Positions 1-64,000 of a stretch of 64,000 bases of DNA are shown here, piece by piece; position 1 is the stretch's first letter; each line of letters starts with the position of its first letter. The stretch comes from Hydrogenophaga sp. PBL-H3 (GTDB lineage Bacteria > Pseudomonadota > Gammaproteobacteria > Burkholderiales > Burkholderiaceae_C): positions 248,001 to 312,000 of the forward strand of contig NZ_CP044972.1 of the NCBI RefSeq assembly GCF_010104355.1. The letters are read 5' to 3'. Position numbers and translations under genes: made by a program. Below the pieces are notes generated by a model. That model saw only the letters and a program-made list of their open reading frames with translations, did no database searches and had not been told where the DNA came from.

Positions 1-3231
<3,231 letters not shown>

Positions 3232-3317
3232 CGGGTCGGACCCGTTTCGGGGGCAGGGCCCGGTCGAGTGCGGTGGAATCGTGCGATAACCCCGCATCAA
3301 CTCACAACACGCAGCAC

Positions 3318-3746
3318 ATGACCGATTGGAAGACCCAGCAAATGATCAAGGCCTCGGGCTGGCCGCTGGCGCCCGAGCTGCTCGCGCCCGGTGCCGATTT
3401 CAGCGCCCCGGCCGAGGGCGGTCTGGTGCCCTGGCACTGGGCCTGCAGCGAGGGCAAGGCGGGCCTGGTGCGCTACATGCTGGACAACGGCGCCAATCCG
3501 CAGGACCGCACGCCGGCCGGCCAGGGCATGCTGCACATGGCGGCCCGCGCGAAAAGTTTTCAGGTGGTGATGCTGCTGATCGACGCGCTCAAGGCCGGCG
3601 GTGCGCCCGCGCCCGACGAGGGCCTGCGCTCGTTCCTCACCAAGACCTTCAGCAAGGGCCACCCCGACTCCAGGAATCGGCTGCAGCAGACCCTCAAGGA
3701 CTGGGACCGGCTGCAACGCCAGGCGGCACCAGGCAAACCCACCTGA
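3318..3746 (+). CDS. Ankyrin-repeat-like protein
   Basis: A protein of 142 aa. I start it at ATG 3318 (MTDWKTQQMIKASG) rather than at the in-frame upstream start at 3273, which would sit in the GC-rich leader just after the kinase. The middle has ankyrin character: WHWACSEGKAGLVRYMLDNGANP, then a second helix pair around MLHMAARAKSFQVVMLLIDAL. No signal peptide or membrane segment is visible, so it is probably a cytoplasmic protein-binding module. It lies 86 bases after the hybrid kinase on the same strand and could be cotranscribed. The partner is unknown. Confidence 0.75.
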   Translation: MTDWKTQQMIKASGWPLAPELLAPGADFSAPAEGGLVPWHWACSEGKAGLVRYMLDNGANPQDRTPAGQGMLHMAARAKSFQVVMLLIDALKAGGAPAPDEGLRSFLTKTFSKGHPDSRNRLQQTLKDWDRLQRQAAPGKPT

Positions 3747-3757
3747 AACGCGGGCAG

Positions 3758-3790
3758 AAAAAAGGCCCTGACACGTGGGTGCCAGGGCCT
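3758..3790 (-). terminator. Rho-independent terminator of the Tim44-like gene
   Basis: Read on the minus strand, AGGCCCTG pairs with CAGGGCCT across a 12-base loop and is followed directly by a run of six U. It lies about 40 bases past the stop of the Tim44-like gene. The U tract is on the minus strand only, so it chiefly serves that gene. Confidence 0.75.
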
Positions 3791-3830
3791 GGGTGCAGAG
3801 GCATCGGCGGGGCATGACCCCGCAGCCGCA

Positions 3831-4733
3831 TCAGGCGCTTTGCTGGATACCTGCCAGCAGCCAGCCGCCATTGCCCTGGCGCGGCTTGGTCAGGTGCCAG
3901 ACTTCGTCGAAGCTCTCGGCCAGCGCGGCGCCGTTCTCGCGCGTCTCGCCGGTGAAGCGCACGCTCACCACATAGCGGCTGTCGCCTTCTTCAACGTCGA
4001 TCACCGCGGCCTGGATGCGCACCACGTCGGTGTGCTGGCTGGCCGCGCCACGCTCGCTCAGGTCCATCTGCAGCTCGGCAAACATCTCCGGCGTCGTGAA
4101 GGCGCGGATGTCGTCGAGGTTGCCGGCGTCGTTGGCAGCCTGCAGGCGGATGAAGTTGACCTTGGCATTGCGCTCGAAGCCCTGCACGTCGAAGTCGGCC
4201 GGAATGCGGCTGGCGTTGGCCTCACCCAGCGAGCTGCCGATCATCGAACCGCCACCGCCGTTCACAGGCGTGCGCAGGGCATGGACCTCGGGCGTGCTCT
4301 GGCGCTGGGCGCCGGCACCGGCACCGGCACCGGCGTACGCCAGACCACCCGCACCGCCCTGCTGTGCCATCGCGCGCTTGCGCATGATGAAGCCGAACAC
4401 CGCGATGGCAGCCGCCACCAGCAGGCCGATCATCAGCATGTTGGCCAGGCCCTCACCAAAGCCCAGGTGCGAAGCCAGGGCCGCAATGCCCAGACCGGCA
4501 GCGAGACCCGCGATCGGACCCATCCAGCTGCGGCCGGTGCTGGCTGCTGCGGCTCCGGCGCCCGTCGTCGCGGGTGCGGCGGTCGGGGCCGTGGGCGCCT
4601 TGGCCGGTGGAGCAGACTGGCGCTGCATGCCAAACGATTTGCCGCCGCCGATGCGCTTGGCTTCGGCGTCGACATGGGCCGTGCCCAGACCCAAGGTCAG
4701 GACCACGGCGAGCAGGGAAAGCCACTTTTTCAT
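3831..4733 (-). CDS. Tim44-like domain membrane protein
   Basis: A protein of 300 aa. I chose ATG 4733 (MKKWLSLLAVVLTLGLG), because GGAG sits 6 bases upstream on the minus strand and a signal peptide begins at once; an in-frame ATG at 4748 would put five residues before it. After the signal comes an Ala/Pro-rich linker, two hydrophobic helices (about residues 80-125), a Gly/Ala-rich low-complexity stretch and a C-terminal Tim44-like/Mba1 domain (about 170-300, ending in WLLAGIQQ). The family is common in proteobacteria and usually annotated as an inner-membrane import-like protein, but its bacterial role is not established. It is a single gene with its own terminator. Confidence 0.85.
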   Translation of the reverse strand: MKKWLSLLAVVLTLGLGTAHVDAEAKRIGGGKSFGMQRQSAPPAKAPTAPTAAPATTGAGAAAASTGRSWMGPIAGLAAGLGIAALASHLGFGEGLANMLMIGLLVAAAIAVFGFIMRKRAMAQQGGAGGLAYAGAGAGAGAQRQSTPEVHALRTPVNGGGGSMIGSSLGEANASRIPADFDVQGFERNAKVNFIRLQAANDAGNLDDIRAFTTPEMFAELQMDLSERGAASQHTDVVRIQAAVIDVEEGDSRYVVSVRFTGETRENGAALAESFDEVWHLTKPRQGNGGWLLAGIQQSA

Positions 4734-4865
4734 CAGAATCTCCATCAAGAAAAGTTGAGTACCCTACAGGGTAGCCCTCGTGAAGAATCTGAAAAAGCAG
4801 AGATATCAAGACAATAAGTTCGAAAAAACAAGCGGTTCCAGATCAACCGGGCACGACCCGGGCGC

Positions 4866-5810
4866 TCAAGTCGTGGCCCGACCCACCATGCCCTGATCCC
4901 AGACCGCACCCAGCGCCGCCCACGCCGCCTCGATCACCGGCTCGCCCGCGCGCGCGGACAGACACACGAAGCTGAGGTCGCAGGCCAGTTCCACCTGATC
5001 GGCAATCACCAGACCACGCGCCTGGGCCTCGCGCATGGCGATCGAGTCGCGCACGAGCGACAGGCCCACGCCGCTTTTCACCAGGTCAAGCATCGACGCC
5101 TCTTGGTCCACCAGCGCCACGCGGTGCGGCTCCACGCCGGTGAGCGAGCCCGGGCCGAACACGCGGCGCTGCAGGCGGTGGTGGGCGCTGGCCGGTGGCG
5201 TGGCCAGCCAGGGCAGGGCGGCCAGGGCTTTCCAGTCCTTGCCGATCACCTGCGGGCCCCAGCCGGCGGGGGCCAGCACGCGGTAGGTGAAGCGCGTCAG
5301 CGCGCGCAAGCGGTAGGCCGGGCCGGCCGGGTCGTCGGGCAGGTTGAGGAAGAAGCCCACGTCGAGGTCACCGCGGTCAATCTGGGCGAGCACGTCGCCG
5401 CTCATGCCCTGGCGCAGCTCGGTGCCCACCTGCGGACTGGACTCCACCAGCTGCTTCAAAAAGGCCCCCAGGCGGGTGAATTCGGGGTCGAGAATCGTGC
5501 CAATGCGCAAGGTGCCACGCACCGTGTTGTGCAAGCCGGCGGCGGCCTGGCCGAAATCGGCCAGCGCGGCCAGGGCCTTGTCGGCCAGCGGCAGCAGGGC
5601 GGCGCCGTCGTGCGTGAGCGCCATGCCCTGCGGCGTGCGGGTGAAGAGCTGCAGGCCGGTGGCTTCGGCCAGGGCCTTGAGCTGCAGGCTCACCGCCGGC
5701 TGGCTCAGGTGCAGGCGTTGCGCGGCGCGCGACACATTGCCCTCGCGGGCCACGGCGGCAAACGCCCGCAGGGTTTGCGGGTCCACGTGGGTGAGGGTCG
5801 GGGAGGTCAT
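4866..5810 (-). CDS. LysR-family transcriptional regulator
   Basis: A protein of 314 aa, usual for LysR. The N-terminal winged HTH (about residues 10-70) contains [23 protein letters not shown]; the C-terminal two-thirds is the periplasmic-binding-like effector domain. It is divergent from mmsA, the classic LysR layout, with a T-N11-A palindrome in the 117-base intergenic gap. Likely a regulator of mmsA and of its own gene. The effector cannot be read from the sequence; a valine or methylmalonate pathway intermediate is a guess from the target gene. Confidence 0.92.
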
Positions 5811-5855
5811 GGGGACTCCAGGGCAGGTGGCATCATTATTTGTGTTGCTTATAGC

Positions 5856-5868
5856 TCGCCTCAGGCGA
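5856..5868. promoter_or_regulatory. LysR-type operator (T-N11-A palindrome)
   Basis: TCGCC-TCA-GGCGA is a perfect 5-bp inverted repeat whose outer bases fit the LysR T-N11-A rule. It lies between the divergent LysR gene and mmsA, about 60 bases before the mmsA start. Confidence 0.5.
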
Positions 5869-5927
5869 TTTCATTGGCCTTTTGCACCTTTTCATTTCAC
5901 ACTCGCGCCATTCTTTGGAGACTGACC

Positions 5928-7439
5928 ATGAGCATTACAAATATCAACCACTTCATCGGCGGCCAAACCGCAGCCGGCACCTCCACCCGCGCGCAAGACG
6001 TGTTCAACCCCGCCACGGGCGCCGTGACCGGCAAGGTCGCGCTGGCCAACGGGGCCGACGTGAACACCGCCGTGGCCGCCGCGCAAGCCGCGTTCCCGGC
6101 CTGGGCCGACACGCCGCCGATCCGCCGGGCGCGGGTGATGTTCAAGTTCCTGGAGCTGGTCAACCAGCACAAGGACGAACTGGCCCACCTGATCACCGCC
6201 GAGCACGGCAAGGTCTTCACCGACGCGCAGGGCGAGGTGGCGCGCGGCATCGACATCATCGAATTCTCATGCGGCATTCCCCAGTTGCTCAAGGGCGACT
6301 TCACCGACCAGGTGTCCACCGGCATGGACAACTGGACGCTGCGCCAGCCGCTGGGTGTGGTGGCCGGCATCACGCCGTTCAACTTCCCCGTGATGGTGCC
6401 CATGTGGATGTTCCCGGTGGCGATCGCCGCGGGCAACACCTTCGTGCTCAAGCCCAGCCCGATCGACCCTTCGGCCTCGCTGTTCATGGGCGAGCTGTTC
6501 AAGCGGGCCGGCCTGCCCGACGGCGTGTTCAACGTGGTGCAGGGCGACAAGGAAGCCGTGGACGCGTTGCTGGTGCACCCCGACGTGAAGGCCGTGAGCT
6601 TCGTGGGCTCCACTCCGATCGCGAACTACATCTACGAGACCGGCGCCCACCATGGCAAGCGCGTGCAGGCCCTGGGCGGTGCGAAGAACCACATGGTGGT
6701 GATGCCCGACGCCGACCTGGACCAGGCGGTGGATGCGCTCATTGGCGCGGCCTATGGCTCGGCGGGCGAGCGCTGCATGGCCATCAGCGTGGCGGTGCTG
6801 GTGGGCGACGTGGGCGACCGCATCATGCCCAAGCTGATCGAGCGCACGAAGGCGCTCAAGGTGCTCAACGGCACCAACCTGGCCGCCGAGATGGGCCCCA
6901 TCGTCACCGCCGCTGCGCACCAGCGCATCACCGGCTACATCGAGGCAGGCGCCAAAGAAGGCGCGCAGATGCTGGTGGACGGCCGCGTGTTCGACGCAGC
7001 GCAGACCGGCGACGGCTGCTCAGGAGGCTTCTGGATGGGCGGCACGCTGTTCGACCACGTGACCACCGACATGAAGATCTACAAGGAAGAGATCTTCGGC
7101 CCAGTGCTCTCGTGCGTGCGCGTGCCCGACTTTGCGAAAGCGGTGCAGATCATCAACGACCACGAGTTCGGCAACGGCGTCTCCTGCTTCACCCGCGACG
7201 GCAACGTGGCCCGCGAGTTCGCACGCCGCATCCAGGTGGGCATGGTCGGCATCAACGTGCCGATCCCCGTGCCCATGGCCTGGCACGGTTTCGGTGGCTG
7301 GAAGAAGAGCCTGTTTGGTGACATGCACGCCTATGGCGAAGAGGGCGTGCGCTTCTACACCAAGCAGAAATCGATCATGCAGCGCTGGCCGGAGAGCATC
7401 GGCAAGGGCGCCGAATTCGTGATGCCCACCGCGAAGTAA
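5928..7439 (+). CDS. mmsA: CoA-acylating methylmalonate-semialdehyde dehydrogenase
   Basis: A protein of 503 aa, the normal length of MmsA. It belongs to the aldehyde dehydrogenase superfamily with catalytic C283 in [10 protein letters not shown]. It shows MmsA hallmarks such as [19 protein letters not shown] and the C-terminal [20 protein letters not shown]. Expected reaction: methylmalonate or malonate semialdehyde plus NAD+ and CoA to propionyl- or acetyl-CoA, used in valine, beta-alanine or inositol breakdown. The ATG at 5928 is preceded by TTTGGAG with 7 bases spacing. The in-frame open frame upstream runs antisense through the LysR gene and is not coding. Likely controlled by the divergent LysR protein. 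Confidence 0.95.
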
Positions 7440-7472
7440 CGATGTCCCCCTTGCGCGCCGGAGGTGCTTCTC

Positions 7473-7769
7473 GTGACCGATGGCAATTCGGACTACGACC
7501 CGGCCAACGGTGACTGGCAGACGCTGATCACCGTGTTCAGCCCGACCGAGGCGTACCTGCTGCGCGGCGTGTTGCAAGCCGCCGGCGTGCCGGCGGCCGC
7601 GGCCGATGCGCACCTGGTGCAGGCCTACACGCTGCTGGCCGGCGCCATTCCCGTGCGAGTTCAGGTGCCCGAGCACCGCCGCGCGCAAGCTGAAACAGTG
7701 CTCGCCGCATATGAGCGCGGCGACTACGGCCTGAGCGACGATCATCTTGACGACGAGACGCCTTCATGA
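7473..7769 (+). CDS. DUF2007-type putative signal-transducing protein
   Basis: A small acidic protein of 98 aa. I chose GTG 7473 because GGAGG at 7460-7464 sits 8 bases before it; the GTG at 7464 would overlap that site. The sequence WQTLITVFSPTEAYLLRGVLQAAGVPA followed by VRVQVPEHRRAQAETVLAAYERGDY matches the DUF2007 pattern of a short ferredoxin-like fold. It lies between mmsA (34-base gap) and the GMC gene, with which it overlaps in ATGA, so translation is probably coupled. The function is unknown. Confidence 0.75.
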   Translation: MTDGNSDYDPANGDWQTLITVFSPTEAYLLRGVLQAAGVPAAAADAHLVQAYTLLAGAIPVRVQVPEHRRAQAETVLAAYERGDYGLSDDHLDDETPS

Positions 7770-9475
7770 ACGACACCACCTTCGACTACATCATCATCGG
7801 CGCCGGCACAGCGGGCTGCCTGATGGCGAACCGCCTCTCGGCCGATGCCAGCAAGCGCGTGCTGCTGATCGAGGCCGGTCGCCGCGACGACTACCACTGG
7901 GTGCACATTCCCGTGGGTTACCTCTACTGCATCGGCAATCCGCGCACCGACTGGCTCTACAACACCGAACCCGAGGCCGGACTCAACGGGCGTTCGCTGC
8001 GCTACCCGCGCGGCAAGACACTGGGTGGCTGCTCCAGCATCAACGGCATGATCTACATGCGCGGCCAGAGCCGCGACTACGACCAGTGGGCGCAGCTCAC
8101 CGGCGACGACAGCTGGAGCTGGCACCAGGCGCTGCCGTACTTCAAGATGCACGAGGACCACCACCTCGGGGCCACCGGGTGGCACGGCGCCAAGGGCAGC
8201 CCGAGCGAGATGCTGGCCCAGCCAGCCACCGAGAGCGAAGACCTGTGGCTCCACCTCCTGCGCCACCACCGGGCCGGCGGCGAATGGCGCATCGAGAAGC
8301 AGCGCCTGCGCTGGGACGTGCTTGACGCGTTTTCCCAGGCCGCCCAGCAGGCCGGCATCCCGGCCACCGACGACTTCAACCGTGGCAACAACGAAGGTGT
8401 GGGTTATTTCGAAGTGAACCAGAAAGCCGGCTGGCGCTGGAACACCGCCAAGGCCTTTCTGCGCCCCACCTGTTATGGCCGCCCCAACTTCGAACAATGG
8501 ACCAGTGCCCAGGTGGCCAAGCTCGTGATCGAGACCCAGCCCGACGGCAGCAAACGGTGCACCGGCGCGCAGGTGTGGACCGGCGGCGAGATGACCACCG
8601 CCGTTGCCACGCGCGAGGTGATCCTGTGCGCCGGCAGCGTGGGCACGCCGCAGATCCTGCAACTCTCGGGCATTGGCCCGGCGGCGCTGCTGCGCGAGTA
8701 CGGCATCGAGGTGCAGCACGAATTGCCCGGCGTGGGCGACAACCTGCAGGACCACCTGCAGATCCGCTCCGTCTACAAGGTGCAAGGCGTGAAGACCCTC
8801 AACACGCTGGCCAGCTCGGTGTGGGGCAAGGCCGCCATCGGACTGGAATACGCGTTCAAGCGCAGCGGCCCCATGAGCATGGCGCCCAGCCAGCTTGGTG
8901 CCTTCACCCGCAGCGATGCGAACCAGCCGCACCCGAACATCGAATACCACGTGCAGCCGCTCAGTCTGGATGCCTTTGGCGAGCCGCTGCACAGCTTCCC
9001 GGCGTTCACCGCCAGCGTGTGCAACCTCAACCCCACCAGCCGTGGCCATGTGCGCATCCGCAGCCCGCATTTCAACGACGCGCCCGCGATCGCGCCCAAC
9101 TACCTGAGCACCCCAGAGGACCGCCAGGTGGCCGCCGACAGCCTGCGCGTGACGCGGCGCATCGTCTCGCAGCCCGCGCTTGCCCGGTACAAGCCCGAGG
9201 AGTTCAAGCCCGGTGTGCAGTTCCAGACCGACGAAGAACTCGCGCGCCTGGCCGGTGACATTGCCAGCACCATCTTCCATCCGGTGGGCACCACCAAGAT
9301 GGGCGCCGACAACGACCCGATGGCGGTGGTGGACAGCCACCTGCGCGTGCGCGGCGTGGCGGGTCTGCGCGTGGTCGACGCCGGCGTGATGCCCACCATC
9401 ACCAGCGGCAACACCAACAGCCCCACCCTCATGATCGCGGAGAAAGCCGCGCGCTGGATCGTCAGCGGAGACTGA
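7766..9475 (+). CDS. GMC-family FAD-dependent oxidoreductase (choline dehydrogenase-like)
   Basis: A protein of 569 aa. The N-terminal Rossmann FAD motif is YIIIGAGTAGCLMANRL; the GMC signature is in YPRGKTLGGCSSINGMIYMRGQ, and the second signature is GSVGTPQILQLSGIGP. The C-terminus has FHPVGTTKMG and GNTNSPTLMIAEKAARWI, with the conserved catalytic region. These enzymes oxidise alcohols to aldehydes. Linkage to mmsA suggests an alcohol feeding an aldehyde to the neighbouring pathway, but the substrate is not predictable. No signal peptide. It overlaps the DUF2007 gene by 4 bases. Confidence 0.93.
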   Translation: MNDTTFDYIIIGAGTAGCLMANRLSADASKRVLLIEAGRRDDYHWVHIPVGYLYCIGNPRTDWLYNTEPEAGLNGRSLRYPRGKTLGGCSSINGMIYMRGQSRDYDQWAQLTGDDSWSWHQALPYFKMHEDHHLGATGWHGAKGSPSEMLAQPATESEDLWLHLLRHHRAGGEWRIEKQRLRWDVLDAFSQAAQQAGIPATDDFNRGNNEGVGYFEVNQKAGWRWNTAKAFLRPTCYGRPNFEQWTSAQVAKLVIETQPDGSKRCTGAQVWTGGEMTTAVATREVILCAGSVGTPQILQLSGIGPAALLREYGIEVQHELPGVGDNLQDHLQIRSVYKVQGVKTLNTLASSVWGKAAIGLEYAFKRSGPMSMAPSQLGAFTRSDANQPHPNIEYHVQPLSLDAFGEPLHSFPAFTASVCNLNPTSRGHVRIRSPHFNDAPAIAPNYLSTPEDRQVAADSLRVTRRIVSQPALARYKPEEFKPGVQFQTDEELARLAGDIASTIFHPVGTTKMGADNDPMAVVDSHLRVRGVAGLRVVDAGVMPTITSGNTNSPTLMIAEKAARWIVSGD

Positions 9476-9478
9476 GAG

Positions 9479-9578
9479 CGGCGGAGCGTGGGGGCCAAGG
9501 TTTCGCCGCCGGGCCGCCCCAAGGCGAAACAGCCCCCTGGGGGGGCAGCGACCCGCGCAGCGGCGGAGCGTGGGGGCT
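9479..9578 (+). repeat. Dispersed GC-rich repeat, copy A
   Basis: It contains TTTCGCCGCCGGGCCGCC, then AGCCCCCTGGGGGGGCAGCG, then GACCCGCGCAGCGGCGGAGC and GTGGGGGC. The tail CGGCGGAGCGTGGGGGC occurs twice, at both ends. It is followed by CTCTTTTTT, so the repeat may also end transcription of the GMC gene. Two related copies lie at about 11.7 and 14.6 kb. Confidence 0.7.
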
Positions 9579-9590
9579 CTTTTTTACCCG

Positions 9591-10031
9591 CTACCGGATT
9601 CCGCCCACGTAGCGGGCGTCCGGGTCCTCGCTCTCCTTGCGCGACCCGCCAAAGGCCGAGATCAGCGTGGATTCGATGAAGCCGCTGTGCTGCCCCGGCA
9701 CCGAATGGGCAAACCCGCCCGATCGCGGCGTGGCCGCCTGCTGGGCCGTGGTTGTGCTGACCTGGCCGGCTTTCAGCGTGTCGGCGGCGGCCTGCAGCAA
9801 GGGCTTGCGCCCGGGTGCTGCGATCAGCGGAAGGGCGGTTTCGAGTTTGTCGGCCAGGGCCCGCAGGTCGGCGTGTTCGTCCGCCGTGGCCTTTTCGCGC
9901 GTGAAGCGCACGATCTCGCGCGCGTAGTCCGCATTGCTGGTCAGCCACTCGGTGTCGGTCACGCGGCCGGTCTTGCGCCGCAGCAACACATGCAGGTGCG
10001 CGGCCATGGCAAACACGTCGTTGGAGGTCAT
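9591..10031 (-). CDS. Conserved hypothetical protein downstream of amt
   Basis: A protein of 146 aa that I do not recognise. The N-terminus (MTSNDVFAMAAHLHVLLRRK) and the middle (EHADLRALADKLETALPLI) look helical. The C-terminal third is Gly/Ser-rich and ends VGGIR. No signal peptide or membrane segment. It starts 11 bases after the amt stop on the same strand and is almost certainly cotranscribed with it, which would put it under nitrogen control. It does not resemble a PII protein (no GlnK T-loop motif), the partner usually encoded beside amt. Confidence 0.7.
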   Translation of the reverse strand: MTSNDVFAMAAHLHVLLRRKTGRVTDTEWLTSNADYAREIVRFTREKATADEHADLRALADKLETALPLIAAPGRKPLLQAAADTLKAGQVSTTTAQQAATPRSGGFAHSVPGQHSGFIESTLISAFGGSRKESEDPDARYVGGIR

Positions 10032-10042
10032 GAGGGGGTGCC

Positions 10043-11443
10043 TCAGTGGCCAAGCTGCTCGTTGTGCAGCGACACGTCAAGCCCGGCGCGCTCCTCGAAC
10101 TCGCGCACGCGCAGCGAGGTGAAGCGCGAGGTGATCCACAGCACCACGGCCGTCATGACCAGGCTGTAGGCCAGCACGGCCACACAGGCGATCACCTGTG
10201 CCAGCAGGCTCGATTCCACGCCCGAGATCGCCGGGTCGGCCAGCAAGCCGGTGAGCAGCGCGCCCACCAGGCCGCCCACACCGTGTACGCCAAACACATC
10301 GAGCGAGTCGTCGGCGCGCAGCTTGCGCTTGAGCGCGGTGGCGCCCCAGTAGCAGGCCACACCCGCCACCAGGCCAATGATGAGCGCGCTGCGCGGCGTG
10401 ACAAAGCCCGCCGCCGGGGTGATGGCCACCAGACCCGCCACCACACCCGAGCACAGGCCCAGCAGCGAGGCGCGTTTGCGCGCCAGCCACTCGGCGCCCA
10501 TCCACGAAAGCGCGCCCGCGGCCGCCGCGATGTGCGTGACCGCCATGGCCAGGCCGGCGCGGCCGTCGGCGGCCAGCGCGGAGCCGGCGTTGAAGCCGAA
10601 CCAGCCCACCCACAAGAGGCCGGTGCCGGCCATGGTGAGTCCGAGGTTGAACGGAATGAACGGCTCGCGGCCATAGCCCTCGCGCGGGCCCAGCGCGTAG
10701 GCGCAGACCAGCGCTGCGGCGCCGGCGTTGATGTGCACCACCGAGCCACCCGCGAAATCCAGCGCGCCGAGTTGCGCCAGCCAGCCGCCCGGCTCCCACA
10801 CCCAATGCGCGATGGGTGCGTACACCAGCAGCAACCACAGGCCGGTGAAGGTGAGCAGCGCGCCGAAGTGCATGCGCTCCACCAGCGCACCCACCACCAG
10901 CGCGCAGGTGATGATGGCAAAGGTGAGCTGGAACATGGCAAACACCGATTCGGGCACGTGTTTGGCTATGTGGCTCACGGCCACCTGCGAGGTGGAGCCG
11001 AGGAACTCCATGCCCGAGAAGCCGATGCGCTCCCAGCCGCCGATGAAGCCGCCGAGCGCGCCACCCGGTGTGAACGCCAGCGAGTAAGCAACCCCGAACC
11101 ACAGCAGGCTCACCACGGCGGCAATGCCGACCACGCTGGCCATGGTGTTGATCACGTTGAAGCGGCGAACCATGCCGCCGTAGAAGAGTGCAATGCCGGG
11201 CAAGGTCATGAGCAGGACCAGCGCGGTGCTGACCATGAGCCAGGCGGTGTCCGCACCCTGGATCGTGCTGGCCGCCACCAGCCCTGGCGACGTGAGCGGG
11301 GGGGCAGCGGGCGCCGTGGGTGCTGCGCTTTGTGCTGCGGCCGTCAGGGGCCCCAGCAAGGCGGCCATCAGGCCAGGCAATGAAAGAAGGTTTCTCGGGT
11401 TGCGGGGTGGACGAAGAAGGGCGTTCACACGGTTATGGTGCAT
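10043..11443 (-). CDS. amtB: Ammonium transporter
   Basis: A protein of 466 aa with a cleavable-looking leader (LLSLPGLMAALLGPLTAAAQS) and 11 predicted membrane helices. Amt hallmarks are ALFYGGMVRR, DFAGGSVVHINAGAAALV and DVFGVHGVGGLVGALLTGLL, with the paired pore histidines in the last two. It conducts NH3/NH4+ through the inner membrane. I choose ATG 11443 over the in-frame ATG at 11527, because a sigma-54 promoter at 11477-11492 lies between them and would start the mRNA near 11466. The next gene, the unknown protein at 9591, follows closely. Expression is probably by NtrC under nitrogen limitation. Confidence 0.94.
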   Translation of the reverse strand: MHHNRVNALLRPPRNPRNLLSLPGLMAALLGPLTAAAQSAAPTAPAAPPLTSPGLVAASTIQGADTAWLMVSTALVLLMTLPGIALFYGGMVRRFNVINTMASVVGIAAVVSLLWFGVAYSLAFTPGGALGGFIGGWERIGFSGMEFLGSTSQVAVSHIAKHVPESVFAMFQLTFAIITCALVVGALVERMHFGALLTFTGLWLLLVYAPIAHWVWEPGGWLAQLGALDFAGGSVVHINAGAAALVCAYALGPREGYGREPFIPFNLGLTMAGTGLLWVGWFGFNAGSALAADGRAGLAMAVTHIAAAAGALSWMGAEWLARKRASLLGLCSGVVAGLVAITPAAGFVTPRSALIIGLVAGVACYWGATALKRKLRADDSLDVFGVHGVGGLVGALLTGLLADPAISGVESSLLAQVIACVAVLAYSLVMTAVVLWITSRFTSLRVREFEERAGLDVSLHNEQLGH

Positions 11444-11476
11444 TTTGTTACCTGTTTCCAACGACCCCGGGGCCAG

Positions 11477-11492
11477 TGCATATCCTGTGCCA
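11477..11492 (-). promoter_or_regulatory. Sigma-54 (RpoN) promoter of amt
   Basis: On the minus strand the sequence is TGGCACAGGATATGCA. Against the consensus TGGCACG-N4-TTGCW it keeps the -24 GG and -12 GC at exact spacing. The predicted start near 11466 leaves a leader of about 23 bases before the amt ATG at 11443. Confidence 0.75.
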
Positions 11493-11522
11493 AGGGTTCT
11501 CCCGGCCAAGGGAAAGCCCGGA

Positions 11523-11539
11523 TGCACAGCGCTGGTGCG
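11523..11539. promoter_or_regulatory. NtrC-type enhancer site 1
   Basis: TGCAC-AGCGCTG-GTGCG matches the NtrC dyad TGCAC-N7-GTGCA at all but the last base. Its centre is about 65 bases upstream of the predicted sigma-54 start of amt. Confidence 0.6.
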
Positions 11540-11569
11540 GACCGTTAAAGTCTCCGCACTCGCTCAAGC

Positions 11570-11584
11570 GCACTGCGCTGGTGA
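11570..11584. promoter_or_regulatory. NtrC-type enhancer site 2 (weaker)
   Basis: GCAC-TGCGCTG-GTGA keeps the GCAC-N7-GTG core. The inner heptamer is nearly the same as in site 1 (GCGCTG shared). Its centre lies 46 bases beyond site 1, as expected for a tandem enhancer. Confidence 0.45.
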
Positions 11585-11688
11585 CCGCGGGGGACCGAGG
11601 AGACAACCCAGTCCAATCATAAAAACGTGTTTCAGCGTCCCCAGAGATGCCAGATTCCTCAAACCGACCCTCGTGGTCGGTTTTTTTT
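11585..11688 (+). ncRNA. Candidate small RNA ending at an orphan terminator
   Basis: A strong plus-strand terminator ends here, yet no plus-strand gene lies within 2 kb upstream (the nearest is the GMC gene ending at 9475). The AT-richer stretch around 11617-11635 could hold a promoter or the RNA 5' part. No known RNA family is recognisable. The 5' end given is arbitrary, and the alternative is a terminator that merely blocks readthrough towards tauE. Confidence 0.3.
11661..11688 (+). terminator. Strong Rho-independent terminator without an upstream gene
   Basis: AACCGACC pairs with GGTCGGTT over 8 bp around the loop CTCGT and runs into eight T. It lies between the start of amt (minus strand) and tauE (plus strand), so neither flanking gene needs it. 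Confidence 0.8.
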
Positions 11689-11689
11689 C

Positions 11690-11790
11690 GCCGGAGCGTG
11701 GGGGCGACAGGGCCCGCCGCCGGGCCGTTCCCAAGGCGGGTCGAACCCCCTTGGGGGTCAGCGACCCGCGAAGCGGCGGAGCGTGGGGGC
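11690..11790 (+). repeat. Dispersed GC-rich repeat, copy B
   Basis: It contains GCCGCCGGGCCGTTCCCAAG, then CCCCCTTGGGGGTCAGCGAC, then CCGCGAAGCGGCGGAGCGTG. The same tail (CGGAGCGTGGGGGC) stands at both ends, as in copy A. Together with the sequence up to 11802 it forms the leader of the tauE-like gene. The 359-base gap 11444-11802 otherwise holds the amt promoter, the NtrC sites and the orphan terminator. Confidence 0.7.
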
Positions 11791-11802
11791 GACAATCCCC
11801 GG

Positions 11803-12561
11803 ATGGAATTGCTTCTTGTCTCGCTGGCTTCGTTCTTCGCCGGCTTCGTGGATTCGATCGTGGGCGGCGGCGGCCTCATCCTCGTGCCCGCACTGTTCGC
11901 CATGTTTCCCACCACCCACCCGGCCACGCTGTTCGGCGTGAACAAGGGTGCCTCGGTGTGGGGTACTGCGGCGGCCACCTTGCAGTACGCCCGGCGCGTG
12001 AACATGCCGTGGCACGCCCTGCTGCCCGCGGCGGCTGTGGGCTTTGCGGGATCGATGGCCGGGGCCTGGACGGTGACCGTGATCTCGCCCGATTTCCTGC
12101 GCCGCGCGCTGCCCCTGGTGTTGCTGGGCGTGCTGGGCTACACACTGGCGCGCAAGGACCTCGGGCGCCACCACGCACCGCGCTTCAGCGGTCGGCAGGA
12201 AGCCGCCGCCGCCTGCGTGCTCGGCCTGACGATTGGCTTCTACGATGGCTTCTTCGGACCGGGCACGGGCAGCTTTTTCGTGTTCCTGTTCGTGCGCTGG
12301 CTGGGCTACGACTTCCTGCACGCCAGCGCCAGCGCCAAGCTCATCAACACCGCCACCAACCTCGCCGCCCTGATGCTGTTCGCCTGGAAGGGCCACGTGT
12401 GGTGGCATTTCGTGCTGGCCATGGCCACGGCGAACGTGGTGGGCAGCCTGCTGGGCACGCGCCTGGCGCTCAAGCACGGCAGCGGTTTCGTGCGCATCGC
12501 GTTCATCGTGGTGGTGTCGGCGCTGATCCTGAAGACGACCTACGACGCCTGGCTCAGGTAG
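11803..12561 (+). CDS. TauE/SafE-family sulfite exporter-like membrane protein
   Basis: A protein of 252 aa with about 8 hydrophobic helices. The first repeat FVDSIVGGGGLILVPAL and the second repeat GFYDGFFGPGTGSFFVF are the TauE/SafE signature. These inner-membrane proteins are thought to export sulfite, sulfoacetate or other small organic anions. ATG 11803 directly follows repeat copy B; the in-frame extension upstream would translate the repeat and terminator and is not believed. It is convergent with mrdA across a 25-base gap. Confidence 0.88.
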   Translation: MELLLVSLASFFAGFVDSIVGGGGLILVPALFAMFPTTHPATLFGVNKGASVWGTAAATLQYARRVNMPWHALLPAAAVGFAGSMAGAWTVTVISPDFLRRALPLVLLGVLGYTLARKDLGRHHAPRFSGRQEAAAACVLGLTIGFYDGFFGPGTGSFFVFLFVRWLGYDFLHASASAKLINTATNLAALMLFAWKGHVWWHFVLAMATANVVGSLLGTRLALKHGSGFVRIAFIVVVSALILKTTYDAWLR

Positions 12562-12567
12562 CCCCCT

Positions 12568-12584
12568 GCGCCGCGAAGCGGCGC
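12568..12584. terminator. Hairpin between convergent tauE-like gene and mrdA
   Basis: GCGCCGC-GAA-GCGGCGC is a perfect 7-bp stem with a GAA loop, placed in the 25-base gap between two convergent stops. It lacks a U tract, so it may be a weak bidirectional terminator. Confidence 0.35.
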
Positions 12585-12586
12585 CT

Positions 12587-14536
12587 CTACTGCGGCGGCC
12601 AGGGGCGTTCACTGGCCTTCAGCGGCACGCCCATGGGGGCGCTGGCCTGGCCCGCGCGCACGGCGGCCAGGTCTTGCGGGTTCGGGTACTGGTCCAGCAG
12701 CAGGTAGTCGAACACGCGCCGCGCGATCGGTGCTGCGTGCGCCGCGCCAAAGCCGGCGTTCTCCACCACCACCGCAATCGCCACGCGCGGCTGGTCGACC
12801 GGCGCGAAGGCCACGTACAGCGCGTGGTCGCGTTGAAACTCTTCGAGTTTGCGCGCGTCGTAGCGGTCTCGCTGGCCGATCGTCACCGCCTGTGCCGTGC
12901 CGGTCTTGCCACCGCTGGCATACCCGGCATTGGCGAACACGCGGGTGGACGTGCCCTCGGTGGTGACCGCCTGCATGGCTTCGAGCACCGTGCGCACGTG
13001 CTCGGGCTTGTAGCCCAGACTCACCGCTGGCGGCGCGGGCAGTGGCTTGCGCTCGCGGGTGATCACGTTTTCGGTGGCCATGGTGAGGTGGGGTGCGAAC
13101 TTCACGCCACCGTTGGCCAGCGTGGCCATGGCATGTGCGAGTTGCAGCATGGTGAAGCTGTTGTAGCCCTGGCCGATGCCCAGCGAGATCGTCTCGCCCG
13201 CGTACCAGCGTTGCTGCTCGGGGCGCTTGTAGGTGTTGCGTTTCCAGGCCTGGCTGGGCAGCACGCCGCGCACCTCGCCGCGCAGGTCGATGCCGGTGAT
13301 CTGGCCAAAGCCCAGGGGCTTCATGAAGTCGTGCATGGTGTCCACGCCCATGTCGTTGGCCAGCGAGTAGTAGTAGGTGTTGCTCGACTTCACGATGCTG
13401 CGCTTCATGTCGACCGCGCCCAGACCGCCGTCGCCGTGGCTGCGGAAGCGGTGACTGCCAAACATCCAGAAGCCCGGGTCGTTCATGACGAAGCTCGCAC
13501 TGCGTGTGCCCGTCTCCAGCGCGGCCAGTGCCATGAAAGGTTTGTAGGTCGAACCTGGTGGGTACGTTCCCCGCAGGGCCCGGTTCAACAGCGGCTTGTC
13601 CAGCGACTCGTTGAGCGCGCGCCAGTTCTCCACGTCGATGCCCTCGACGAACAGGTTGGGATCGAAGGTGGGCTTGCTCACGAAGGCCAGCACTTCGCCG
13701 GTGCGCGGATCGATGGCGACCAACGCGCCGCGCCGCTCGCCGAACATGTCCTCGATCAGCTTTTGCAGCTGGATGTCGATCGACAGCACCACGGTGTCGC
13801 CAGGCGTGGCCGGGGTGTTGGCCAGCGAGCGCACGGCGCGGCCCCCAGCCGAGGTTTCCACCCGCTCGAAACCGGTGGTGCCGTGCAGGGTCTGCTCGTA
13901 ACTCTGCTCGGCGCCAAGCTTGCCGATGTACTCGGTGCCGCGGTAGTTGGCCTGTTCTTCCTCGGCCCAGTCGGCGATCGACTCCTTTTCACGCTGGTTG
14001 ATGCGCCCGATGTAGCCGATCACGTGGCTGGCGGTTTCTCCGTTGGGGTACTGGCGCAGCAGGCGCGCGCGCACGTCCACCCCGGGAAAGCGGTAGCGTT
14101 GCACGGTGAAACGCGCCACCTCCTCGTCGGTCAGGCGGGTGCGAATGGGCAGCGAGTCGAAGCTGTGCGACTCTTCCAGCAGCTTGCGGAAGCGGCGCTG
14201 ATCGCGCGGGGTGATCTCCATGAGCTCGCCTAGCTGGGCGATTGTGGCCTCCATGTCGAGCACGCGCGAGGGCGTGATCTCCAGCGTGTAGGCAGAGTAG
14301 TTGGTGGCCAGCACACGCCCGTTGCGGTCCACGATCTGGCCCCGGTTGGGCACCACCGGAATCACCGCCGTGCGGTTGCTCTCGGCCTGCGCCAGCAGGT
14401 CGTCGTGGCGCACCACCTGCAGATACACCATGCGCGCAGCCACCAGGCCAAACGCGAACACCACCGCCAGCCCGATCACCAGCAAGCGGGTGCGGAACTG
14501 GGCCAGGTCGGCTTCGACGTTTCGCAGTTCGGTCAT
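12587..14536 (-). CDS. mrdA: Penicillin-binding protein 2 (elongasome transpeptidase)
   Basis: A protein of 649 aa. A single N-terminal membrane anchor (about residues 17-40) is followed by the PBP dimerisation domain (NRGQIVDRNGRVLATN) and the transpeptidase domain. The active-site motifs are S329-T-Y-K332 in YPPGSTYKPF, S384-S-N386 in KSSNTYY and K544-T-G-T in GGKTGTAQ. It crosslinks peptidoglycan during side-wall growth with MreBCD and RodA. Last gene of the mreB-mreC-mreD-mrdA operon here; rodA (mrdB), often next, is absent from the expected place. A repeat copy lies between it and mreD. Confidence 0.96.
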   Translation of the reverse strand: MTELRNVEADLAQFRTRLLVIGLAVVFAFGLVAARMVYLQVVRHDDLLAQAESNRTAVIPVVPNRGQIVDRNGRVLATNYSAYTLEITPSRVLDMEATIAQLGELMEITPRDQRRFRKLLEESHSFDSLPIRTRLTDEEVARFTVQRYRFPGVDVRARLLRQYPNGETASHVIGYIGRINQREKESIADWAEEEQANYRGTEYIGKLGAEQSYEQTLHGTTGFERVETSAGGRAVRSLANTPATPGDTVVLSIDIQLQKLIEDMFGERRGALVAIDPRTGEVLAFVSKPTFDPNLFVEGIDVENWRALNESLDKPLLNRALRGTYPPGSTYKPFMALAALETGTRSASFVMNDPGFWMFGSHRFRSHGDGGLGAVDMKRSIVKSSNTYYYSLANDMGVDTMHDFMKPLGFGQITGIDLRGEVRGVLPSQAWKRNTYKRPEQQRWYAGETISLGIGQGYNSFTMLQLAHAMATLANGGVKFAPHLTMATENVITRERKPLPAPPAVSLGYKPEHVRTVLEAMQAVTTEGTSTRVFANAGYASGGKTGTAQAVTIGQRDRYDARKLEEFQRDHALYVAFAPVDQPRVAIAVVVENAGFGAAHAAPIARRVFDYLLLDQYPNPQDLAAVRAGQASAPMGVPLKASERPWPPQ

Positions 14537-14566
14537 CGGGGATGGACTTCAAGCGGGTGAGAGAAG

Positions 14567-14640
14567 TTTCGCCGCCGGGCCGCCCCGATAAAAAACAGCC
14601 CCCTCGGGGGGCAGCGACCCGCGCGGCGGTGAAGCGTGGA
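14567..14640 (+). repeat. Dispersed GC-rich repeat, copy C
   Basis: GTTTCGCCGCCGGGCCGCCC, then ACAGCCCCCTCGGGGGGCAG, then CGACCCGCGCGGCGGTGAAG. It lies inside the mre operon, between mreD and mrdA, in the strand order opposite to transcription. It is slightly more divergent at its tail than copies A and B. Confidence 0.7.
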
Positions 14641-14645
14641 AGCCT

Positions 14646-15176
14646 TCATAGAGGGCGGTTGTCGTCGGGATTGGGCGCCCTGCGTTGTGGTGCGAGCAGC
14701 AAAACGCTCACCACCGGCCACAGCGCCGCCTCCAGCGCCGGTGCCAGGAAATACAGCACGCCCGGAAAGCTGCCCCCCGAAGCCATGCGGACCAGCAACT
14801 CCAGCACGTGCGCAGCCACGAACAGCGGCAGCACCTGCACCGCCTGATTGGGCACGCCGAACCAGAGCAGTCGGCGGTGCATGGAAATGGCCAGAAAGCC
14901 GAGCACCGTGTAGGCCAGCGCGTGCTGACCGAGCAAGGCGCCCTGATGCACGTCCATGGCCAGCCCGAATGCAAACGCCACGCCCACGCCAATGCGCAGC
15001 GGCTGGTGCACGCTCCAGAACACCAGGGCCACCGCCAGCAGATCGGGCACCCAGGCCGCGCGGCCCCACAGGCCCATGTTCATGAGCATGTTGAACATCA
15101 GTGCAGCGATCAGGCTGAACCAGATGAAGACCGGGTTGGCGGGCAGCAGCAGCTGCTGGCCGGGACGCATGATCAT
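14646..15176 (-). CDS. mreD: Rod shape-determining protein MreD
   Basis: A protein of 176 aa with five to six membrane helices. The motif FGLAMDVHQGALLGQHALAY is the typical MreD signature. It is an inner-membrane part of the elongasome that connects MreC with the peptidoglycan synthases. Its ATG overlaps the mreC stop (ATGA), so the two are translationally coupled. The gap to mrdA (109 bases) is filled by repeat copy C. Confidence 0.92.
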   Translation of the reverse strand: MIMRPGQQLLLPANPVFIWFSLIAALMFNMLMNMGLWGRAAWVPDLLAVALVFWSVHQPLRIGVGVAFAFGLAMDVHQGALLGQHALAYTVLGFLAISMHRRLLWFGVPNQAVQVLPLFVAAHVLELLVRMASGGSFPGVLYFLAPALEAALWPVVSVLLLAPQRRAPNPDDNRPL

Positions 15177-16111
15177 GGCGCGTTGCTCCGCACGCCCGGG
15201 CGATCGATCGGGCTGGCCGCGCGGGTCGGCTCGGACACCGGTGAGGGTGGCAGCGTGGCACCGGCCGGCGTGAGCACCAGCACATGCAGCGTGCCCTGCA
15301 CCTGGGCCAGTGGCTCCGCTTCGATGCGTGAAAAGGACGATTCGGCCTGGCGCTCCACCAACGTCACGCGCCCCACAGGCAGGCCCGGCGGGTACACGCC
15401 ATCCACGCCGCTGGTGGTGAGCAAGTCGCCCTGGGCAATGTCGGCGCTGGCCAGCGTGTAGCGCAGCTCCATGCCGTCGCCCTTGGTGGAGGGTTGGCCA
15501 TAGGCCACGCTGCGAACGCCGGTGCGGGTGTTCAGCACGGGGATGGCCATGTCGCGGTCGATCAGCAGGCTCACCTCGGACACCAGCGGGTACACACGCG
15601 TGACCTGACCGAGCACACCGCTCTCATCGATCACGGGCGAGCCCGCCTGCACGCCCTGCGTCTGGCCACGGTCGATCACGATCTTGCGCGAATAGGGATC
15701 GGCTGCATCGTAGAGCACCTGTGCGCCCATGGCCTGGGTGCCGGTGCGTTCGCGCATGGCCAGCAGCGCGCGCAGGCGCTGGTTTTCCAGCTGCATCTGC
15801 TCCAGCTGCAGGTTGCGGTCGGCCTGCGTGGCCAGCCGCTTGAGCGCTTCGCCTTCGCTTTGCTGAGCCTTGTGCAGCGACGTGAAATACCCGCCCACAC
15901 CTGCGAGGGCCTGCACTGGTTGCAGCACCAGCCACTGCGCAGGGTACAAGGCCGCTGCGATCGACGCGCGCACCGGGCGTGCCACTTCAAAACGCAGGTC
16001 GGCCACCATCAGAAAGAGCGCCAGCGCGCTGAACACCACCAGCTTGGACAGGGCCGATGGCCCCTGCTTGAAGAAGGGGGGCGGGGTGCGGTCCAGGGTG
16101 CCCAGTGGCAT
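15173..16111 (-). CDS. mreC: Rod shape-determining protein MreC
   Basis: A protein of 312 aa. A short cytoplasmic N-terminus and one membrane helix (about residues 20-40) are followed by a coiled-coil region (about 75-115, rich in QLEQMQLENQRLRALLA) and the beta-rich periplasmic MreC domain with IDRGQTQGVQAGSPVID and TSGVDGVYPPGLPVGRV. It scaffolds the elongasome in the periplasm. It starts 60 bases after mreB. The C-terminal tail is Pro/Ala-rich. Confidence 0.94.
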   Translation of the reverse strand: MPLGTLDRTPPPFFKQGPSALSKLVVFSALALFLMVADLRFEVARPVRASIAAALYPAQWLVLQPVQALAGVGGYFTSLHKAQQSEGEALKRLATQADRNLQLEQMQLENQRLRALLAMRERTGTQAMGAQVLYDAADPYSRKIVIDRGQTQGVQAGSPVIDESGVLGQVTRVYPLVSEVSLLIDRDMAIPVLNTRTGVRSVAYGQPSTKGDGMELRYTLASADIAQGDLLTTSGVDGVYPPGLPVGRVTLVERQAESSFSRIEAEPLAQVQGTLHVLVLTPAGATLPPSPVSEPTRAASPIDRPGVRSNAP

Positions 16112-16171
16112 GACGCTCGGGGAGGGTCTGGTGGTGTGTGGGTGAACGTGCGCCGGAGTGCGGCGCGTGCC

Positions 16172-17509
<1,338 letters not shown>

Positions 17510-17809
17510 ATGTCCCTGACCCTGTCCGACATCGGCCGCATCGCCAACCTGGCGCGCCTGGAGCTCACCGAGCCGCAGAGCGAACGCATGCTGGCCCAGC
17601 TCAACGGCTTCTTCGACACCGTGGAACAGATGAACGCGGTCGACACCACCGGCGTGGAGCCGCTGGCCCACCCCACCGCCGTGATCGACCACGTCTCGCT
17701 GCGCCTGCGCCCCGATGTGGCCAGCGAACCCGACAACCGGGAAGCGAACCAAAAGAGCGCCCCTGCGGTTGAGCGCGGCCTGTTCCTCGTGCCGAAGGTG
17801 ATCGAATGA
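17510..17809 (+). CDS. gatC: Asp/Glu-tRNA amidotransferase subunit C
   Basis: A protein of 99 aa with the GatC pattern [15 protein letters not shown] and the C-terminal LRPDVASEP. It stabilises the GatAB complex, which converts Glu-tRNAGln (and Asp-tRNAAsn where present) to the amidated form. First gene of gatCAB; its stop overlaps the gatA start in ATGA. Confidence 0.95.
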
Positions 17810-19296
17810 AGACCATTCACGATATGGGCGTGCTTGAACTCGCCACCGCCATCGCAGGGAAACAGACCAGCAGCGTCGAGGCTGCGCAGCACCTGCTGGC
17901 CCGCGCCAAGCAGTTCGCCTCGCTGGGCGCTTACCTCGCCCTCAACGAAGAAGCCACGCTGGCCCAGGCCCGCGCGGCCGATGCGCGCATGGCCGCTGGT
18001 GAGCGCACGCCCCTGCTGGGCGTGCCACTGGGGCACAAGGACATCTTCGTCACGAAAGACTTTCCCACCACCGCAGGCTCCAAGATGCTCGCGGGTTACC
18101 AGAGTCCGTTCGACGCCACCGTGGTGCAACGCCTGGCCGCGCAGGGTGCTGTGTCGCTGGGCAAGCTCAATTGCGACGAATTCGCCATGGGTTCGGGCAA
18201 CGACAACTCGGCCTTTGGACCGGTGCACAACCCCTGGGACGTGACACGTGTGCCCGGCGGTTCGTCGGGTGGTTCGGCCGCTGCCGTGGCTGCGCGCCTG
18301 CTGCCTGCAGCCACCGGCACCGACACCGGCGGTTCGATCCGCCAGCCCGCCAGCTTCACCGGCATCACCGGCATCAAGCCCACCTACGGCCGCTGCTCGC
18401 GTTACGGCATGGTGGCGTTCGCCTCCAGCCTCGACCAGGCCGGCCCCATGGCGCGCAGCGCGGCCGACTGCGCGGCCTTGCTGAGTGCGATGGCTGGCCC
18501 CGACATCGACCGCGATTCCACCAGCCTGGACCACCCGGCCGAGGACTACAGCGCCGCCATCAGCCGCCCGCGCGAAGGTGCCACCGCCGCCCAGCCGCTC
18601 AAAGGCCTGCGCATCGGCTTGCCCACCGAGTTTTTTGGCGCGGGCTGTGCGCCCGATGTGCTGGCCGCCGTGCGCGCCGCGCTGGCCGAATACGAGAAGC
18701 TCGGCGCCACGCTGGTCGACATCTCGCTGCCCCGCACCGAGCTCTCCATCCCCGTTTACTACATCATTGCCCCGGCCGAAGCGTCGAGCAACCTCAGCCG
18801 CTTTGACGGCGTGAAGTTCGGCCACCGCGCCGCGAAATACGACGACCTGCTCGACATGTACAAGAAGTCGCGCAGCGAGGCCTTTGGCCCCGAGGTGCAG
18901 CGCCGCATCATGATCGGCACCTATGTGCTGAGCCACGGCTACTACGATGCCTACTACCTCAAGGCCCAGCAGATCCGCCGCCTCATCGCGCAAGACTTTC
19001 AAGCCGCGTTCGAGCGCTGCGACCTCATCGCCGGCCCCGTGGCGCCCACCGTGGCGTGGAAGATCGGCGAGAAGAGCGACGACCCGCTGGCCAACTACCT
19101 GGCCGACATCTACACCCTCTCCACCAGCCTGGCGGGCCTGCCCGGCATGAGCGTGCCGGCGGGATTTGGGGCGAGCGGCATGCCGGTGGGCCTGCAGCTG
19201 GTGGGCAACTATTTCAAGGAAGGCGAGCTGCTGCACGCCGCGCACGCCTTCCAGCAGGCGACCGACTGGCATGCCCGGTCGCCCTCGGGATTCTGA
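17806..19296 (+). CDS. gatA: Asp/Glu-tRNA amidotransferase subunit A
   Basis: A protein of 496 aa of the amidase-signature family. The Ser-Ser-Lys triad is visible in [11 protein letters not shown] (Lys), [13 protein letters not shown] (cis-Ser) and [13 protein letters not shown]. It hydrolyses glutamine and passes ammonia to GatB. It overlaps gatC by 4 bases, and gatB begins 2 bases after its stop, so the three subunits are tightly coupled. Confidence 0.96.
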
Positions 19297-19298
19297 TC

Positions 19299-20768
19299 AT
19301 GAGCAACACCCAAAAATCCCTTCTGGTGCAAGGCTACGAGGTCGTCATCGGCTTTGAGACACACACCCAGCTCGCCACGCAGTCCAAGATCTTCAGCCGC
19401 GCGCCCACGGCCTTTGGTGCAGAGCCCAACACGCAGGCCTGCGCGGTGGACCTGGCCTTGCCGGGCACGCTGCCGGTGATGAACCAGGGCGCGGTGGAGC
19501 TCGCGATCCGCCTGGGTCTGGCGCTGGGCTCGCACATCGCCGAGCAGAGCGTGTTCGCGCGCAAGAACTACTTCTACCCCGACCTGCCCAAGGGTTACCA
19601 GATCAGCCAGTTCGAGATCCCGGTGGTGCAGGGCGGCGAAGTGAGCTTCTTCCTGGGTGACGAGAAGAAGACCGTGCGCCTGGTGCGCGCGCACCTCGAA
19701 GAAGACGCCGGCAAGAGCCTGCACGAAGACTTCATTGGCCAGAGCGGCATCGACCTCAACCGAGCAGGCACGCCGCTGCTGGAGATCGTGACCGAGCCCG
19801 ACATGCGCTCCAGCGCGGAGGCCGTGGCCTACGCGAAAGAGCTGCACAAGATCGTGACCTGGATCGGCATCTGCGACGGCAACATGCAGGAGGGTTCGTT
19901 CCGCTGCGACGCCAACGTCTCGGTGCGCAAGCCCGGCGCCCCGCTGGGCACGCGCCGCGAGATCAAGAACCTGAACTCGTTCAAGTTCATGCAGCAGGCG
20001 ATCGACTACGAGATCCGCTGGCAAATCGAAGAGATCGAGGACGGCCGCGCGATCCAGCAGGCCACGGTGCTGTTCGACCCCGACACGGGCGAGACGCGCG
20101 CCATGCGCACCAAGGAAGACGCGGCCGACTACCGCTACTTCCCCGATCCGGACCTGCCGCCGCTGGTGATTGCGCGCGACTGGGTGGAGCGGGTGAGGGC
20201 GTCAATGCCCGAGCTGCCACGCGCCATGGCCGAACGCCTGGTGCGCGACTACGGCCTGCCCGAGTACGACGCCACCACGCTCACGCAAAGCCCGGCCATG
20301 GCGGCCTACTTCGAGACCGCGGCGAAACTTCTGGGTGATCCCAGCGGTCAGGCGAAGCTGGTGAGCAACTGGATCATGGGCGAGGTCTCGCGCCGGCTGA
20401 ATGCCGACGAGGGCGATATGGCGAGCGTGCCGGTGAGCGCCGCGCAGCTTGCCTCGCTCATCGGGCGCATCGCCGACGGCACCATCAGCAACAACGCGGC
20501 CAAGCAGGTGTTCGATGCGTTGTGGACTGGTGAGGGCGCGGATGTGGATGCCCTCATCGAAGCCAAAGGCCTCAAGCAGATGAACGACACCGGCGCGCTG
20601 GAAAAAATCATCGACGAGGTGATGGCCGCCAATGCCGACAACGTGGCCCAGTTCCGTGCCGGCAAGGAGAAAGCCTTCAACGCGCTGGTGGGTCAGGTCA
20701 TGAAGGCCAGCAAGGGCAAGGCCAACCCGCAGCAGGTCAACGACGTGCTGCGCCAGAAACTGCAGTGA
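19299..20768 (+). CDS. gatB: Asp/Glu-tRNA amidotransferase subunit B
   Basis: A protein of 489 aa starting at ATG 19299 ([20 protein letters not shown]); the in-frame upstream extension lies inside gatA and is not used. GatB signatures: [33 protein letters not shown] and [16 protein letters not shown]. The C-terminal YqeY-like tail ends [14 protein letters not shown]. It phosphorylates the tRNA-bound Glu and amidates it. Confidence 0.97.
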
Positions 20769-20774
20769 GTTGAA

Positions 20775-20793
20775 CCCGCCTGAAAAGGGCGGG
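20775..20793. terminator. Weak hairpin between gatB and a convergent gene
   Basis: CCCGCC pairs with GGCGGG across TGAAAAG in the 27-base gap between convergent stops. There is no U tract; a bidirectional terminator is only possible. Confidence 0.3.
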
Positions 20794-20795
20794 CG

Positions 20796-21488
20796 TCAGC
20801 GCTTGACGGTGCCCGCGCTGCCAGCGGCCGACGAGGGCGGCCAGAGCGCACGCAGCTTGACCAGCTCTTCATCGAAACGCTGGTTGATGCGCTGCTTCTC
20901 CTGGGCCTGCTCTTCCAGGAAGCGCTTTTGCACCACCGTCTGCTTCTCGCTGTCCTCGAGCTTGCGGCGCAACCAGAACGGCGCCTTGCTCGGGTCGGCC
21001 TGGTAGAACTCCATCTCCACATCGACTTCCTTGCGCTGCTGCTTCAGCGCCACTTCACGCTTGTTCACGGCAGCAATCACCTCGTCGATCTGGGCCAGTG
21101 CTTCGGCGCGCTCCTTGTCGTGCACCGCCTGGTTCGGATAGCGGATCAGCAGGGCGCGCTCGCGGCGTTTTTCCTCGGTGGCGCGTGCCTTGATGTCGTT
21201 CTCGGCCTTCTGTTTTTCTTCCAGCCGTGCGCGCTCGTCAGCGGTGTAACTCGGCGGAACCACCTGGCGCACGGTGCCCGTCTTGCCCAGCTGCCGCTGC
21301 TCGCGGTCCAGGCATTCCACGATCGGGCGGTCCGAGGTGATGCGTCGGCCCTTGCTGTCGGTGCAGACGTAAATGCCCTGGGCCTGTGCGCTGGCTATTG
21401 CCCACAGGCCCGCGCCCACCACCCATGCACTGGCGCTCAGCCGCACGGTGCGCGGCTGGAATTCGGTCGGGGGGCTGGCAGTGTTCAT
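20796..21488 (-). CDS. DUF4124-domain periplasmic coiled-coil protein
   Basis: A protein of 230 aa. A signal peptide or N-terminal anchor (VVGAGLWAIASAQAQG) precedes a DUF4124 module (about residues 38-70: IYVCTDSKGRRITSDRPIVEC, with two Cys). The rest is a long charged helix, likely coiled coil (about 80-215), rich in Lys, Arg and Glu. It starts 11 bases after pyrE on the same strand, so it is cotranscribed. The role is unknown; the family is probably periplasmic. Confidence 0.82.
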   Translation of the reverse strand: MNTASPPTEFQPRTVRLSASAWVVGAGLWAIASAQAQGIYVCTDSKGRRITSDRPIVECLDREQRQLGKTGTVRQVVPPSYTADERARLEEKQKAENDIKARATEEKRRERALLIRYPNQAVHDKERAEALAQIDEVIAAVNKREVALKQQRKEVDVEMEFYQADPSKAPFWLRRKLEDSEKQTVVQKRFLEEQAQEKQRINQRFDEELVKLRALWPPSSAAGSAGTVKR

Positions 21489-21499
21489 GGTTGGGGGCT

Positions 21500-22216
21500 T
21501 CAGCTCACACCGTAGCGCAGGCGGTAGGCCTGCACCCGCTGGCGGTGTGCGTCGAGCTCCCCCCCGGTGTGAACGCTCAGATACTGCAGCAAATCCGCCA
21601 GGGTGGCAATTGCGCAGACCTGCAGTCCGAGCTGGCGCTGCACATATTGCACGGCACTGTGATCCACGTCTCGAACAGTGCCGTCTGGTCCGACCTCGGT
21701 GGCCTTTTCCTGGCGGTCCAGCGCGATCGTCACCGCGTGGGGCGTGGCCCCGGCAGCGCGGATCAGGGCGATCGACTCGCGCGCGGCGGTGCCGGCCGAC
21801 ATCACGTCGTCGACGATCAGCACGCGGCCCTTGAGCGGCGCGCCCACCAGCGAGCCACCCTCGCCGTGGTCCTTGGCTTCCTTGCGGTTGTAGGCAAAAG
21901 GCACGTTGAGTCCCAGGCGCGCGAGTTCGATGGCGAGTGCTGCGCCCAACGGAATGCCCTTGTAGGCCGGGCCAAAGATCATGTCGAACTCGACGCCGCT
22001 GGCGATCAGGGCCTTTGCATAGAATTGCGCGAGCCGCCCGAGCTTGGCGCCATCGTCGAACAGACCGGCATTGAAGAAGTACGGCGAGAGCCGGCCCGCC
22101 TTGGTCTTGAATTCACCGAAGCGCAGCACGCCGGCGTCCACACAGAATTGCACGAATTCCTGCGCCAGCGCAGCGTCCGGGGCGCCCACGTGGGCCGCGC
22201 CTGTATCCAACACCAT
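21500..22216 (-). CDS. pyrE: Orotate phosphoribosyltransferase
   Basis: A protein of 238 aa. The PRPP-binding signature is RVLIVDDVMSAGTAARES, and GPAYKGIPLGAALA is the OPRT loop. It forms OMP from orotate and PRPP in pyrimidine synthesis. I start it at ATG 22216 (MVLDTGAAHVG), with AAGGAA upstream; the in-frame extension to 22339 would cover the whole start of the exonuclease gene. Its ATG overlaps that of the divergent gene. Confidence 0.94.
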   Translation of the reverse strand: MVLDTGAAHVGAPDAALAQEFVQFCVDAGVLRFGEFKTKAGRLSPYFFNAGLFDDGAKLGRLAQFYAKALIASGVEFDMIFGPAYKGIPLGAALAIELARLGLNVPFAYNRKEAKDHGEGGSLVGAPLKGRVLIVDDVMSAGTAARESIALIRAAGATPHAVTIALDRQEKATEVGPDGTVRDVDHSAVQYVQRQLGLQVCAIATLADLLQYLSVHTGGELDAHRQRVQAYRLRYGVS

Positions 22217-23018
22217 GGGGGTTTCCTTGTTCAAACTGACCAGCCTCAACCTCAACGGCATCCGCTCCGCCACCACCAAAGGGCTGGAGACTTGGCTGGC
22301 CGCGCACCAGCCGGATTGTATTTGTGTGCAGGAGGTCAAGGCGCAGGAGCCCGATGTGAGCGGGCGCTTCGAGCAGCTCGCCGGTCTGCGCGGCCACTTC
22401 CACTTTGCCGAAAAAAAGGGCTACTCGGGCGTGGGCGTGTACACCCGCCATGAGCCCAGCGACGTGATCACGGGCTTTCAATGTCCCGAGTTCGATGCAG
22501 AAGGCCGCTACACCGAGCTCCGCTTTGACACGCCGGGCCGCAAGCTCTCGCTGATCAGCGCCTACTTTCCCAGCGGTTCGTCGGGCCCTGAGCGTCAGGA
22601 GGCCAAGTTCCGCTTTCTGGCGGCATTTCACCCGCACCTGATGGCGCTCAAGGGCGAGCGCGAATTCATTTTGTGTGGCGACGTGAACATTGCCCACCAG
22701 CAGGCCGACCTGAAGAACTGGCGCAGCAACCAGAAGAACAGCGGCTTCCTGCCCGAAGAGCGCGCCTGGATGACCACGTTGCTCACCGACGGCGGTCTGG
22801 TCGATGTCTACCGCCGCCTGCAGCCCGACACCACCGACACCTGCTACACGTGGTGGAGCAACCGCGGCCAGGCCTACGCGAACAACGTGGGCTGGCGGCT
22901 CGACTACCACCTGGCCACACCGGCCCTGGCAGCGCTGGCGCGCACGGAGCACATCTACAAGGACGTGAAGTTCAGCGACCACGCGCCGATCACGATCGGG
23001 TACGACCTGAGCCTGTGA
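22215..23018 (+). CDS. xth: Exodeoxyribonuclease III (AP endonuclease)
   Basis: About 267 aa of the ExoIII/EEP nuclease family. Motifs in order: LTSLNLNGIRSA (Asn metal site), ICVQEVKAQE (catalytic Glu), ILCGDVNIAHQ (Asp/Asn pair), GWRLDYHLATP and SDHAPITIGYDL (catalytic Asp-His). It repairs abasic sites and 3' blocked ends. Start is ambiguous: ATG 22215 overlaps the pyrE ATG within CCATGG, while TTG 22227 (giving MFKLTSLNLNG, closer to the usual family N-terminus) has GGGGG 5 bases before it. Convergent with xdhC, 3 bases between the stops. Confidence 0.93.
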   Translation: MGVSLFKLTSLNLNGIRSATTKGLETWLAAHQPDCICVQEVKAQEPDVSGRFEQLAGLRGHFHFAEKKGYSGVGVYTRHEPSDVITGFQCPEFDAEGRYTELRFDTPGRKLSLISAYFPSGSSGPERQEAKFRFLAAFHPHLMALKGEREFILCGDVNIAHQQADLKNWRSNQKNSGFLPEERAWMTTLLTDGGLVDVYRRLQPDTTDTCYTWWSNRGQAYANNVGWRLDYHLATPALAALARTEHIYKDVKFSDHAPITIGYDLSL

Positions 23019-23021
23019 ACC

Positions 23022-24068
23022 TCAGACCGCGCAGACCGGTGCGGTGAACGCCTCCCGCCCGGGCTGGTCGACCCGGGCCTTGCCCGCCGCCACCGGCTCC
23101 ACGGCGGAAGCCCCCACACCGTTCTTCACCGCCACCACCTCCGCCATGATCGAGAGCGCAATCTCGGCCGGGGTCTTGCTGCCGATGTACAGGCCGGCCG
23201 GTCCGTGCAGCGCCTGCAGCGCGTCCTGCGACAGGTCGAAGTGTTCGTGCAGCCGGTTCTTGCGCAGTTCGCTGTGGCGGCGCGAACCAATGGCGCCCAC
23301 ATAGAAGGCGTCCGACTGCAGTGCGTCGATCAGCGCCAGATCGTCGAGTTTGGGGTCGTGCGTCACGGCCACCACGGCGGTGCGCGCGTCGGGTCTCAGG
23401 CGCAGGATCAGGTCGTCCGGCATCTCATGGCTGATCTCCGCACCATCGAGCTGCCAGCTCGCGCGGCTCTCTTCGCGCGGGTCGCACACGATCACCTCGA
23501 AACCCAGGCCCAGCGCCATCTGGCACAGGAACCGCGAGAGGTCGCCCGCGCCGATGACGATGAGCCGGGCCTGGGGCCCGAGGTGGGTGGTGAGGCGCTG
23601 GTCGTCGAGGTGCGGCAGGCCGTCGCGCCCGCCCTCATGCAGGCCCACCTCGCCCGTGTGCAGATTGAGCACGCGCTTGGTGCTGCGGCGCTGCAGGCAG
23701 GCTTGCAGCAACTCATCCAGTCGGCTGCGCGCCGACACGGGCTCCAGCACCAGCTCCACCGTGCCGCCGCAGGGCAGGCCGAAGCGGTGCGCCTCGTCGG
23801 CCGAGATGCCGTAGCGCAACACGGCGGGGGTGTCGGTGGCGCAGGCCGCCTGCACACCGCCTTCGCGGATGCGGTGGATCAGGTCGTCCTCGATGCAGCC
23901 GCCCGAGACCGAGCCCACCGTCTCACCCTGGCCGTTGATGGCCATGAGCGAGCCCGGCGGTCGGGGCGACGAGCCCCAGGTGCGTGCCACCGTCACCAGC
24001 ACCACCGGCAGGCCGGCGGCGTGCCAGCCCACGGCGGTGCGCAGCACGCGGGTGTCGAGGTCTTCCAT
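23022..24068 (-). CDS. XdhC/CoxI-family molybdoenzyme maturation factor
   Basis: A protein of 348 aa. The N-terminal XdhC/CoxI domain has VVLVTVARTWGSSPRPPGS and GSVSGGCIEDDL. The C-terminal Rossmann-like XdhC domain has LIVIGAGDLSRFL and FYVGAIGSRRHSELR. Family members bind and sulfurate the molybdenum cofactor and insert it into xanthine-dehydrogenase-type enzymes. It follows the molybdenum subunit gene by 19 bases on the same strand, so its client is almost surely that enzyme. Start ATG 24068; the upstream extension lies antisense to nothing known and overlaps the molybdopterin gene. Confidence 0.9.
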   Translation of the reverse strand: MEDLDTRVLRTAVGWHAAGLPVVLVTVARTWGSSPRPPGSLMAINGQGETVGSVSGGCIEDDLIHRIREGGVQAACATDTPAVLRYGISADEAHRFGLPCGGTVELVLEPVSARSRLDELLQACLQRRSTKRVLNLHTGEVGLHEGGRDGLPHLDDQRLTTHLGPQARLIVIGAGDLSRFLCQMALGLGFEVIVCDPREESRASWQLDGAEISHEMPDDLILRLRPDARTAVVAVTHDPKLDDLALIDALQSDAFYVGAIGSRRHSELRKNRLHEHFDLSQDALQALHGPAGLYIGSKTPAEIALSIMAEVVAVKNGVGASAVEPVAAGKARVDQPGREAFTAPVCAV

Positions 24069-24087
24069 CAATGGGCTCCGTGCGACC

Positions 24088-26325
24088 TCAGGCGAGCTTG
24101 AACGGCAGCTCGCGCATCGGCTTGCCGGTGAGTTGCGCAAGGGCGTTGGCGAACGCGGGCGCCAGCGGCGGCAGGCCGGGCTCGCCGATGCCGGTGGGTG
24201 GGTCGGCGCTGGGAACCACATGCACGTTGATCTCGGGCATGTCGGTGATGCGGGCCACCGTGTAGTCGCCGAAGTTGCTCTGTTCGACCACGCCGTCTTT
24301 CAGCGTGATCGCCGAGCCGGGCAGGCACATCGACAGGCCCATGACGGCGGCGCCCTGCACCTGCGTTTCCAGGCTCTTCGGGTTGATGGCCAGGTTGCAG
24401 TGCACGCCGGCGGTGGCACGGTGCAGCACCGGGCTGCCGTCCTTCACCGAGGCTTCCACCACGTAGGCCACGACCGAGCTGAACGACTCGTGCACCGCCA
24501 CGCCCCAGGCGCGGCCGGCGGGCAGCTGCTTCTTGCCGTAGCCACTCTTGTCCACGGCGAGTTGCAGCGCGGCGCGGTGGCGAGGGTGCTTGTCGCCGAA
24601 GAGGCGCATGCGGTAGGCCACCGGGTCCTGTTTCGTGGCGCGCGCGATGTCGTCGAGCAAGGTCTCCATGACGAAGGCGGTGTGGGTCGAGCCCACGCTG
24701 CGCCACCACAGCACCGGCACGTTGACCTTGGGGTGGTGCACGGTGAGGCGCATGGGCAGGCCATAGGGTTCGCGCATGCCTTCGGTGGCCGTGGCGTCGA
24801 TGCCGTTCTTGACCATGCCGCCTTCAAAGAAGGTGCCCGCCATGATGGACTGGCCCACCAGCACGTGGTCCCAGGCCAGCACGTTGCCGCGCTCGTCGAA
24901 ACCGACGCGCGCGGTGTGCAGGTGCATGGGCCGGTAGTAGCCGCCCTTGATGTCGTCCTCGCGGCTCCAGACCATGCGCACCGGCGCGTTGATGCCGGCG
25001 GCGCGTGCGGCCTTGGCGATCTCGCAAGCCTCGACCACGTAGTCGCTGCTGGGCAGGCCGCGCCGGCCGAAACCACCCCCTGCCATCTGCACGTTCATCG
25101 TCACCTGCTCGGGCTTGAGGCCCAGCACGCGCGCGGCGGCTCCCGCGTCCACACCCGGGAACTGGGTGCCCACCCACAGCTCGGCACGGCCTTCGGACAA
25201 CTGCACCGTGCAGTTGAGCGGCTCCATGGGCGCATGGGCCAGGTAGGGGAAGACGAACTCGGCTTCGATCTTGCGCGGCGCGTTGGCCAGCGGCGCCATG
25301 TCGGCGTCAAACGCGCGCGGGCCGGGCTGTTTGGCCAGCTCGCGGTACTGCACCAGCTGGCGCGCGCTGTCGACCTTCTCCACCGCCGAGTCGTCCCAGG
25401 TCAGCTTGAGTGCGTCGCGCCCCTGCTTGGCGGGCCAGTAGCCGTCGGCGATCACGGCCACGCCTTCGGCGCCACGGTCCAGCGGCACGCGCAGCACGGC
25501 TTTCACACCCTTGATGGCGCGCGCCGCGCTGTCGTCCAGGGTCTTCACTTTCGAGCCGAACACCGGTGGGTGCGCCACCAAGGCGGTGAGCTGGCCGGGG
25601 CGGCGCACGTCGATGCCGAAGCTCTGTTGTCCGCTGCTCTTGGCGCGCGAGTCCAGCCGTGGGGTGGGGCGGCCAATGATGCGGAAATCCTTCGGGTCCT
25701 TGAGCGCCACCTTCTCGGGCACCGGCAGGGCCATGGCCGCCTCGGCCAGTTCGCCATAGCTCGCCTTGCGCCCGCCGGGGCCGATCACGGTGCCGGCCTG
25801 GGTGCGCAGGGTGGACACGTCCACCTTCCAGCGCGCGGCGGCGGCCGACAGCAGCATCGCCCGGGCACGCGCGCCGAGCTCGCGGTACTGCGTGTAGCTG
25901 TGCTTGATGGCGGTGGAGCCACCGGTGAGGTGGATGCCGAACAGGGGGTCGGCGTAGGCCGGGTCTGCCGTGCCGTGCTGGCTGCGAACCTTGCTCCAGT
26001 CCGCGTCCAGCTCCTCGGCCAGGATCATGGGCAGGCCGGTCTGCACGCCCTGGCCGAATTCGAGCCGGTTGACGGTGACCATGACCTCGCCGCTGGGCGC
26101 GATGCGCACGAACGCCAGGGGTTGCTCGGTGGGCTTGAGGCCGCCGGCTGCCGGGGCGGTCTGCCCCATGGCCAGGTGGGGGAAGGCGCCCAGCGCAAAG
26201 CCCCCGGCACCCACCACCTTGAGGAAGCTGCGGCGTGGCAGTGTGGCGGGCTCGGTGGCCTGGTCGCGCTCCAGCATGTGTTGCAAGGCGCGCGGCAGTT
26301 CAACAGGATCGGTGTGATTCAACAT
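24088..26325 (-). CDS. Molybdopterin-binding subunit of an isoquinoline 1-oxidoreductase-like enzyme
   Basis: A protein of 745 aa. ATG 26325 (MLNHTDPVELPRAL) gives a twin-arginine leader, RRSFLKVVGAGGFALGAF at about residues 31-48; the longer in-frame extension runs through the Fe-S subunit gene and is rejected. The Mo-binding domains resemble IorB rather than classic XdhB: YLAHAPMEPLNCTVQLSEG, GGGFGRRGLPSSDYV, and the C-terminal TGIGEPGLPPLAPAFANA with the likely catalytic Glu. It probably hydroxylates an N-heterocycle or oxidises an aldehyde, exported folded by Tat. Substrate unknown. Confidence 0.9.
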   Translation of the reverse strand: MLNHTDPVELPRALQHMLERDQATEPATLPRRSFLKVVGAGGFALGAFPHLAMGQTAPAAGGLKPTEQPLAFVRIAPSGEVMVTVNRLEFGQGVQTGLPMILAEELDADWSKVRSQHGTADPAYADPLFGIHLTGGSTAIKHSYTQYRELGARARAMLLSAAAARWKVDVSTLRTQAGTVIGPGGRKASYGELAEAAMALPVPEKVALKDPKDFRIIGRPTPRLDSRAKSSGQQSFGIDVRRPGQLTALVAHPPVFGSKVKTLDDSAARAIKGVKAVLRVPLDRGAEGVAVIADGYWPAKQGRDALKLTWDDSAVEKVDSARQLVQYRELAKQPGPRAFDADMAPLANAPRKIEAEFVFPYLAHAPMEPLNCTVQLSEGRAELWVGTQFPGVDAGAAARVLGLKPEQVTMNVQMAGGGFGRRGLPSSDYVVEACEIAKAARAAGINAPVRMVWSREDDIKGGYYRPMHLHTARVGFDERGNVLAWDHVLVGQSIMAGTFFEGGMVKNGIDATATEGMREPYGLPMRLTVHHPKVNVPVLWWRSVGSTHTAFVMETLLDDIARATKQDPVAYRMRLFGDKHPRHRAALQLAVDKSGYGKKQLPAGRAWGVAVHESFSSVVAYVVEASVKDGSPVLHRATAGVHCNLAINPKSLETQVQGAAVMGLSMCLPGSAITLKDGVVEQSNFGDYTVARITDMPEINVHVVPSADPPTGIGEPGLPPLAPAFANALAQLTGKPMRELPFKLA

Positions 26326-26336
26326 GGTGGTGTCCT

Positions 26337-26810
26337 TCAGGCGATGGCTTTGGCGGCGTCGGTCACGGCGGCGCGGATGCGGGCGTAGGTGCCGCAGCGG
26401 CAGACGTTGCCGGCCATGGCCGAGTCGATCTCGTCGGCGGTGGGCTGCTTGCCCTTGGGCAGCGATTTGAGGAACGCGGTGGCGCTCATGATCTGGCCGC
26501 TCTGGCAGTAGCCGCACTGCGCCACGTCGTGCAGCACCCAGGCCTTGTGCACGGCGGCGCCCACGCGGTCGCTGCCGTTGGTGGCGGCTTCGATGGTGGT
26601 GATCTTCTTGCCCTCGGCCGCCGCGATGGGCGTGATGCAGGAGCGGATGGCCTGGCCGTCCAGGTGCACGGTGCAGGCGCCGCACAGCGCCGCGCCGCAG
26701 CCGAACTTGGTGCCCGTCATGCCCAGCGAGTCGCGCAGGGCCCAGAGGATGGGGGTGCCGGGGTCGACATCGACCGTGTGGGTTTTGCCGTTGACGTTGA
26801 GGGTGCTCAT
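26337..26810 (-). CDS. (2Fe-2S) subunit of the isoquinoline 1-oxidoreductase-like enzyme
   Basis: A protein of 157 aa with two [2Fe-2S] sites. The plant-type ferredoxin domain has FGCGAALCGACTVHLDG and a following Cys (IRSC); the helical domain has CGYCQSGQIM and NVCRCGTY. It passes electrons from the Mo centre to an acceptor such as a cytochrome. No FAD subunit is encoded nearby, which fits the Ior two-subunit type. It is first in the operon with the Mo subunit (11-base gap) and xdhC, and is divergent from an AraC regulator across 233 bases. Confidence 0.92.
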   Translation of the reverse strand: MSTLNVNGKTHTVDVDPGTPILWALRDSLGMTGTKFGCGAALCGACTVHLDGQAIRSCITPIAAAEGKKITTIEAATNGSDRVGAAVHKAWVLHDVAQCGYCQSGQIMSATAFLKSLPKGKQPTADEIDSAMAGNVCRCGTYARIRAAVTDAAKAIA

Positions 26811-27043
26811 GGTGGGTCCGTTCTCCGTGGGGTGGGCGGTGTGGGGCAGAAAATCGCTGTTGGGAAGTTTCGGGGCTGGGCGCCGCATGCGGTTGCCGTT
26901 TTTGACGCTTGTTTTGCCAATTCCGATGTTTATCCGGTGGCCCAGGATCGACCCCCAAGGGCGGGTTGTACAGTCTGCACAAGTGATTTCCCTGTAAAAC
27001 CCGCGTCACCTCAATCTCAACCAACCCGCCAGGCCGGCCAATC

Positions 27044-27952
27044 ATGTCCATTGAAACCTTGGCCCACACCATCGGCAAGATTGCCCGAATCGACGGTGAC
27101 CATCCCACCGCCATCCCGCAGCTCTCGCTGCACCGGCGCAGCCTCAAGACCGAACCCATGCCCTGCATCTATGGCTTGGGCCTGGCGGTGGTGGCGCAGG
27201 GCGGCAAGCAGGTCACCGTGGGCGAACAGGTGCTGGACTACGGTGCGGGTCAGTCGCTGCTGATCACCGCCGACCTGCCGGTGGTGGCGCATGTCACCCG
27301 GGCCGATCTGGCCCAGCCGTTCATGTGCCTGTTCCTCACGCTGGATGCGCGCGCCCTGATGCAGCAGGCCGCCGAGATGGACCTGCCGCCGGTGCCCCGC
27401 GAAGAGGCGCCCCGGGCGATCTCGCTGAACGCGCTGGACGCCTCCCTGCTCGACGCCACGACCCGCCTCGTGCAGTTGCTGGACGAGCCCGCGTTGCTGG
27501 CCACCCTGGGGCCCTTGGTCCAGCAGGAAATCATGGTGCGGCTTTTGTCTGGCCCGCACGGGCCCTACCTGCGCCAGCTCGTGTCGGCGGGTTCACCCAG
27601 CCACCAGATCGCACAGGCCATGGCCTGGCTCACGCAGAACTACGTGCGCGACGTGCTGATGGACGAACTCGCGGAGCGCGTGCACATGAGCCCGTCGACC
27701 TTCCGGCTGCACTTTCGCCACTTCACCGGCATGAGCCCGCTGCAGTACCAGAAACAGCTGCGACTGCAGCAGGCGCGCCACCTCATGCTCTACCAGGCGC
27801 TGGACGCCGGCAGCACCGCGGCGCGCGTGGGCTACGAAAGCGCCTCACAATTCAGCCGCGATTACAGCCGCCTGTTTGGTGCACCGCCCCAGCGCGACAT
27901 CAAGCGCATGCGGCACCAGCCCACCGAAGGTGTGGGCGCGTCGTCGTTCTGA
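27044..27952 (+). CDS. AraC-family transcriptional regulator
   Basis: A protein of 302 aa. The N-terminal half is an AraC_N cupin-like domain (EPMPCIYGLGLAVVAQGGKQ). The C-terminal half has the double HTH: MDELAERVHMSPSTFRLHF and AARVGYESASQFSRDYSRLF. Divergent from the isoquinoline-oxidoreductase-like operon, hence a likely activator of it. Usual length. The start ATG 27044 begins a normal N-terminus. Effector unknown. Confidence 0.92.
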   Translation: MSIETLAHTIGKIARIDGDHPTAIPQLSLHRRSLKTEPMPCIYGLGLAVVAQGGKQVTVGEQVLDYGAGQSLLITADLPVVAHVTRADLAQPFMCLFLTLDARALMQQAAEMDLPPVPREEAPRAISLNALDASLLDATTRLVQLLDEPALLATLGPLVQQEIMVRLLSGPHGPYLRQLVSAGSPSHQIAQAMAWLTQNYVRDVLMDELAERVHMSPSTFRLHFRHFTGMSPLQYQKQLRLQQARHLMLYQALDAGSTAARVGYESASQFSRDYSRLFGAPPQRDIKRMRHQPTEGVGASSF

Positions 27953-27988
27953 CCCTTGCTCCCCGGCCCGTCCTTTGAATCACTTCCC

Positions 27989-28627
27989 ATGCTGCGCTAC
28001 CTCACCGTCCCTGTGACCGCATTCGCCCAGAACTGCTCCATCGTCTGGTGCGACGAAACCCGGGACGCGGCCATCATCGACCCCGGCGGTGATCTGGACC
28101 GGCTGCTGGCCGAGGTGCAGCGCCTGGTCGTGAACCTGAAGGCGATCTGGCTCACGCACGCGCACATCGACCACGCAGGCGGCACGGCCGACCTGGCCGA
28201 GCAGCTGGGCCTGCCCATCATCGGCCCGCACCCGGGCGACCAGTTCTGGATCACCGGGCTGCCGCAGCAAAGCGCCATGTTCGGCTTTCCGCCAGCGCGC
28301 GCCTTCACCCCCACGCGCTGGCTGGCCGATGGCGACACGGTGCAGATCGGCCACAGCGTCCTGCGGGTGCGCCATTGCCCGGGGCACACCCCGGGCCATG
28401 TGGTGTTTCACTCGGCCGAGGCCCAGCGCGCCTTTGTGGGCGACGTGCTGTTCGCCGGCAGCATCGGCCGCACCGATTTTCCGCAGGGCAACCACGAGCA
28501 GCTGATCAGCAGCATCAAGGAACGGCTGTGGCCCATGGGCAATGACACGGTGTTCATTCCGGGCCACGGACCAGAAAGCAGCTTTGGCGCCGAGCGCCGG
28601 CACAACCCGCACGTGCGGGACGCCTGA
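27989..28627 (+). CDS. MBL-fold metallohydrolase (glyoxalase II-like)
   Basis: A protein of 212 aa, start ATG 27989 (MLRYLTVPVTAFAQNC). The metal motif is THAHIDHAGG, with later ligands in HCPGHTPGHVVFH, FVGDVLFAG and IPGHGPES. Family members hydrolyse thioesters such as S-lactoylglutathione or act on persulfides. The position gives no substrate. Convergent with dprA, with 9 bases between the stops. Confidence 0.88.
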   Translation: MLRYLTVPVTAFAQNCSIVWCDETRDAAIIDPGGDLDRLLAEVQRLVVNLKAIWLTHAHIDHAGGTADLAEQLGLPIIGPHPGDQFWITGLPQQSAMFGFPPARAFTPTRWLADGDTVQIGHSVLRVRHCPGHTPGHVVFHSAEAQRAFVGDVLFAGSIGRTDFPQGNHEQLISSIKERLWPMGNDTVFIPGHGPESSFGAERRHNPHVRDA

Positions 28628-28636
28628 CGCGCGGAT

Positions 28637-29752
28637 TCAGCCCCGACCCAGGCGCTGGAACAGGCCGCCGGGCAAGCGCCCGACGGCGCCGTCGAGTTCC
28701 AGTTCGAGCAGGCGGGCCTGCAGATGGGGCGTGTCCAGACCGGTGCGGGCTTGCAGCGCGTCCAGGCTGACCGGGTCGAAGCCCATCGCGTCCAGCAGGC
28801 TGTCGGGGCCGATGCCGTCGCCGTCACCTTCGTCGGCACCGGCCGGCGTCGCCGACAGGTCGCGTGGATCGACCATGCGCAGGTCCTCAAGAATGTCCTG
28901 CGCGGACTCCACCAGCTTGGCACCCTGGCGGATGAGCGCGTGGCAGCCGCGCGACTGCGGGGCGTGGATGGAGCCGGGGATGGCAAACACCTCGCGTCCT
29001 TGCTCGGCCGCCAGGCGGGCGGTGATCAGCGAGCCCGACTTCAAGGTGGCTTCCACCACCAGCGTGCCCTGGGACAGCCCTGCGATCAGGCGGTTGCGCT
29101 GGGGGAAGTTGGCATTCAGCGGCGGCGTGCCCAGCGGGTACTCGCTCACGATGGCGCCGTGTGCGGCGATGCGGTGCGCCAGCGAGAGGTGGCGCCTGGG
29201 GTAGACGCGGTCCAGACCGGAGCCCACCACGGCGATGGTGGGCGCGCCGCCTTCGAGTGCGCCCGTGTGGGCCGCGCCGTCCACACCCAGCGCCAGGCCC
29301 GAGACCACGCACACGCCGGCCTGGCCCAGCGCGTGGGCAAACTGGTGCGCATTGGCTTCACCTTGCGGCGTGGGGTTGCGGCTGCCCACCATGGCCAGGC
29401 GGCGTGGGTGCGCCAGCACCTCCAGGTCGCCCATCACGTAGAGCAACACAGGCGGGTCGGCCATCTGCAGCAGGTCAGGCGGGAAGCGGGGGTCGGCGAG
29501 TGTCAACACGTGGCGCTGGGCGCCTTCTGCCAGCCAGGCCAGCACCCGCTCCACCTGGGCATCGAGTTCGTCGGGGGCTTGTTGCAGCGCGTGGGCGGTC
29601 TTGGGCCCCACCACGGTCTGCAAGGCGTCTAGACCTTGTTGGAAGACGGCCTCGGGCAAGCCGAAGGCTGCCAGCAGCTTGCGGGCCGTTTCCTTGCCCA
29701 CGCCGGGCGTGAGCAGCAGCCGCAGCCAGGCGGCCAACTCCTGCCGCTGCAT
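28637..29752 (-). CDS. dprA: DNA-processing protein DprA
   Basis: A protein of 371 aa. The Rossmann-like DNA-binding core has VGSRNPTPQGEANA, VSGLALGVDGAAHTGALEGG and FPQRNRLIAGLSQGTLVVEA. The C-terminal part (about 310-371) is the winged-helix DprA domain. It loads RecA on incoming single-stranded DNA in natural transformation. It starts 6 bases after the stop of the LysM gene. Linkage with def-fmt on the other strand is common in proteobacteria. Confidence 0.95.
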   Translation of the reverse strand: MQRQELAAWLRLLLTPGVGKETARKLLAAFGLPEAVFQQGLDALQTVVGPKTAHALQQAPDELDAQVERVLAWLAEGAQRHVLTLADPRFPPDLLQMADPPVLLYVMGDLEVLAHPRRLAMVGSRNPTPQGEANAHQFAHALGQAGVCVVSGLALGVDGAAHTGALEGGAPTIAVVGSGLDRVYPRRHLSLAHRIAAHGAIVSEYPLGTPPLNANFPQRNRLIAGLSQGTLVVEATLKSGSLITARLAAEQGREVFAIPGSIHAPQSRGCHALIRQGAKLVESAQDILEDLRMVDPRDLSATPAGADEGDGDGIGPDSLLDAMGFDPVSLDALQARTGLDTPHLQARLLELELDGAVGRLPGGLFQRLGRG

Positions 29753-29758
29753 GGCGGC

Positions 29759-31009
29759 TTAGGGATTGATGAAGCGGTCGCCGACCTTGACGCCGTCGCT
29801 GATCTGCAGCACCAGGGCGTAGGACACCTTGTCGAAGGTGCGGAAGACGATCATGAGACCGTTGCGTTCACCGGGCAGGCGCAGCTGGGTGCGCGTGGTG
29901 TCCGTGCTGTCGGTGATGAGGTTGCTCTCGCGCTGCAGCGCCAGCACGTGGCCGCGCTCCAGCCCATGTTCCTTGCCACGGTTGATGGTCACGACCTGGT
30001 TTTGGGCGGCGTAGTTCACTGCGTTGCCGTACACCGAGACGATCTGGCCGGTCTGCACGCCTTCGGGAGCGCGCGGAACGAAGTTGGTGAGCTCGCGTGG
30101 GGGTTCGGGCAGCAGGCGGTCGCCCACGCGCATTTCTTCCTTGGCGGCCAGGATGTCGATGGCGGCCGGCACCAGCTCGGTGACGGTCTGGCCCTTGGCA
30201 TCGACACCAGGGCGGGTGGTTTCGCCGCTGACCACGCTGGCCTTGCCGACGTATTGCGCTTCATAGCCCAGGATCTGGCTGGTCGTGGGGTCGCGCAGTG
30301 GCGTGGCGTTGCGGAAGACGCGGTACTGGGTGGAGCGGCCATCGATCACCGACAGGGGCTCGGCTTGTGGTCCGTCGCTGTACTGGGCACGGGCGTAGGC
30401 CCGGTCGCCGCGGCTGAGCATGACGCGGTTTTCCTGCGTGGCGACGATGCGAGGTGCCCGCGAGAACGTGGCTTCGTCCACGATCAGCGGCTCGGTGAGG
30501 AAGGACTCGATGGCCTGCAGGTTGACCGGCGGCACGGCCGAGTCGCCCAGGCTGTCGTAGCGGGTGCGCGGCGAGACGCGCACGGTGTCTGTGTCACCGC
30601 TGCCGGGCTGGCGCGTGGTGAGGCGGGCGCGGCCGTTGGACTTGTCCAGGTAGAGCACCTGCCCTGGGTAGATGCGGTGCGGGTTCTGGATGTCGTCGAT
30701 GTTCATGCCCCAGAGCTCGGGCCAGCGCCACGGCGTCTTGAGGAAGATGCCCGACACCGCCCACAGGGTGTCACCGCGCTTGATGGTGTAGCTGTCGGGC
30801 GCGTTGGGTGCGAGTTCGGACAGCGGCACGCCGGTCTGGGCCACCTGGTTGGCGGTGGCTCGCTGGCCGGGCGTGATGGGGAAGTTCTGTGCCGACACGG
30901 TGCCGGCGAGGGCCGCAGCGATCAGGGCAACGGCGCAAACCACGGGCCTGAGGTGGCTGGTGGGGCGCGCGGAATGGAAGTTGGCAGGCAAGCGGTTCTT
31001 CAATGGCAT
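29759..31009 (-). CDS. LysM-domain exported protein
   Basis: A protein of 416 aa. A signal peptide (VVCAVALIAAALAGTVSAQ) precedes one LysM motif (about residues 72-125: SYTIKRGDTLWAVSGIFLK and IYPGQVLYLD). The rest is beta-rich and ends DGVKVGDRFINP. Probably periplasmic and peptidoglycan-bound. Such a gene commonly precedes dprA in Burkholderiales. It is divergent from def across 272 bases; a TTGCCT-N17-CAAAAT on the minus strand (about 31105-31133) is a weak candidate promoter. Confidence 0.85.
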   Translation of the reverse strand: MPLKNRLPANFHSARPTSHLRPVVCAVALIAAALAGTVSAQNFPITPGQRATANQVAQTGVPLSELAPNAPDSYTIKRGDTLWAVSGIFLKTPWRWPELWGMNIDDIQNPHRIYPGQVLYLDKSNGRARLTTRQPGSGDTDTVRVSPRTRYDSLGDSAVPPVNLQAIESFLTEPLIVDEATFSRAPRIVATQENRVMLSRGDRAYARAQYSDGPQAEPLSVIDGRSTQYRVFRNATPLRDPTTSQILGYEAQYVGKASVVSGETTRPGVDAKGQTVTELVPAAIDILAAKEEMRVGDRLLPEPPRELTNFVPRAPEGVQTGQIVSVYGNAVNYAAQNQVVTINRGKEHGLERGHVLALQRESNLITDSTDTTRTQLRLPGERNGLMIVFRTFDKVSYALVLQISDGVKVGDRFINP

Positions 31010-31281
31010 GTGGTGGCCCCTGGGGCGGCGATGGCCGGTTGTCAGCGGGAATTTCGAGGAAATCCAGCCGCCTTCCGGTGGCGCTCGTGTCTTGACAAAT
31101 CGCTTTTGATTTTGCGCCCAAGCCTTTGATTAGGCAATGTTTATGGCGGGGCGCTTTCACGCGTCGTGGCAAAAGTGGCGAAAATGTCGACACCGCATTC
31201 CGCTCATCCCCGGCTTGCCGCCAGCCGTCGCCCGGGTACAGTGGGCGGTTCCTTGCAAGCCCTTCGATTGCCCCGTTTTTC

Positions 31282-31803
31282 ATGAACTCGCCGACCTTGT
31301 TGCCCATCCTTTGTTACCCCGATCCACGACTGCACACCGTGGCCCGCCCGGTGGGGGCGGTGGACGATCGCATCCGCACGCTGAGTCAGCAGATGCTGGA
31401 CACCATGTACGACGCCCACGGCATTGGCCTGGCCGCCACCCAGGTGGATGTGCACGAGCGCCTGATCGTGATTGATGTGAGCGAGACACGCGACCAGCCC
31501 ATGGTGCTGATCAACCCGGTGGTCGAATGGGCCAGCCCCGAGACGCGCAAGGGCGAAGAGGGTTGCCTGTCGGTGCCCGGCATCTACGACGGTGTCGAGC
31601 GTTCGCTGGCCGTTCGCGTGCGGGCCCAAGACCTGGATGGTGTCGAGCGCAAGATCGAAGCCGACGGCATGCTGGCCGTGTGCATCCAGCACGAGATGGA
31701 CCACCTGATGGGCAAGGTGTTCGTCGAGTACCTCTCGCCGCTCAAGCGCACGCGCATCAAATCCAAGCTGGTCAAGGCCCAGCGGGAGGCCATGAAGGCA
31801 TGA
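31282..31803 (+). CDS. def: Peptide deformylase
   Basis: A protein of 173 aa starting at ATG 31282 ([17 protein letters not shown]); the in-frame extension upstream is leader. Motif 1 GIGLAATQ, motif 2 EGCLSVPG with metal ligand C95, motif 3 QHEMDHLMG with H137, E138, H141. It removes the formyl group from nascent proteins. First gene of a run with the lipoprotein gene (ATGA overlap) and fmt, the enzyme that adds the formyl group. Confidence 0.96.
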
Positions 31804-32300
31804 AGATCCTGAGCACGCTCTTGCTGGGCCTGGTGGCGCTGTTGGCTGGCTGTTCGGTCATGCCCGAGCGTGCCGCCCTGGGCACCCCGCGTGCCGAGAT
31901 CGAGAACAACCTGGGTCGTCCCACGATGGTCCATGCGCTGCCCGGTGGCGCCACGCGCCTGCAGTACTCCGGTCAGCCCGCGGGCCAGTGGGTGCACAAC
32001 CTGGACCTGGGGCCCGATGGCCGCCTGGTGCGCAACGAACAGGTGATGGACGCTCCCTGGCTGCTGCAGCGCATCGAGGTCGGTCGCTGGACGCAGGAAG
32101 ACGTGTTGCGCAACCTCGGCCGCCCGGCATTGGTGGAGCGCGTGGCGCGCTTCGACGGTGCTGTGTGGACCTACCGTTTTCTGGAAGCCACGCGACCGCG
32201 TCAGGTGCACGTGCACCTGGACCCGGCGGGCGTGGTGCGGCAGCTGATGTTCACCGACGAAGCCCACCACGACGACGCGGTGGATGCCAGCCACCCCTGA
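31800..32300 (+). CDS. Predicted lipoprotein
   Basis: A protein of 166 aa with a lipoprotein signal: [18 protein letters not shown] with the lipobox LAGC at about residues 15-18. The mature part contains two SmpA/BamE-like units ([18 protein letters not shown] and [17 protein letters not shown]), each with the xLGxP pattern typical of that fold. Probably outer-membrane. It overlaps def by 4 bases and sits 61 bases before fmt. Function unknown; a link to envelope assembly is only suggested by the fold. Confidence 0.8.
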
Positions 32301-32361
32301 ACGGACCCGTTGCATGGGCGTGTTGTCCTGCCCGACCCCGCGCTCGCTGCCCACTCCCCCC

Positions 32362-33342
32362 ATGAACATCATCTTTGCCGGCACGCCGGAATTTGCCAGC
32401 GTGGCGCTGGCCCGCTTGCTGGCCGCCGGTTTTCGGGTGCCGCTGGTGCTCAGCCAGCCCGACCGCCCCGCGGGCCGCGGCATGAAGCTGCAGGCCTCGC
32501 CCGTCAAACAGCTGGCGCTGGAGCACCACATTGCGGTGGCTCAGCCGCGCAGCCTGCGACTGGACGGCAAATACCCCGACGACGCGGCCGCCGCGCGCGA
32601 GGCCATCGAAGCCGCGCGGGCGGATGTGATGGTGGTGGCGGCCTACGGCTTGATCCTGCCGCAGTGGGTGCTGGACGTGCCCCGTTTGGGGTGCCTCAAC
32701 ATCCACGCTTCCCTGCTGCCGCGCTGGCGTGGCGCCGCGCCCATCCACCGCGCCATCGAAGCCGGTGACACGGAGACCGGCGTGACCATCATGCAGATGG
32801 ACGCTGGACTGGACACGGGCGACATGCTGCTGGAGGAGCGCCTGCCGATCCGCGCCGAGGACACCACCGGCAGCCTGCACGACCGCCTCGCCGTGCTCGG
32901 TGGTCGCCTGATCGTCGAAGCGCTGGAGATCGCTGCCTGCGGTGGCCTGACAGCCCGCAAGCAACCCCTCGAGGGTGTGACCTACGCGCACAAGATCGAG
33001 AAGGCCGAGGCCGCGATCGACTGGAGCGCGCCGGCCGAGACCCTCGCGCGGCGGGTGCGTGCCTTCAACCCCTTTCCCGGTGCGGCCACCGCGCTGGCCG
33101 GTGAGGCCATCAAAGTGTGGACGGCCCGCGCCGAAGACACTGCATCGGGCCGCGCTCCCGGCGAGGTGCTGGCGGCCGACGCCCAGGGCATCCGGGTGGC
33201 CACCGGCGCCGGTGTGCTGGTGCTCACCGAACTGCAGCGCGCGGGCGGCAAGCGCCTGGCGGTGGCGGATTTCCTGCGCGGCTTTGCGCTGGCACCCGGA
33301 CAGGTGCTGGACGCCGCCCCGCCGCGCGTGGAAGGAAGCTGA
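32362..33342 (+). CDS. fmt: Methionyl-tRNA formyltransferase
   Basis: A protein of 326 aa, start ATG 32362 ([20 protein letters not shown]). The formyltransferase core has [20 protein letters not shown] and the [16 protein letters not shown] signature with the catalytic His; the C-terminal OB-like domain follows from about 210. It formylates initiator Met-tRNA. Its stop overlaps the azlC start by one base (TGATG). Confidence 0.96.
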
Positions 33343-34085
33343 TGTTCCACCGCCGCGAGTACCGCAGCCGCCCCGAGTATTGGGAGGGCGTGCGTGACCA
33401 GTTCTCGGTGGCCATGGGCATCGGCGCCTGGGGACTGATGACCGGCGTGGCCATGGTGCAGTCGGGCCTGTCGCCGCTGGAGGCCGTGCTCATGACGCTG
33501 ATCGTGTATGCCGGCAGCGCGCAGCTCGCCGCCGTGCCCATGATCGCCGCGGGCGCACCGCTGTGGGTGATCCTGGCGGCGGCTTTCTGCGTGAACCTGC
33601 GCTTCGTCGTGTTTTCGGCCCACTTGCGGCCCTACCTCATGCACCTGCCGCGCTGGCAGCGCCTGATCCGGGGCTACATCACCGGTGACCTGAGCTATGT
33701 GTTTTTCGCGCGCCGCTTCCCGCACCCGGGCACCACGCTCGACGAGCTGGAGCGCCAGCAGGCCTACCTCATGGGCAACTGCGCGGTGAACTACGTGGCC
33801 TGGATGGGGGCAAGCTTGGCCGGCATCGCGCTGGCCAATGCGGTTCCCATGGCCTGGGGCCTGGGCTTTGCCGGCATCCTGGCGCTGCTGGGGGTGCTGT
33901 GCTCGCTGGCTTCATCGAAGCTGCGCTTCGTCTCGGCCGGCGTGGCCGGCGCGGCGGCGGTGGCGGCCTGGGCGCTGCCGCTCAAGCTCAACATCCTGGT
34001 GGCGATCGCCAGCGCGGTGGCGATCTGCCTGGTGCTCGAAAGACTCAGGCCACCGGGGCCGGTGCAGGGAACGCACCATGTTTGA
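33342..34085 (+). CDS. azlC: AzlC-family branched-chain amino acid exporter, large subunit
   Basis: A protein of 247 aa with about 7 membrane helices. The AzlC signature is present in LIVYAGSAQLAAVPMIAAGAP and FCVNLRFVVFSAHLRPYL. With AzlD it forms an inner-membrane exporter of branched-chain amino acids or analogues. Its start overlaps the fmt stop and its end overlaps azlD by 8 bases, so the pair is coupled to the def-fmt run. Confidence 0.9.
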   Translation: MFHRREYRSRPEYWEGVRDQFSVAMGIGAWGLMTGVAMVQSGLSPLEAVLMTLIVYAGSAQLAAVPMIAAGAPLWVILAAAFCVNLRFVVFSAHLRPYLMHLPRWQRLIRGYITGDLSYVFFARRFPHPGTTLDELERQQAYLMGNCAVNYVAWMGASLAGIALANAVPMAWGLGFAGILALLGVLCSLASSKLRFVSAGVAGAAAVAAWALPLKLNILVAIASAVAICLVLERLRPPGPVQGTHHV

Positions 34086-34413
34086 TGTGGACCCCTGGAC
34101 GCTGCTCACCATCGTGCTGCTGGGCTGCATCACCGTGATCACGCGCGGTTTTTTCTTCATCTCCAGCAAACCCTGGAGCCTGCCGCACTGGGCCCAGCGC
34201 GGCCTCCAGTACGCGCCGATCGCGGCACTCGCGGCGGTGGTCATCCCGGAGATCGTCATGAGCCAGGGCGCGCTCATTGCCACCTGGAGAGACGCGCGGC
34301 TGTTTGCCGCCGCCGCCGGCATGGCCTGGTTCTTCTGGAGGCGCGGCGTGCTCGGCACCATCGTCTGCGGGATGGCGGTGTACCTGCCGCTGCGCCTGCT
34401 ACTGGGCTGGTGA
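34078..34413 (+). CDS. azlD: AzlD-family small subunit
   Basis: A protein of 111 aa with three to four helices: LLTIVLLGCITVITRGFFF, YAPIAALAAVVIPEIVM and the C-terminal GMAVYLPLRLLLGW. The typical AzlD partner of AzlC. Start ATG 34078 overlaps azlC by 8 bases; its 3' end overlaps that of the convergent PAP2 gene by 15 bases. Confidence 0.88.
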   Translation: MFDVDPWTLLTIVLLGCITVITRGFFFISSKPWSLPHWAQRGLQYAPIAALAAVVIPEIVMSQGALIATWRDARLFAAAAGMAWFFWRRGVLGTIVCGMAVYLPLRLLLGW

Positions 34414-35217
34414 GCGTGACACGGCCGGTCGGGGCCGCAGCCACGCCCACACCGCCAGCGACACACCGCCGCAGATCACCAGGGTCCACAGCGTGTGGCT
34501 GGGATAGTGGGCGCCGCGCACGGTCTGAACCGCGCCCGCCACGGCACCGGCCACCAGCACGCCGGCCAGCCAGCGCAGGCCCACCGCGCGGCGGCGCGGC
34601 TCGTTGGCCGGCGGCAGCAGCCAGGGCAGGCTGAGCGCCAGAAAGGCGAAGGCGCTGGAAGCGTGGCCGCCGGGAAAGCAGCGCCCGGTGCCGCCATCGA
34701 TCAAGCCCCAGGTCCAGTGCGACACGTAGACCGCGCTGCCGCCGAAGACCTGCAGGTCCCATGGGCAGCTGGTCCGGCTGGCGTTCTTGATCAGGTTGAC
34801 GGCGACCAGCGACAGCGCCACGGACAGCAGCACGGCGAGGCGCTCGCGCCGTGGCAGTGCGAGGGCCACCAGCCGCGGCTGGTCCCAGCGCGCGGGCCAC
34901 AGCGTCCAGAGTCCGATCAACAGGAAAAACCCCGTGGCCGCCTGGCGCACGCCGTCGTGCAGCACGCGCTCCAGCACCCAGGTGTGTTGCAGCGCAAAAC
35001 CTTGTGGCGTGCCGAGCTGCTGCATGAAGGCCAGGTCGAGCCCGCTCAGGTCCCACAGGCCTGCGAACAGCAGCGTGCCCAGCCACCAGACGGTGGCGTT
35101 TGCGGCCAGCGCCGGGGTTTTGACGGGGGAACTGAAGTTCGCCGCAGCGCAGCTTGAGTCTTGCATGCCCGCAGTGTCGGGCGCGTGGGTTAAGTGCGGC
35201 TTAAGCGGCGTACCCAT
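34399..35217 (-). CDS. PAP2-family membrane phosphatase
   Basis: A protein of 272 aa (start ATG 35217, with GGGAG upstream; ATG 35166, MQDSSCAAANFSS, is an alternative). About six membrane helices. Phosphatase motifs: KNASRTSCPW (motif 1, with the Lys shifted), CFPGGHASSAFAF (motif 2 with the catalytic His) and RGAHYPSHTLWTL (motif 3). Such enzymes remove or move phosphate on undecaprenyl-PP, phosphatidyl-glycerophosphate or lipid A. It is divergent from the PmrA-like regulator, and the CTTAAG-type box lies in the gap, so it may share control with eptA. Confidence 0.85.
   Translation of the reverse strand: MGTPLKPHLTHAPDTAGMQDSSCAAANFSSPVKTPALAANATVWWLGTLLFAGLWDLSGLDLAFMQQLGTPQGFALQHTWVLERVLHDGVRQAATGFFLLIGLWTLWPARWDQPRLVALALPRRERLAVLLSVALSLVAVNLIKNASRTSCPWDLQVFGGSAVYVSHWTWGLIDGGTGRCFPGGHASSAFAFLALSLPWLLPPANEPRRRAVGLRWLAGVLVAGAVAGAVQTVRGAHYPSHTLWTLVICGGVSLAVWAWLRPRPAVSRSPAQ
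35189..35205. promoter_or_regulatory. PmrA/QseB-type box before the response regulator
   Basis: GTTAAG-TGCGG-CTTAAG: two hexamers of the YTTAAK type with a 5-base spacer (11-bp period), the known PmrA/QseB site design. CATAAT at 35215-35220 could be the -10 of the regulator promoter, 10 bases beyond. Confidence 0.6.
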
Positions 35218-35262
35218 AATGAAGCTCTCCCTCAACCAACGGACACGACGTCCCATTCGCCC

Positions 35263-35967
35263 ATGCGAGCACTCGTGGTGGAAGACGATCCCGGTATCGC
35301 CAGTGGCCTGCAGGCCTCGCTCAGGCAGGCGGGTTATGCGGTGGACGTGTGTGCCACGCTGGAAGCGGCGTGGCATGTGTTGTCGGTGGAGCCGGTGGAT
35401 GTGCTGATCCTTGACCTGGGCCTGCCCGATGGCGACGGCCTGGACCTGCTGGCCCGGTTGCGCCGCCAGGCCGCGCCCGCGGCGGGGCGCGCTGCCCTGC
35501 CGCGCAACGACCTGCCGGTGCTGATCATGACCGCCCGCGACGGTGTGAGCGATCGGGTGAGTGGCCTGGACAGCGGTGCCGACGACTACATCGTCAAACC
35601 CTTTGATGCCAACGAACTGCTGGCGCGGCTGCGCGCCATGCTGCGCCGCGCCGGTGGGCGCAGCAGTCCGGTGATCACCCACGGCGATCTGGTGGTGGAC
35701 CCCGCCGCCCACTCGGTGCTGCGCTCGGGCGAGGCGGTGTCGCTGGGGGGCAAGGAATTCGCGCTGCTGATGGCGCTGCTGCAGGCGCGTCCGCAGGTGC
35801 TGTCCAAATCGCGGCTGGAATCGTCGCTGTACGGTTTTGGTGAAGCGCTGGAGAGCAACGCGATCGAGGTGCACATCCACCACCTGCGGCGCAAGCTCGG
35901 TGAATCGCTCATCAAGACAGTGCGCGGCGTGGGCTACTTCGTGCCGCAACAGGACCCGCCCGCATGA
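35263..35967 (+). CDS. OmpR-family response regulator (PmrA/QseB-like)
   Basis: A protein of 234 aa, start ATG 35263 (MRALVVEDDPGIASGL). Receiver domain with the acidic pair E8-D9, phospho-acceptor D51 in LILDLGLPDGDGL and Lys in IVKPFDANELLARL. The winged-helix output domain (about 135-230) ends NAIEVHIHHLRRKLGESLI and TVRGVGYFVP. It overlaps its sensor gene in ATGA. Likely targets: itself and eptA, both preceded by similar boxes. Reading it as PmrA rather than QseB rests on that linkage. Confidence 0.93.
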   Translation: MRALVVEDDPGIASGLQASLRQAGYAVDVCATLEAAWHVLSVEPVDVLILDLGLPDGDGLDLLARLRRQAAPAAGRAALPRNDLPVLIMTARDGVSDRVSGLDSGADDYIVKPFDANELLARLRAMLRRAGGRSSPVITHGDLVVDPAAHSVLRSGEAVSLGGKEFALLMALLQARPQVLSKSRLESSLYGFGEALESNAIEVHIHHLRRKLGESLIKTVRGVGYFVPQQDPPA

Positions 35968-37307
35968 CGGACCAGCCTGCCTCGGCGCGCCTGCCCACGC
36001 TGTGGCGCTACCTCTGGAACTGGGTGGTGGGCGCCCTGCTGGTGGTCTGGACCACCTTGCTGCTGGTGGCCTGGTACACCGGACACCACGAGGCCAAGGA
36101 GATCACCGACGGGCAGCTGGAAGCGGTGGCCCGGTTGTGGATGTCGGTGGAGCCCGACAAGGCCCGTTCCACACCCGAGCCCATTGCCTCCAGCCGGACC
36201 CGTGCCTATGTGCAGGACGTGGCCGTGCTGCACTGGGTTGACGGCCAGCTGTTCACCGACACCCACAGCCTGGCCGACAGCCTGGGGCTGGTCCAGCCGC
36301 CCGCACCCGGCTTCTCCGACCGGGTGCAGCCCACCAGCAACGGTGATGTGCGCTGGCGCGTGTATGCCGCCGCTGGACAAGACGAACACGCGGCAGACTT
36401 CGTGGCCGTGTTGATGGACATGGACCACCGCGTCGACCTCGGCCGCGACATGGCGCTCAAGCTCGCGCGCCCGGCCCTGCTGGTGCTCCCGCTGGTGGCG
36501 CTGCTGCTGTGGTGGGCCTTGCGTCGCGGCCTCAGACCGCTCGTTCGCCTCTCGCGCGACGTGGCCGCGCTCGATGGCCTGGCCGGGCAGCGGCTGGACA
36601 CCGCGCACCGGTTCCACGAGTTCTCCAGCACCGTGCATGCCATCAACACGCTGGTGGATTCGCTGCAGACGCAGGCGCGGCGCGAGCGCGAGTTCGCGTC
36701 CGATGTGGCCCACGAACTGCGCACGCCGCTGGCAGCGTTGTCGTTGCAGGCCAACGCGGCGCAGCGCGACCCTTCGCCCCAGCGGCTGGCGCAGCTGGAG
36801 GCCAATGCCCTGCGGGCCGGGCACATCCTCTCGCAGCTGCTGGAGCTGGCCCGCGCCCAGCGCGACGGCACCGGCCGTGACGCCTGGAAGGACCTGTCGC
36901 TGGGAGAAGTCGCCGCCGGGCTGATCGCTTCTCACGCCCAGGAAGCGTTCGAGCGACACCACGAGCTGTCGCTGGAGCAGCCCGAAGCGCCGGTCATCCT
37001 GCATGCACAGCCGATGCTGCTGGAGCTGGCCTTGCGCAACCTGATTGAAAACGCCCTGCGCCACACACCGGCAGGCACCCAGGTGGTGGTGGAGGTCTGG
37101 CAAACCGCGCAGGACGCTGGCGTGTCGGTCAGCGACGACGGCCAGCGGGCCGATGCCCCGGTGGCCACACAGGCACCGGCGTCCTCGGGCCTGGGGCTCG
37201 GCCTGCGCCTGGTGCAGCGCATCGCCGAACAGCTGGGTGCCACGCTGCAGCGCGACACCGGCGAGGCACCCATGACGATCCGCTTCAGCCTTCGCTGGCC
37301 GCGGTGA
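35964..37307 (+). CDS. Sensor histidine kinase (PmrB/QseC-like)
   Basis: A protein of 447 aa. Membrane helices at about 16-38 and 168-186 frame a periplasmic domain of roughly 130 residues. HAMP-like segment, then H250 in ASDVAHELRTPLAAL, N-box in LRNLIENALRHTP and a G-box GLGLGLRLVQ. The G1 region is short (VSVSDDGQRAD). It partners the regulator just upstream (4-base overlap). The signal is unknown; for PmrB it is metal ions or low pH, which cannot be read here. Confidence 0.92.
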   Translation: MTDQPASARLPTLWRYLWNWVVGALLVVWTTLLLVAWYTGHHEAKEITDGQLEAVARLWMSVEPDKARSTPEPIASSRTRAYVQDVAVLHWVDGQLFTDTHSLADSLGLVQPPAPGFSDRVQPTSNGDVRWRVYAAAGQDEHAADFVAVLMDMDHRVDLGRDMALKLARPALLVLPLVALLLWWALRRGLRPLVRLSRDVAALDGLAGQRLDTAHRFHEFSSTVHAINTLVDSLQTQARREREFASDVAHELRTPLAALSLQANAAQRDPSPQRLAQLEANALRAGHILSQLLELARAQRDGTGRDAWKDLSLGEVAAGLIASHAQEAFERHHELSLEQPEAPVILHAQPMLLELALRNLIENALRHTPAGTQVVVEVWQTAQDAGVSVSDDGQRADAPVATQAPASSGLGLGLRLVQRIAEQLGATLQRDTGEAPMTIRFSLRWPR

Positions 37308-37337
37308 AGGGTGTGACCCCGTTCATTCCGGGAAAAC

Positions 37338-37354
37338 CATAAGAATCGCTTAAT
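37338..37354 (+). promoter_or_regulatory. PmrA/QseB-type box before eptA
   Basis: CATAAG-AATCG-CTTAAT has the same hexamer-N5-hexamer design as the box at 35189. It stands 54 bases before the eptA start in the 100-base gap after the sensor gene. No obvious -10 follows. Confidence 0.55.
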
Positions 37355-37407
37355 CCGCCGGTGCGATGCTTCCCGGGCCGGCATGTGCTGGCGACACCCG
37401 CACCCGC

Positions 37408-39135
37408 ATGCACACCAAATCCGCCCCGTCCCTGTTGGTCGGCTCCAGACCTCTTCGCCCGACCTGGCGCCCCGCCACCGCCGTATGGCTGCTGTCGCTG
37501 TGGCTGGCCGTGGCCGGCAACCTGCCGCTGTGGCTGCGCGTGAACGACCTGGCCGGCACCCCCGCGCAGCGCCTGGCGCTGCTGGGCGGTTTCGGGCTGG
37601 TGGTGCTTGGCATCACCGCCTCGCTGCTCTCGCTCCTGGCCTGGCCGCGCGTGTTCCGCCCGGTGACCACAGCCCTGGTGCTGGTGAGCGCGTTCAACAC
37701 CCACTTCATGCTGCAGTACGGCGCCGTGATCGACCCGACCATGCTGGCCAACGTGATGCAGACCGACGTGCGCGAGGTGCGCGATCTGATGTCGTGGACC
37801 CTGCCGCTCACCGTGTTGCTGGTCGCCGGCCTGCCCCTGTGGGTGATCTGGCGCCGCCCGCTGGCCATGCGCAGCTGGCTGCCACAGACCGGACGCAACG
37901 CGCTGGGCGCACTCGTCGGTGTGGTGGCCGTGGTGGCCGCCACCTTGCTCACCTACCAGGACCTGGCCTCGCTCATGCGCAACCACAAGGAGCTGCGCTA
38001 CATGGTCAATCCGGTCAACACGCTGTACGCCGGCAGCCGCCTGGCGGTGGACCAGCTGCCCAGGCAGGTGCAGGCCCTCAAACCCGTGGGCGAAGACGCG
38101 CAACTGGGCGCGAGCTACGCCGGCCAGAGCAAGCCACCGCTGTTGATGGTGGTGGTGGGCGAGACCGCGCGTGCCCAGAACTTCGGCCTCAACGGCTATG
38201 CCCGCAACACCACGCCGGCGCTCGCGCGCTGGCAGGCCGAGGAAGGCCTGGTCAACTTCGGCCAGGTGCAATCGTGCGGCACCAACACCAAGGTGTCGGT
38301 GCCCTGCATGTTTTCGCCGCTCACGCGCGCGCAGGGCGGGGACCAGACACCCGAACACGAGAACCTGCTGGATGTGCTGCAGCGCGCGGGCCTGGCCGTG
38401 CTGTGGATCGACAACCAGGCGGGCTGCAAGGGCGTGTGCGCCCGCGTGCCCAACGCCAGTGCGCTCGACCTCAAGATCCCCGGCCTGTGCGACGGCGGCG
38501 AGTGCCTCGATCCCGCCATGCTCGACGGCCTGGACGCACGCATCGCCGCGCTCGACCCGGTGCGCCGCGCACGCGGCGTGGTGCTGGTGCTGCACCAGAT
38601 GGGCAGCCACGGCCCGGCGTATTCGCACCGCGCGCCTGCGGACCGCAAGCCCTTCATGCCCGAGTGCACCAGCAACACGCTCTCCGACTGCCCGCCCGAA
38701 CAATTGGTCAACGCTTACGACAACTCCATCGCCTACACCGACCACTTCCTCGACCTGTCGTTGCAATGGCTCAAGGCGCGCGAGAAGAGCGGCGCCTTCC
38801 AGACCGGCCTGATCTACATGTCCGACCACGGAGAGTCGCTGGGTGAGAACGGCCTGTACCTGCACGGCGTGCCTTACGCGCTGGCGCCGCAGCAGCAGAC
38901 CCATGTGCCCATGGTGACCTGGCTGTCGCCGGGTCTGCAGCGGCGCAGTGGCGTCACGGGTGAGTGCCTGCGCGCCCAGGCCGCCAAGCCGATGTCGCAC
39001 GACAACCTGTTTCATTCGGTGCTGGGGTTGATGGACGTGAAGACCCAGGCGCACGACGTGGCGCTGGACATGCTGGCACCGTGCGAGACGGCGTATTCGA
39101 AGCTGCGTCAGGTCACGCAGCCAGCGGCAAACTGA
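37408..39135 (+). CDS. eptA: Lipid A phosphoethanolamine transferase (EptA/MCR family)
   Basis: A protein of 575 aa (ATG 37408, MHTKSAPSLLVG; ATG 37366 is an alternative). Five membrane helices in residues 25-190, then a periplasmic alkaline-phosphatase-like domain. E252 in VVVGETARAQNF and T294 in SCGTNTKVSVPCMFS align with the metal and nucleophile residues known from MCR-1 (E246, T285); further ligands in YMSDHGESLGENGLYLHG. Paired Cys suit the family disulfides. It adds phosphoethanolamine to lipid A, lowering affinity for cationic peptides such as polymyxin. Its 3' end overlaps the convergent sensor gene by 23 bases. Confidence 0.93.
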   Translation: MHTKSAPSLLVGSRPLRPTWRPATAVWLLSLWLAVAGNLPLWLRVNDLAGTPAQRLALLGGFGLVVLGITASLLSLLAWPRVFRPVTTALVLVSAFNTHFMLQYGAVIDPTMLANVMQTDVREVRDLMSWTLPLTVLLVAGLPLWVIWRRPLAMRSWLPQTGRNALGALVGVVAVVAATLLTYQDLASLMRNHKELRYMVNPVNTLYAGSRLAVDQLPRQVQALKPVGEDAQLGASYAGQSKPPLLMVVVGETARAQNFGLNGYARNTTPALARWQAEEGLVNFGQVQSCGTNTKVSVPCMFSPLTRAQGGDQTPEHENLLDVLQRAGLAVLWIDNQAGCKGVCARVPNASALDLKIPGLCDGGECLDPAMLDGLDARIAALDPVRRARGVVLVLHQMGSHGPAYSHRAPADRKPFMPECTSNTLSDCPPEQLVNAYDNSIAYTDHFLDLSLQWLKAREKSGAFQTGLIYMSDHGESLGENGLYLHGVPYALAPQQQTHVPMVTWLSPGLQRRSGVTGECLRAQAAKPMSHDNLFHSVLGLMDVKTQAHDVALDMLAPCETAYSKLRQVTQPAAN

Positions 39136-40486
39136 GGCGAACGCACAAGCCGCCCAGCGCACCGCGGTCGAGCGCGATGTCACCGCCATAGAGGCGGGCC
39201 AGATCGGCCACGATCGCCAGGCCCAGGCCGCTTCCCGGGGCCGACTCGTCCAGCCGCGCACCGCGCGCGAGCACCGCATTGCGTTGTTCGGCCGAGATCC
39301 CGGGGCCGTCGTCATCCACGACGACCCGCAGCACGCCTGCCTCGCCGGAAGCGCCCACCCGCACCGTGGTGCGCGCCCACAGGCAGGCGTTGTCCAGCAG
39401 GTTGCCCACCATTTCCTGCAGGTCCTGTTCTTCGCCGGCGAAGGCCAGTGCGTCGTCCCCCGGGTTCAGTTCAAGCGCCAGTCCACGCCCGGCGTGCACC
39501 CGTTCCATCACCCGCAGCAGACCCGCGAGCACCGGGGCCACCCGCGTGCGCTGACCCGGCTGGCGGACCGATGCCGCGGCACGCGAACGGCTCAGGTGCG
39601 CGTCGATGTGTTTGCGGGAGACCTCCACCTGTGCCCTCACCAACGCCGGCAGATCCGAGGCCCCGGCATCTGCAGCCTGCGCCATCACCGCCAGTGGTGT
39701 CTTCAGGGCATGTGCCAGGTTGCCGGCGTGTGTGCGCGCGCGCGCCACCACACCGGCGTTGGCCTCCAGCACCTGGTTGAAGTCGTCGATCAGGGGCTGG
39801 ACCTCGGACGGGAAGTGCCCCTGCAACCGCTGGGTGCGGCCTTCGCGCACGTCGTTGAGCCCTCGCTGCATGGCGCGCAACGGTGCCAGACCCACCACCA
39901 CCTGTGCCAGCGCGGCCAGTGCCAGCAAGCCCAGCAAAAGCAACAGCGAGGTGGCCAGCACGCGTCGGAAACGGGCGATGGCCTGTGCGGTTTCCTGCAG
40001 GTCGCCCGCCACGATCAGGCGCCACTGCGCGCCGGGGGCTTCGCCCGAGCGCACCGTGCGTTCCAGCATCAGCACCGGTGCGTCCCGCGGGCCCAGCCCT
40101 TCGTGGCGGTGCGTTCCGCCTTCGGTCAGCGCGTCTGCGTCGAGCGACAGACTGGTGTCCCACAGCGAGCGTGAGCGCAGCTCGCCGATCCGGCTCATGC
40201 CATCTGCGCTGACGCGGTCGACCTGCCAGTAAAGGCCGGAGAACGGACGCTGCCATCGCGGGTCTGTGAGGGACTGGGGATCGATCATCGGCTGGCCGGT
40301 GACGTCGAACGCGAGTTTCGCGGTGAGTTGGTCGAGCTGCTGCGTGAGCGAGGCTTCGAACTGGCGCATGACGTGGTCGCGGAACAGTCCGCCGAGCGCC
40401 ACGCCGGCCAGCGCCAGCGCCAGCGCCAGCGCCGTCAAGGTGCCCAGCAGCAGGCGCACCCGCAACGAGCCGACCCAGCGTTTCAT
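39113..40486 (-). CDS. Sensor histidine kinase (second two-component system)
   Basis: A protein of 457 aa, start ATG 40486 (MKRWVGSLRVRLLLG), which overlaps the regulator stop in ATGA. Membrane helices at about 8-33 and 177-200, with a periplasmic domain between. H259 in NLAHALKTPLAVMAQ is the phospho-acceptor; the HAxKTPL form is typical of PhoQ/QseC-type kinases. ATPase motifs: NLLDNACLWA, VDDDGPGIS and GSGLGLAIVADLARLYGG. It lies in one operon with the regulator and a PepSY gene downstream of a shared promoter side. Confidence 0.92.
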   Translation of the reverse strand: MKRWVGSLRVRLLLGTLTALALALALAGVALGGLFRDHVMRQFEASLTQQLDQLTAKLAFDVTGQPMIDPQSLTDPRWQRPFSGLYWQVDRVSADGMSRIGELRSRSLWDTSLSLDADALTEGGTHRHEGLGPRDAPVLMLERTVRSGEAPGAQWRLIVAGDLQETAQAIARFRRVLATSLLLLLGLLALAALAQVVVGLAPLRAMQRGLNDVREGRTQRLQGHFPSEVQPLIDDFNQVLEANAGVVARARTHAGNLAHALKTPLAVMAQAADAGASDLPALVRAQVEVSRKHIDAHLSRSRAAASVRQPGQRTRVAPVLAGLLRVMERVHAGRGLALELNPGDDALAFAGEEQDLQEMVGNLLDNACLWARTTVRVGASGEAGVLRVVVDDDGPGISAEQRNAVLARGARLDESAPGSGLGLAIVADLARLYGGDIALDRGALGGLCVRLSLPLAA

Positions 40487-41145
40487 GGCGGCGGCACCAG
40501 ACGGTAGCCCAGGCCGCGCACGGTCTCGATCAGGGCGGGTGGCAGCTTCTTTCGCAGCCGGCCCACAAAGACCTCGATGGTGTTGGAGTCGCGCTCGAAG
40601 TCCTGCGCGTAAATGTGTTCTGTGAGCTCGGTGCGCGAGACCACCGCGCCAGGGCGGTGCATCAGGTAGTCGAGCACCTTGTATTCGTGGCTGGTCAGCA
40701 CCACGGTCTGGCCTTGCAGGGTGACCCGGCCGCTGCGCGTGTCCAGCGCCAGTTCCCCACACTGCAGCACCGGCGAGGCCAGGCCACCGGCGCGGCGGAT
40801 GAGTGCGCGCAGACGCGCCAGCAACTCCTCCATGTGAAAGGGTTTGGTCAGGTAGTCGTCGGCACCGGCGTCGATGCCGGCCACCTTCTCACTCCAGTTG
40901 TCGCGCGCGGTGAGGATGAGCACCGGCACCACGCGGCCCGCGCTGCGCCAGCGCTTGAGCACGCTCAGGCCGTCCAGCACCGGCAGGCCGAGGTCGAGCA
41001 CCACGGCGTCGAAGGCTTCGGTGTCGCCCAGAAAGTGCGCGTCGCGCCCGTTGTCGGCCTCGTCCACCGCATAGCCGGCCTCGTGCAGACCCGTGCGCAG
41101 TTGCGCGCGCAGGGTGGGGTCGTCTTCAACCAGCAGGATGCGCAT
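40483..41145 (-). CDS. OmpR-family response regulator (second two-component system)
   Basis: A protein of 220 aa. Receiver with E7-D8-D9 start, phospho-acceptor D51 in VVLDLGLPVLDGL, and LTKPFHMEELLARL. Winged helix with DSNTIEVFVGRLRKKLPP and IETVRGLGYRLVPPP. It is 3 bases after the PepSY gene and overlaps the sensor gene. The TGAACG direct repeat ahead of the PepSY gene is its most likely operator, which would join control of its own operon and the facing cytochrome operon. Confidence 0.94.
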   Translation of the reverse strand: MRILLVEDDPTLRAQLRTGLHEAGYAVDEADNGRDAHFLGDTEAFDAVVLDLGLPVLDGLSVLKRWRSAGRVVPVLILTARDNWSEKVAGIDAGADDYLTKPFHMEELLARLRALIRRAGGLASPVLQCGELALDTRSGRVTLQGQTVVLTSHEYKVLDYLMHRPGAVVSRTELTEHIYAQDFERDSNTIEVFVGRLRKKLPPALIETVRGLGYRLVPPP

Positions 41146-41148
41146 GGA

Positions 41149-41484
41149 TCAGTCTCGCCGACCGCGGTCCTTGCGGCTCAGAACGGTGGCGGTCTTGGCA
41201 TCGAGTGCGAGCTTGATCAGCCGCCCGTCGTTCTGCAGCAGCTTCACCTCGTAGACCAGGCGGCCGTCCTCCTCCTCGATCTCGATGTCCAGCACCTGGC
41301 CCGGGTACTCGCGTTCCAGGCGTTCCAGCAGGGTGCGCAGCGGCATCACCTGCCCGGCCTTGAGCGCTTCGCGGGCCCGGTCGTGGTCATCGTCCCGTCC
41401 GGCCGCCGGCAACGCCAGCAGCGCGGCGCCCAGGAGGCAGGTCAGTGTGAGCTGCTTCAGGCAGCAAAGACGCAGGGTGTTCAC
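41149..41484 (-). CDS. PepSY-domain exported protein
   Basis: A protein of 111 aa, starting at GTG 41484 (MNTLRLCCLKQLTLTCLLGAAL). Signal peptide to about residue 28, then an acidic/basic stretch and one PepSY unit: LLERLEREYPGQVLDIEIEEE and VYEVKLLQNDGRLIKLALDAKT. PepSY proteins next to QseBC-type systems are thought to act as periplasmic modulators or inhibitors. It is first in the operon with the second two-component system and faces the SHP cytochrome operon across 144 bases. Confidence 0.82.
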   Translation of the reverse strand: MNTLRLCCLKQLTLTCLLGAALLALPAAGRDDDHDRAREALKAGQVMPLRTLLERLEREYPGQVLDIEIEEEDGRLVYEVKLLQNDGRLIKLALDAKTATVLSRKDRGRRD

Positions 41485-41544
41485 GCTCGGGAGTCCAGCC
41501 CACCGGGGAGCGGTGGCGCACCAGCCGATTGTGCGGGGCGAAGC

Positions 41545-41561
41545 TGAACGTCCGATGAACG
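41545..41561. promoter_or_regulatory. Direct repeat TGAACG-N5-TGAACG, candidate response-regulator operator
   Basis: Two identical hexamers with an 11-bp period, the spacing OmpR-family dimers use. It lies midway between the divergent PepSY/two-component operon and the cytochrome operon. Confidence 0.55.
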
Positions 41562-41628
41562 CGCGCTTCAGGTGGCGTACAGCAGGGCTTTCGCATGATG
41601 GCCTCACCCTGACGAACACACGCACACC

Positions 41629-42042
41629 ATGAACCCATCCATCTCCCTTCCCAAGCGCCTGGTGACCGTTGCGGCGCTGGTCCTTTCGGTGGCAGCCGTG
41701 CAGGCCGGTGACACCTCGCCGGGCGAGCAGCTCAGCCGCTGGAGCGCCGAGGCCGGTGCGCCAGGCAGCGTGCCCAGGGGCCAGGCGTTTTTCAGCAACC
41801 GCCACGGCGCCGAATGGTCTTGCGCGTCGTGTCACGGCACACCGCCCACCCGCCAGGGCGAGCACGCCAGCACCGCCAAACCCATTGCACCGCTGGCGCC
41901 GGCCTTCAACGCCAAAGCCTTCACCGACGCCGCCAAGTCGGACAAGTGGTTCCGGCGCAACTGCAAGGACGTGCTCAGTCGCGAATGCAGCCCCACCGAG
42001 AAGGCCGACGTGCTGGCCTACCTGCTCAGTCTCAAACTGTGA
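41629..42042 (+). CDS. SHP-type monoheme cytochrome c (DUF1924)
   Basis: A protein of 137 aa. Signal peptide to about A26 (VAAVQAG). One heme site, C65-A-S-C-H69. The C-terminal half has N111-C112 and C120 in RRNCKDVLSREC, matching the SHP design in which an Asn is the sixth heme ligand beside a disulfide. SHP (sphaeroides heme protein) is a periplasmic high-spin cytochrome that binds O2 or NO when reduced. First gene of a three-gene run with the diheme cytochrome and a cytochrome b, its known electron donors. Confidence 0.88.
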   Translation: MNPSISLPKRLVTVAALVLSVAAVQAGDTSPGEQLSRWSAEAGAPGSVPRGQAFFSNRHGAEWSCASCHGTPPTRQGEHASTAKPIAPLAPAFNAKAFTDAAKSDKWFRRNCKDVLSRECSPTEKADVLAYLLSLKL

Positions 42043-42052
42043 AAGACACGCC

Positions 42053-42556
42053 ATGAAAACGCAACTGATCCTGTGGAGCGCACTGGCTTTGGGCATGACC
42101 ACCGCCCAAGCCCATGCCGACGGCGGCCCGATGATGCCGCGCAACGTGCCGCAGGCCTATGCGCAGGAGTGCGCCGCATGCCACGTTGCCTATCCGCCCG
42201 GCATGCTACCCGCGCGCTCGTGGCAACGCATCATGAGCGGGCTCGACAAGCACTACGGCACCGACGCCTCGCTCGATGCGGCCACGGTGACGCAACTCGG
42301 CCAGTGGCTGCAAACCCACGCCGGCACCTACAAGCGCGTGGTGGATGAACCACCGCAGGACCGCATCACACGTTCGGCATGGTTCGAACGCAAGCACCGG
42401 GACATCGACCCCGCCGTGTGGAAGCACGCCAGCGTGAAGAGCGCGGCCAACTGCGCCGCCTGCCACACCGGCGCCAGCCAGGGCCGTTACGACGACGACG
42501 ACCTGCGTTTTCCCCCGGGGCTGGACGCGCGCCTGCGCCGTGGCTGGAACGATTGA
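42053..42556 (+). CDS. Diheme cytochrome c (DHC, SHP partner)
   Basis: A protein of 167 aa, start ATG 42053 (MKTQLILWSALALG). Signal peptide to about A22. Two heme sites, C40-A-A-C-H44 and C134-A-A-C-H138. Family members reduce SHP. The C-terminus is acidic then basic (YDDDDLRFPPG). It follows the SHP gene by 10 bases and precedes the cytochrome b gene by 17. Confidence 0.9.
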   Translation: MKTQLILWSALALGMTTAQAHADGGPMMPRNVPQAYAQECAACHVAYPPGMLPARSWQRIMSGLDKHYGTDASLDAATVTQLGQWLQTHAGTYKRVVDEPPQDRITRSAWFERKHRDIDPAVWKHASVKSAANCAACHTGASQGRYDDDDLRFPPGLDARLRRGWND

Positions 42557-42573
42557 ACTTCTGAAAGACCACC

Positions 42574-43326
42574 ATGCAGACCTCACCCGATTTCAACGCC
42601 GCCACACGCCCCGAGGCCACGCGGGCGATGCCCGTGCCCACGCGGCTCGTCATTGACGCGCCCACACGCATGTTTCACTGGCTCTTTGCCTTGAGCTTCT
42701 TGGGCGCCTACCTCACCGCCGACGGGGAGCGCTGGCGCCTGCTGCACGTCACGCTGGGCTACACGCTGGCCGGGCTGCTCGCGTTTCGCGTGCTGTACGG
42801 CCTGTTCGGACCGCGACAGGTGGGCCTGGGCCAGCTCTGGCGCAAGCTGTCGGGCGCACCGGCCTGGCTGCGTTTGCTTGTCTCTGCGCCCGTCCCGGGT
42901 GCCGTCAACTGGCGCCAGGGCCAGAACCTGATCATGGCGCTGGCCGTGTTCGCGCTGCTGACGATGGTGGTGCCGCTCACGCTGAGTGGCTACGGCAGCT
43001 ACAACGACTGGGGCGGCTGGCTGGAGGACGTGCACGAGGTCTTCGGCCAGGCCTTTCTGGCGGTCGTGCTCGGTCACATCGCGCTGATCGCCGCCTTGAG
43101 CCTGCTGCGCCGCAAGAACCAGGCGATGCCCATGCTCACCGGCCGCGTGGATGGTCCAGGCCCGAGTCTGGTGAAGCACAACCGCAGCTTGCTGGCAGCG
43201 CTCTTGCTCGTCGCAGTGCTGGCGTTCGGTGCCTGGCAGTGGCAGCAGTCGCCCAGCGGCCTGGTGTCGGCGCAGACCTGGGGTGGCCTGCTGTCGGGTC
43301 CGTCGGCACACGAGGATGACGACTGA
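42574..43326 (+). CDS. Cytochrome b561/b6-type membrane protein
   Basis: A protein of 250 aa. Four hydrophobic helices carry likely heme b histidines: TRMFHWLFALSFLGAYL, LLHVTLGYTLAGLLAFRVLY, a third near NLIMALAVFALLTMV, and EVFGQAFLAVVLGHIALI. A fifth hydrophobic stretch near 205-220 precedes an Asp-rich end (HEDDD). It is the quinol-side membrane component feeding DHC and SHP. Same operon. Confidence 0.88.
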   Translation: MQTSPDFNAATRPEATRAMPVPTRLVIDAPTRMFHWLFALSFLGAYLTADGERWRLLHVTLGYTLAGLLAFRVLYGLFGPRQVGLGQLWRKLSGAPAWLRLLVSAPVPGAVNWRQGQNLIMALAVFALLTMVVPLTLSGYGSYNDWGGWLEDVHEVFGQAFLAVVLGHIALIAALSLLRRKNQAMPMLTGRVDGPGPSLVKHNRSLLAALLLVAVLAFGAWQWQQSPSGLVSAQTWGGLLSGPSAHEDDD

Positions 43327-43392
43327 GCGACGGCTGAGGAGGGGCCTTTCCTACAATGCGAGGGTTTGTCCTCCACCCACCTGCACAGCACC

Positions 43393-44589
43393 ATGTCCTT
43401 CATCCGCTTCTCCGATCTCTGTTCCAGTGGCCGCGTCAAAGGCCAGCGCGTGTTCATCCGGGCCGACCTCAACGTGCCGCAGGACGACACCGGACGCATC
43501 ACCGAAGACACCCGCATCCGCGCGAGCATTCCGGCGATCCAGATGGCGCTGGACGCGGGCGCGGCGGTCATGGTCACTTCGCACCTGGGCCGCCCCACCG
43601 AAGGCGCGTTCAAGCCCGAAGACTCCCTGCAGCCCGTGGCCGCGCGCCTGGCCGCGCTGATGGACCGCCCGGTGCGCCTGGTGTCCGACTGGGTCGATGG
43701 CGATTTCTCCGTGGCGCCCGGCGAGGTGGTGCTGCTGGAAAACTGCCGCCTCAACGTGGGCGAAAAGAAGAACAGCCCCGAACTCGCGAAGAAGCTCGGC
43801 GCGCTGTGCGACATCTTTGTGCACGACGCCTTCGGCACCTCGCACCGCGCCGAAGGCACGACCTACGGCATCGCCGAGACCGCGCCCATTGCCTGCGCTG
43901 GCCCGCTGCTGGCCGCCGAGATGGACGCCATCGCCGCCGCGCTGCTGGCGCCCAAGCGCCCGCTGGTGGCCATCGTGGCCGGCAGCAAGGTCAGCACCAA
44001 GCTCACCATCCTCAAGAGCCTGGCGAGCAAGGTGGACCAGCTCATCGTCGGTGGCGGCATCGCCAACACCTTCATGCTTGCGGCTGGCCTGAAGATCGGC
44101 AAGAGCCTGGCCGAGGCCGATCTGGTGAGTGAAGCCAAGGCCGTGATCGAGGCCATGAAGGCGCGCGGCGCCGAGGTGCCGATCCCCACCGACGTGGTGA
44201 CCGCCAAGGCCTTCAGCGCCGATGCGGTGGCCACGGTGAAGGCCGCCACCGATGTGGCCGACGACGACCTGATCCTGGACATCGGCCCCCAGACCGCGGC
44301 GAAGCTGGCCGAGCAGCTGATGAAGGCCGGCACGATTGTGTGGAACGGCCCGGTCGGCGTGTTCGAGTTCGCGGCGTTCGAGAACGGCACCAAGGTCATC
44401 GCGCAAGCCATTGCGAAGAGCAGCGCCTTCAGTATTGCGGGCGGCGGCGACACGCTGGCGGCCATTGCCAAGTACGGCATCGAGAAAGACGTGGGCTACA
44501 TCTCCACCGGCGGTGGCGCCTTCCTGGAGGTGCTGGAAGGAAAGACGCTGCCGGCGTTCGAGGTGCTCGCTCGGCGAGCCCAGGGCTGA
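43393..44589 (+). CDS. pgk: Phosphoglycerate kinase
   Basis: A protein of 398 aa, start ATG 43393 ([17 protein letters not shown]). PGK signature [22 protein letters not shown] for the basic patch, [14 protein letters not shown] and the nucleotide site [16 protein letters not shown] and [14 protein letters not shown] glycolysis and gluconeogenesis enzyme. Single gene, convergent with the YbaN-like gene with one base between the stops. Confidence 0.97.
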
Positions 44590-44590
44590 T

Positions 44591-44983
44591 TCAGACGGGG
44601 GGCTGGCGCGTGGGGATGCGCGCCACAACCAACACCCCGATGAGGGCGGCGATCAGCACGATCGCCATCACCACCGGCCGGTCGCGCAATCCCCACGCCG
44701 ACAGACCCACCATCACCACCATGCTCACCTGGGCGACGGTCTTGCTGCGGCGCGTGAGGTTGCGGTGGGTTTCCCAGTCGCGCACCATCGGACCGAGAAA
44801 GCGGTGGTTGAGCAGCCAGCCGTGCAGGCGCGGGGAAGCCTTGGCATAACAGGCGGCGGCGAGCAGGATGAACGGCGTGGTCGGCAGGCCGGGCAGCACC
44901 ACCCCGATGAGGCCGAGTGCCAGCGCCACACTGCCGGCCAGCCACAGCAGCCAGCGCACCAGGCGCGAGCGGTGCAGGGTCAT
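44591..44983 (-). CDS. YbaN/DUF454-family inner-membrane protein
   Basis: A protein of 130 aa, start ATG 44983 (MTLHRSRLVRWLLW). Membrane helices around 10-55 and 75-120; the family motif LGLIGVVLPGLPTTPFILLAA and WETHRN are clear. The role is unknown. Its start overlaps the stop of the SirB2-like gene in ATGA, so the two form a small operon. Confidence 0.88.
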   Translation of the reverse strand: MTLHRSRLVRWLLWLAGSVALALGLIGVVLPGLPTTPFILLAAACYAKASPRLHGWLLNHRFLGPMVRDWETHRNLTRRSKTVAQVSMVVMVGLSAWGLRDRPVVMAIVLIAALIGVLVVARIPTRQPPV

Positions 44984-45387
44984 GGGGCCCACCACCCCAG
45001 CGGATGGCGGGCGAGTGCGATCGAGGCCATGAAGGCCACGCACAGCAAGGCCGCCAGCAGGCACAGCGCACGCACCAGGGTGGATGCGGTGCTGCGCATG
45101 GCCACGACGCCCAGCGCGATATACACCACCAGCAGGCCGAGCTTGAGACCGAGCCAGGGTGTGTGCAGCGGGTTGAGTTGCAGCAGCCACCACAGGCTGG
45201 CACCGGCCGTCAGCAGTGCGCTGTCAATCACCTCGCTCGTGCGGCGCCAGCCCGGGCGCATGGGCCAGGGTTGCCCTTGCAGCGCAGCCAGCGCGCGCAC
45301 CGCAAACAGGCCCACGCTGGTCATGACCAGCCCCAGGTGCGTCTTGAGGAGCAGCGGGTAGGCCCAGGCGATGTCTGGTGGTGGCAT
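44980..45387 (-). CDS. SirB2-family membrane protein
   Basis: A protein of 135 aa with four helices. The SirB pattern is in LLLKTHLGLVMTSVGLFAVRAL and RTSEVIDSALLTAGASLWWLL. Named for a Salmonella locus, but the molecular function of the family is not known. First gene of the pair with the YbaN-like protein. Confidence 0.85.
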   Translation of the reverse strand: MPPPDIAWAYPLLLKTHLGLVMTSVGLFAVRALAALQGQPWPMRPGWRRTSEVIDSALLTAGASLWWLLQLNPLHTPWLGLKLGLLVVYIALGVVAMRSTASTLVRALCLLAALLCVAFMASIALARHPLGWWAP

Positions 45388-45452
45388 GGGGTGGTGCGGT
45401 GCGGTCGGTGAAAGTCACCGCCAGCATAGCGCGTCCCACCGCCGCGCCCGGC

Positions 45453-46151
45453 TCAGCAGCAGGCCGCGCGCGAAGGCTCGAACTGCGGGAACAACTGGTT
45501 GTTTTCCAGGTGGATGTGCGCGATCAGGTCGTCCGAGAACTGATGAATACCTGCGTACAGCGCGCGCCAGGTGTTGCACGCGCCCTGGGGCGGTGTGGCG
45601 TCGTGCGTCAGGGCCATCAGGCGCTCCAGTTGCTCGCCGTGGCTGGTGTGTTCCCCGCGCATCACGCCGATGGGGTGCATGGCCATGCCGCGCCCGCCCG
45701 CCTTGAGCATGGGGAACAGGATGTTCTCTTCCTTGGCCATGTGCTCCAGCATCTCGGCCTCAATCGCTTCCAGGTGCTCGGCAAGACCCGTGGGCACATC
45801 GGGGTGCTCGCGGTGCACCGCCTCCACCCGGCGCGCCATGCGGATCAGCTCGGGCAACTGCTCGCGGTGCACCGCGTGGTAGCGCGTGAGGATGTGGTCG
45901 ATCATCTCGGCGGGCACCTGCGGCACGGCCGGGCCGTCGGGGCGGTCCAACCGGGCGAGTTCGGCCAGCACCGCGTCCACCGCCAGGCCCTTGTTGTCGC
46001 AGGCCTGTTGCAGGGCGATCTGGCCGCCGCAGCAGAAGTCGAGCTTGAGGCGGCGAAAGACGGCGGTGGAGCCGGGCAACTCCACGGCGATCTGGCCAAT
46101 GGGCTGGCGGGCGCGGTCCAGGGTGTCGGCGGGAGCGAAGGTGGTGTCCAT
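45453..46151 (-). CDS. ytfE: Iron-sulfur cluster repair di-iron protein (Ric/YtfE/ScdA)
   Basis: A protein of 232 aa, start ATG 46151 (MDTTFAPADTLDRA). The N-terminal ScdA_N domain has the C40-C41 pair in LDFCCGG. The hemerythrin-like di-iron domain follows with HILTRYHAVHREQ, EHLEAIEAEMLEHMAKEENILFP, MRGEHTSHGEQLERL and HIHLENNQLFPQF. It repairs Fe-S clusters damaged by NO or peroxide. Divergent from nsrR, the usual repressor of this gene. It ends in CC, a small oddity. Confidence 0.94.
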   Translation of the reverse strand: MDTTFAPADTLDRARQPIGQIAVELPGSTAVFRRLKLDFCCGGQIALQQACDNKGLAVDAVLAELARLDRPDGPAVPQVPAEMIDHILTRYHAVHREQLPELIRMARRVEAVHREHPDVPTGLAEHLEAIEAEMLEHMAKEENILFPMLKAGGRGMAMHPIGVMRGEHTSHGEQLERLMALTHDATPPQGACNTWRALYAGIHQFSDDLIAHIHLENNQLFPQFEPSRAACC

Positions 46152-46169
46152 GGCGTGCTTCCTTAAAGG

Positions 46170-46222
46170 TTCATGTGGTATGAATATATTAGCGCATAAA
46201 ATGCAGACAACATGAATATTCA
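46170..46222. promoter_or_regulatory. AT-rich operator region between ytfE and nsrR
   Basis: Palindrome TTCAT-GTGGT-ATGAA at 46170-46184, GCAT-AAA-ATGC at 46193-46203, and TGAATATTCA at 46213-46222, with ATGAATAT occurring twice. In a GC-rich genome this is a striking regulatory patch, a likely NsrR target. Which palindrome is the true site cannot be decided here. Confidence 0.5.
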
Positions 46223-46261
46223 GACCATCCGTACGGACATCGGTCATGAGGAGGATGCGCC

Positions 46262-46777
46262 ATGCGATTGACCCACTGGACCGACTACAGCCTTCGCGTG
46301 CTGATGTACTGCGCCGCCAGCGAGCAGCGCGAGCACCCCGCCACCGTGGGCGAGATCGCCGAAGCCCACGGCATCTCGCGCAGCCACCTGACCAAGATCG
46401 TGATGACGCTCTCCGGCCTGGGCCTGCTGGAGACCACGCGCGGGCGCGGAGGCGGCCTGCGCCTGCTCAAGCCGGCGCACAGCATCGTCGTGGGTGAGGT
46501 GGTGCGCCAGACCGAAAGCGATTTCACCCTGGTGGAGTGCTTCGACGCGGAGCACAACAGCTGCCGCCTGGACGGCCACTGCCGACTGAAGGGTGCGCTG
46601 CGAGAAGCCATGGACCGTTACCTGGAAGTGCTTGACGGCGTGACGCTGGCCGATCTCGTTGCGCCCGCGGCGGATGCGCGCAGTGGCCAGCGGGTGCGCT
46701 TCGTGCCCGGCCTGCCGCGCCCGCCCGAGGCTGCGGTCCGTCGCGCGCGGGTATCTACCGGCGGCGAAAGCCGCTAA
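46262..46777 (+). CDS. nsrR: Nitric-oxide-sensing Rrf2-family repressor NsrR
   Basis: A protein of 171 aa. Winged HTH (about 1-65) with TVGEIAEAHGISRSHLTKIV and the Rrf2 wing LLETTRGRGGGLRL. Cluster ligands C93, C101 and C107 in ECFDAEHNSCRLDGHC. The C-terminal tail (from about 145) is basic and longer than in E. coli. The Fe-S cluster is nitrosylated by NO, releasing DNA. SD AGGAGG about 8 bases before ATG. narX begins 9 bases after its stop, so NO sensing and nitrate sensing share an operon. Confidence 0.93.
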   Translation: MRLTHWTDYSLRVLMYCAASEQREHPATVGEIAEAHGISRSHLTKIVMTLSGLGLLETTRGRGGGLRLLKPAHSIVVGEVVRQTESDFTLVECFDAEHNSCRLDGHCRLKGALREAMDRYLEVLDGVTLADLVAPAADARSGQRVRFVPGLPRPPEAAVRRARVSTGGESR

Positions 46778-46786
46778 CCTCGCGCC

Positions 46787-48697
46787 ATGGTGTCCACCGC
46801 CTCGTTGTCGACCAAGCTGGTGCGTATTGGCGCTGGCTTGCTGCTCGTCGCGCTCGCCTCCATCGGCCTCACGCTGTGGGTGACCTGGCAGCTCGAAGGC
46901 GGCGCGGCGGCGGTGAACGAAGCCGGGCGCATGCGCATGCAGACCTGGCGGCTCACCAGCGTGGCGCAGGCCGGGCGTGCGCCGGCCGAGGTGGCGGCGC
47001 TGGTGCAGGAGTTCGACCAGAGCCTGGAGCTGCTGCGCCGCGGCGACGCCAGCCGGCCGCTCTTCGTGCCCTGGGACGAGGCGGTCCGCCGCGAGTTCGC
47101 CACGGTGGAGGCCCTGTGGCGGAACCAGCGCCCGCTGTGGTTGCAGACCACGCCGCCCGACCCCGCGCAGGCGCTGGCCGCAGCCGACGCCTTCGTCGAT
47201 GCGATCGACGCCCTGGTGCTGGCGATCGAGCAGCAGCTCTCGGGCTTCACCGCCATCCTCAACCTGTTCCAGTTCCTCATGATGGCGCTGGCCATCGGTG
47301 GCGCGGTGGTGATGCTCTACACCGGCTACATGTACGTGATCCACCCGCTGGCCCACCTGCGCCAGGGCTTGCGCCGGCTGGAGTCGGGCGACTTCAAGGC
47401 GCGCGTGGAGGTCGACACGCTGGACGAATTCGGCCAGGTGGCGGGGGGCTTCAACCGCATGGCGTCCACGCTGCAGTCGATGTACGCCGGGCTGGAGAGC
47501 CAGGTCGAGAGCAAGACGCGCCACATCGAGGCACAGCGCGCGCGGCTGGCCACCCTGTACGAGGTCAGTGCTTTCATGGCCCGTGCCGGCAGCATCGAGG
47601 AGCTCTCGCGCGGCTTTGCCCAGCGTGTGCGCACGGTGGTGAAGGCCGACGCGGTGGCGGTGCGCTGGAGCGACGAGGCCAGCCAGCGCTACCTGATGCT
47701 GGCCTCCGATTGTTTCCCGCTGGAAATGGTGGACGAGGAGCGCAGTCTGCTGGCGGGTGCTTGTGCCTGTGGCAGCCTGCAGCCCGATGCACGCACGCGC
47801 GTGATTCCCATCCGCAGCCACGACGAGCTGGAGGTGCGCCACTGCGCGCGCGCCGGCTTCGAGACGCTGGTGAGCGTGCCGGTGCGCCTGCAGAACCGCC
47901 TGCTCGGCGAGATCGACCTGTTCTACCGCTCGCAGGCCAGCCTGAGCGCGGGCGAGACCGAGCTGCTCGACGCCCTGGCCAGCCACCTCGCAAACGCGCT
48001 GGAGAGCCTGCGCGCCTCCGCGCTGGAGCGCGAGGCGGCGGTGGGCGAGGAGCGCGCGCTGATCGCGCGCGAGCTGCACGATTCCATCGCGCAGTCGCTG
48101 GCCTTCCTCACGATCCAGGTTCAGCTGCTGCGCCTCGCCGTGCAGAAGGCACAGCCCCAACAGGTGCAAGCCACGATCGACGAACTCGACCAGGGCCTGC
48201 GCGAGAGCATCAACGACGTGCGCGAACTGCTGGTGCACTTTCGCACCCGCACCAACACCGACGACATCGAGCGCGCGCTGCAGGAGACGCTGCAGAAGTT
48301 CCAGCACCAGACCGGCTTGAGCGCGAAGCTGCACGTGGAGGGCCACGGCCTGCCCTTGCCGCCCGACGTGCAGGTGCAGGTGTTGCATGTGCTGCAGGAA
48401 TCGCTCTCCAACGTGCGCAAGCACGCCGGCGCCAACCATGTCCAGCTGGATGTGATCAAAGGCTCGCAGTGGCGCTTTCGTGTGCGCGACGATGGTTCGG
48501 GCTTCGACACGCTGGACGCGCCCGACGAATCCCATGTGGGGCTGAAGATCATGCGCGAGCGCGCCGCCCTCATCGGCGCGCGGGTCGGCGTGAGCTCCGA
48601 GCCCGGCCAGGGCACCACCGTGGTCCTGACCCTGCCACCCCACCCGGTGGCGGCCAATCCGGCCGTCACACCCGCCACCGAACACAGCGTTTCATGA
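46787..48697 (+). CDS. narX: Nitrate/nitrite sensor histidine kinase NarX
   Basis: A protein of 636 aa. Two membrane helices (about 12-35 and 165-187) flank a periplasmic domain whose start carries a P-box, AAAVNEAGRMRMQTWRL, the nitrate-binding helix of NarX/NarQ. HAMP (about 185-240), a GAF-like cysteine-containing module (about 260-400; CACGS near 327), then HisKA_3 with H431 in ARELHDSIAQSLAFL and an ATPase with SLSNVRKHAGANHV. It autophosphorylates on nitrate and passes phosphate to NarL. It overlaps narL in ATGA. Confidence 0.94.
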   Translation: MVSTASLSTKLVRIGAGLLLVALASIGLTLWVTWQLEGGAAAVNEAGRMRMQTWRLTSVAQAGRAPAEVAALVQEFDQSLELLRRGDASRPLFVPWDEAVRREFATVEALWRNQRPLWLQTTPPDPAQALAAADAFVDAIDALVLAIEQQLSGFTAILNLFQFLMMALAIGGAVVMLYTGYMYVIHPLAHLRQGLRRLESGDFKARVEVDTLDEFGQVAGGFNRMASTLQSMYAGLESQVESKTRHIEAQRARLATLYEVSAFMARAGSIEELSRGFAQRVRTVVKADAVAVRWSDEASQRYLMLASDCFPLEMVDEERSLLAGACACGSLQPDARTRVIPIRSHDELEVRHCARAGFETLVSVPVRLQNRLLGEIDLFYRSQASLSAGETELLDALASHLANALESLRASALEREAAVGEERALIARELHDSIAQSLAFLTIQVQLLRLAVQKAQPQQVQATIDELDQGLRESINDVRELLVHFRTRTNTDDIERALQETLQKFQHQTGLSAKLHVEGHGLPLPPDVQVQVLHVLQESLSNVRKHAGANHVQLDVIKGSQWRFRVRDDGSGFDTLDAPDESHVGLKIMRERAALIGARVGVSSEPGQGTTVVLTLPPHPVAANPAVTPATEHSVS

Positions 48698-49398
48698 CCG
48701 ACTCACCCGCCCGTCCGATCCAGTTGCTCGTGGTCGACGACCACTCCCTGTTCCGCCGAGGGCTGACGGCCTTGCTCTCGCAGGACCCGCGCTTCGAGGT
48801 GAGCTGCGAGGCCGGTGACGTGGGCGAGGCGCTGCGCTGCGTGGCGCGCCAGCAGCCCGACGTGATCCTGCTCGACAACCACCTGCCCGGCGTGCTGGGC
48901 GTGGATGCGATCCCGTCCTTGCGCGAGGCCGCACCGGGCAGCCGCGTGCTCATGCTGACCGTGAGCGAGAACGAGGCCGACCTGGTGGCCGCGCTCAAGG
49001 CCGGTGCCGACGGCTACCTGCTCAAGACGGTCGAGTCGCACCACCTGTGCGAAGCCATCGTCAAGGTGACGGAGGGCGAGTCGGTGGTCAGCCCCGAGAT
49101 GACGACCAAGCTCGTGTCGGCCCTGCGCGCGCAGCCCCCAGCCAACGGCAACGGCAACGGCAACGGCAACAGTGTTGATGCATCGGGTGCAGCCGCCGAC
49201 GCGGAGCTGGCCTCCCTCTCGGCGCGCGAGCTGGAGATCCTGCACCTGATCGCGCGCGGCGACAGCAACAAACACATCGCGCGCCAGCTCGACATCGCCG
49301 AGACCACGGTCAAGATCCACGTGCAGCACATCCTGCGCAAACTCCACCTCACCTCGCGTGTCCAGGCAGCGGTGTTCGCCGCCCGACACGCTCCCTAG
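48694..49398 (+). CDS. narL: Nitrate/nitrite response regulator NarL
   Basis: A protein of 234 aa. Receiver with D15-D16 and phospho-acceptor D61 in VILLDNHLPGVLGVD, Lys in GYLLKTVESHHL. The LuxR/GerE-type HTH (about 170-234) has LSARELEILHLIARGDSNK and HVQHILRKLHLTSRVQA. The linker (about 148-165) is a run of Asn-Gly repeats encoded by a hexanucleotide repeat. It activates nar genes on nitrate. Coupled to narX. Confidence 0.95.
   Translation: MTDSPARPIQLLVVDDHSLFRRGLTALLSQDPRFEVSCEAGDVGEALRCVARQQPDVILLDNHLPGVLGVDAIPSLREAAPGSRVLMLTVSENEADLVAALKAGADGYLLKTVESHHLCEAIVKVTEGESVVSPEMTTKLVSALRAQPPANGNGNGNGNSVDASGAAADAELASLSARELEILHLIARGDSNKHIARQLDIAETTVKIHVQHILRKLHLTSRVQAAVFAARHAP
49144..49170 (+). 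repeat. Hexanucleotide repeat (AACGGC)4-AAC in narL
   Basis: Four and a half exact copies of AACGGC code for N-G-N-G-N-G-N-G-N in the linker between the receiver and the HTH. Copy changes would lengthen or shorten the linker in frame. Confidence 0.9.
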
Positions 49399-49409
49399 GA
49401 GAACCGGAA

Positions 49410-49751
49410 ATGGCCTTGCACCACCTTGCATCCGGCGAAATCGCCAACCTCGTGCACCAGGGCGGTGACGCACTCAGCACCCAGTCCATTGCCCTGTTCA
49501 AGTCCGAGCAGCTCGAAGTCATCCGCCTGCGGTTGCCGCTGGGCCGCGCCATGCCGATGCACCAGGTCGCGGGCGAAATCACTGTGCAGTGCCTCGAAGG
49601 CGTGATCGACTTCGAGACGCCCGAGGGCGTGCAGCGGCTGCAGCCCGGGCAACTGCTCTTTTTGCGCAGCGGTGTGCCGCACAGCCTGCTCGCGGTGGAA
49701 GACGCCAGCGTGCTGGTGACCATCGTTCTGGTGCCGGCAAACACGCCTTGA
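49410..49751 (+). CDS. Cupin-domain protein
   Basis: A protein of 113 aa with a single cupin barrel: MPMHQVAGEITVQCLEGVIDF (motif 1 with His) and LRSGVPHSLLAVEDASVLVTI (motif 2 with His). Metal ligands are fewer than in classic cupins. SD AGGAG 7 bases upstream. It lies between narL (11-base gap) and the FNR-type box. Role unknown; position suggests a part in nitrate respiration, perhaps sensing or detoxification. Confidence 0.82.
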   Translation: MALHHLASGEIANLVHQGGDALSTQSIALFKSEQLEVIRLRLPLGRAMPMHQVAGEITVQCLEGVIDFETPEGVQRLQPGQLLFLRSGVPHSLLAVEDASVLVTIVLVPANTP

Positions 49752-49755
49752 GGCA

Positions 49756-49769
49756 TTGAGCCAGATCAA
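49756..49769. promoter_or_regulatory. FNR/Dnr-type box upstream of narK1
   Basis: TTGAG-CCAG-ATCAA differs from TTGAT-N4-ATCAA at one base. It overlaps the perfect palindrome ATCAATTGAT (49765-49774). With the box at -41.5 the start would be near 49804, leaving about 118 bases before narK1; the TAGTTC at 49794 is a plausible -10. Confidence 0.65.
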
Positions 49770-49921
49770 TTGATGGCCACAAACCGGCGGCCGTAGTTCT
49801 TCCGGACGCACCGCGTCCCGCCACCATCGTTCTTCAGAGCCGCCCGGGCGACCGGGTGGTGGATAGCCAGCCGCGCTCGCCGCGACGACAGTCTCTTCAT
49901 GCCCCGCGTGGAGAAACCAAC

Positions 49922-51190
49922 ATGGCCTCTGAACTGAACAACGACAAAAAAGCGTGGTCCGTGCTGATCGTCAGCACGCTGGCCTTCACCGTGTGTTTCA
50001 TGGTCTGGATGATGTTCGGCGTCATCGGCATCCCGATCAAGAAGGCGCTGGACCTCAACTCCACGCAGTTCGGCCTGCTCATGGCCACGCCCGTGCTCAC
50101 GGGCTCGCTGGTGCGCGTGCCGCTGGGCATCTGGACCGACCGCTACGGTGGCCGCATCGTGATGGCCATCCTCATGGCCATCACCGTGCCGGCGATCTGG
50201 CTCATGAGCTACGCCACAGCGTACTGGCACTTCCTCACCATCGGCCTGTTTGTCGGCCTGGCGGGTGGCTCGTTCTCGGTCGGTACGCCCTATGTGGCGC
50301 GCTGGTTCCCCAAGCACCGCCAGGGCATGGCCATGGGCGTGTACGGCGCGGGCAACTCGGGCGCGGCGGTCAACAAGTTCGTGGCCCCGGTGCTGCTCGT
50401 GGCCTTTGGCTGGACCATGGTGCCGCAGGTGTACGCAGCCATCATGCTGGGCACGGTGGTGCTGTTCTGGCTGTTCAGTCACAGCGACCCCGCTCACCTG
50501 GTGCCGAGCAACGTGTCCTTCGTGGACCAGCTCAAGGCACTCAAGGACCCCAAGGTGCTCAAGTACTGCCAGTACTACAGCATCGTCTTCGGTGGCTACG
50601 TGGCGCTCTCGCTGTGGATGGTGCAGTACTACGTGGGCGAGTTCGGCCTGGACATCCGCGTGGCCGCGCTGCTGGCGGCCTGCTTCTCGCTGCCCGGTGG
50701 TGTGCTGCGGGCGGTGGGCGGCGTGATGTCGGACAAGTTCGGCGCGCACAAGGTCACCTGGTGGGTGCTGTGGGTGAGCTGGATCTGCCTGTTCCTGCTC
50801 TCGTATCCGCAGACCGACTTCACGGTCGTCACCGTCAACGGCCCGCGCACCTTCCACATCGGCCTCAACGTCTACCTCTTCACCGGTCTGATGTTCATCC
50901 TGGGCATCGCCTGGGCCTTCGGCAAGGCCAGTGTCTTCAAGTACATCAGCGACGACTACCCGAAGAACATCGGCGCCATCAGCGGCATCGTCGGCCTGGC
51001 CGGTGGCATGGGCGGCTTCGTGTTGCCCATTCTGTTCGGTGCGTTGATGGACATCACCGGCATCCGCTCGAGCGCCTTCATGTTGATGTACGGCGTGGTC
51101 TGGGTCTCGCTCATCTGGATGTACTGGACCGAGGTGCGCCAGACCGAGGTCATGGGCGCCAACGCCAAACCCTTTTCCCTTCAGAACTGA
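49922..51190 (+). CDS. narK1: Nitrate/nitrite transporter NarK1-type (MFS)
   Basis: A protein of 422 aa, start ATG 49922 (MASELNNDKKAWSVLI) after GGAG; the extension upstream from 49856 lies in the leader. Twelve helices. The NarK signature motifs are in SVGTPYVARWFPKHRQGMAMGVYGAGNSGAA and VGLAGGMGGFVLPILFG. NarK1-type proteins import nitrate with protons. First of the two transporter genes ahead of narG, under the FNR-type box. Confidence 0.94.
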   Translation: MASELNNDKKAWSVLIVSTLAFTVCFMVWMMFGVIGIPIKKALDLNSTQFGLLMATPVLTGSLVRVPLGIWTDRYGGRIVMAILMAITVPAIWLMSYATAYWHFLTIGLFVGLAGGSFSVGTPYVARWFPKHRQGMAMGVYGAGNSGAAVNKFVAPVLLVAFGWTMVPQVYAAIMLGTVVLFWLFSHSDPAHLVPSNVSFVDQLKALKDPKVLKYCQYYSIVFGGYVALSLWMVQYYVGEFGLDIRVAALLAACFSLPGGVLRAVGGVMSDKFGAHKVTWWVLWVSWICLFLLSYPQTDFTVVTVNGPRTFHIGLNVYLFTGLMFILGIAWAFGKASVFKYISDDYPKNIGAISGIVGLAGGMGGFVLPILFGALMDITGIRSSAFMLMYGVVWVSLIWMYWTEVRQTEVMGANAKPFSLQN

Positions 51191-51214
51191 CGCCACGCGT
51201 CGGTCCACACCACC

Positions 51215-52843
51215 ATGAACAACACACAAAAGATCGGCCCCGACATCGTCGACTGGCGGCCCGAAGACGAGACCTTCTGGAACAGCACCGGCAGCAAGAT
51301 TGCCTACCGCAATCTGTGGATCTCCGTGCCGGCCCTGCTGTGCGGCTTCGCCGTCTGGGGCATGTGGGGAATCATCACGGTGCAGATGCTCAACCTGGGC
51401 TTTCCCTTCACCCAGGCCGAGCTGTTCACGCTCACCGCCATCTCCGGCATCTCGGGCGCCACCATGCGCATCCCGGCGTCCTTCCTGGTGCGCCTGGCCG
51501 GTGGACGCAACACCATCTTCCTCACCACCGCCATGCTGCTGGCGCCGGCGATTGGCACCGGCTTCGCGCTGCAGCACCCCGAATGGCCGCTGTGGTCGTT
51601 CCAGCTGCTGGCGCTGTGGTCGGGCGTGGGGGGCGGCAACTTCGCCAGCTCCATGTCCAACATCAGCACCTTCTTTCCGAAACGGCTGCAGGGCACGGCG
51701 CTGGGTCTGAACGCGGGCCTGGGCAACTTCGGCGTCACGACCATGCAGATCGTGATCCCGCTCGTGATGACGCTGCCGCTGCTCGGCGCCTTCGGTGGTG
51801 AGCCCATGACGCTGGTGAAGGACAGCGGCTGGATCTTCGGCAAGATCGCCGCCGGCACGCCCACCTGGATCCAGAACGCGGGCTTCGCCTGGGTGATCTC
51901 GCTGGTGCCCCTGTCGATCCTGGCCTGGTTCGGCATGAACAACCTCAAGACCGTGTCCCCCGACACCGGCCACCCACTGGTTGCGTTCGCCAAGGTCACC
52001 TACCTCTACACCCTGGCCTTCATCCCGGCCATCTTCATGCTCTGGCTGTACCTGCCGGCGCCCACCGGTCTGGGCATCCTGAACATGTGGGTCGCGATCC
52101 CGCTGGACATCGTGCTGGCGCTGCTCATGATGCGTCTGGCCGCCTTCGGTGCCATGAAGGAGAACGTGGCCAAGCAGTTCGCCATTTTCGGCAACAAGCA
52201 CACCTGGTCGCTCACCGCGCTCTACATCGTCACCTTCGGCTCCTTCATCGGTTTCTCGATGGTGCTGCCGCTGGCCATCACGGTGATCTTCGGCTTCCAG
52301 CACGTGGCCGATGCGGCCGGTGTGATGACGCACACGCTGAAGAATCCGAACGCGCCGTCGGCCTTGACCTACGCCTGGATCGGCCCCTTCGTCGGTGCCG
52401 CGGTGCGGCCCATCGGCGGCTGGATCTCCGACAAGGTGGGCGGCTCCATCGTCACCCAGGTCATCTCGGCGGTGATGGTGCTGGCCTCCGGGGCGGTGGG
52501 CTACGTGATGATGCAGGCCTACGGCTCGGCCACGCCGGAGCAGTATTTCACCGCCTTCATCGGCCTGTTCATCGTGCTGTTCTTTGCCAGCGGTATCGGC
52601 AACGGCTCGACCTTCCGCACCATCGGCGTCATCTTCGACCGCCAGCAGGCCGGCCCCGTGCTGGGCTGGACCTCGGCCGTGGCCGCGTATGGCGCCTTCA
52701 TCGCGCCGGTCGTGATTGGCGCGCAGATCAAGGCCGGCACACCGCAGCTCGCCATGTACGGCTTCGCCATCTTCTACGCCGTCTGCCTGGTGCTGAACTG
52801 GTGGTTCTACCTGCGCAAGGGCTCGGACATTCACAACCCCTGA
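51215..52843 (+). CDS. narK2: Nitrate/nitrite antiporter NarK2-type (MFS)
   Basis: A protein of 542 aa, longer than NarK1, with 12 helices. Nitrate signature copies are in WSGVGGGNFASSMSNISTFFPKRLQGTALGLNAGLGNFG and FASGIGNGSTFRTIG. An extra loop is present in the middle (about 190-220). It probably exchanges nitrite for nitrate. It starts 24 bases after narK1 and ends 58 bases before narG. Confidence 0.94.
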   Translation: MNNTQKIGPDIVDWRPEDETFWNSTGSKIAYRNLWISVPALLCGFAVWGMWGIITVQMLNLGFPFTQAELFTLTAISGISGATMRIPASFLVRLAGGRNTIFLTTAMLLAPAIGTGFALQHPEWPLWSFQLLALWSGVGGGNFASSMSNISTFFPKRLQGTALGLNAGLGNFGVTTMQIVIPLVMTLPLLGAFGGEPMTLVKDSGWIFGKIAAGTPTWIQNAGFAWVISLVPLSILAWFGMNNLKTVSPDTGHPLVAFAKVTYLYTLAFIPAIFMLWLYLPAPTGLGILNMWVAIPLDIVLALLMMRLAAFGAMKENVAKQFAIFGNKHTWSLTALYIVTFGSFIGFSMVLPLAITVIFGFQHVADAAGVMTHTLKNPNAPSALTYAWIGPFVGAAVRPIGGWISDKVGGSIVTQVISAVMVLASGAVGYVMMQAYGSATPEQYFTAFIGLFIVLFFASGIGNGSTFRTIGVIFDRQQAGPVLGWTSAVAAYGAFIAPVVIGAQIKAGTPQLAMYGFAIFYAVCLVLNWWFYLRKGSDIHNP

Positions 52844-52901
52844 CCGGACCGCCCCCGCGCGTTCCCGCACCCCCCGCATCGCTGTCACACGGAGCATTTC
52901 C

Positions 52902-55900
52902 ATGAGCCATTTCCTCGACCGCCTCTCCCACTTCTCGCTGCCGCGCGAGTCCTTCTCGGGCAACCACGGCCAGACCACCGGCGAAGACCGCACCTGGGAA
53001 GACGCCTACCGCAACCGCTGGGCGCACGACAAGGTCGTGCGCAGCACCCACGGCGTGAACTGCACCGGTTCGTGCTCGTGGAAGATCTACGTCAAGGGCG
53101 GCATCGTCACCTGGGAAACCCAGCAGACCGACTACCCGCGCACGCGCTGGGACATGCCCAACCACGAGCCGCGCGGCTGCGCGCGCGGCGCCTCCTACAG
53201 CTGGTACCTGTATTCCGCCAACCGCGTGAAGTACCCCATGGTGCGTGGCCGCCTGCTGGAGCGCTGGCGCGCCGCGCTCGCCGTGGCGAAAGACCCGGTG
53301 GCTGCCTGGGCCTCCATCGTCGAGAACCCCGAAGCCCGACGCGACTACCAGCAGGTGCGCGGCATGGGCGGCTTCGTGCGCAGCAACTGGGACGAGGTCA
53401 ACCAGCTGATTGCCGCGGCCAACGTCTACACCATCAAGCAGCACGGGCCCGACCGCATCATCGGCTTTTCGCCCATCCCGGCCATGAGCATGGTGAGCTA
53501 CGCCGCCGGCTCGCGCTACCTCTCGCTCATCGGTGGCGTGTGCATGAGCTTTTACGACTGGTACTGCGACCTGCCACCGGCCAGCCCGCAGGTCTGGGGT
53601 GAGCAGACCGACGTGCCCGAATCGGCCGACTGGTACAACAGCTCGTTCATCATTGCCTGGGGCTCCAACGTGCCGCAGACGCGCACGCCCGACGCCCACT
53701 TCTTCACCGAGGTGCGTTACAAGGGCGCCAAGACGGTGGCCGTCACACCCGACTACTCCGAGGTGGCCAAGCTCTCCGACCTCTGGCTGCACCCCGAGCA
53801 GGGCACCGACGCCGCGCTCGCCATGGCCATGGGCCACGTGGTGCTCAAGAACTTCTATTTCCCCGCAGGCGGCAAGCCAAGGTCCAGCTATTTCGACGAC
53901 TACGCGCGCCGCTACACCGACCTGCCGCTGCTCGTGATGCTGAAAGAGCACACGCTGGCCGACGGCACCAAAACCCTGGTGCCCGACCGCTACCTGCGTG
54001 CCAGCGACTTCAACGGACGGCTCGGCCAGAAGAACAACCCCGAGTGGAAGACCGTGGCCTTCGACACCGGCGGACGGGCCGTGCTGCCCAACGGCTCGAT
54101 CGGCTTTCGCTGGGGCGAGGCCGGGCGCGGCGACGAAGGCAAGTGGAACCTGGAATCCAAGGAAGCCCGCAGCGACACCGACGTGAAGCTCAAGCTCTCG
54201 GTGATCGAGGACGGCGAGCAGGACCACCAGGTGGTGGACGTGGCCTTCCCGTATTTCGGCGGCAACGCCGCGCCGCACTTCACCGCCAACGCGCAGAACG
54301 GTGCCATCAACCATGCCCGTGTGCCGGCCGTGCGCCTGCGTCTGGGCAAGGCCGGCGAGGAGCGCCATGCGATGGTGGCCACCGTGTTCGACCTGCAGGT
54401 CGCGCAGTACGGCATCGACCGTGGTCTGGGCAGTGGCGCGAAGGACTTCGACGACAATGCCGCCTACACGCCGGCCTGGCAGGAGAGCATCACCGGCGTG
54501 CCGCGCGACCAGGTCATCACCGTGGCGCAGCAGTTCGCCGACAACGCCGACAAGACGCATGGCAAGTCGATGGTGATCATCGGTGCGGCCATGAACCACT
54601 GGTACCACGCCGACATGAACTACCGCGGTGTGATCAACCTGCTGATGATGTGCGGCTGCATCGGCCAGAGCGGTGGCGGCTGGGCGCACTACGTGGGCCA
54701 GGAAAAGCTGCGCCCGCAAACGGGCTGGGTGCCGCTGGCCTTTGCCACCGACTGGGCGCGCCCGCCGCGCCAGATGAACAGCACCAGTTTCTTCTACGCG
54801 CACACCGACCAGTGGCGCTACGAGAAGCTCGGCATGGAAGAGATTGTGAGCCCCCTGGCCGACAAGGCCGCGTTTGGCGGCAGCATGATCGACTTCAACG
54901 TGCGCGCCGAGCGCATGGGCTGGCTGCCCAGCGCGCCGCAGCTCAAGACCAACCCGCTGCAGGTGGTGAAAGACGCCACCGCCGCCGGACTGGACCCCAA
55001 GGACTACGTGGTGCGTGCGCTCAAGGACGGCACGCTGCAGATGAGCTGCGAAGACCCGGATGCGCCGCAGAACTGGCCGCGCAACATGTTCGTGTGGCGC
55101 AGCAACCTGCTGGGCTCCAGCGGCAAGGGCCACGAGTATTTCTGCAAGCACCTGCTGGGCACCGAGAACGGTGTGCAGGGCAAAGACCTGGGTCGGGACG
55201 AAGCCAAACCCGAAGAGGTGGTGTGGCACGAGCACGCGCCGCAGGGCAAGCTGGACCTGCTGGTCACGCTGGACTTCCGGATGAGCACCACCTGCCTGTA
55301 TTCGGACGTGGTGCTGCCCACCGCGAGCTGGTACGAGAAGAACGACCTCAACACCAGCGACATGCACCCCTTCATCCACCCGCTGTCGGCGGCGGTGGAC
55401 CCGGTGTGGCAGAGCCGCAGCGACTGGGAGATCTACAAGGGTTTTGCGCAGGCCTTCAGCGAGGTCTGCAAGGGCCATCTCGGGGTCGAGAAAGAGGTGG
55501 TGCTCACGCCCATCATGCACGACACCCCCGGTGAACTGGCGCAGCCTTTCGACGTGAAGGAATGGAAGAAAGGCCATTGCGAACTCGTCCCCGGCAAGAC
55601 CGCGCCACAGATCGCCGTGGTGGAGCGCGACTACCCCAACACCTTCAAACGCTTCACCGCGCTGGGCCCCTTGCTCGACAAACTGGGCAACGGCGGAAAG
55701 GGCATCGGCTGGAAGACCGGCACCGAGGTGGAGCAACTTGGCCAGCTCAACGGCACCACGCTCGACGAGGGCGTGACCAAAGGCATGCCCAGGATCGTGA
55801 CCGACATCGACGCCTGCGAGGTGATCCTGCAGCTCGCGCCCGAGACCAACGGCCATGTGGCGGTGAAGGCCTGGGAAGCGCTGGGCAAGCAGACCGGGCG

Positions 55901-56720
55901 CGACCACACCCACCTGGCGCTCTACCGCGAGGACGAGAAGATCCGCTTCCGCGACATCCAGGCCCAGCCGCGCAAGATCATCAGCAGCCCGACCTGGAGC
56001 GGCATCGAGAGCGAGACGGTGAGCTACAACGCCGGCTACACCAACGTGCACGAACTGATCCCATGGCGCACCCTCACCGGTCGCCAGCAGTTCTACCAGG
56101 ACCACCCCTGGATGATTGCCTTCGGCGAAGGCCTGGGCAGCTACCGCCCGCCGGTGGACCTGAAGACCACCGAGGGCATCCACAACATCAAGCCCAACGG
56201 CAACAAAGAGATCCAGCTGAACTTCATCACGCCGCACCAGAAGTGGGGCATCCACTCGACCTACAGCGACAACCTGATGATGCTCACCCTCAACCGGGGC
56301 GGCACCGTGGTCTGGCTGAGCGAAGACGACGCCAAGAGCGCCGGCATCGTGGACAACGACTGGGTCGAGCTGTTCAACATCAACGGCGCGGTGGCCGCGC
56401 GTGCGGTGGTGAGCCAGCGTGTGAACCCGGGCATGGTGATGATGTACCACTCGCAGGAAAAGATCATCAACACCCCGGGCTCCGAGATCACCGGCGTGCG
56501 CGGCGGCATCCACAACTCGGTCACGCGCATCGTGCTCAAGCCGACCCACATGATCGGTGGCTACGCGCAGCTGAGCTACGGCTTCAACTACTACGGAACG
56601 ATCGGCACCAACCGCGACGAGTTCGTCGTGGTGCGCAAGATGGACAAGGTGGACTGGCTCGACACACCGGCCGACGACCACCTGATCCGCGCCTACCAGT
56701 CCCAGGGCGAGAACCCCTGA
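52902..56720 (+). CDS. narG: Respiratory nitrate reductase alpha subunit
   Basis: A protein of 1272 aa (E. coli 1247). The [4Fe-4S] FS0 ligands are H50, C54, C58 and C93 (THGVNCTGSCSWK and EPRGCARG). The Mo ligand Asp lies in SFYDWYCDLPPASPQ (D223). No Tat leader is cut; the short N-terminus is typical of the cytoplasmic-facing enzyme. It reduces nitrate to nitrite with the bis-MGD cofactor. GGAG stands 8 bases before ATG. The 5' end of a nar operon running to narI. Confidence 0.98.
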   Translation: MSHFLDRLSHFSLPRESFSGNHGQTTGEDRTWEDAYRNRWAHDKVVRSTHGVNCTGSCSWKIYVKGGIVTWETQQTDYPRTRWDMPNHEPRGCARGASYSWYLYSANRVKYPMVRGRLLERWRAALAVAKDPVAAWASIVENPEARRDYQQVRGMGGFVRSNWDEVNQLIAAANVYTIKQHGPDRIIGFSPIPAMSMVSYAAGSRYLSLIGGVCMSFYDWYCDLPPASPQVWGEQTDVPESADWYNSSFIIAWGSNVPQTRTPDAHFFTEVRYKGAKTVAVTPDYSEVAKLSDLWLHPEQGTDAALAMAMGHVVLKNFYFPAGGKPRSSYFDDYARRYTDLPLLVMLKEHTLADGTKTLVPDRYLRASDFNGRLGQKNNPEWKTVAFDTGGRAVLPNGSIGFRWGEAGRGDEGKWNLESKEARSDTDVKLKLSVIEDGEQDHQVVDVAFPYFGGNAAPHFTANAQNGAINHARVPAVRLRLGKAGEERHAMVATVFDLQVAQYGIDRGLGSGAKDFDDNAAYTPAWQESITGVPRDQVITVAQQFADNADKTHGKSMVIIGAAMNHWYHADMNYRGVINLLMMCGCIGQSGGGWAHYVGQEKLRPQTGWVPLAFATDWARPPRQMNSTSFFYAHTDQWRYEKLGMEEIVSPLADKAAFGGSMIDFNVRAERMGWLPSAPQLKTNPLQVVKDATAAGLDPKDYVVRALKDGTLQMSCEDPDAPQNWPRNMFVWRSNLLGSSGKGHEYFCKHLLGTENGVQGKDLGRDEAKPEEVVWHEHAPQGKLDLLVTLDFRMSTTCLYSDVVLPTASWYEKNDLNTSDMHPFIHPLSAAVDPVWQSRSDWEIYKGFAQAFSEVCKGHLGVEKEVVLTPIMHDTPGELAQPFDVKEWKKGHCELVPGKTAPQIAVVERDYPNTFKRFTALGPLLDKLGNGGKGIGWKTGTEVEQLGQLNGTTLDEGVTKGMPRIVTDIDACEVILQLAPETNGHVAVKAWEALGKQTGRDHTHLALYREDEKIRFRDIQAQPRKIISSPTWSGIESETVSYNAGYTNVHELIPWRTLTGRQQFYQDHPWMIAFGEGLGSYRPPVDLKTTEGIHNIKPNGNKEIQLNFITPHQKWGIHSTYSDNLMMLTLNRGGTVVWLSEDDAKSAGIVDNDWVELFNINGAVAARAVVSQRVNPGMVMMYHSQEKIINTPGSEITGVRGGIHNSVTRIVLKPTHMIGGYAQLSYGFNYYGTIGTNRDEFVVVRKMDKVDWLDTPADDHLIRAYQSQGENP

Positions 56721-56749
56721 ACACCTGCCGAACCGAAGGAGCCTGAATC

Positions 56750-58282
56750 ATGAAAATACGCGCACAAATCGGCATGGTGCTCAACCTGGACAAGTGCATC
56801 GGTTGCCACACCTGTTCCGTCACCTGCAAAAACGTCTGGACCAACCGCCCCGGGGTGGAATACGCCTGGTTCAACAACGTCGAGACCAAGCCCGGCATCG
56901 GCTACCCCAAAGAGTGGGAGAACCAGGAGAAGTGGCAGGGCGGCTGGACCCGCCGCGCTGACGGCTCCATCGTGCCCAAACAGGGCGGCAAGTGGCAGCT
57001 GCTGATGAAGATCTTCGCCAACCCGCACCTGCCGCAGATCGACGACTACTACGAACCCTTCACCTTCGACTACGACCACCTGCAGTCGGCGCCCGAGATG
57101 AAGCACGCGCCCACCGCGCGCCCGCGCAGCCTGATCACCGGCGCGCGCATGGAGAAGATCGAGTGGGGCCCGAACTGGGAGGAGATCCTGGGCGGCGAGT
57201 TTGCCAAGCGCAGCAAGGACGCCAACTTCAGCGGCTTCGAGGCCGCGCAAAAGGCCATGGTGGGGGAGTTCGAGAACACCTTCATGATGTACCTGCCGCG
57301 CCTTTGCGAGCACTGCCTCAACCCGGCCTGCGTGGCCTCGTGCCCCTCGGGCTCGATCTACAAGCGCGAGGAAGATGGCATCGTGCTGATCGACCAGGAC
57401 AAGTGCCGCGGCTGGCGCATGTGCGTGAGCGGCTGCCCCTACAAGAAGATCTACTACAACTGGAAGAGCGGCAAGGCCGAGAAGTGCATCTTCTGTTACC
57501 CGCGCATTGAAGCCGGGCAACCGACGGTGTGCAGCGAGACCTGCGTCGGTCGCATCCGTTACCTGGGCGTGTTGCTGTACGACGCCGACCGCATCCAGGA
57601 AGCCGCCAGCGTGCCCAACGAGATGGACCTCTACAAAGCCCAGATCGACCTCTTCCTGGACCCGCACGACCCGGCGGTGATCGCGCAGGCGCGCGCCGAC
57701 GGCATCCCCGACAACTGGCTGGAGGCCGCGCGCCACAGCCCGGTCTACAAGATGGCGGTGGACTGGAAGGTGGCGCTGCCGCTGCATCCCGAGTACCGCA
57801 CGCTGCCGATGGTCTGGTACGTGCCGCCGCTCTCGCCGATCACCGCCGCGGCCAACGCCGGGCACCTGGGCGACAACGGGGAGATTCCGGACGTGAGCCA
57901 GCTGCGCATCCCCGTGAAGTACCTCGCCAACCTGCTGACCGCCGGCGACACGATCCCCGTGGTGCGCGCGCTCGAACGCATGCTGGCCATGCGCAGCTAC
58001 CAGCGCGCCAAGCACGTGGACGGCGTGATCAACCAGGACATTCTTGACCAGGTTCAGCTCAGTGTTCGCGAGGTCGAGGACATGTACCAGACCATGGCCA
58101 TCGCCAACTACGAGGACCGTTTTGTGATCCCCACCACCCACCGCGAATACGCCGAGAACACCTTCAACATCAAAGGCGGCTGCGGCTTCAGTTTCGGCAA
58201 CGGTTGTTCGGAAGGGCAGACGGAAACCAGCCTGTTCGGCAGCGAGAAGAAGCGCACCATCCCGATCAAGGCGGGGGTCTGA
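56750..58282 (+). CDS. narH: Respiratory nitrate reductase beta subunit
   Basis: A protein of 510 aa with four Fe-S clusters. Ligand groups: CIGCHTCSVTCKNVW, CEHCLNPACVASCPSG, CRGWRMCVSGCPYKK (the Trp marks the [3Fe-4S] site) and CIFCYPRIEAGQPTVCSETC. It passes electrons from NarI to NarG. SD GGAG 9 bases before ATG. narJ follows after a single base. Confidence 0.97.
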   Translation: MKIRAQIGMVLNLDKCIGCHTCSVTCKNVWTNRPGVEYAWFNNVETKPGIGYPKEWENQEKWQGGWTRRADGSIVPKQGGKWQLLMKIFANPHLPQIDDYYEPFTFDYDHLQSAPEMKHAPTARPRSLITGARMEKIEWGPNWEEILGGEFAKRSKDANFSGFEAAQKAMVGEFENTFMMYLPRLCEHCLNPACVASCPSGSIYKREEDGIVLIDQDKCRGWRMCVSGCPYKKIYYNWKSGKAEKCIFCYPRIEAGQPTVCSETCVGRIRYLGVLLYDADRIQEAASVPNEMDLYKAQIDLFLDPHDPAVIAQARADGIPDNWLEAARHSPVYKMAVDWKVALPLHPEYRTLPMVWYVPPLSPITAAANAGHLGDNGEIPDVSQLRIPVKYLANLLTAGDTIPVVRALERMLAMRSYQRAKHVDGVINQDILDQVQLSVREVEDMYQTMAIANYEDRFVIPTTHREYAENTFNIKGGCGFSFGNGCSEGQTETSLFGSEKKRTIPIKAGV

Positions 58283-58283
58283 C

Positions 58284-58997
58284 ATGGCATTTTTCTCATC
58301 TCCCCCAAAGCCTGCCGTGCACACGCTGCGTGTGCTCGCCCACCTGTTGCGTTACCCCACCGCCGAGCTGCGTGAGCACGCCGGTGAACTGCGCGACGCG
58401 CTGCGCGCCGAGGCCGCCTTGCCGTCCACGCGGCTGGTCGAGCTTGACGCGCTGCTGGTGCACCTGAGCCAGCAGCCGGCGCTCGACGTCGAAGCCGACT
58501 ACGTCGAGCTTTTCGACCGCGGGCGCAGCACCGCGCTGCACCTGTTCGAGCATGTGCTGGGCGATTCGCGCGACCGGGGTCCGGCCATGATCGACCTGAT
58601 CCAGACCTACGAGAAGGCAGGCCTGTTCTTCGGCCCGACCGAGCTGCCCGACCACCTGAGCGTGCTGCTCGAATTCGCCTCCACCCAGCCCGCCACGGTG
58701 GCGCGCGAGTTCCTCGGCGAGAGCGCGCACATCGTGCGGGTGATCTTCAGCGCGCTGCTCAAGCGCCAGAGCCCCTACGCCAGCGTGCTGGCCGCCGTGC
58801 TCGAACTCGCGGGCGAGAAAGCCGAGCCGGTGCCGGTGGCCGCCGACCCCGGCATCGACGAGAGCTGGGCCGAACCTGCCGTGTTCGGCGGCTGCTCCAC
58901 CGAAGGCCAGGCCCGGCCCGGCCAGCCACAACCCATCCGCATCGTGAAGGCGGCCACCGGCCGCCACCCCTCCCCCCCACCAGGAGCACAGGCATGA
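58284..58997 (+). CDS. narJ: Nitrate reductase assembly chaperone
   Basis: A protein of 237 aa of the TorD/DmsD/NarJ helical family; motifs VLAHLLRYPTAELREH, HLFEHVLGDSRDRGPAM and FFGPTELPDHLSVLLEF. It holds NarG until Mo cofactor and FS0 are in place. The tail (190-237) is Pro/Ala-rich. It overlaps narI in ATGA. Confidence 0.95.
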   Translation: MAFFSSPPKPAVHTLRVLAHLLRYPTAELREHAGELRDALRAEAALPSTRLVELDALLVHLSQQPALDVEADYVELFDRGRSTALHLFEHVLGDSRDRGPAMIDLIQTYEKAGLFFGPTELPDHLSVLLEFASTQPATVAREFLGESAHIVRVIFSALLKRQSPYASVLAAVLELAGEKAEPVPVAADPGIDESWAEPAVFGGCSTEGQARPGQPQPIRIVKAATGRHPSPPPGAQA

Positions 58998-59725
58998 CCT
59001 CACTGCACCACTTCCTCTTCGGCGTCTATCCCTACATCTGCCTGGCGGTCTTCCTCATGGGCAGCCTGGCCCGCTTCGACCGCGACCAGTACACCTGGAA
59101 AAGCGATTCCTCGCAGCTGCTGCGCAAGGGCCAGCTGCGCTGGGGCAGCAACCTGTTCCACCTCGGCATCCTGTTCCTGTTCTTCGGTCACGCCGTGGGA
59201 CTGCTCACGCCGCACTACTTCTACGAAGGCTTCATGAGCGCCGCGGCCAAGCAGCGCATGGCCATCTACGCGGGTGGCATCGCCGGCGTGGTCTGCTTCG
59301 TGGGCCTCTCGCTGCTGCTGCACCGTCGCATCTTCGACCCACGCATCCGCCTCACCAGCCACCGCACCGACCTCGCCATCCTCGTCATCCTGTGGGTGCA
59401 GCTCACGCTGGGTCTGATCACGCTGCCGTACTCGTATTCGCACGCCGACGGCAGCGCCATGCTGGTGCTGGCCGAGTGGGCGCAGCGCATCGTCACCTTC
59501 CGCCCCGATGCGGCTGCGCTGGTCAACATGGACTGGCCGTACAAGGTGCACCTGGTGCTGGGCATGACGATCTTCCTGCTGTTCCCGTTCTCGCGCCTGG
59601 TGCATGTGTGGAGCGGCTTCGCCAGCGTGGCCTACCTCGTGCGGCCCTACCAGGTGGTGCGCAGCCGCCGCCTGGGTGTGCCGGCCAACCCGACGAATCC
59701 GGCCCACCCGAACCAGCCCCGCTGA
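58994..59725 (+). CDS. narI: Respiratory nitrate reductase gamma subunit (cytochrome b)
   Basis: A protein of 243 aa with five membrane helices. Heme b histidines lie in LFHLGILFLFFGHAVGLL and in the last helices (VHLVLGMTIFLLFPFSRLVHVWSG). It takes electrons from quinol on the periplasmic side and anchors NarGH. Conserved RPYQVVRSRR near the end. It overlaps narJ, so the four genes are fully coupled. Confidence 0.96.
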   Translation: MTSLHHFLFGVYPYICLAVFLMGSLARFDRDQYTWKSDSSQLLRKGQLRWGSNLFHLGILFLFFGHAVGLLTPHYFYEGFMSAAAKQRMAIYAGGIAGVVCFVGLSLLLHRRIFDPRIRLTSHRTDLAILVILWVQLTLGLITLPYSYSHADGSAMLVLAEWAQRIVTFRPDAAALVNMDWPYKVHLVLGMTIFLLFPFSRLVHVWSGFASVAYLVRPYQVVRSRRLGVPANPTNPAHPNQPR

Positions 59726-59749
59726 TCCCACCCAACCACGGGAGTCCCC

Positions 59750-60604
59750 ATGAGCCATGACCTTTCCACATCCTCGGGCTGCGGCAGCAGCGCCTGCGCC
59801 TGCAAAGGCCCCGAGGCCGCTGCGACGGCTCCGGCAGCGATCGCCTGCGTCAACGGCATTGCCCTGCACGAAGCCGGTGAGACGCTGGATGCGCAGACCC
59901 TGCGCGAGCGCGCCTGCACCGAGCTGTTGCGCCAGCAGGCGGTGCGCAACGGCCTGCTGCCGCGCTTCACCGGCTTGAATGCGCCCGATCCCGATGAAGC
60001 CACGCGCCGCGCGATCGAAGCCCTGCTTGAAGCCGAGGTGCACTCGCCCGAGCCGGGCACCGAGGAATGCCGGCGCCACTACGAGGCGCACAAGCCGCGC
60101 TTCGTGGTCGGCCAGGCGCTGCACGTGCGGCACATCCTGTTTGCGGTCACGCCGGGCGTGCCGGTGAACGCGCTGGCCCAGCGCGCCGAAGCCGCGTTGC
60201 TGGAGCTCTCGCGCCAGGGCGTGGCAGCCGATCGTTTCGCGCAGCTCGCGGCCGAACTCTCCAACTGCCCTTCGAGCGCCCAGGGTGGCGACCTCGGCTG
60301 GATCACGCCGCAGGACTGCGCGCCCGAACTGGCCAAGGCGCTCTTCTTGCAGAACGACGCCATCCAGGCCGTGGGTCTGCACCCGCGTCTGGTGCACAGC
60401 CGCTTCGGCCTGCACATCGTCGAGGTGCTGGCGCGCGAGCCTGGGCGCCTGCCCGACTTCACCGAGCTGCGGGCGCAGATCGGTGCGCGCCTGGCCCTGC
60501 AGTCGCAGGCCACGGCGCTGCGCCAGTACATGCAGCTGCTGGTGGGCCAGGCCCTGGTGGAGGGCGTGGAGCTGGAGGGGGCCGACACGCCTCTCGTTCA
60601 ATGA
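59750..60604 (+). CDS. Parvulin-type peptidyl-prolyl isomerase (PpiC/NifM-like)
   Basis: A protein of 284 aa. A Cys-rich N-terminus (C11, C16, C18 in GCGSSACACKG) and a helical region precede the rotamase domain (about 120-225): ALHVRHILFAVTPGVPV, FAQLAAELSNCPSSAQGGDLGWI and LVHSRFGLHIVEVL. No signal peptide, so cytoplasmic. Parvulins of this type are often linked to narI or to nitrogenase and help fold a metalloenzyme. It overlaps the carbonic anhydrase gene in ATGA. Confidence 0.9.
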   Translation: MSHDLSTSSGCGSSACACKGPEAAATAPAAIACVNGIALHEAGETLDAQTLRERACTELLRQQAVRNGLLPRFTGLNAPDPDEATRRAIEALLEAEVHSPEPGTEECRRHYEAHKPRFVVGQALHVRHILFAVTPGVPVNALAQRAEAALLELSRQGVAADRFAQLAAELSNCPSSAQGGDLGWITPQDCAPELAKALFLQNDAIQAVGLHPRLVHSRFGLHIVEVLAREPGRLPDFTELRAQIGARLALQSQATALRQYMQLLVGQALVEGVELEGADTPLVQ

Positions 60605-61302
60605 GCGCTCCTGCCGGGAGCGCAACAGCAGCGGACGAGCTGCTGTTGCGCCTGCGGCATTTCCGATCCGACTACTTCCCGCGCCACCAGCAGCGCTTTC
60701 AGGACCTGGTGGCCGAGGGCCAGCACCCCAAGACGCTGTTCATCGGCTGCTCGGACTCGCGCCTCGTGCCCTACCTGCTCACCGGCGCGGGCCCAGGGGA
60801 GTTGTTCATTGTGCGCAATGTCGGCGCCCTCGTCCCTCCCCACGATCAATCGCACGGCCTGCACGGAACGATGGCCGCGATCGAGTTCGCCGTGCTGAGC
60901 CTGCACGTGGAACGCATCGTCGTCTGCGGCCACAGCCACTGCGGCGCGATCCGCACCGCCTACGAAGGCGCGCCCGCCGAGGCCGTGGCACTCACCGCGT
61001 GGCTCAAGCTGATCGACGAGGCCCTGCTGCCCGTGCAGCCCTGCGCCGAGTCGATGCGCCGCACCGAGCAGCGCGCCGTGGTGCTGCAGCTCGAACGCCT
61101 CATGGGCTACCCCATGGTGCGGCGCGAGGTCGAGGCTGGCCGGCTCACCCTGCACGGCTGGCACTACGTCATCGAAGACGGAGAAGTGCATGTGTTTGAT
61201 GCACAGCAAGGTGATTTCATCGCGGCCTCGGTAGCCTCCAACAGCGGCACCGGGCCGTACCAACCTTATGTGGAACACGATGGACAAGTCATCAGTTACT
61301 GA
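60601..61302 (+). CDS. Beta-class carbonic anhydrase
   Basis: A protein of 233 aa. Zinc ligands in IGCSDSRLVP (Cys, Asp) and GHSHCGAI (His, Cys). It interconverts CO2 and bicarbonate. Its ATG overlaps the parvulin stop, and its end overlaps the next gene by 23 bases, so all three are coupled. Why a carbonic anhydrase is built into a nar operon is not obvious; it may supply bicarbonate or manage pH during denitrification. Confidence 0.94.
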   Translation: MSAPAGSATAADELLLRLRHFRSDYFPRHQQRFQDLVAEGQHPKTLFIGCSDSRLVPYLLTGAGPGELFIVRNVGALVPPHDQSHGLHGTMAAIEFAVLSLHVERIVVCGHSHCGAIRTAYEGAPAEAVALTAWLKLIDEALLPVQPCAESMRRTEQRAVVLQLERLMGYPMVRREVEAGRLTLHGWHYVIEDGEVHVFDAQQGDFIAASVASNSGTGPYQPYVEHDGQVISY

Positions 61303-62509
61303 AGCGCCCGCAGCGCTGGCGGCCGAACTCCAGGCCCTGGCCCGACAGGGCGGTCTGCGCACCTGGCGCCTGCGCGGCCGCGAGCTGCTGCCGGTGGTGC
61401 AGGGCGGCATGGGCGTGGGTGTGTCGGCGGCCTCGCTGGCGGGCACCGTGGCGGGCCTGGGCGGCGTGGGCACGGTCTCGTCGGTCGACCTGCGCCGTCG
61501 CCACCCCGACCTGATGGCCGCCACCGCCCACCTGGACAAGGAGCCCGACGCGCGCGAGCGCATCGACGCGGCCAACCTGGTGGCGCTCGATCGCGAGATC
61601 CGCGGCGCGAAGGCTCTCGCGCAGGGCCAGGGTCTGGTCGCGGTCAACGTGATGAAGGCGCTCAGCGCCTACGAGCGGTACGTGCGCCAGGCGCTGCAGA
61701 GCGGCGCCGACGCGGTGGTGGTGGGCGCGGGCCTGCCGCTGGATTTGCCCGAGCTGGCGCGCGAGCACCCCGACACCGCGCTCATCCCCATCCTGTCTGA
61801 CGCGCGCGGCGTGCAGCTGCTGGTGCGCAAGTGGGAGAAAAAGGGTCGCCTGCCCGACGCCATCGTGATCGAGCACCCCCGGCTGGCCGGCGGCCACCTC
61901 GGTGCGGCCAAGGTGGCCGACCTGCAGGACACCCGCTTTGATTTCGAGGTCGTGATCCCGCAGGTGCTCGACTTCTTCAAGACCGCCGGCATCGAGCGCG
62001 AAATTCCGCTCATCGCCGCCGGCGGCGTCAGTTGCCGCGACGACATCCTGCGCCTGCAGGCCCTGGGTGCCAGCGCGGTGCAGCTCGGCACGGCCTTCGC
62101 CGTCACGCGCGAATGCGACGCCGACCCGGCCTTCAAGCGCGTGCTGGCCGAGGCCCGACCTGAGGACCTGGTGGAGTTCGTCAGCGTGGCCGGCCTGCCC
62201 GCGCGCGCCGTGCGCACTCCCTGGCTGGACAAATACCTGCGCCTGGAGCCGCGACTGAAGGCGGTTGCGCATGTGAAGAAAAAGTGCAACATGGCGTTCG
62301 ACTGCCTGGCCCATTGCGGCCTGCGCGAAGGCAAGGGCGAGATGGGGCAGTTCTGCATCGACCAGCAGCTCGGTCACGCGCTCGACGGCGACGCGCAGAA
62401 GGGCCTGTTTTTCCGGGGTGCGGGTGTGCTGCCGTTTGGCCAGCAGATCCGCCCGGTGCAGGACCTCATGCGCTGGCTGCTGGGCGGTGTCCATCCTGCG
62501 TCGGCTTAA
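61280..62509 (+). CDS. Nitronate monooxygenase-like flavoprotein
   Basis: A protein of 409 aa, start ATG 61280 (MDKSSVTEAPAAL); ATG 61268 is possible. TIM-barrel NMO/2-nitropropane dioxygenase fold: VVQGGMGVGVSAASLAG, ADAVVVGAGLPLDLP, IAAGGVSCRDDILRLQALGASAVQLGTAFA. Unusual C-terminal cysteines: C336, C342, C346 and C359 (KCNMAFDCLAHCGLR and FCIDQQL), a CX5CX3CX12C pattern that suggests a metal or Fe-S site. Part of the nar run; substrate uncertain. Confidence 0.88.
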   Translation: MDKSSVTEAPAALAAELQALARQGGLRTWRLRGRELLPVVQGGMGVGVSAASLAGTVAGLGGVGTVSSVDLRRRHPDLMAATAHLDKEPDARERIDAANLVALDREIRGAKALAQGQGLVAVNVMKALSAYERYVRQALQSGADAVVVGAGLPLDLPELAREHPDTALIPILSDARGVQLLVRKWEKKGRLPDAIVIEHPRLAGGHLGAAKVADLQDTRFDFEVVIPQVLDFFKTAGIEREIPLIAAGGVSCRDDILRLQALGASAVQLGTAFAVTRECDADPAFKRVLAEARPEDLVEFVSVAGLPARAVRTPWLDKYLRLEPRLKAVAHVKKKCNMAFDCLAHCGLREGKGEMGQFCIDQQLGHALDGDAQKGLFFRGAGVLPFGQQIRPVQDLMRWLLGGVHPASA

Positions 62510-62526
62510 TGAAAGAACATCCGACC

Positions 62527-64000
62527 ATGAAACGCGACGCATTGAAATCCGCCAGCACCATCGGCCAGCAACCCATCACCCTGGACGTGCTGAAGGAGAA
62601 ATACCTCAAGGACGGTGAGACCAGCGAGCAGGACATCTACCGCCGCGTGGCGCGCGCCCTGGCCTCGGTGGAAGCCGAGGCCGACCGCGCGCTGTGGGAA
62701 CAGCGCTTCTTCGACAACCTGCAGGCCGGCGCCATCGGGGCCGGTCGCATCATGAGCGCGGCCGGCACCACCATCCAGGCCACGCTGATCAACTGCTTCG
62801 TGCAGCCCGTGGGCGACTGCATCCAGGGCGTGGACGACGGCGGTTACCCCGGCATCTACGAAGCCCTGCGCGAGGCGGCTGAGACCATGCGGCGCGGCGG
62901 CGGTGTGGGCTACGACTTCTCGCGCATCCGCCCGCGCGGCGCCGAGGTCAAGGCCACCGCCTCGCTGGCCTCGGGTCCGTGCAGCTACATCAATGTGTTC
63001 GACCAGTCGTGCGCCACGGTGGAGAGCGCGGGCGCGCGGCGCGGTGCGCAGATGGGCGTGCTGCGCATCGACCACCCCGACGTGCTCGAGTTCATCACCG
63101 CCAAGCGAACGCCGGGGCGCTGGAACAACTTCAACGTGTCGGTGGGCGTGAGCGACGCCTTCATGCGCGCCCTGGCCGACGGCCAGCCCTGGGAACTGGT
63201 GCACCGCGCCCGCCCCGGCGCGGCCCTGATGGCCCAGGGCGCCCACCAGCGCGCCGACGGTCTGTGGGTCTACCGCAGCCAGCCCGCGCGCGAACTGTGG
63301 GACACGGTGATGCGCTCCACCTACGACTTCGCCGAACCCGGCATCCTGTTCCTCGACCACATCCAGCAGGACAACAACCTGCGCTACTGCGAGTCGATCG
63401 AGGCGACCAACCCCTGTGTGACGGCCGACACCCGGCTGGCGACACAACACGGGCTGGTGCGGATCGGTGACCTCTACAACAGCGGACTGCTCCTGGAGAC
63501 CACGGTGGACCGCCGGGCTCTGGGCGGCGAGGGGCGTGGTGTCGACATCCGTTCCGCCAAGCCCGCGTTCATGACCGCCCGCCTGACCGATGTGTTCCAG
63601 GTCACCACCGAAGACGGCCATGAGATCAAGGCCACGGCCTGGCACGAGTTCTACACGTCGCGCGGCAAGATCAGGCTGTCGGACTTGAAGGTAGGCGACG
63701 AGTTGTGGGTGCAGTCCGGCAAGGGCCAGTTTGGTCAACAAGGCAGCGAGGAGCTGGGCATGCTGCTCGGCCTGATCACGGGCGATGGCCATTTCACCCA
63801 CCGAGGGAAAGGGCGGGAGGTGGTGTGCATCAACCTCTGGAACCAGGAGCGTGAACTCGCGGAGCGGGTGACCACCACGGTCAACGCCATGATCGCCGGC
63901 CTGTCGCGAACACAGCGGACCTATTGCGTCGCGCCGGTGGCGGTGGTCGAGCGCAACCACGTCTTCATTCGCTCCGTGCTGCTGGCGCGTGCCCTGGAAG
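62527..64000 (+). CDS. nrdJ: Adenosylcobalamin-dependent (class II) ribonucleotide reductase, intein-split, 3' end cut by window
   Basis: Open from ATG 62527 to the window end (491 codons). NrdJ features: NCFVQPVGDCIQGVDDGG, MRRGGGVGYDFSRIRPRG, SCATVESAGARRGAQMGVLR and GRWNNFNVSVGVSDAFM. At residue 297 the conserved N-P-C (radical cysteine, as in NPCGEQPLP) is reached, and an intein begins. It makes deoxyribonucleotides without oxygen. It follows the NMO gene by 17 bases in the nar run, which fits anaerobic growth. Confidence 0.93.
   Translation, partial: MKRDALKSASTIGQQPITLDVLKEKYLKDGETSEQDIYRRVARALASVEAEADRALWEQRFFDNLQAGAIGAGRIMSAAGTTIQATLINCFVQPVGDCIQGVDDGGYPGIYEALREAAETMRRGGGVGYDFSRIRPRGAEVKATASLASGPCSYINVFDQSCATVESAGARRGAQMGVLRIDHPDVLEFITAKRTPGRWNNFNVSVGVSDAFMRALADGQPWELVHRARPGAALMAQGAHQRADGLWVYRSQPARELWDTVMRSTYDFAEPGILFLDHIQQDNNLRYCESIEATNPCVTADTRLATQHGLVRIGDLYNSGLLLETTVDRRALGGEGRGVDIRSAKPAFMTARLTDVFQVTTEDGHEIKATAWHEFYTSRGKIRLSDLKVGDELWVQSGKGQFGQQGSEELGMLLGLITGDGHFTHRGKGREVVCINLWNQERELAERVTTTVNAMIAGLSRTQRTYCVAPVAVVERNHVFIRSVLLARALE
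63415..64000 (+). mobile_element. Intein with LAGLIDADG homing endonuclease in nrdJ (N-terminal part)
   Basis: It starts at C1 (codon 63415) in NPC|VTADTRLATQHGLVRIGDL, the block A pattern CxxxDTxxxT. Block B has T74-x-x-H77 (IKATAWHEFYTS); block N4 is LSDLKVGDELWV. The first LAGLIDADG helix is LGMLLGLITGDGHF (Asp at intein residue 124). At least 195 residues are in the window; the second helix, the C-terminal HN and C+1 are outside. Confidence 0.9.

Follow-up and report, generated by a model that had tools for sequence, protein, structure and literature searches.

Previously described inteins and the locus examined

Inteins are known from ribonucleotide reductase (RNR) genes, and the nrdJa intein of Azotobacter chroococcum NCIMB 8003 covers residues 321-690 (370 residues) and carries a LAGLIDADG_3 domain (PMC4465626). 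The parts of that report available to us state that this intein may also occur in Rhodanobacter fulvus and a few beta- and gammaproteobacteria; the same parts mention neither a C-terminal Gln, nor lost histidines, nor the radical Cys. Inteins of class 1 start with Cys or Ser and end in a residue that can cyclize, mostly Asn and more rarely Gln or Asp, before a Cys, Ser, or Thr of the host. Gln is described, in the consulted sections, as a known alternative in this role: two Pol II inteins splice more slowly with Gln than with Asn and are sped up by a change to Asn, but in the RNR intein of Chilo iridescent virus the native Gln allows splicing and is the better residue (PMC4031507). According to the available text, this viral intein and the Pol II inteins of P. 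abyssi and P. horikoshii use the C-terminal Gln for step 3 of splicing (PMC4031507, PMC8175363).

Here, we describe an intein in nrdJ of Hydrogenophaga sp. PBL-H3 (4.8 Mb genome in three contigs), which is a further member of this known kind of mobile element. The gene begins near the right end of the 64,000-nucleotide stretch that was analyzed (hereafter the window). It is very probable that this is a full-length, mobile LAGLIDADG intein of the class 1 type, placed directly before the codon of the NrdJ thiyl-radical Cys, spliced via Gln374, and behaving as a selfish element. Like the A. chroococcum intein, it has a class II NrdJ host and a LAGLIDADG_3 domain, and the published description of that intein suggests that the two apparently share both site and family. 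R. fulvus is one of the loci in our set (L020). Homologs also sit at the matching NrdE cysteine (SNL|C, at the radical Cys) in SPbeta bnrdE, a Staphylococcus phage, Brochothrix phage A9, and a Miltoncostaea plasmid. These align over the full length (31-39% identity) and share the penultimate Gly; unlike our intein, they have a class I-type host, a Gly-Asn end, and the block-F His.

Host gene and intein anatomy

The features of nrdJ within the window are as follows.

62509..63414, + strand: N-extein (residues 1-302) of NrdJ, the class II, AdoCbl-dependent RNR; NrdJ_Z match above the cut-off
63415..64000, + strand: first 195 of the 374 intein residues; the intein ends at window-equivalent position 64536 (L002:1416-2537)
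63415..63417, + strand: intein Cys1, the block A nucleophile (CVTADT); Cys in 81/81 aligned rows
63634..63645, + strand: block B TxxH, read as T74-A-W-H77; Thr74 and His77 in 81/81 rows
63754..63789, + strand: first LAGLIDADG helix (block C), LGMLLGLITGDG; Asp124 codon at 63784-63786, Asp124 in 79/81 rows

The nrdJ start codon at 62509 overlaps the stop codon of the upstream gene (TTAATG), and the frame reads EATNP|CVTADTRL at 63400-63438. The earlier note had recognized that an intein of the LAGLIDADG type interrupts a class II RNR at its NPC motif, and had named in advance what should lie to the right of the window. This held up: the extension (L002) completes a precursor of 1183 residues with no stop, blocks A, B, F, and G can all be read, and the second LAGLIDADG helix is YLRALFQTDG, with Asp230 (Asp in 79/81 rows). 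The intein corresponds to precursor residues 303-676, in open frame throughout; its block F/G, VFDTTQADHNTVIFNGLVTGQ, lies directly before Cys+1, and after intein residue 374 the host resumes with CGEQPLP (C-extein, CGEQPLPPYGCC). A final His-Asn had also been expected, but the real end is Gly-Gln.

Profile matches agree with this reading. The intein exceeds the cut-off of the Pfam profile LAGLIDADG_3 with an E value of 2.1e-24 and that of the NCBIfam profile intein_Nterm with an E value of 2e-10, and Pfam Intein_splicing reaches 31.2 bits, below its cut-off of 35.8. The features of a class 1 HINT intein are found together: Cys1 in block A, the TxxH, a cyclizable C-terminal residue followed by Cys, a predicted HINT fold, and a precise in-frame insertion, the last of these seen from an intact empty allele at the identical codon in relatives. 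Both LAGLIDADG helices carry the acidic catalytic residue of such endonucleases. The G+C content of the intein is 63.5% vs. 69.8% for the host gene (82% vs. 92-93% at third positions).

The fold was judged on a 90%-identical relative (L003), predicted with 10 host residues on each side from a 44-row alignment (mean pLDDT 91.5, pTM 0.91). Searches of this model with Foldseek and VIA-align 2 ranked whole inteins with LAGLIDADG endonucleases at the top, including TliVMA (7qsu; Z 27.5, rmsd 4.3, 312 aligned) and PI-PfuI (1dq3; Z 26.0, rmsd 5.0, 332 aligned). PI-PfuI, a Pyrococcus furiosus intein whose host we take to be an RNR, is also the closest solved chain by profile (E 6e-9), yet shares only 16% identity over the 332 aligned residues. 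Thus, our intein is predicted to have the HINT plus LAGLIDADG fold.

The two cysteines at the junctions need to be told apart. Aligned by way of L089, an uninterrupted NrdJ of the same genus, the first C-extein residue (Cys+1) falls on C322 (TNPCGE) of Thermotoga maritima NrdJ (1xje), which we take to be the thiyl-radical cysteine; this agrees with the class II assignment. The earlier note was right to place the insertion at the NPC motif, but by this alignment the Cys that it took for the radical site, at 63415, reads as intein Cys1, and the radical Cys is Cys+1, outside the window. The sulfur that attacks in splicing step 2 would therefore later become the catalytic radical center. As the radical Cys is parted from NP by 374 residues in the precursor, unspliced NrdJ is very unlikely to be active. 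Annotators should note that, in precursors of this kind, the cysteine adjoining NP is not the radical one.

The Gly-Gln junction

From a set of 80 loci, six were excluded from the alignment: five partial ones (L069, L074, L075, L076, L082) and one with a broken frame (L077). Among these, L069 ends in TGN, L076 and L077 end in TGQ, and no intein end was found in L074, L075, and L082. Frames are open in 74 of the 75 loci that match both intein ends, L077 being the broken one. Two pairs of identical inteins (L003 and L085; L005 and L086) are doubled in the 81 alignment rows and in the 76 identity comparisons below and counted singly in the 79 inteins used for end states; L030 and L031, identical inteins of two strains, are both counted.

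Our intein ends with Gly373-Gln374 before Cys+1, and the commonest form, His-Asn, is missing. This is the rule in its family: among the 79 cellular inteins (own included), the C-terminal residue is Gln in 73 and Asn in 6, and the residue at position 373 is Gly in 80/81 rows. The block-F position that is His in SPbeta-type and His-Asn inteins is Asn in 80/81 rows; the six Asn-ended rows keep this Asn, and a single Gln-ended row has His there. The adjoining residue is His in 51/81 rows, our intein among them, so this neighbor could still help cyclization. The Gln-ended Pol II inteins of P. abyssi and P. horikoshii differ in having both the penultimate and the block-F His, as described in the available part of the source (PMC8175363).

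Phage, plasmid, and viral relatives show how the block-F residue goes with the end residue. In the first set, all five Asn-ended rows have the block-F His, and the single Gln-ended viral row has Asn. In a set of 27 viral loci (from 28, with L164, of which only the first part is present, left out; two were already counted in the first set), block F is Asn in 5/5 Gln-ended loci and His in 20/22 or Ser in 2/22 Asn-ended ones, and Gly precedes the last residue in 27/27. On the intein tree, four changes between Asn and Gln are needed to account for the end states, and the six Asn-ended inteins, which are from Methylococcales, branch from within Gln-ended ones; this count depends on "quick" trees with long branches (L135, L078, L134, L132, L080, L131, and others in the intein tree; L071 and others in the second).

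Five Gln-ended relatives, two cellular (L186, L187) and three viral (L160-L162), are shortened to 246-290 residues in the endonuclease region. The first LAGLIDADG helix reads as missing or degraded in these, with a GD retained nearby in L162 and the second-helix Asp retained in L187, and Cys1, the TxxH, and the GQ|C end are kept in 5/5. Decay of the endonuclease with retention of the junction suggests that Gln-ended splicing works.

Altogether, there is good support for a mobile intein of ordinary type at a strongly conserved catalytic position; its C-terminal center is atypical but shared across the family. In the passages of freely accessible papers covered by our searches, we found no description of the Gly-Gln end of this nrdJ intein family. 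A Gly-Gln center without either helper histidine is the feature of interest here: the family offers a natural series for how an intein may cyclize Gln without the two histidines known to help, and its natural short versions would be easy to express.

Distribution and horizontal movement

Searches of 67 genomes of the genus gave intein-query matches in 17; in 50, the match to the host gene starts at the first C-extein residue of the nrdJ type described here. The insertion site was read in 37 of these 50, and the remaining 13 gave no intein-query match. At the insertion codon, 20 of the 37 are empty, 7 carry the Gln-ended intein, and 10 carry a His-Asn intein of 380 or 352 residues. The latter resembles our intein in its identical insertion codon, CVTADT start, and LAGLIDADG domain; it differs in sequence (33-36% identity) and in having a VHN|C end and the block-F His. 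The genus thereby offers a series for asking how an empty allele and two inteins of divergent sequence compete for a single codon. In a family-wide survey, 34/250 genomes match, five of them with pieces at 46-100% identity and the others at 23-37%; outside the genus, only two (G289 and G228) read as Gln-ended. Gln-ended copies were also found in virus-like contigs. Carriage on plasmids was considered and rejected, as 3/72,556 plasmid records match, none with at least 60% identity.

Intein and host trees of 75 loci conflict strongly. By the AU test, neither alignment is compatible with the tree of the other (p 3e-58 for the intein alignment on the host tree, p 7e-46 for the reverse), and 27/72 splits are common to both trees, which indicates that the intein has moved horizontally between hosts. 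The intein is more similar to ours than the host is in 58/76 comparisons (two duplicates included), e.g., 69% vs. 44% identity in Methylotuvimicrobium L006; Polaromonas L021 has the reverse pattern (67% vs. 86%). Purifying selection acts on the endonuclease part, with dN/dS 0.06-0.10 across seven pairs of Gln-ended inteins that have genomes in common. In all seven close pairs, intein dS exceeds host dS (e.g., 0.42 vs. 0.22 and 0.37), and no co-conversion tract stands out in 40-codon bins, so that nothing here points to recent homing into the source genome; a recent arrival there was set aside as unsupported.

The nar neighborhood and other RNR genes

Genes and sites upstream of nrdJ are as follows.

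49756..49769, + strand: predicted FNR/ANR-like box TTGAGCCAGATCAA, which differs from TTGAT-N4-ATCAA at one position and precedes the first NarK-like gene
52902..59725, + strand: narG, narH, narJ, and narI, all four above NCBIfam cut-offs
59750..62509, + strand: three genes that separate narI from nrdJ, namely peptidyl-prolyl-isomerase-like (with NifM as best model), carbonate-dehydratase-like, and FabK/nitronate-monooxygenase-like

The three intervening genes match below curated cut-offs, so their names are only likely; the NarK-like matches are also below cut-off. The FabK/nitronate-monooxygenase-like gene (61268-62509) overlaps the nrdJ start, and a homolog lies upstream of nrdJ in 10/20 genomes sampled. 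FNR-like boxes with up to two mismatches are scattered across the window (22 vs. 5.2 expected); therefore, the box before the NarK-like genes is merely suggestive. Between 58000 and 64000, scans gave no promoter-like sites and two terminator-like sites vs. 2.2 expected.

The earlier note had singled out the position of the intein in a nar operon. The nar genes are indeed there, but the linkage is found without the intein as well. Of the 20 genomes sampled, 15 carry narH, narJ, and narI upstream of nrdJ, and 13 carry narG there as well; one of the five genomes missing this linkage (L167) offered only 5.9 kb of upstream contig. By state, the linkage holds for 2/3 genomes with the Gln-ended intein, 3/5 with the His-Asn intein, and 10/12 with an empty site. 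As it is the same with and without the intein, the linkage belongs to nrdJ, and a link between intein and nar genes was rejected.

The source genome (G000) encodes a second, uninterrupted NrdJ (EATNPCGEQVLP), which falls in another subfamily (its C-extein match is 56% identical) and lies on the 319-kb contig C2 (L130:5000-7993). The genome also has a class I large-subunit match adjoining NrdB. No class III NrdD match was found in the source genome by a search that gives matches in 6/14 control genomes. Given the second NrdJ, the intein-bearing nrdJ is not the sole oxygen-independent RNR gene in this genome. In another genome (G015), the RNR matches found were one of class I and a single NrdJ, which carries the intein; this NrdJ may be the only oxygen-independent RNR there.

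Proposed splicing and alternative explanations

In the mechanism that we propose, Cys1 would form the N-terminal thioester, and the host radical Cys (Cys+1) would take over the N-extein. Gln374 would then cyclize to a glutarimide, releasing the intein, and an S-to-N shift would restore ...EATNPCGEQ... and an active NrdJ. The endonuclease would cut empty alleles and spread the intein to them, and by spreading in this way the intein would behave like a selfish element in a position intolerant of imprecise loss. What this explanation has to face is the C-terminal center, where the penultimate His is absent from block G and Asn replaces the block-F His, as well as the slower splicing with Gln in the two Pol II inteins and the dS pattern described above.

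These same replacements, together with the presence of a second NrdJ that could cover for the loss, would also fit a reading in which Gln and the missing histidines block step 3 and the intein is defective, leaving nrdJ broken. We consider this very unlikely. The host exteins are under purifying selection (dN/dS 0.06-0.16 vs. L084 and L085), the Gln end is common to nearly the whole cellular family, almost all frames matching both ends are open, and, in the consulted part of the report, the Chilo iridescent virus intein splices with the same native residue (PMC4031507).

Alternatively, splicing could be gated, e.g., by a Cys1-Cys+1 disulfide under oxygen, so that NrdJ would become active only when the cell is reducing and anoxic. 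Both catalytic cysteines are present, with Cys1 invariant in the alignment, nrdJ adjoins nar genes, and the source genome has no NrdD match; the available part of one source describes a Cys1-Cys+1 disulfide together with a C-terminal Gln in the P. abyssi Pol II intein (PMC8175363). Even so, this reading is unlikely: the intein is missing from more than half of the genus genomes read, nar linkage is independent of it, a second NrdJ of the source genome is uninterrupted, other members of the genus hold a divergent His-Asn intein at the identical site, and the trees indicate horizontal movement. The broader claim of the earlier note, in which an anaerobic dNTP source is under the control of the intein, is likewise disfavored by the second NrdJ, the class I genes, and the empty sites. 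A further version, which we regard as quite improbable, is that the Gly-Gln end and block-F Asn are a separate, conserved solution to cyclization, kept because a slow thiol-dependent reaction makes a redox gate. If so, a disulfide between Cys1 and the radical Cys would form under oxygen and splicing would proceed only once the cell is anoxic, and one sulfur would act as the sensor and as the nucleophile in splicing before it carries the catalytic radical. We retain the mobile, Gln374-spliced intein as the preferred explanation.

Additional intein-like inserts

Several loci carry further inserts in NrdJ. Near host residue 131, an intein-like insert runs from KAG|CVA... to ...IHN|CGIGYEF in L011, L012, L017, L038, L053, and L063, and L015 has a gap pattern like that of loci with a further insert. 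L067 has one near host residue 474, from PTG|CVV... to ...SHN|T. In Brochothrix phage A9 (L135), which has a very long branch in the intein tree, the annotation splits the RNR genes flanking the intein into several pieces. The virus-like contig L132 (2769-7442) encodes an NrdJ interrupted twice by intein-like inserts; the insert at the NPC site ends in TGN, and the other, after a GGGG motif, ends in IHN.
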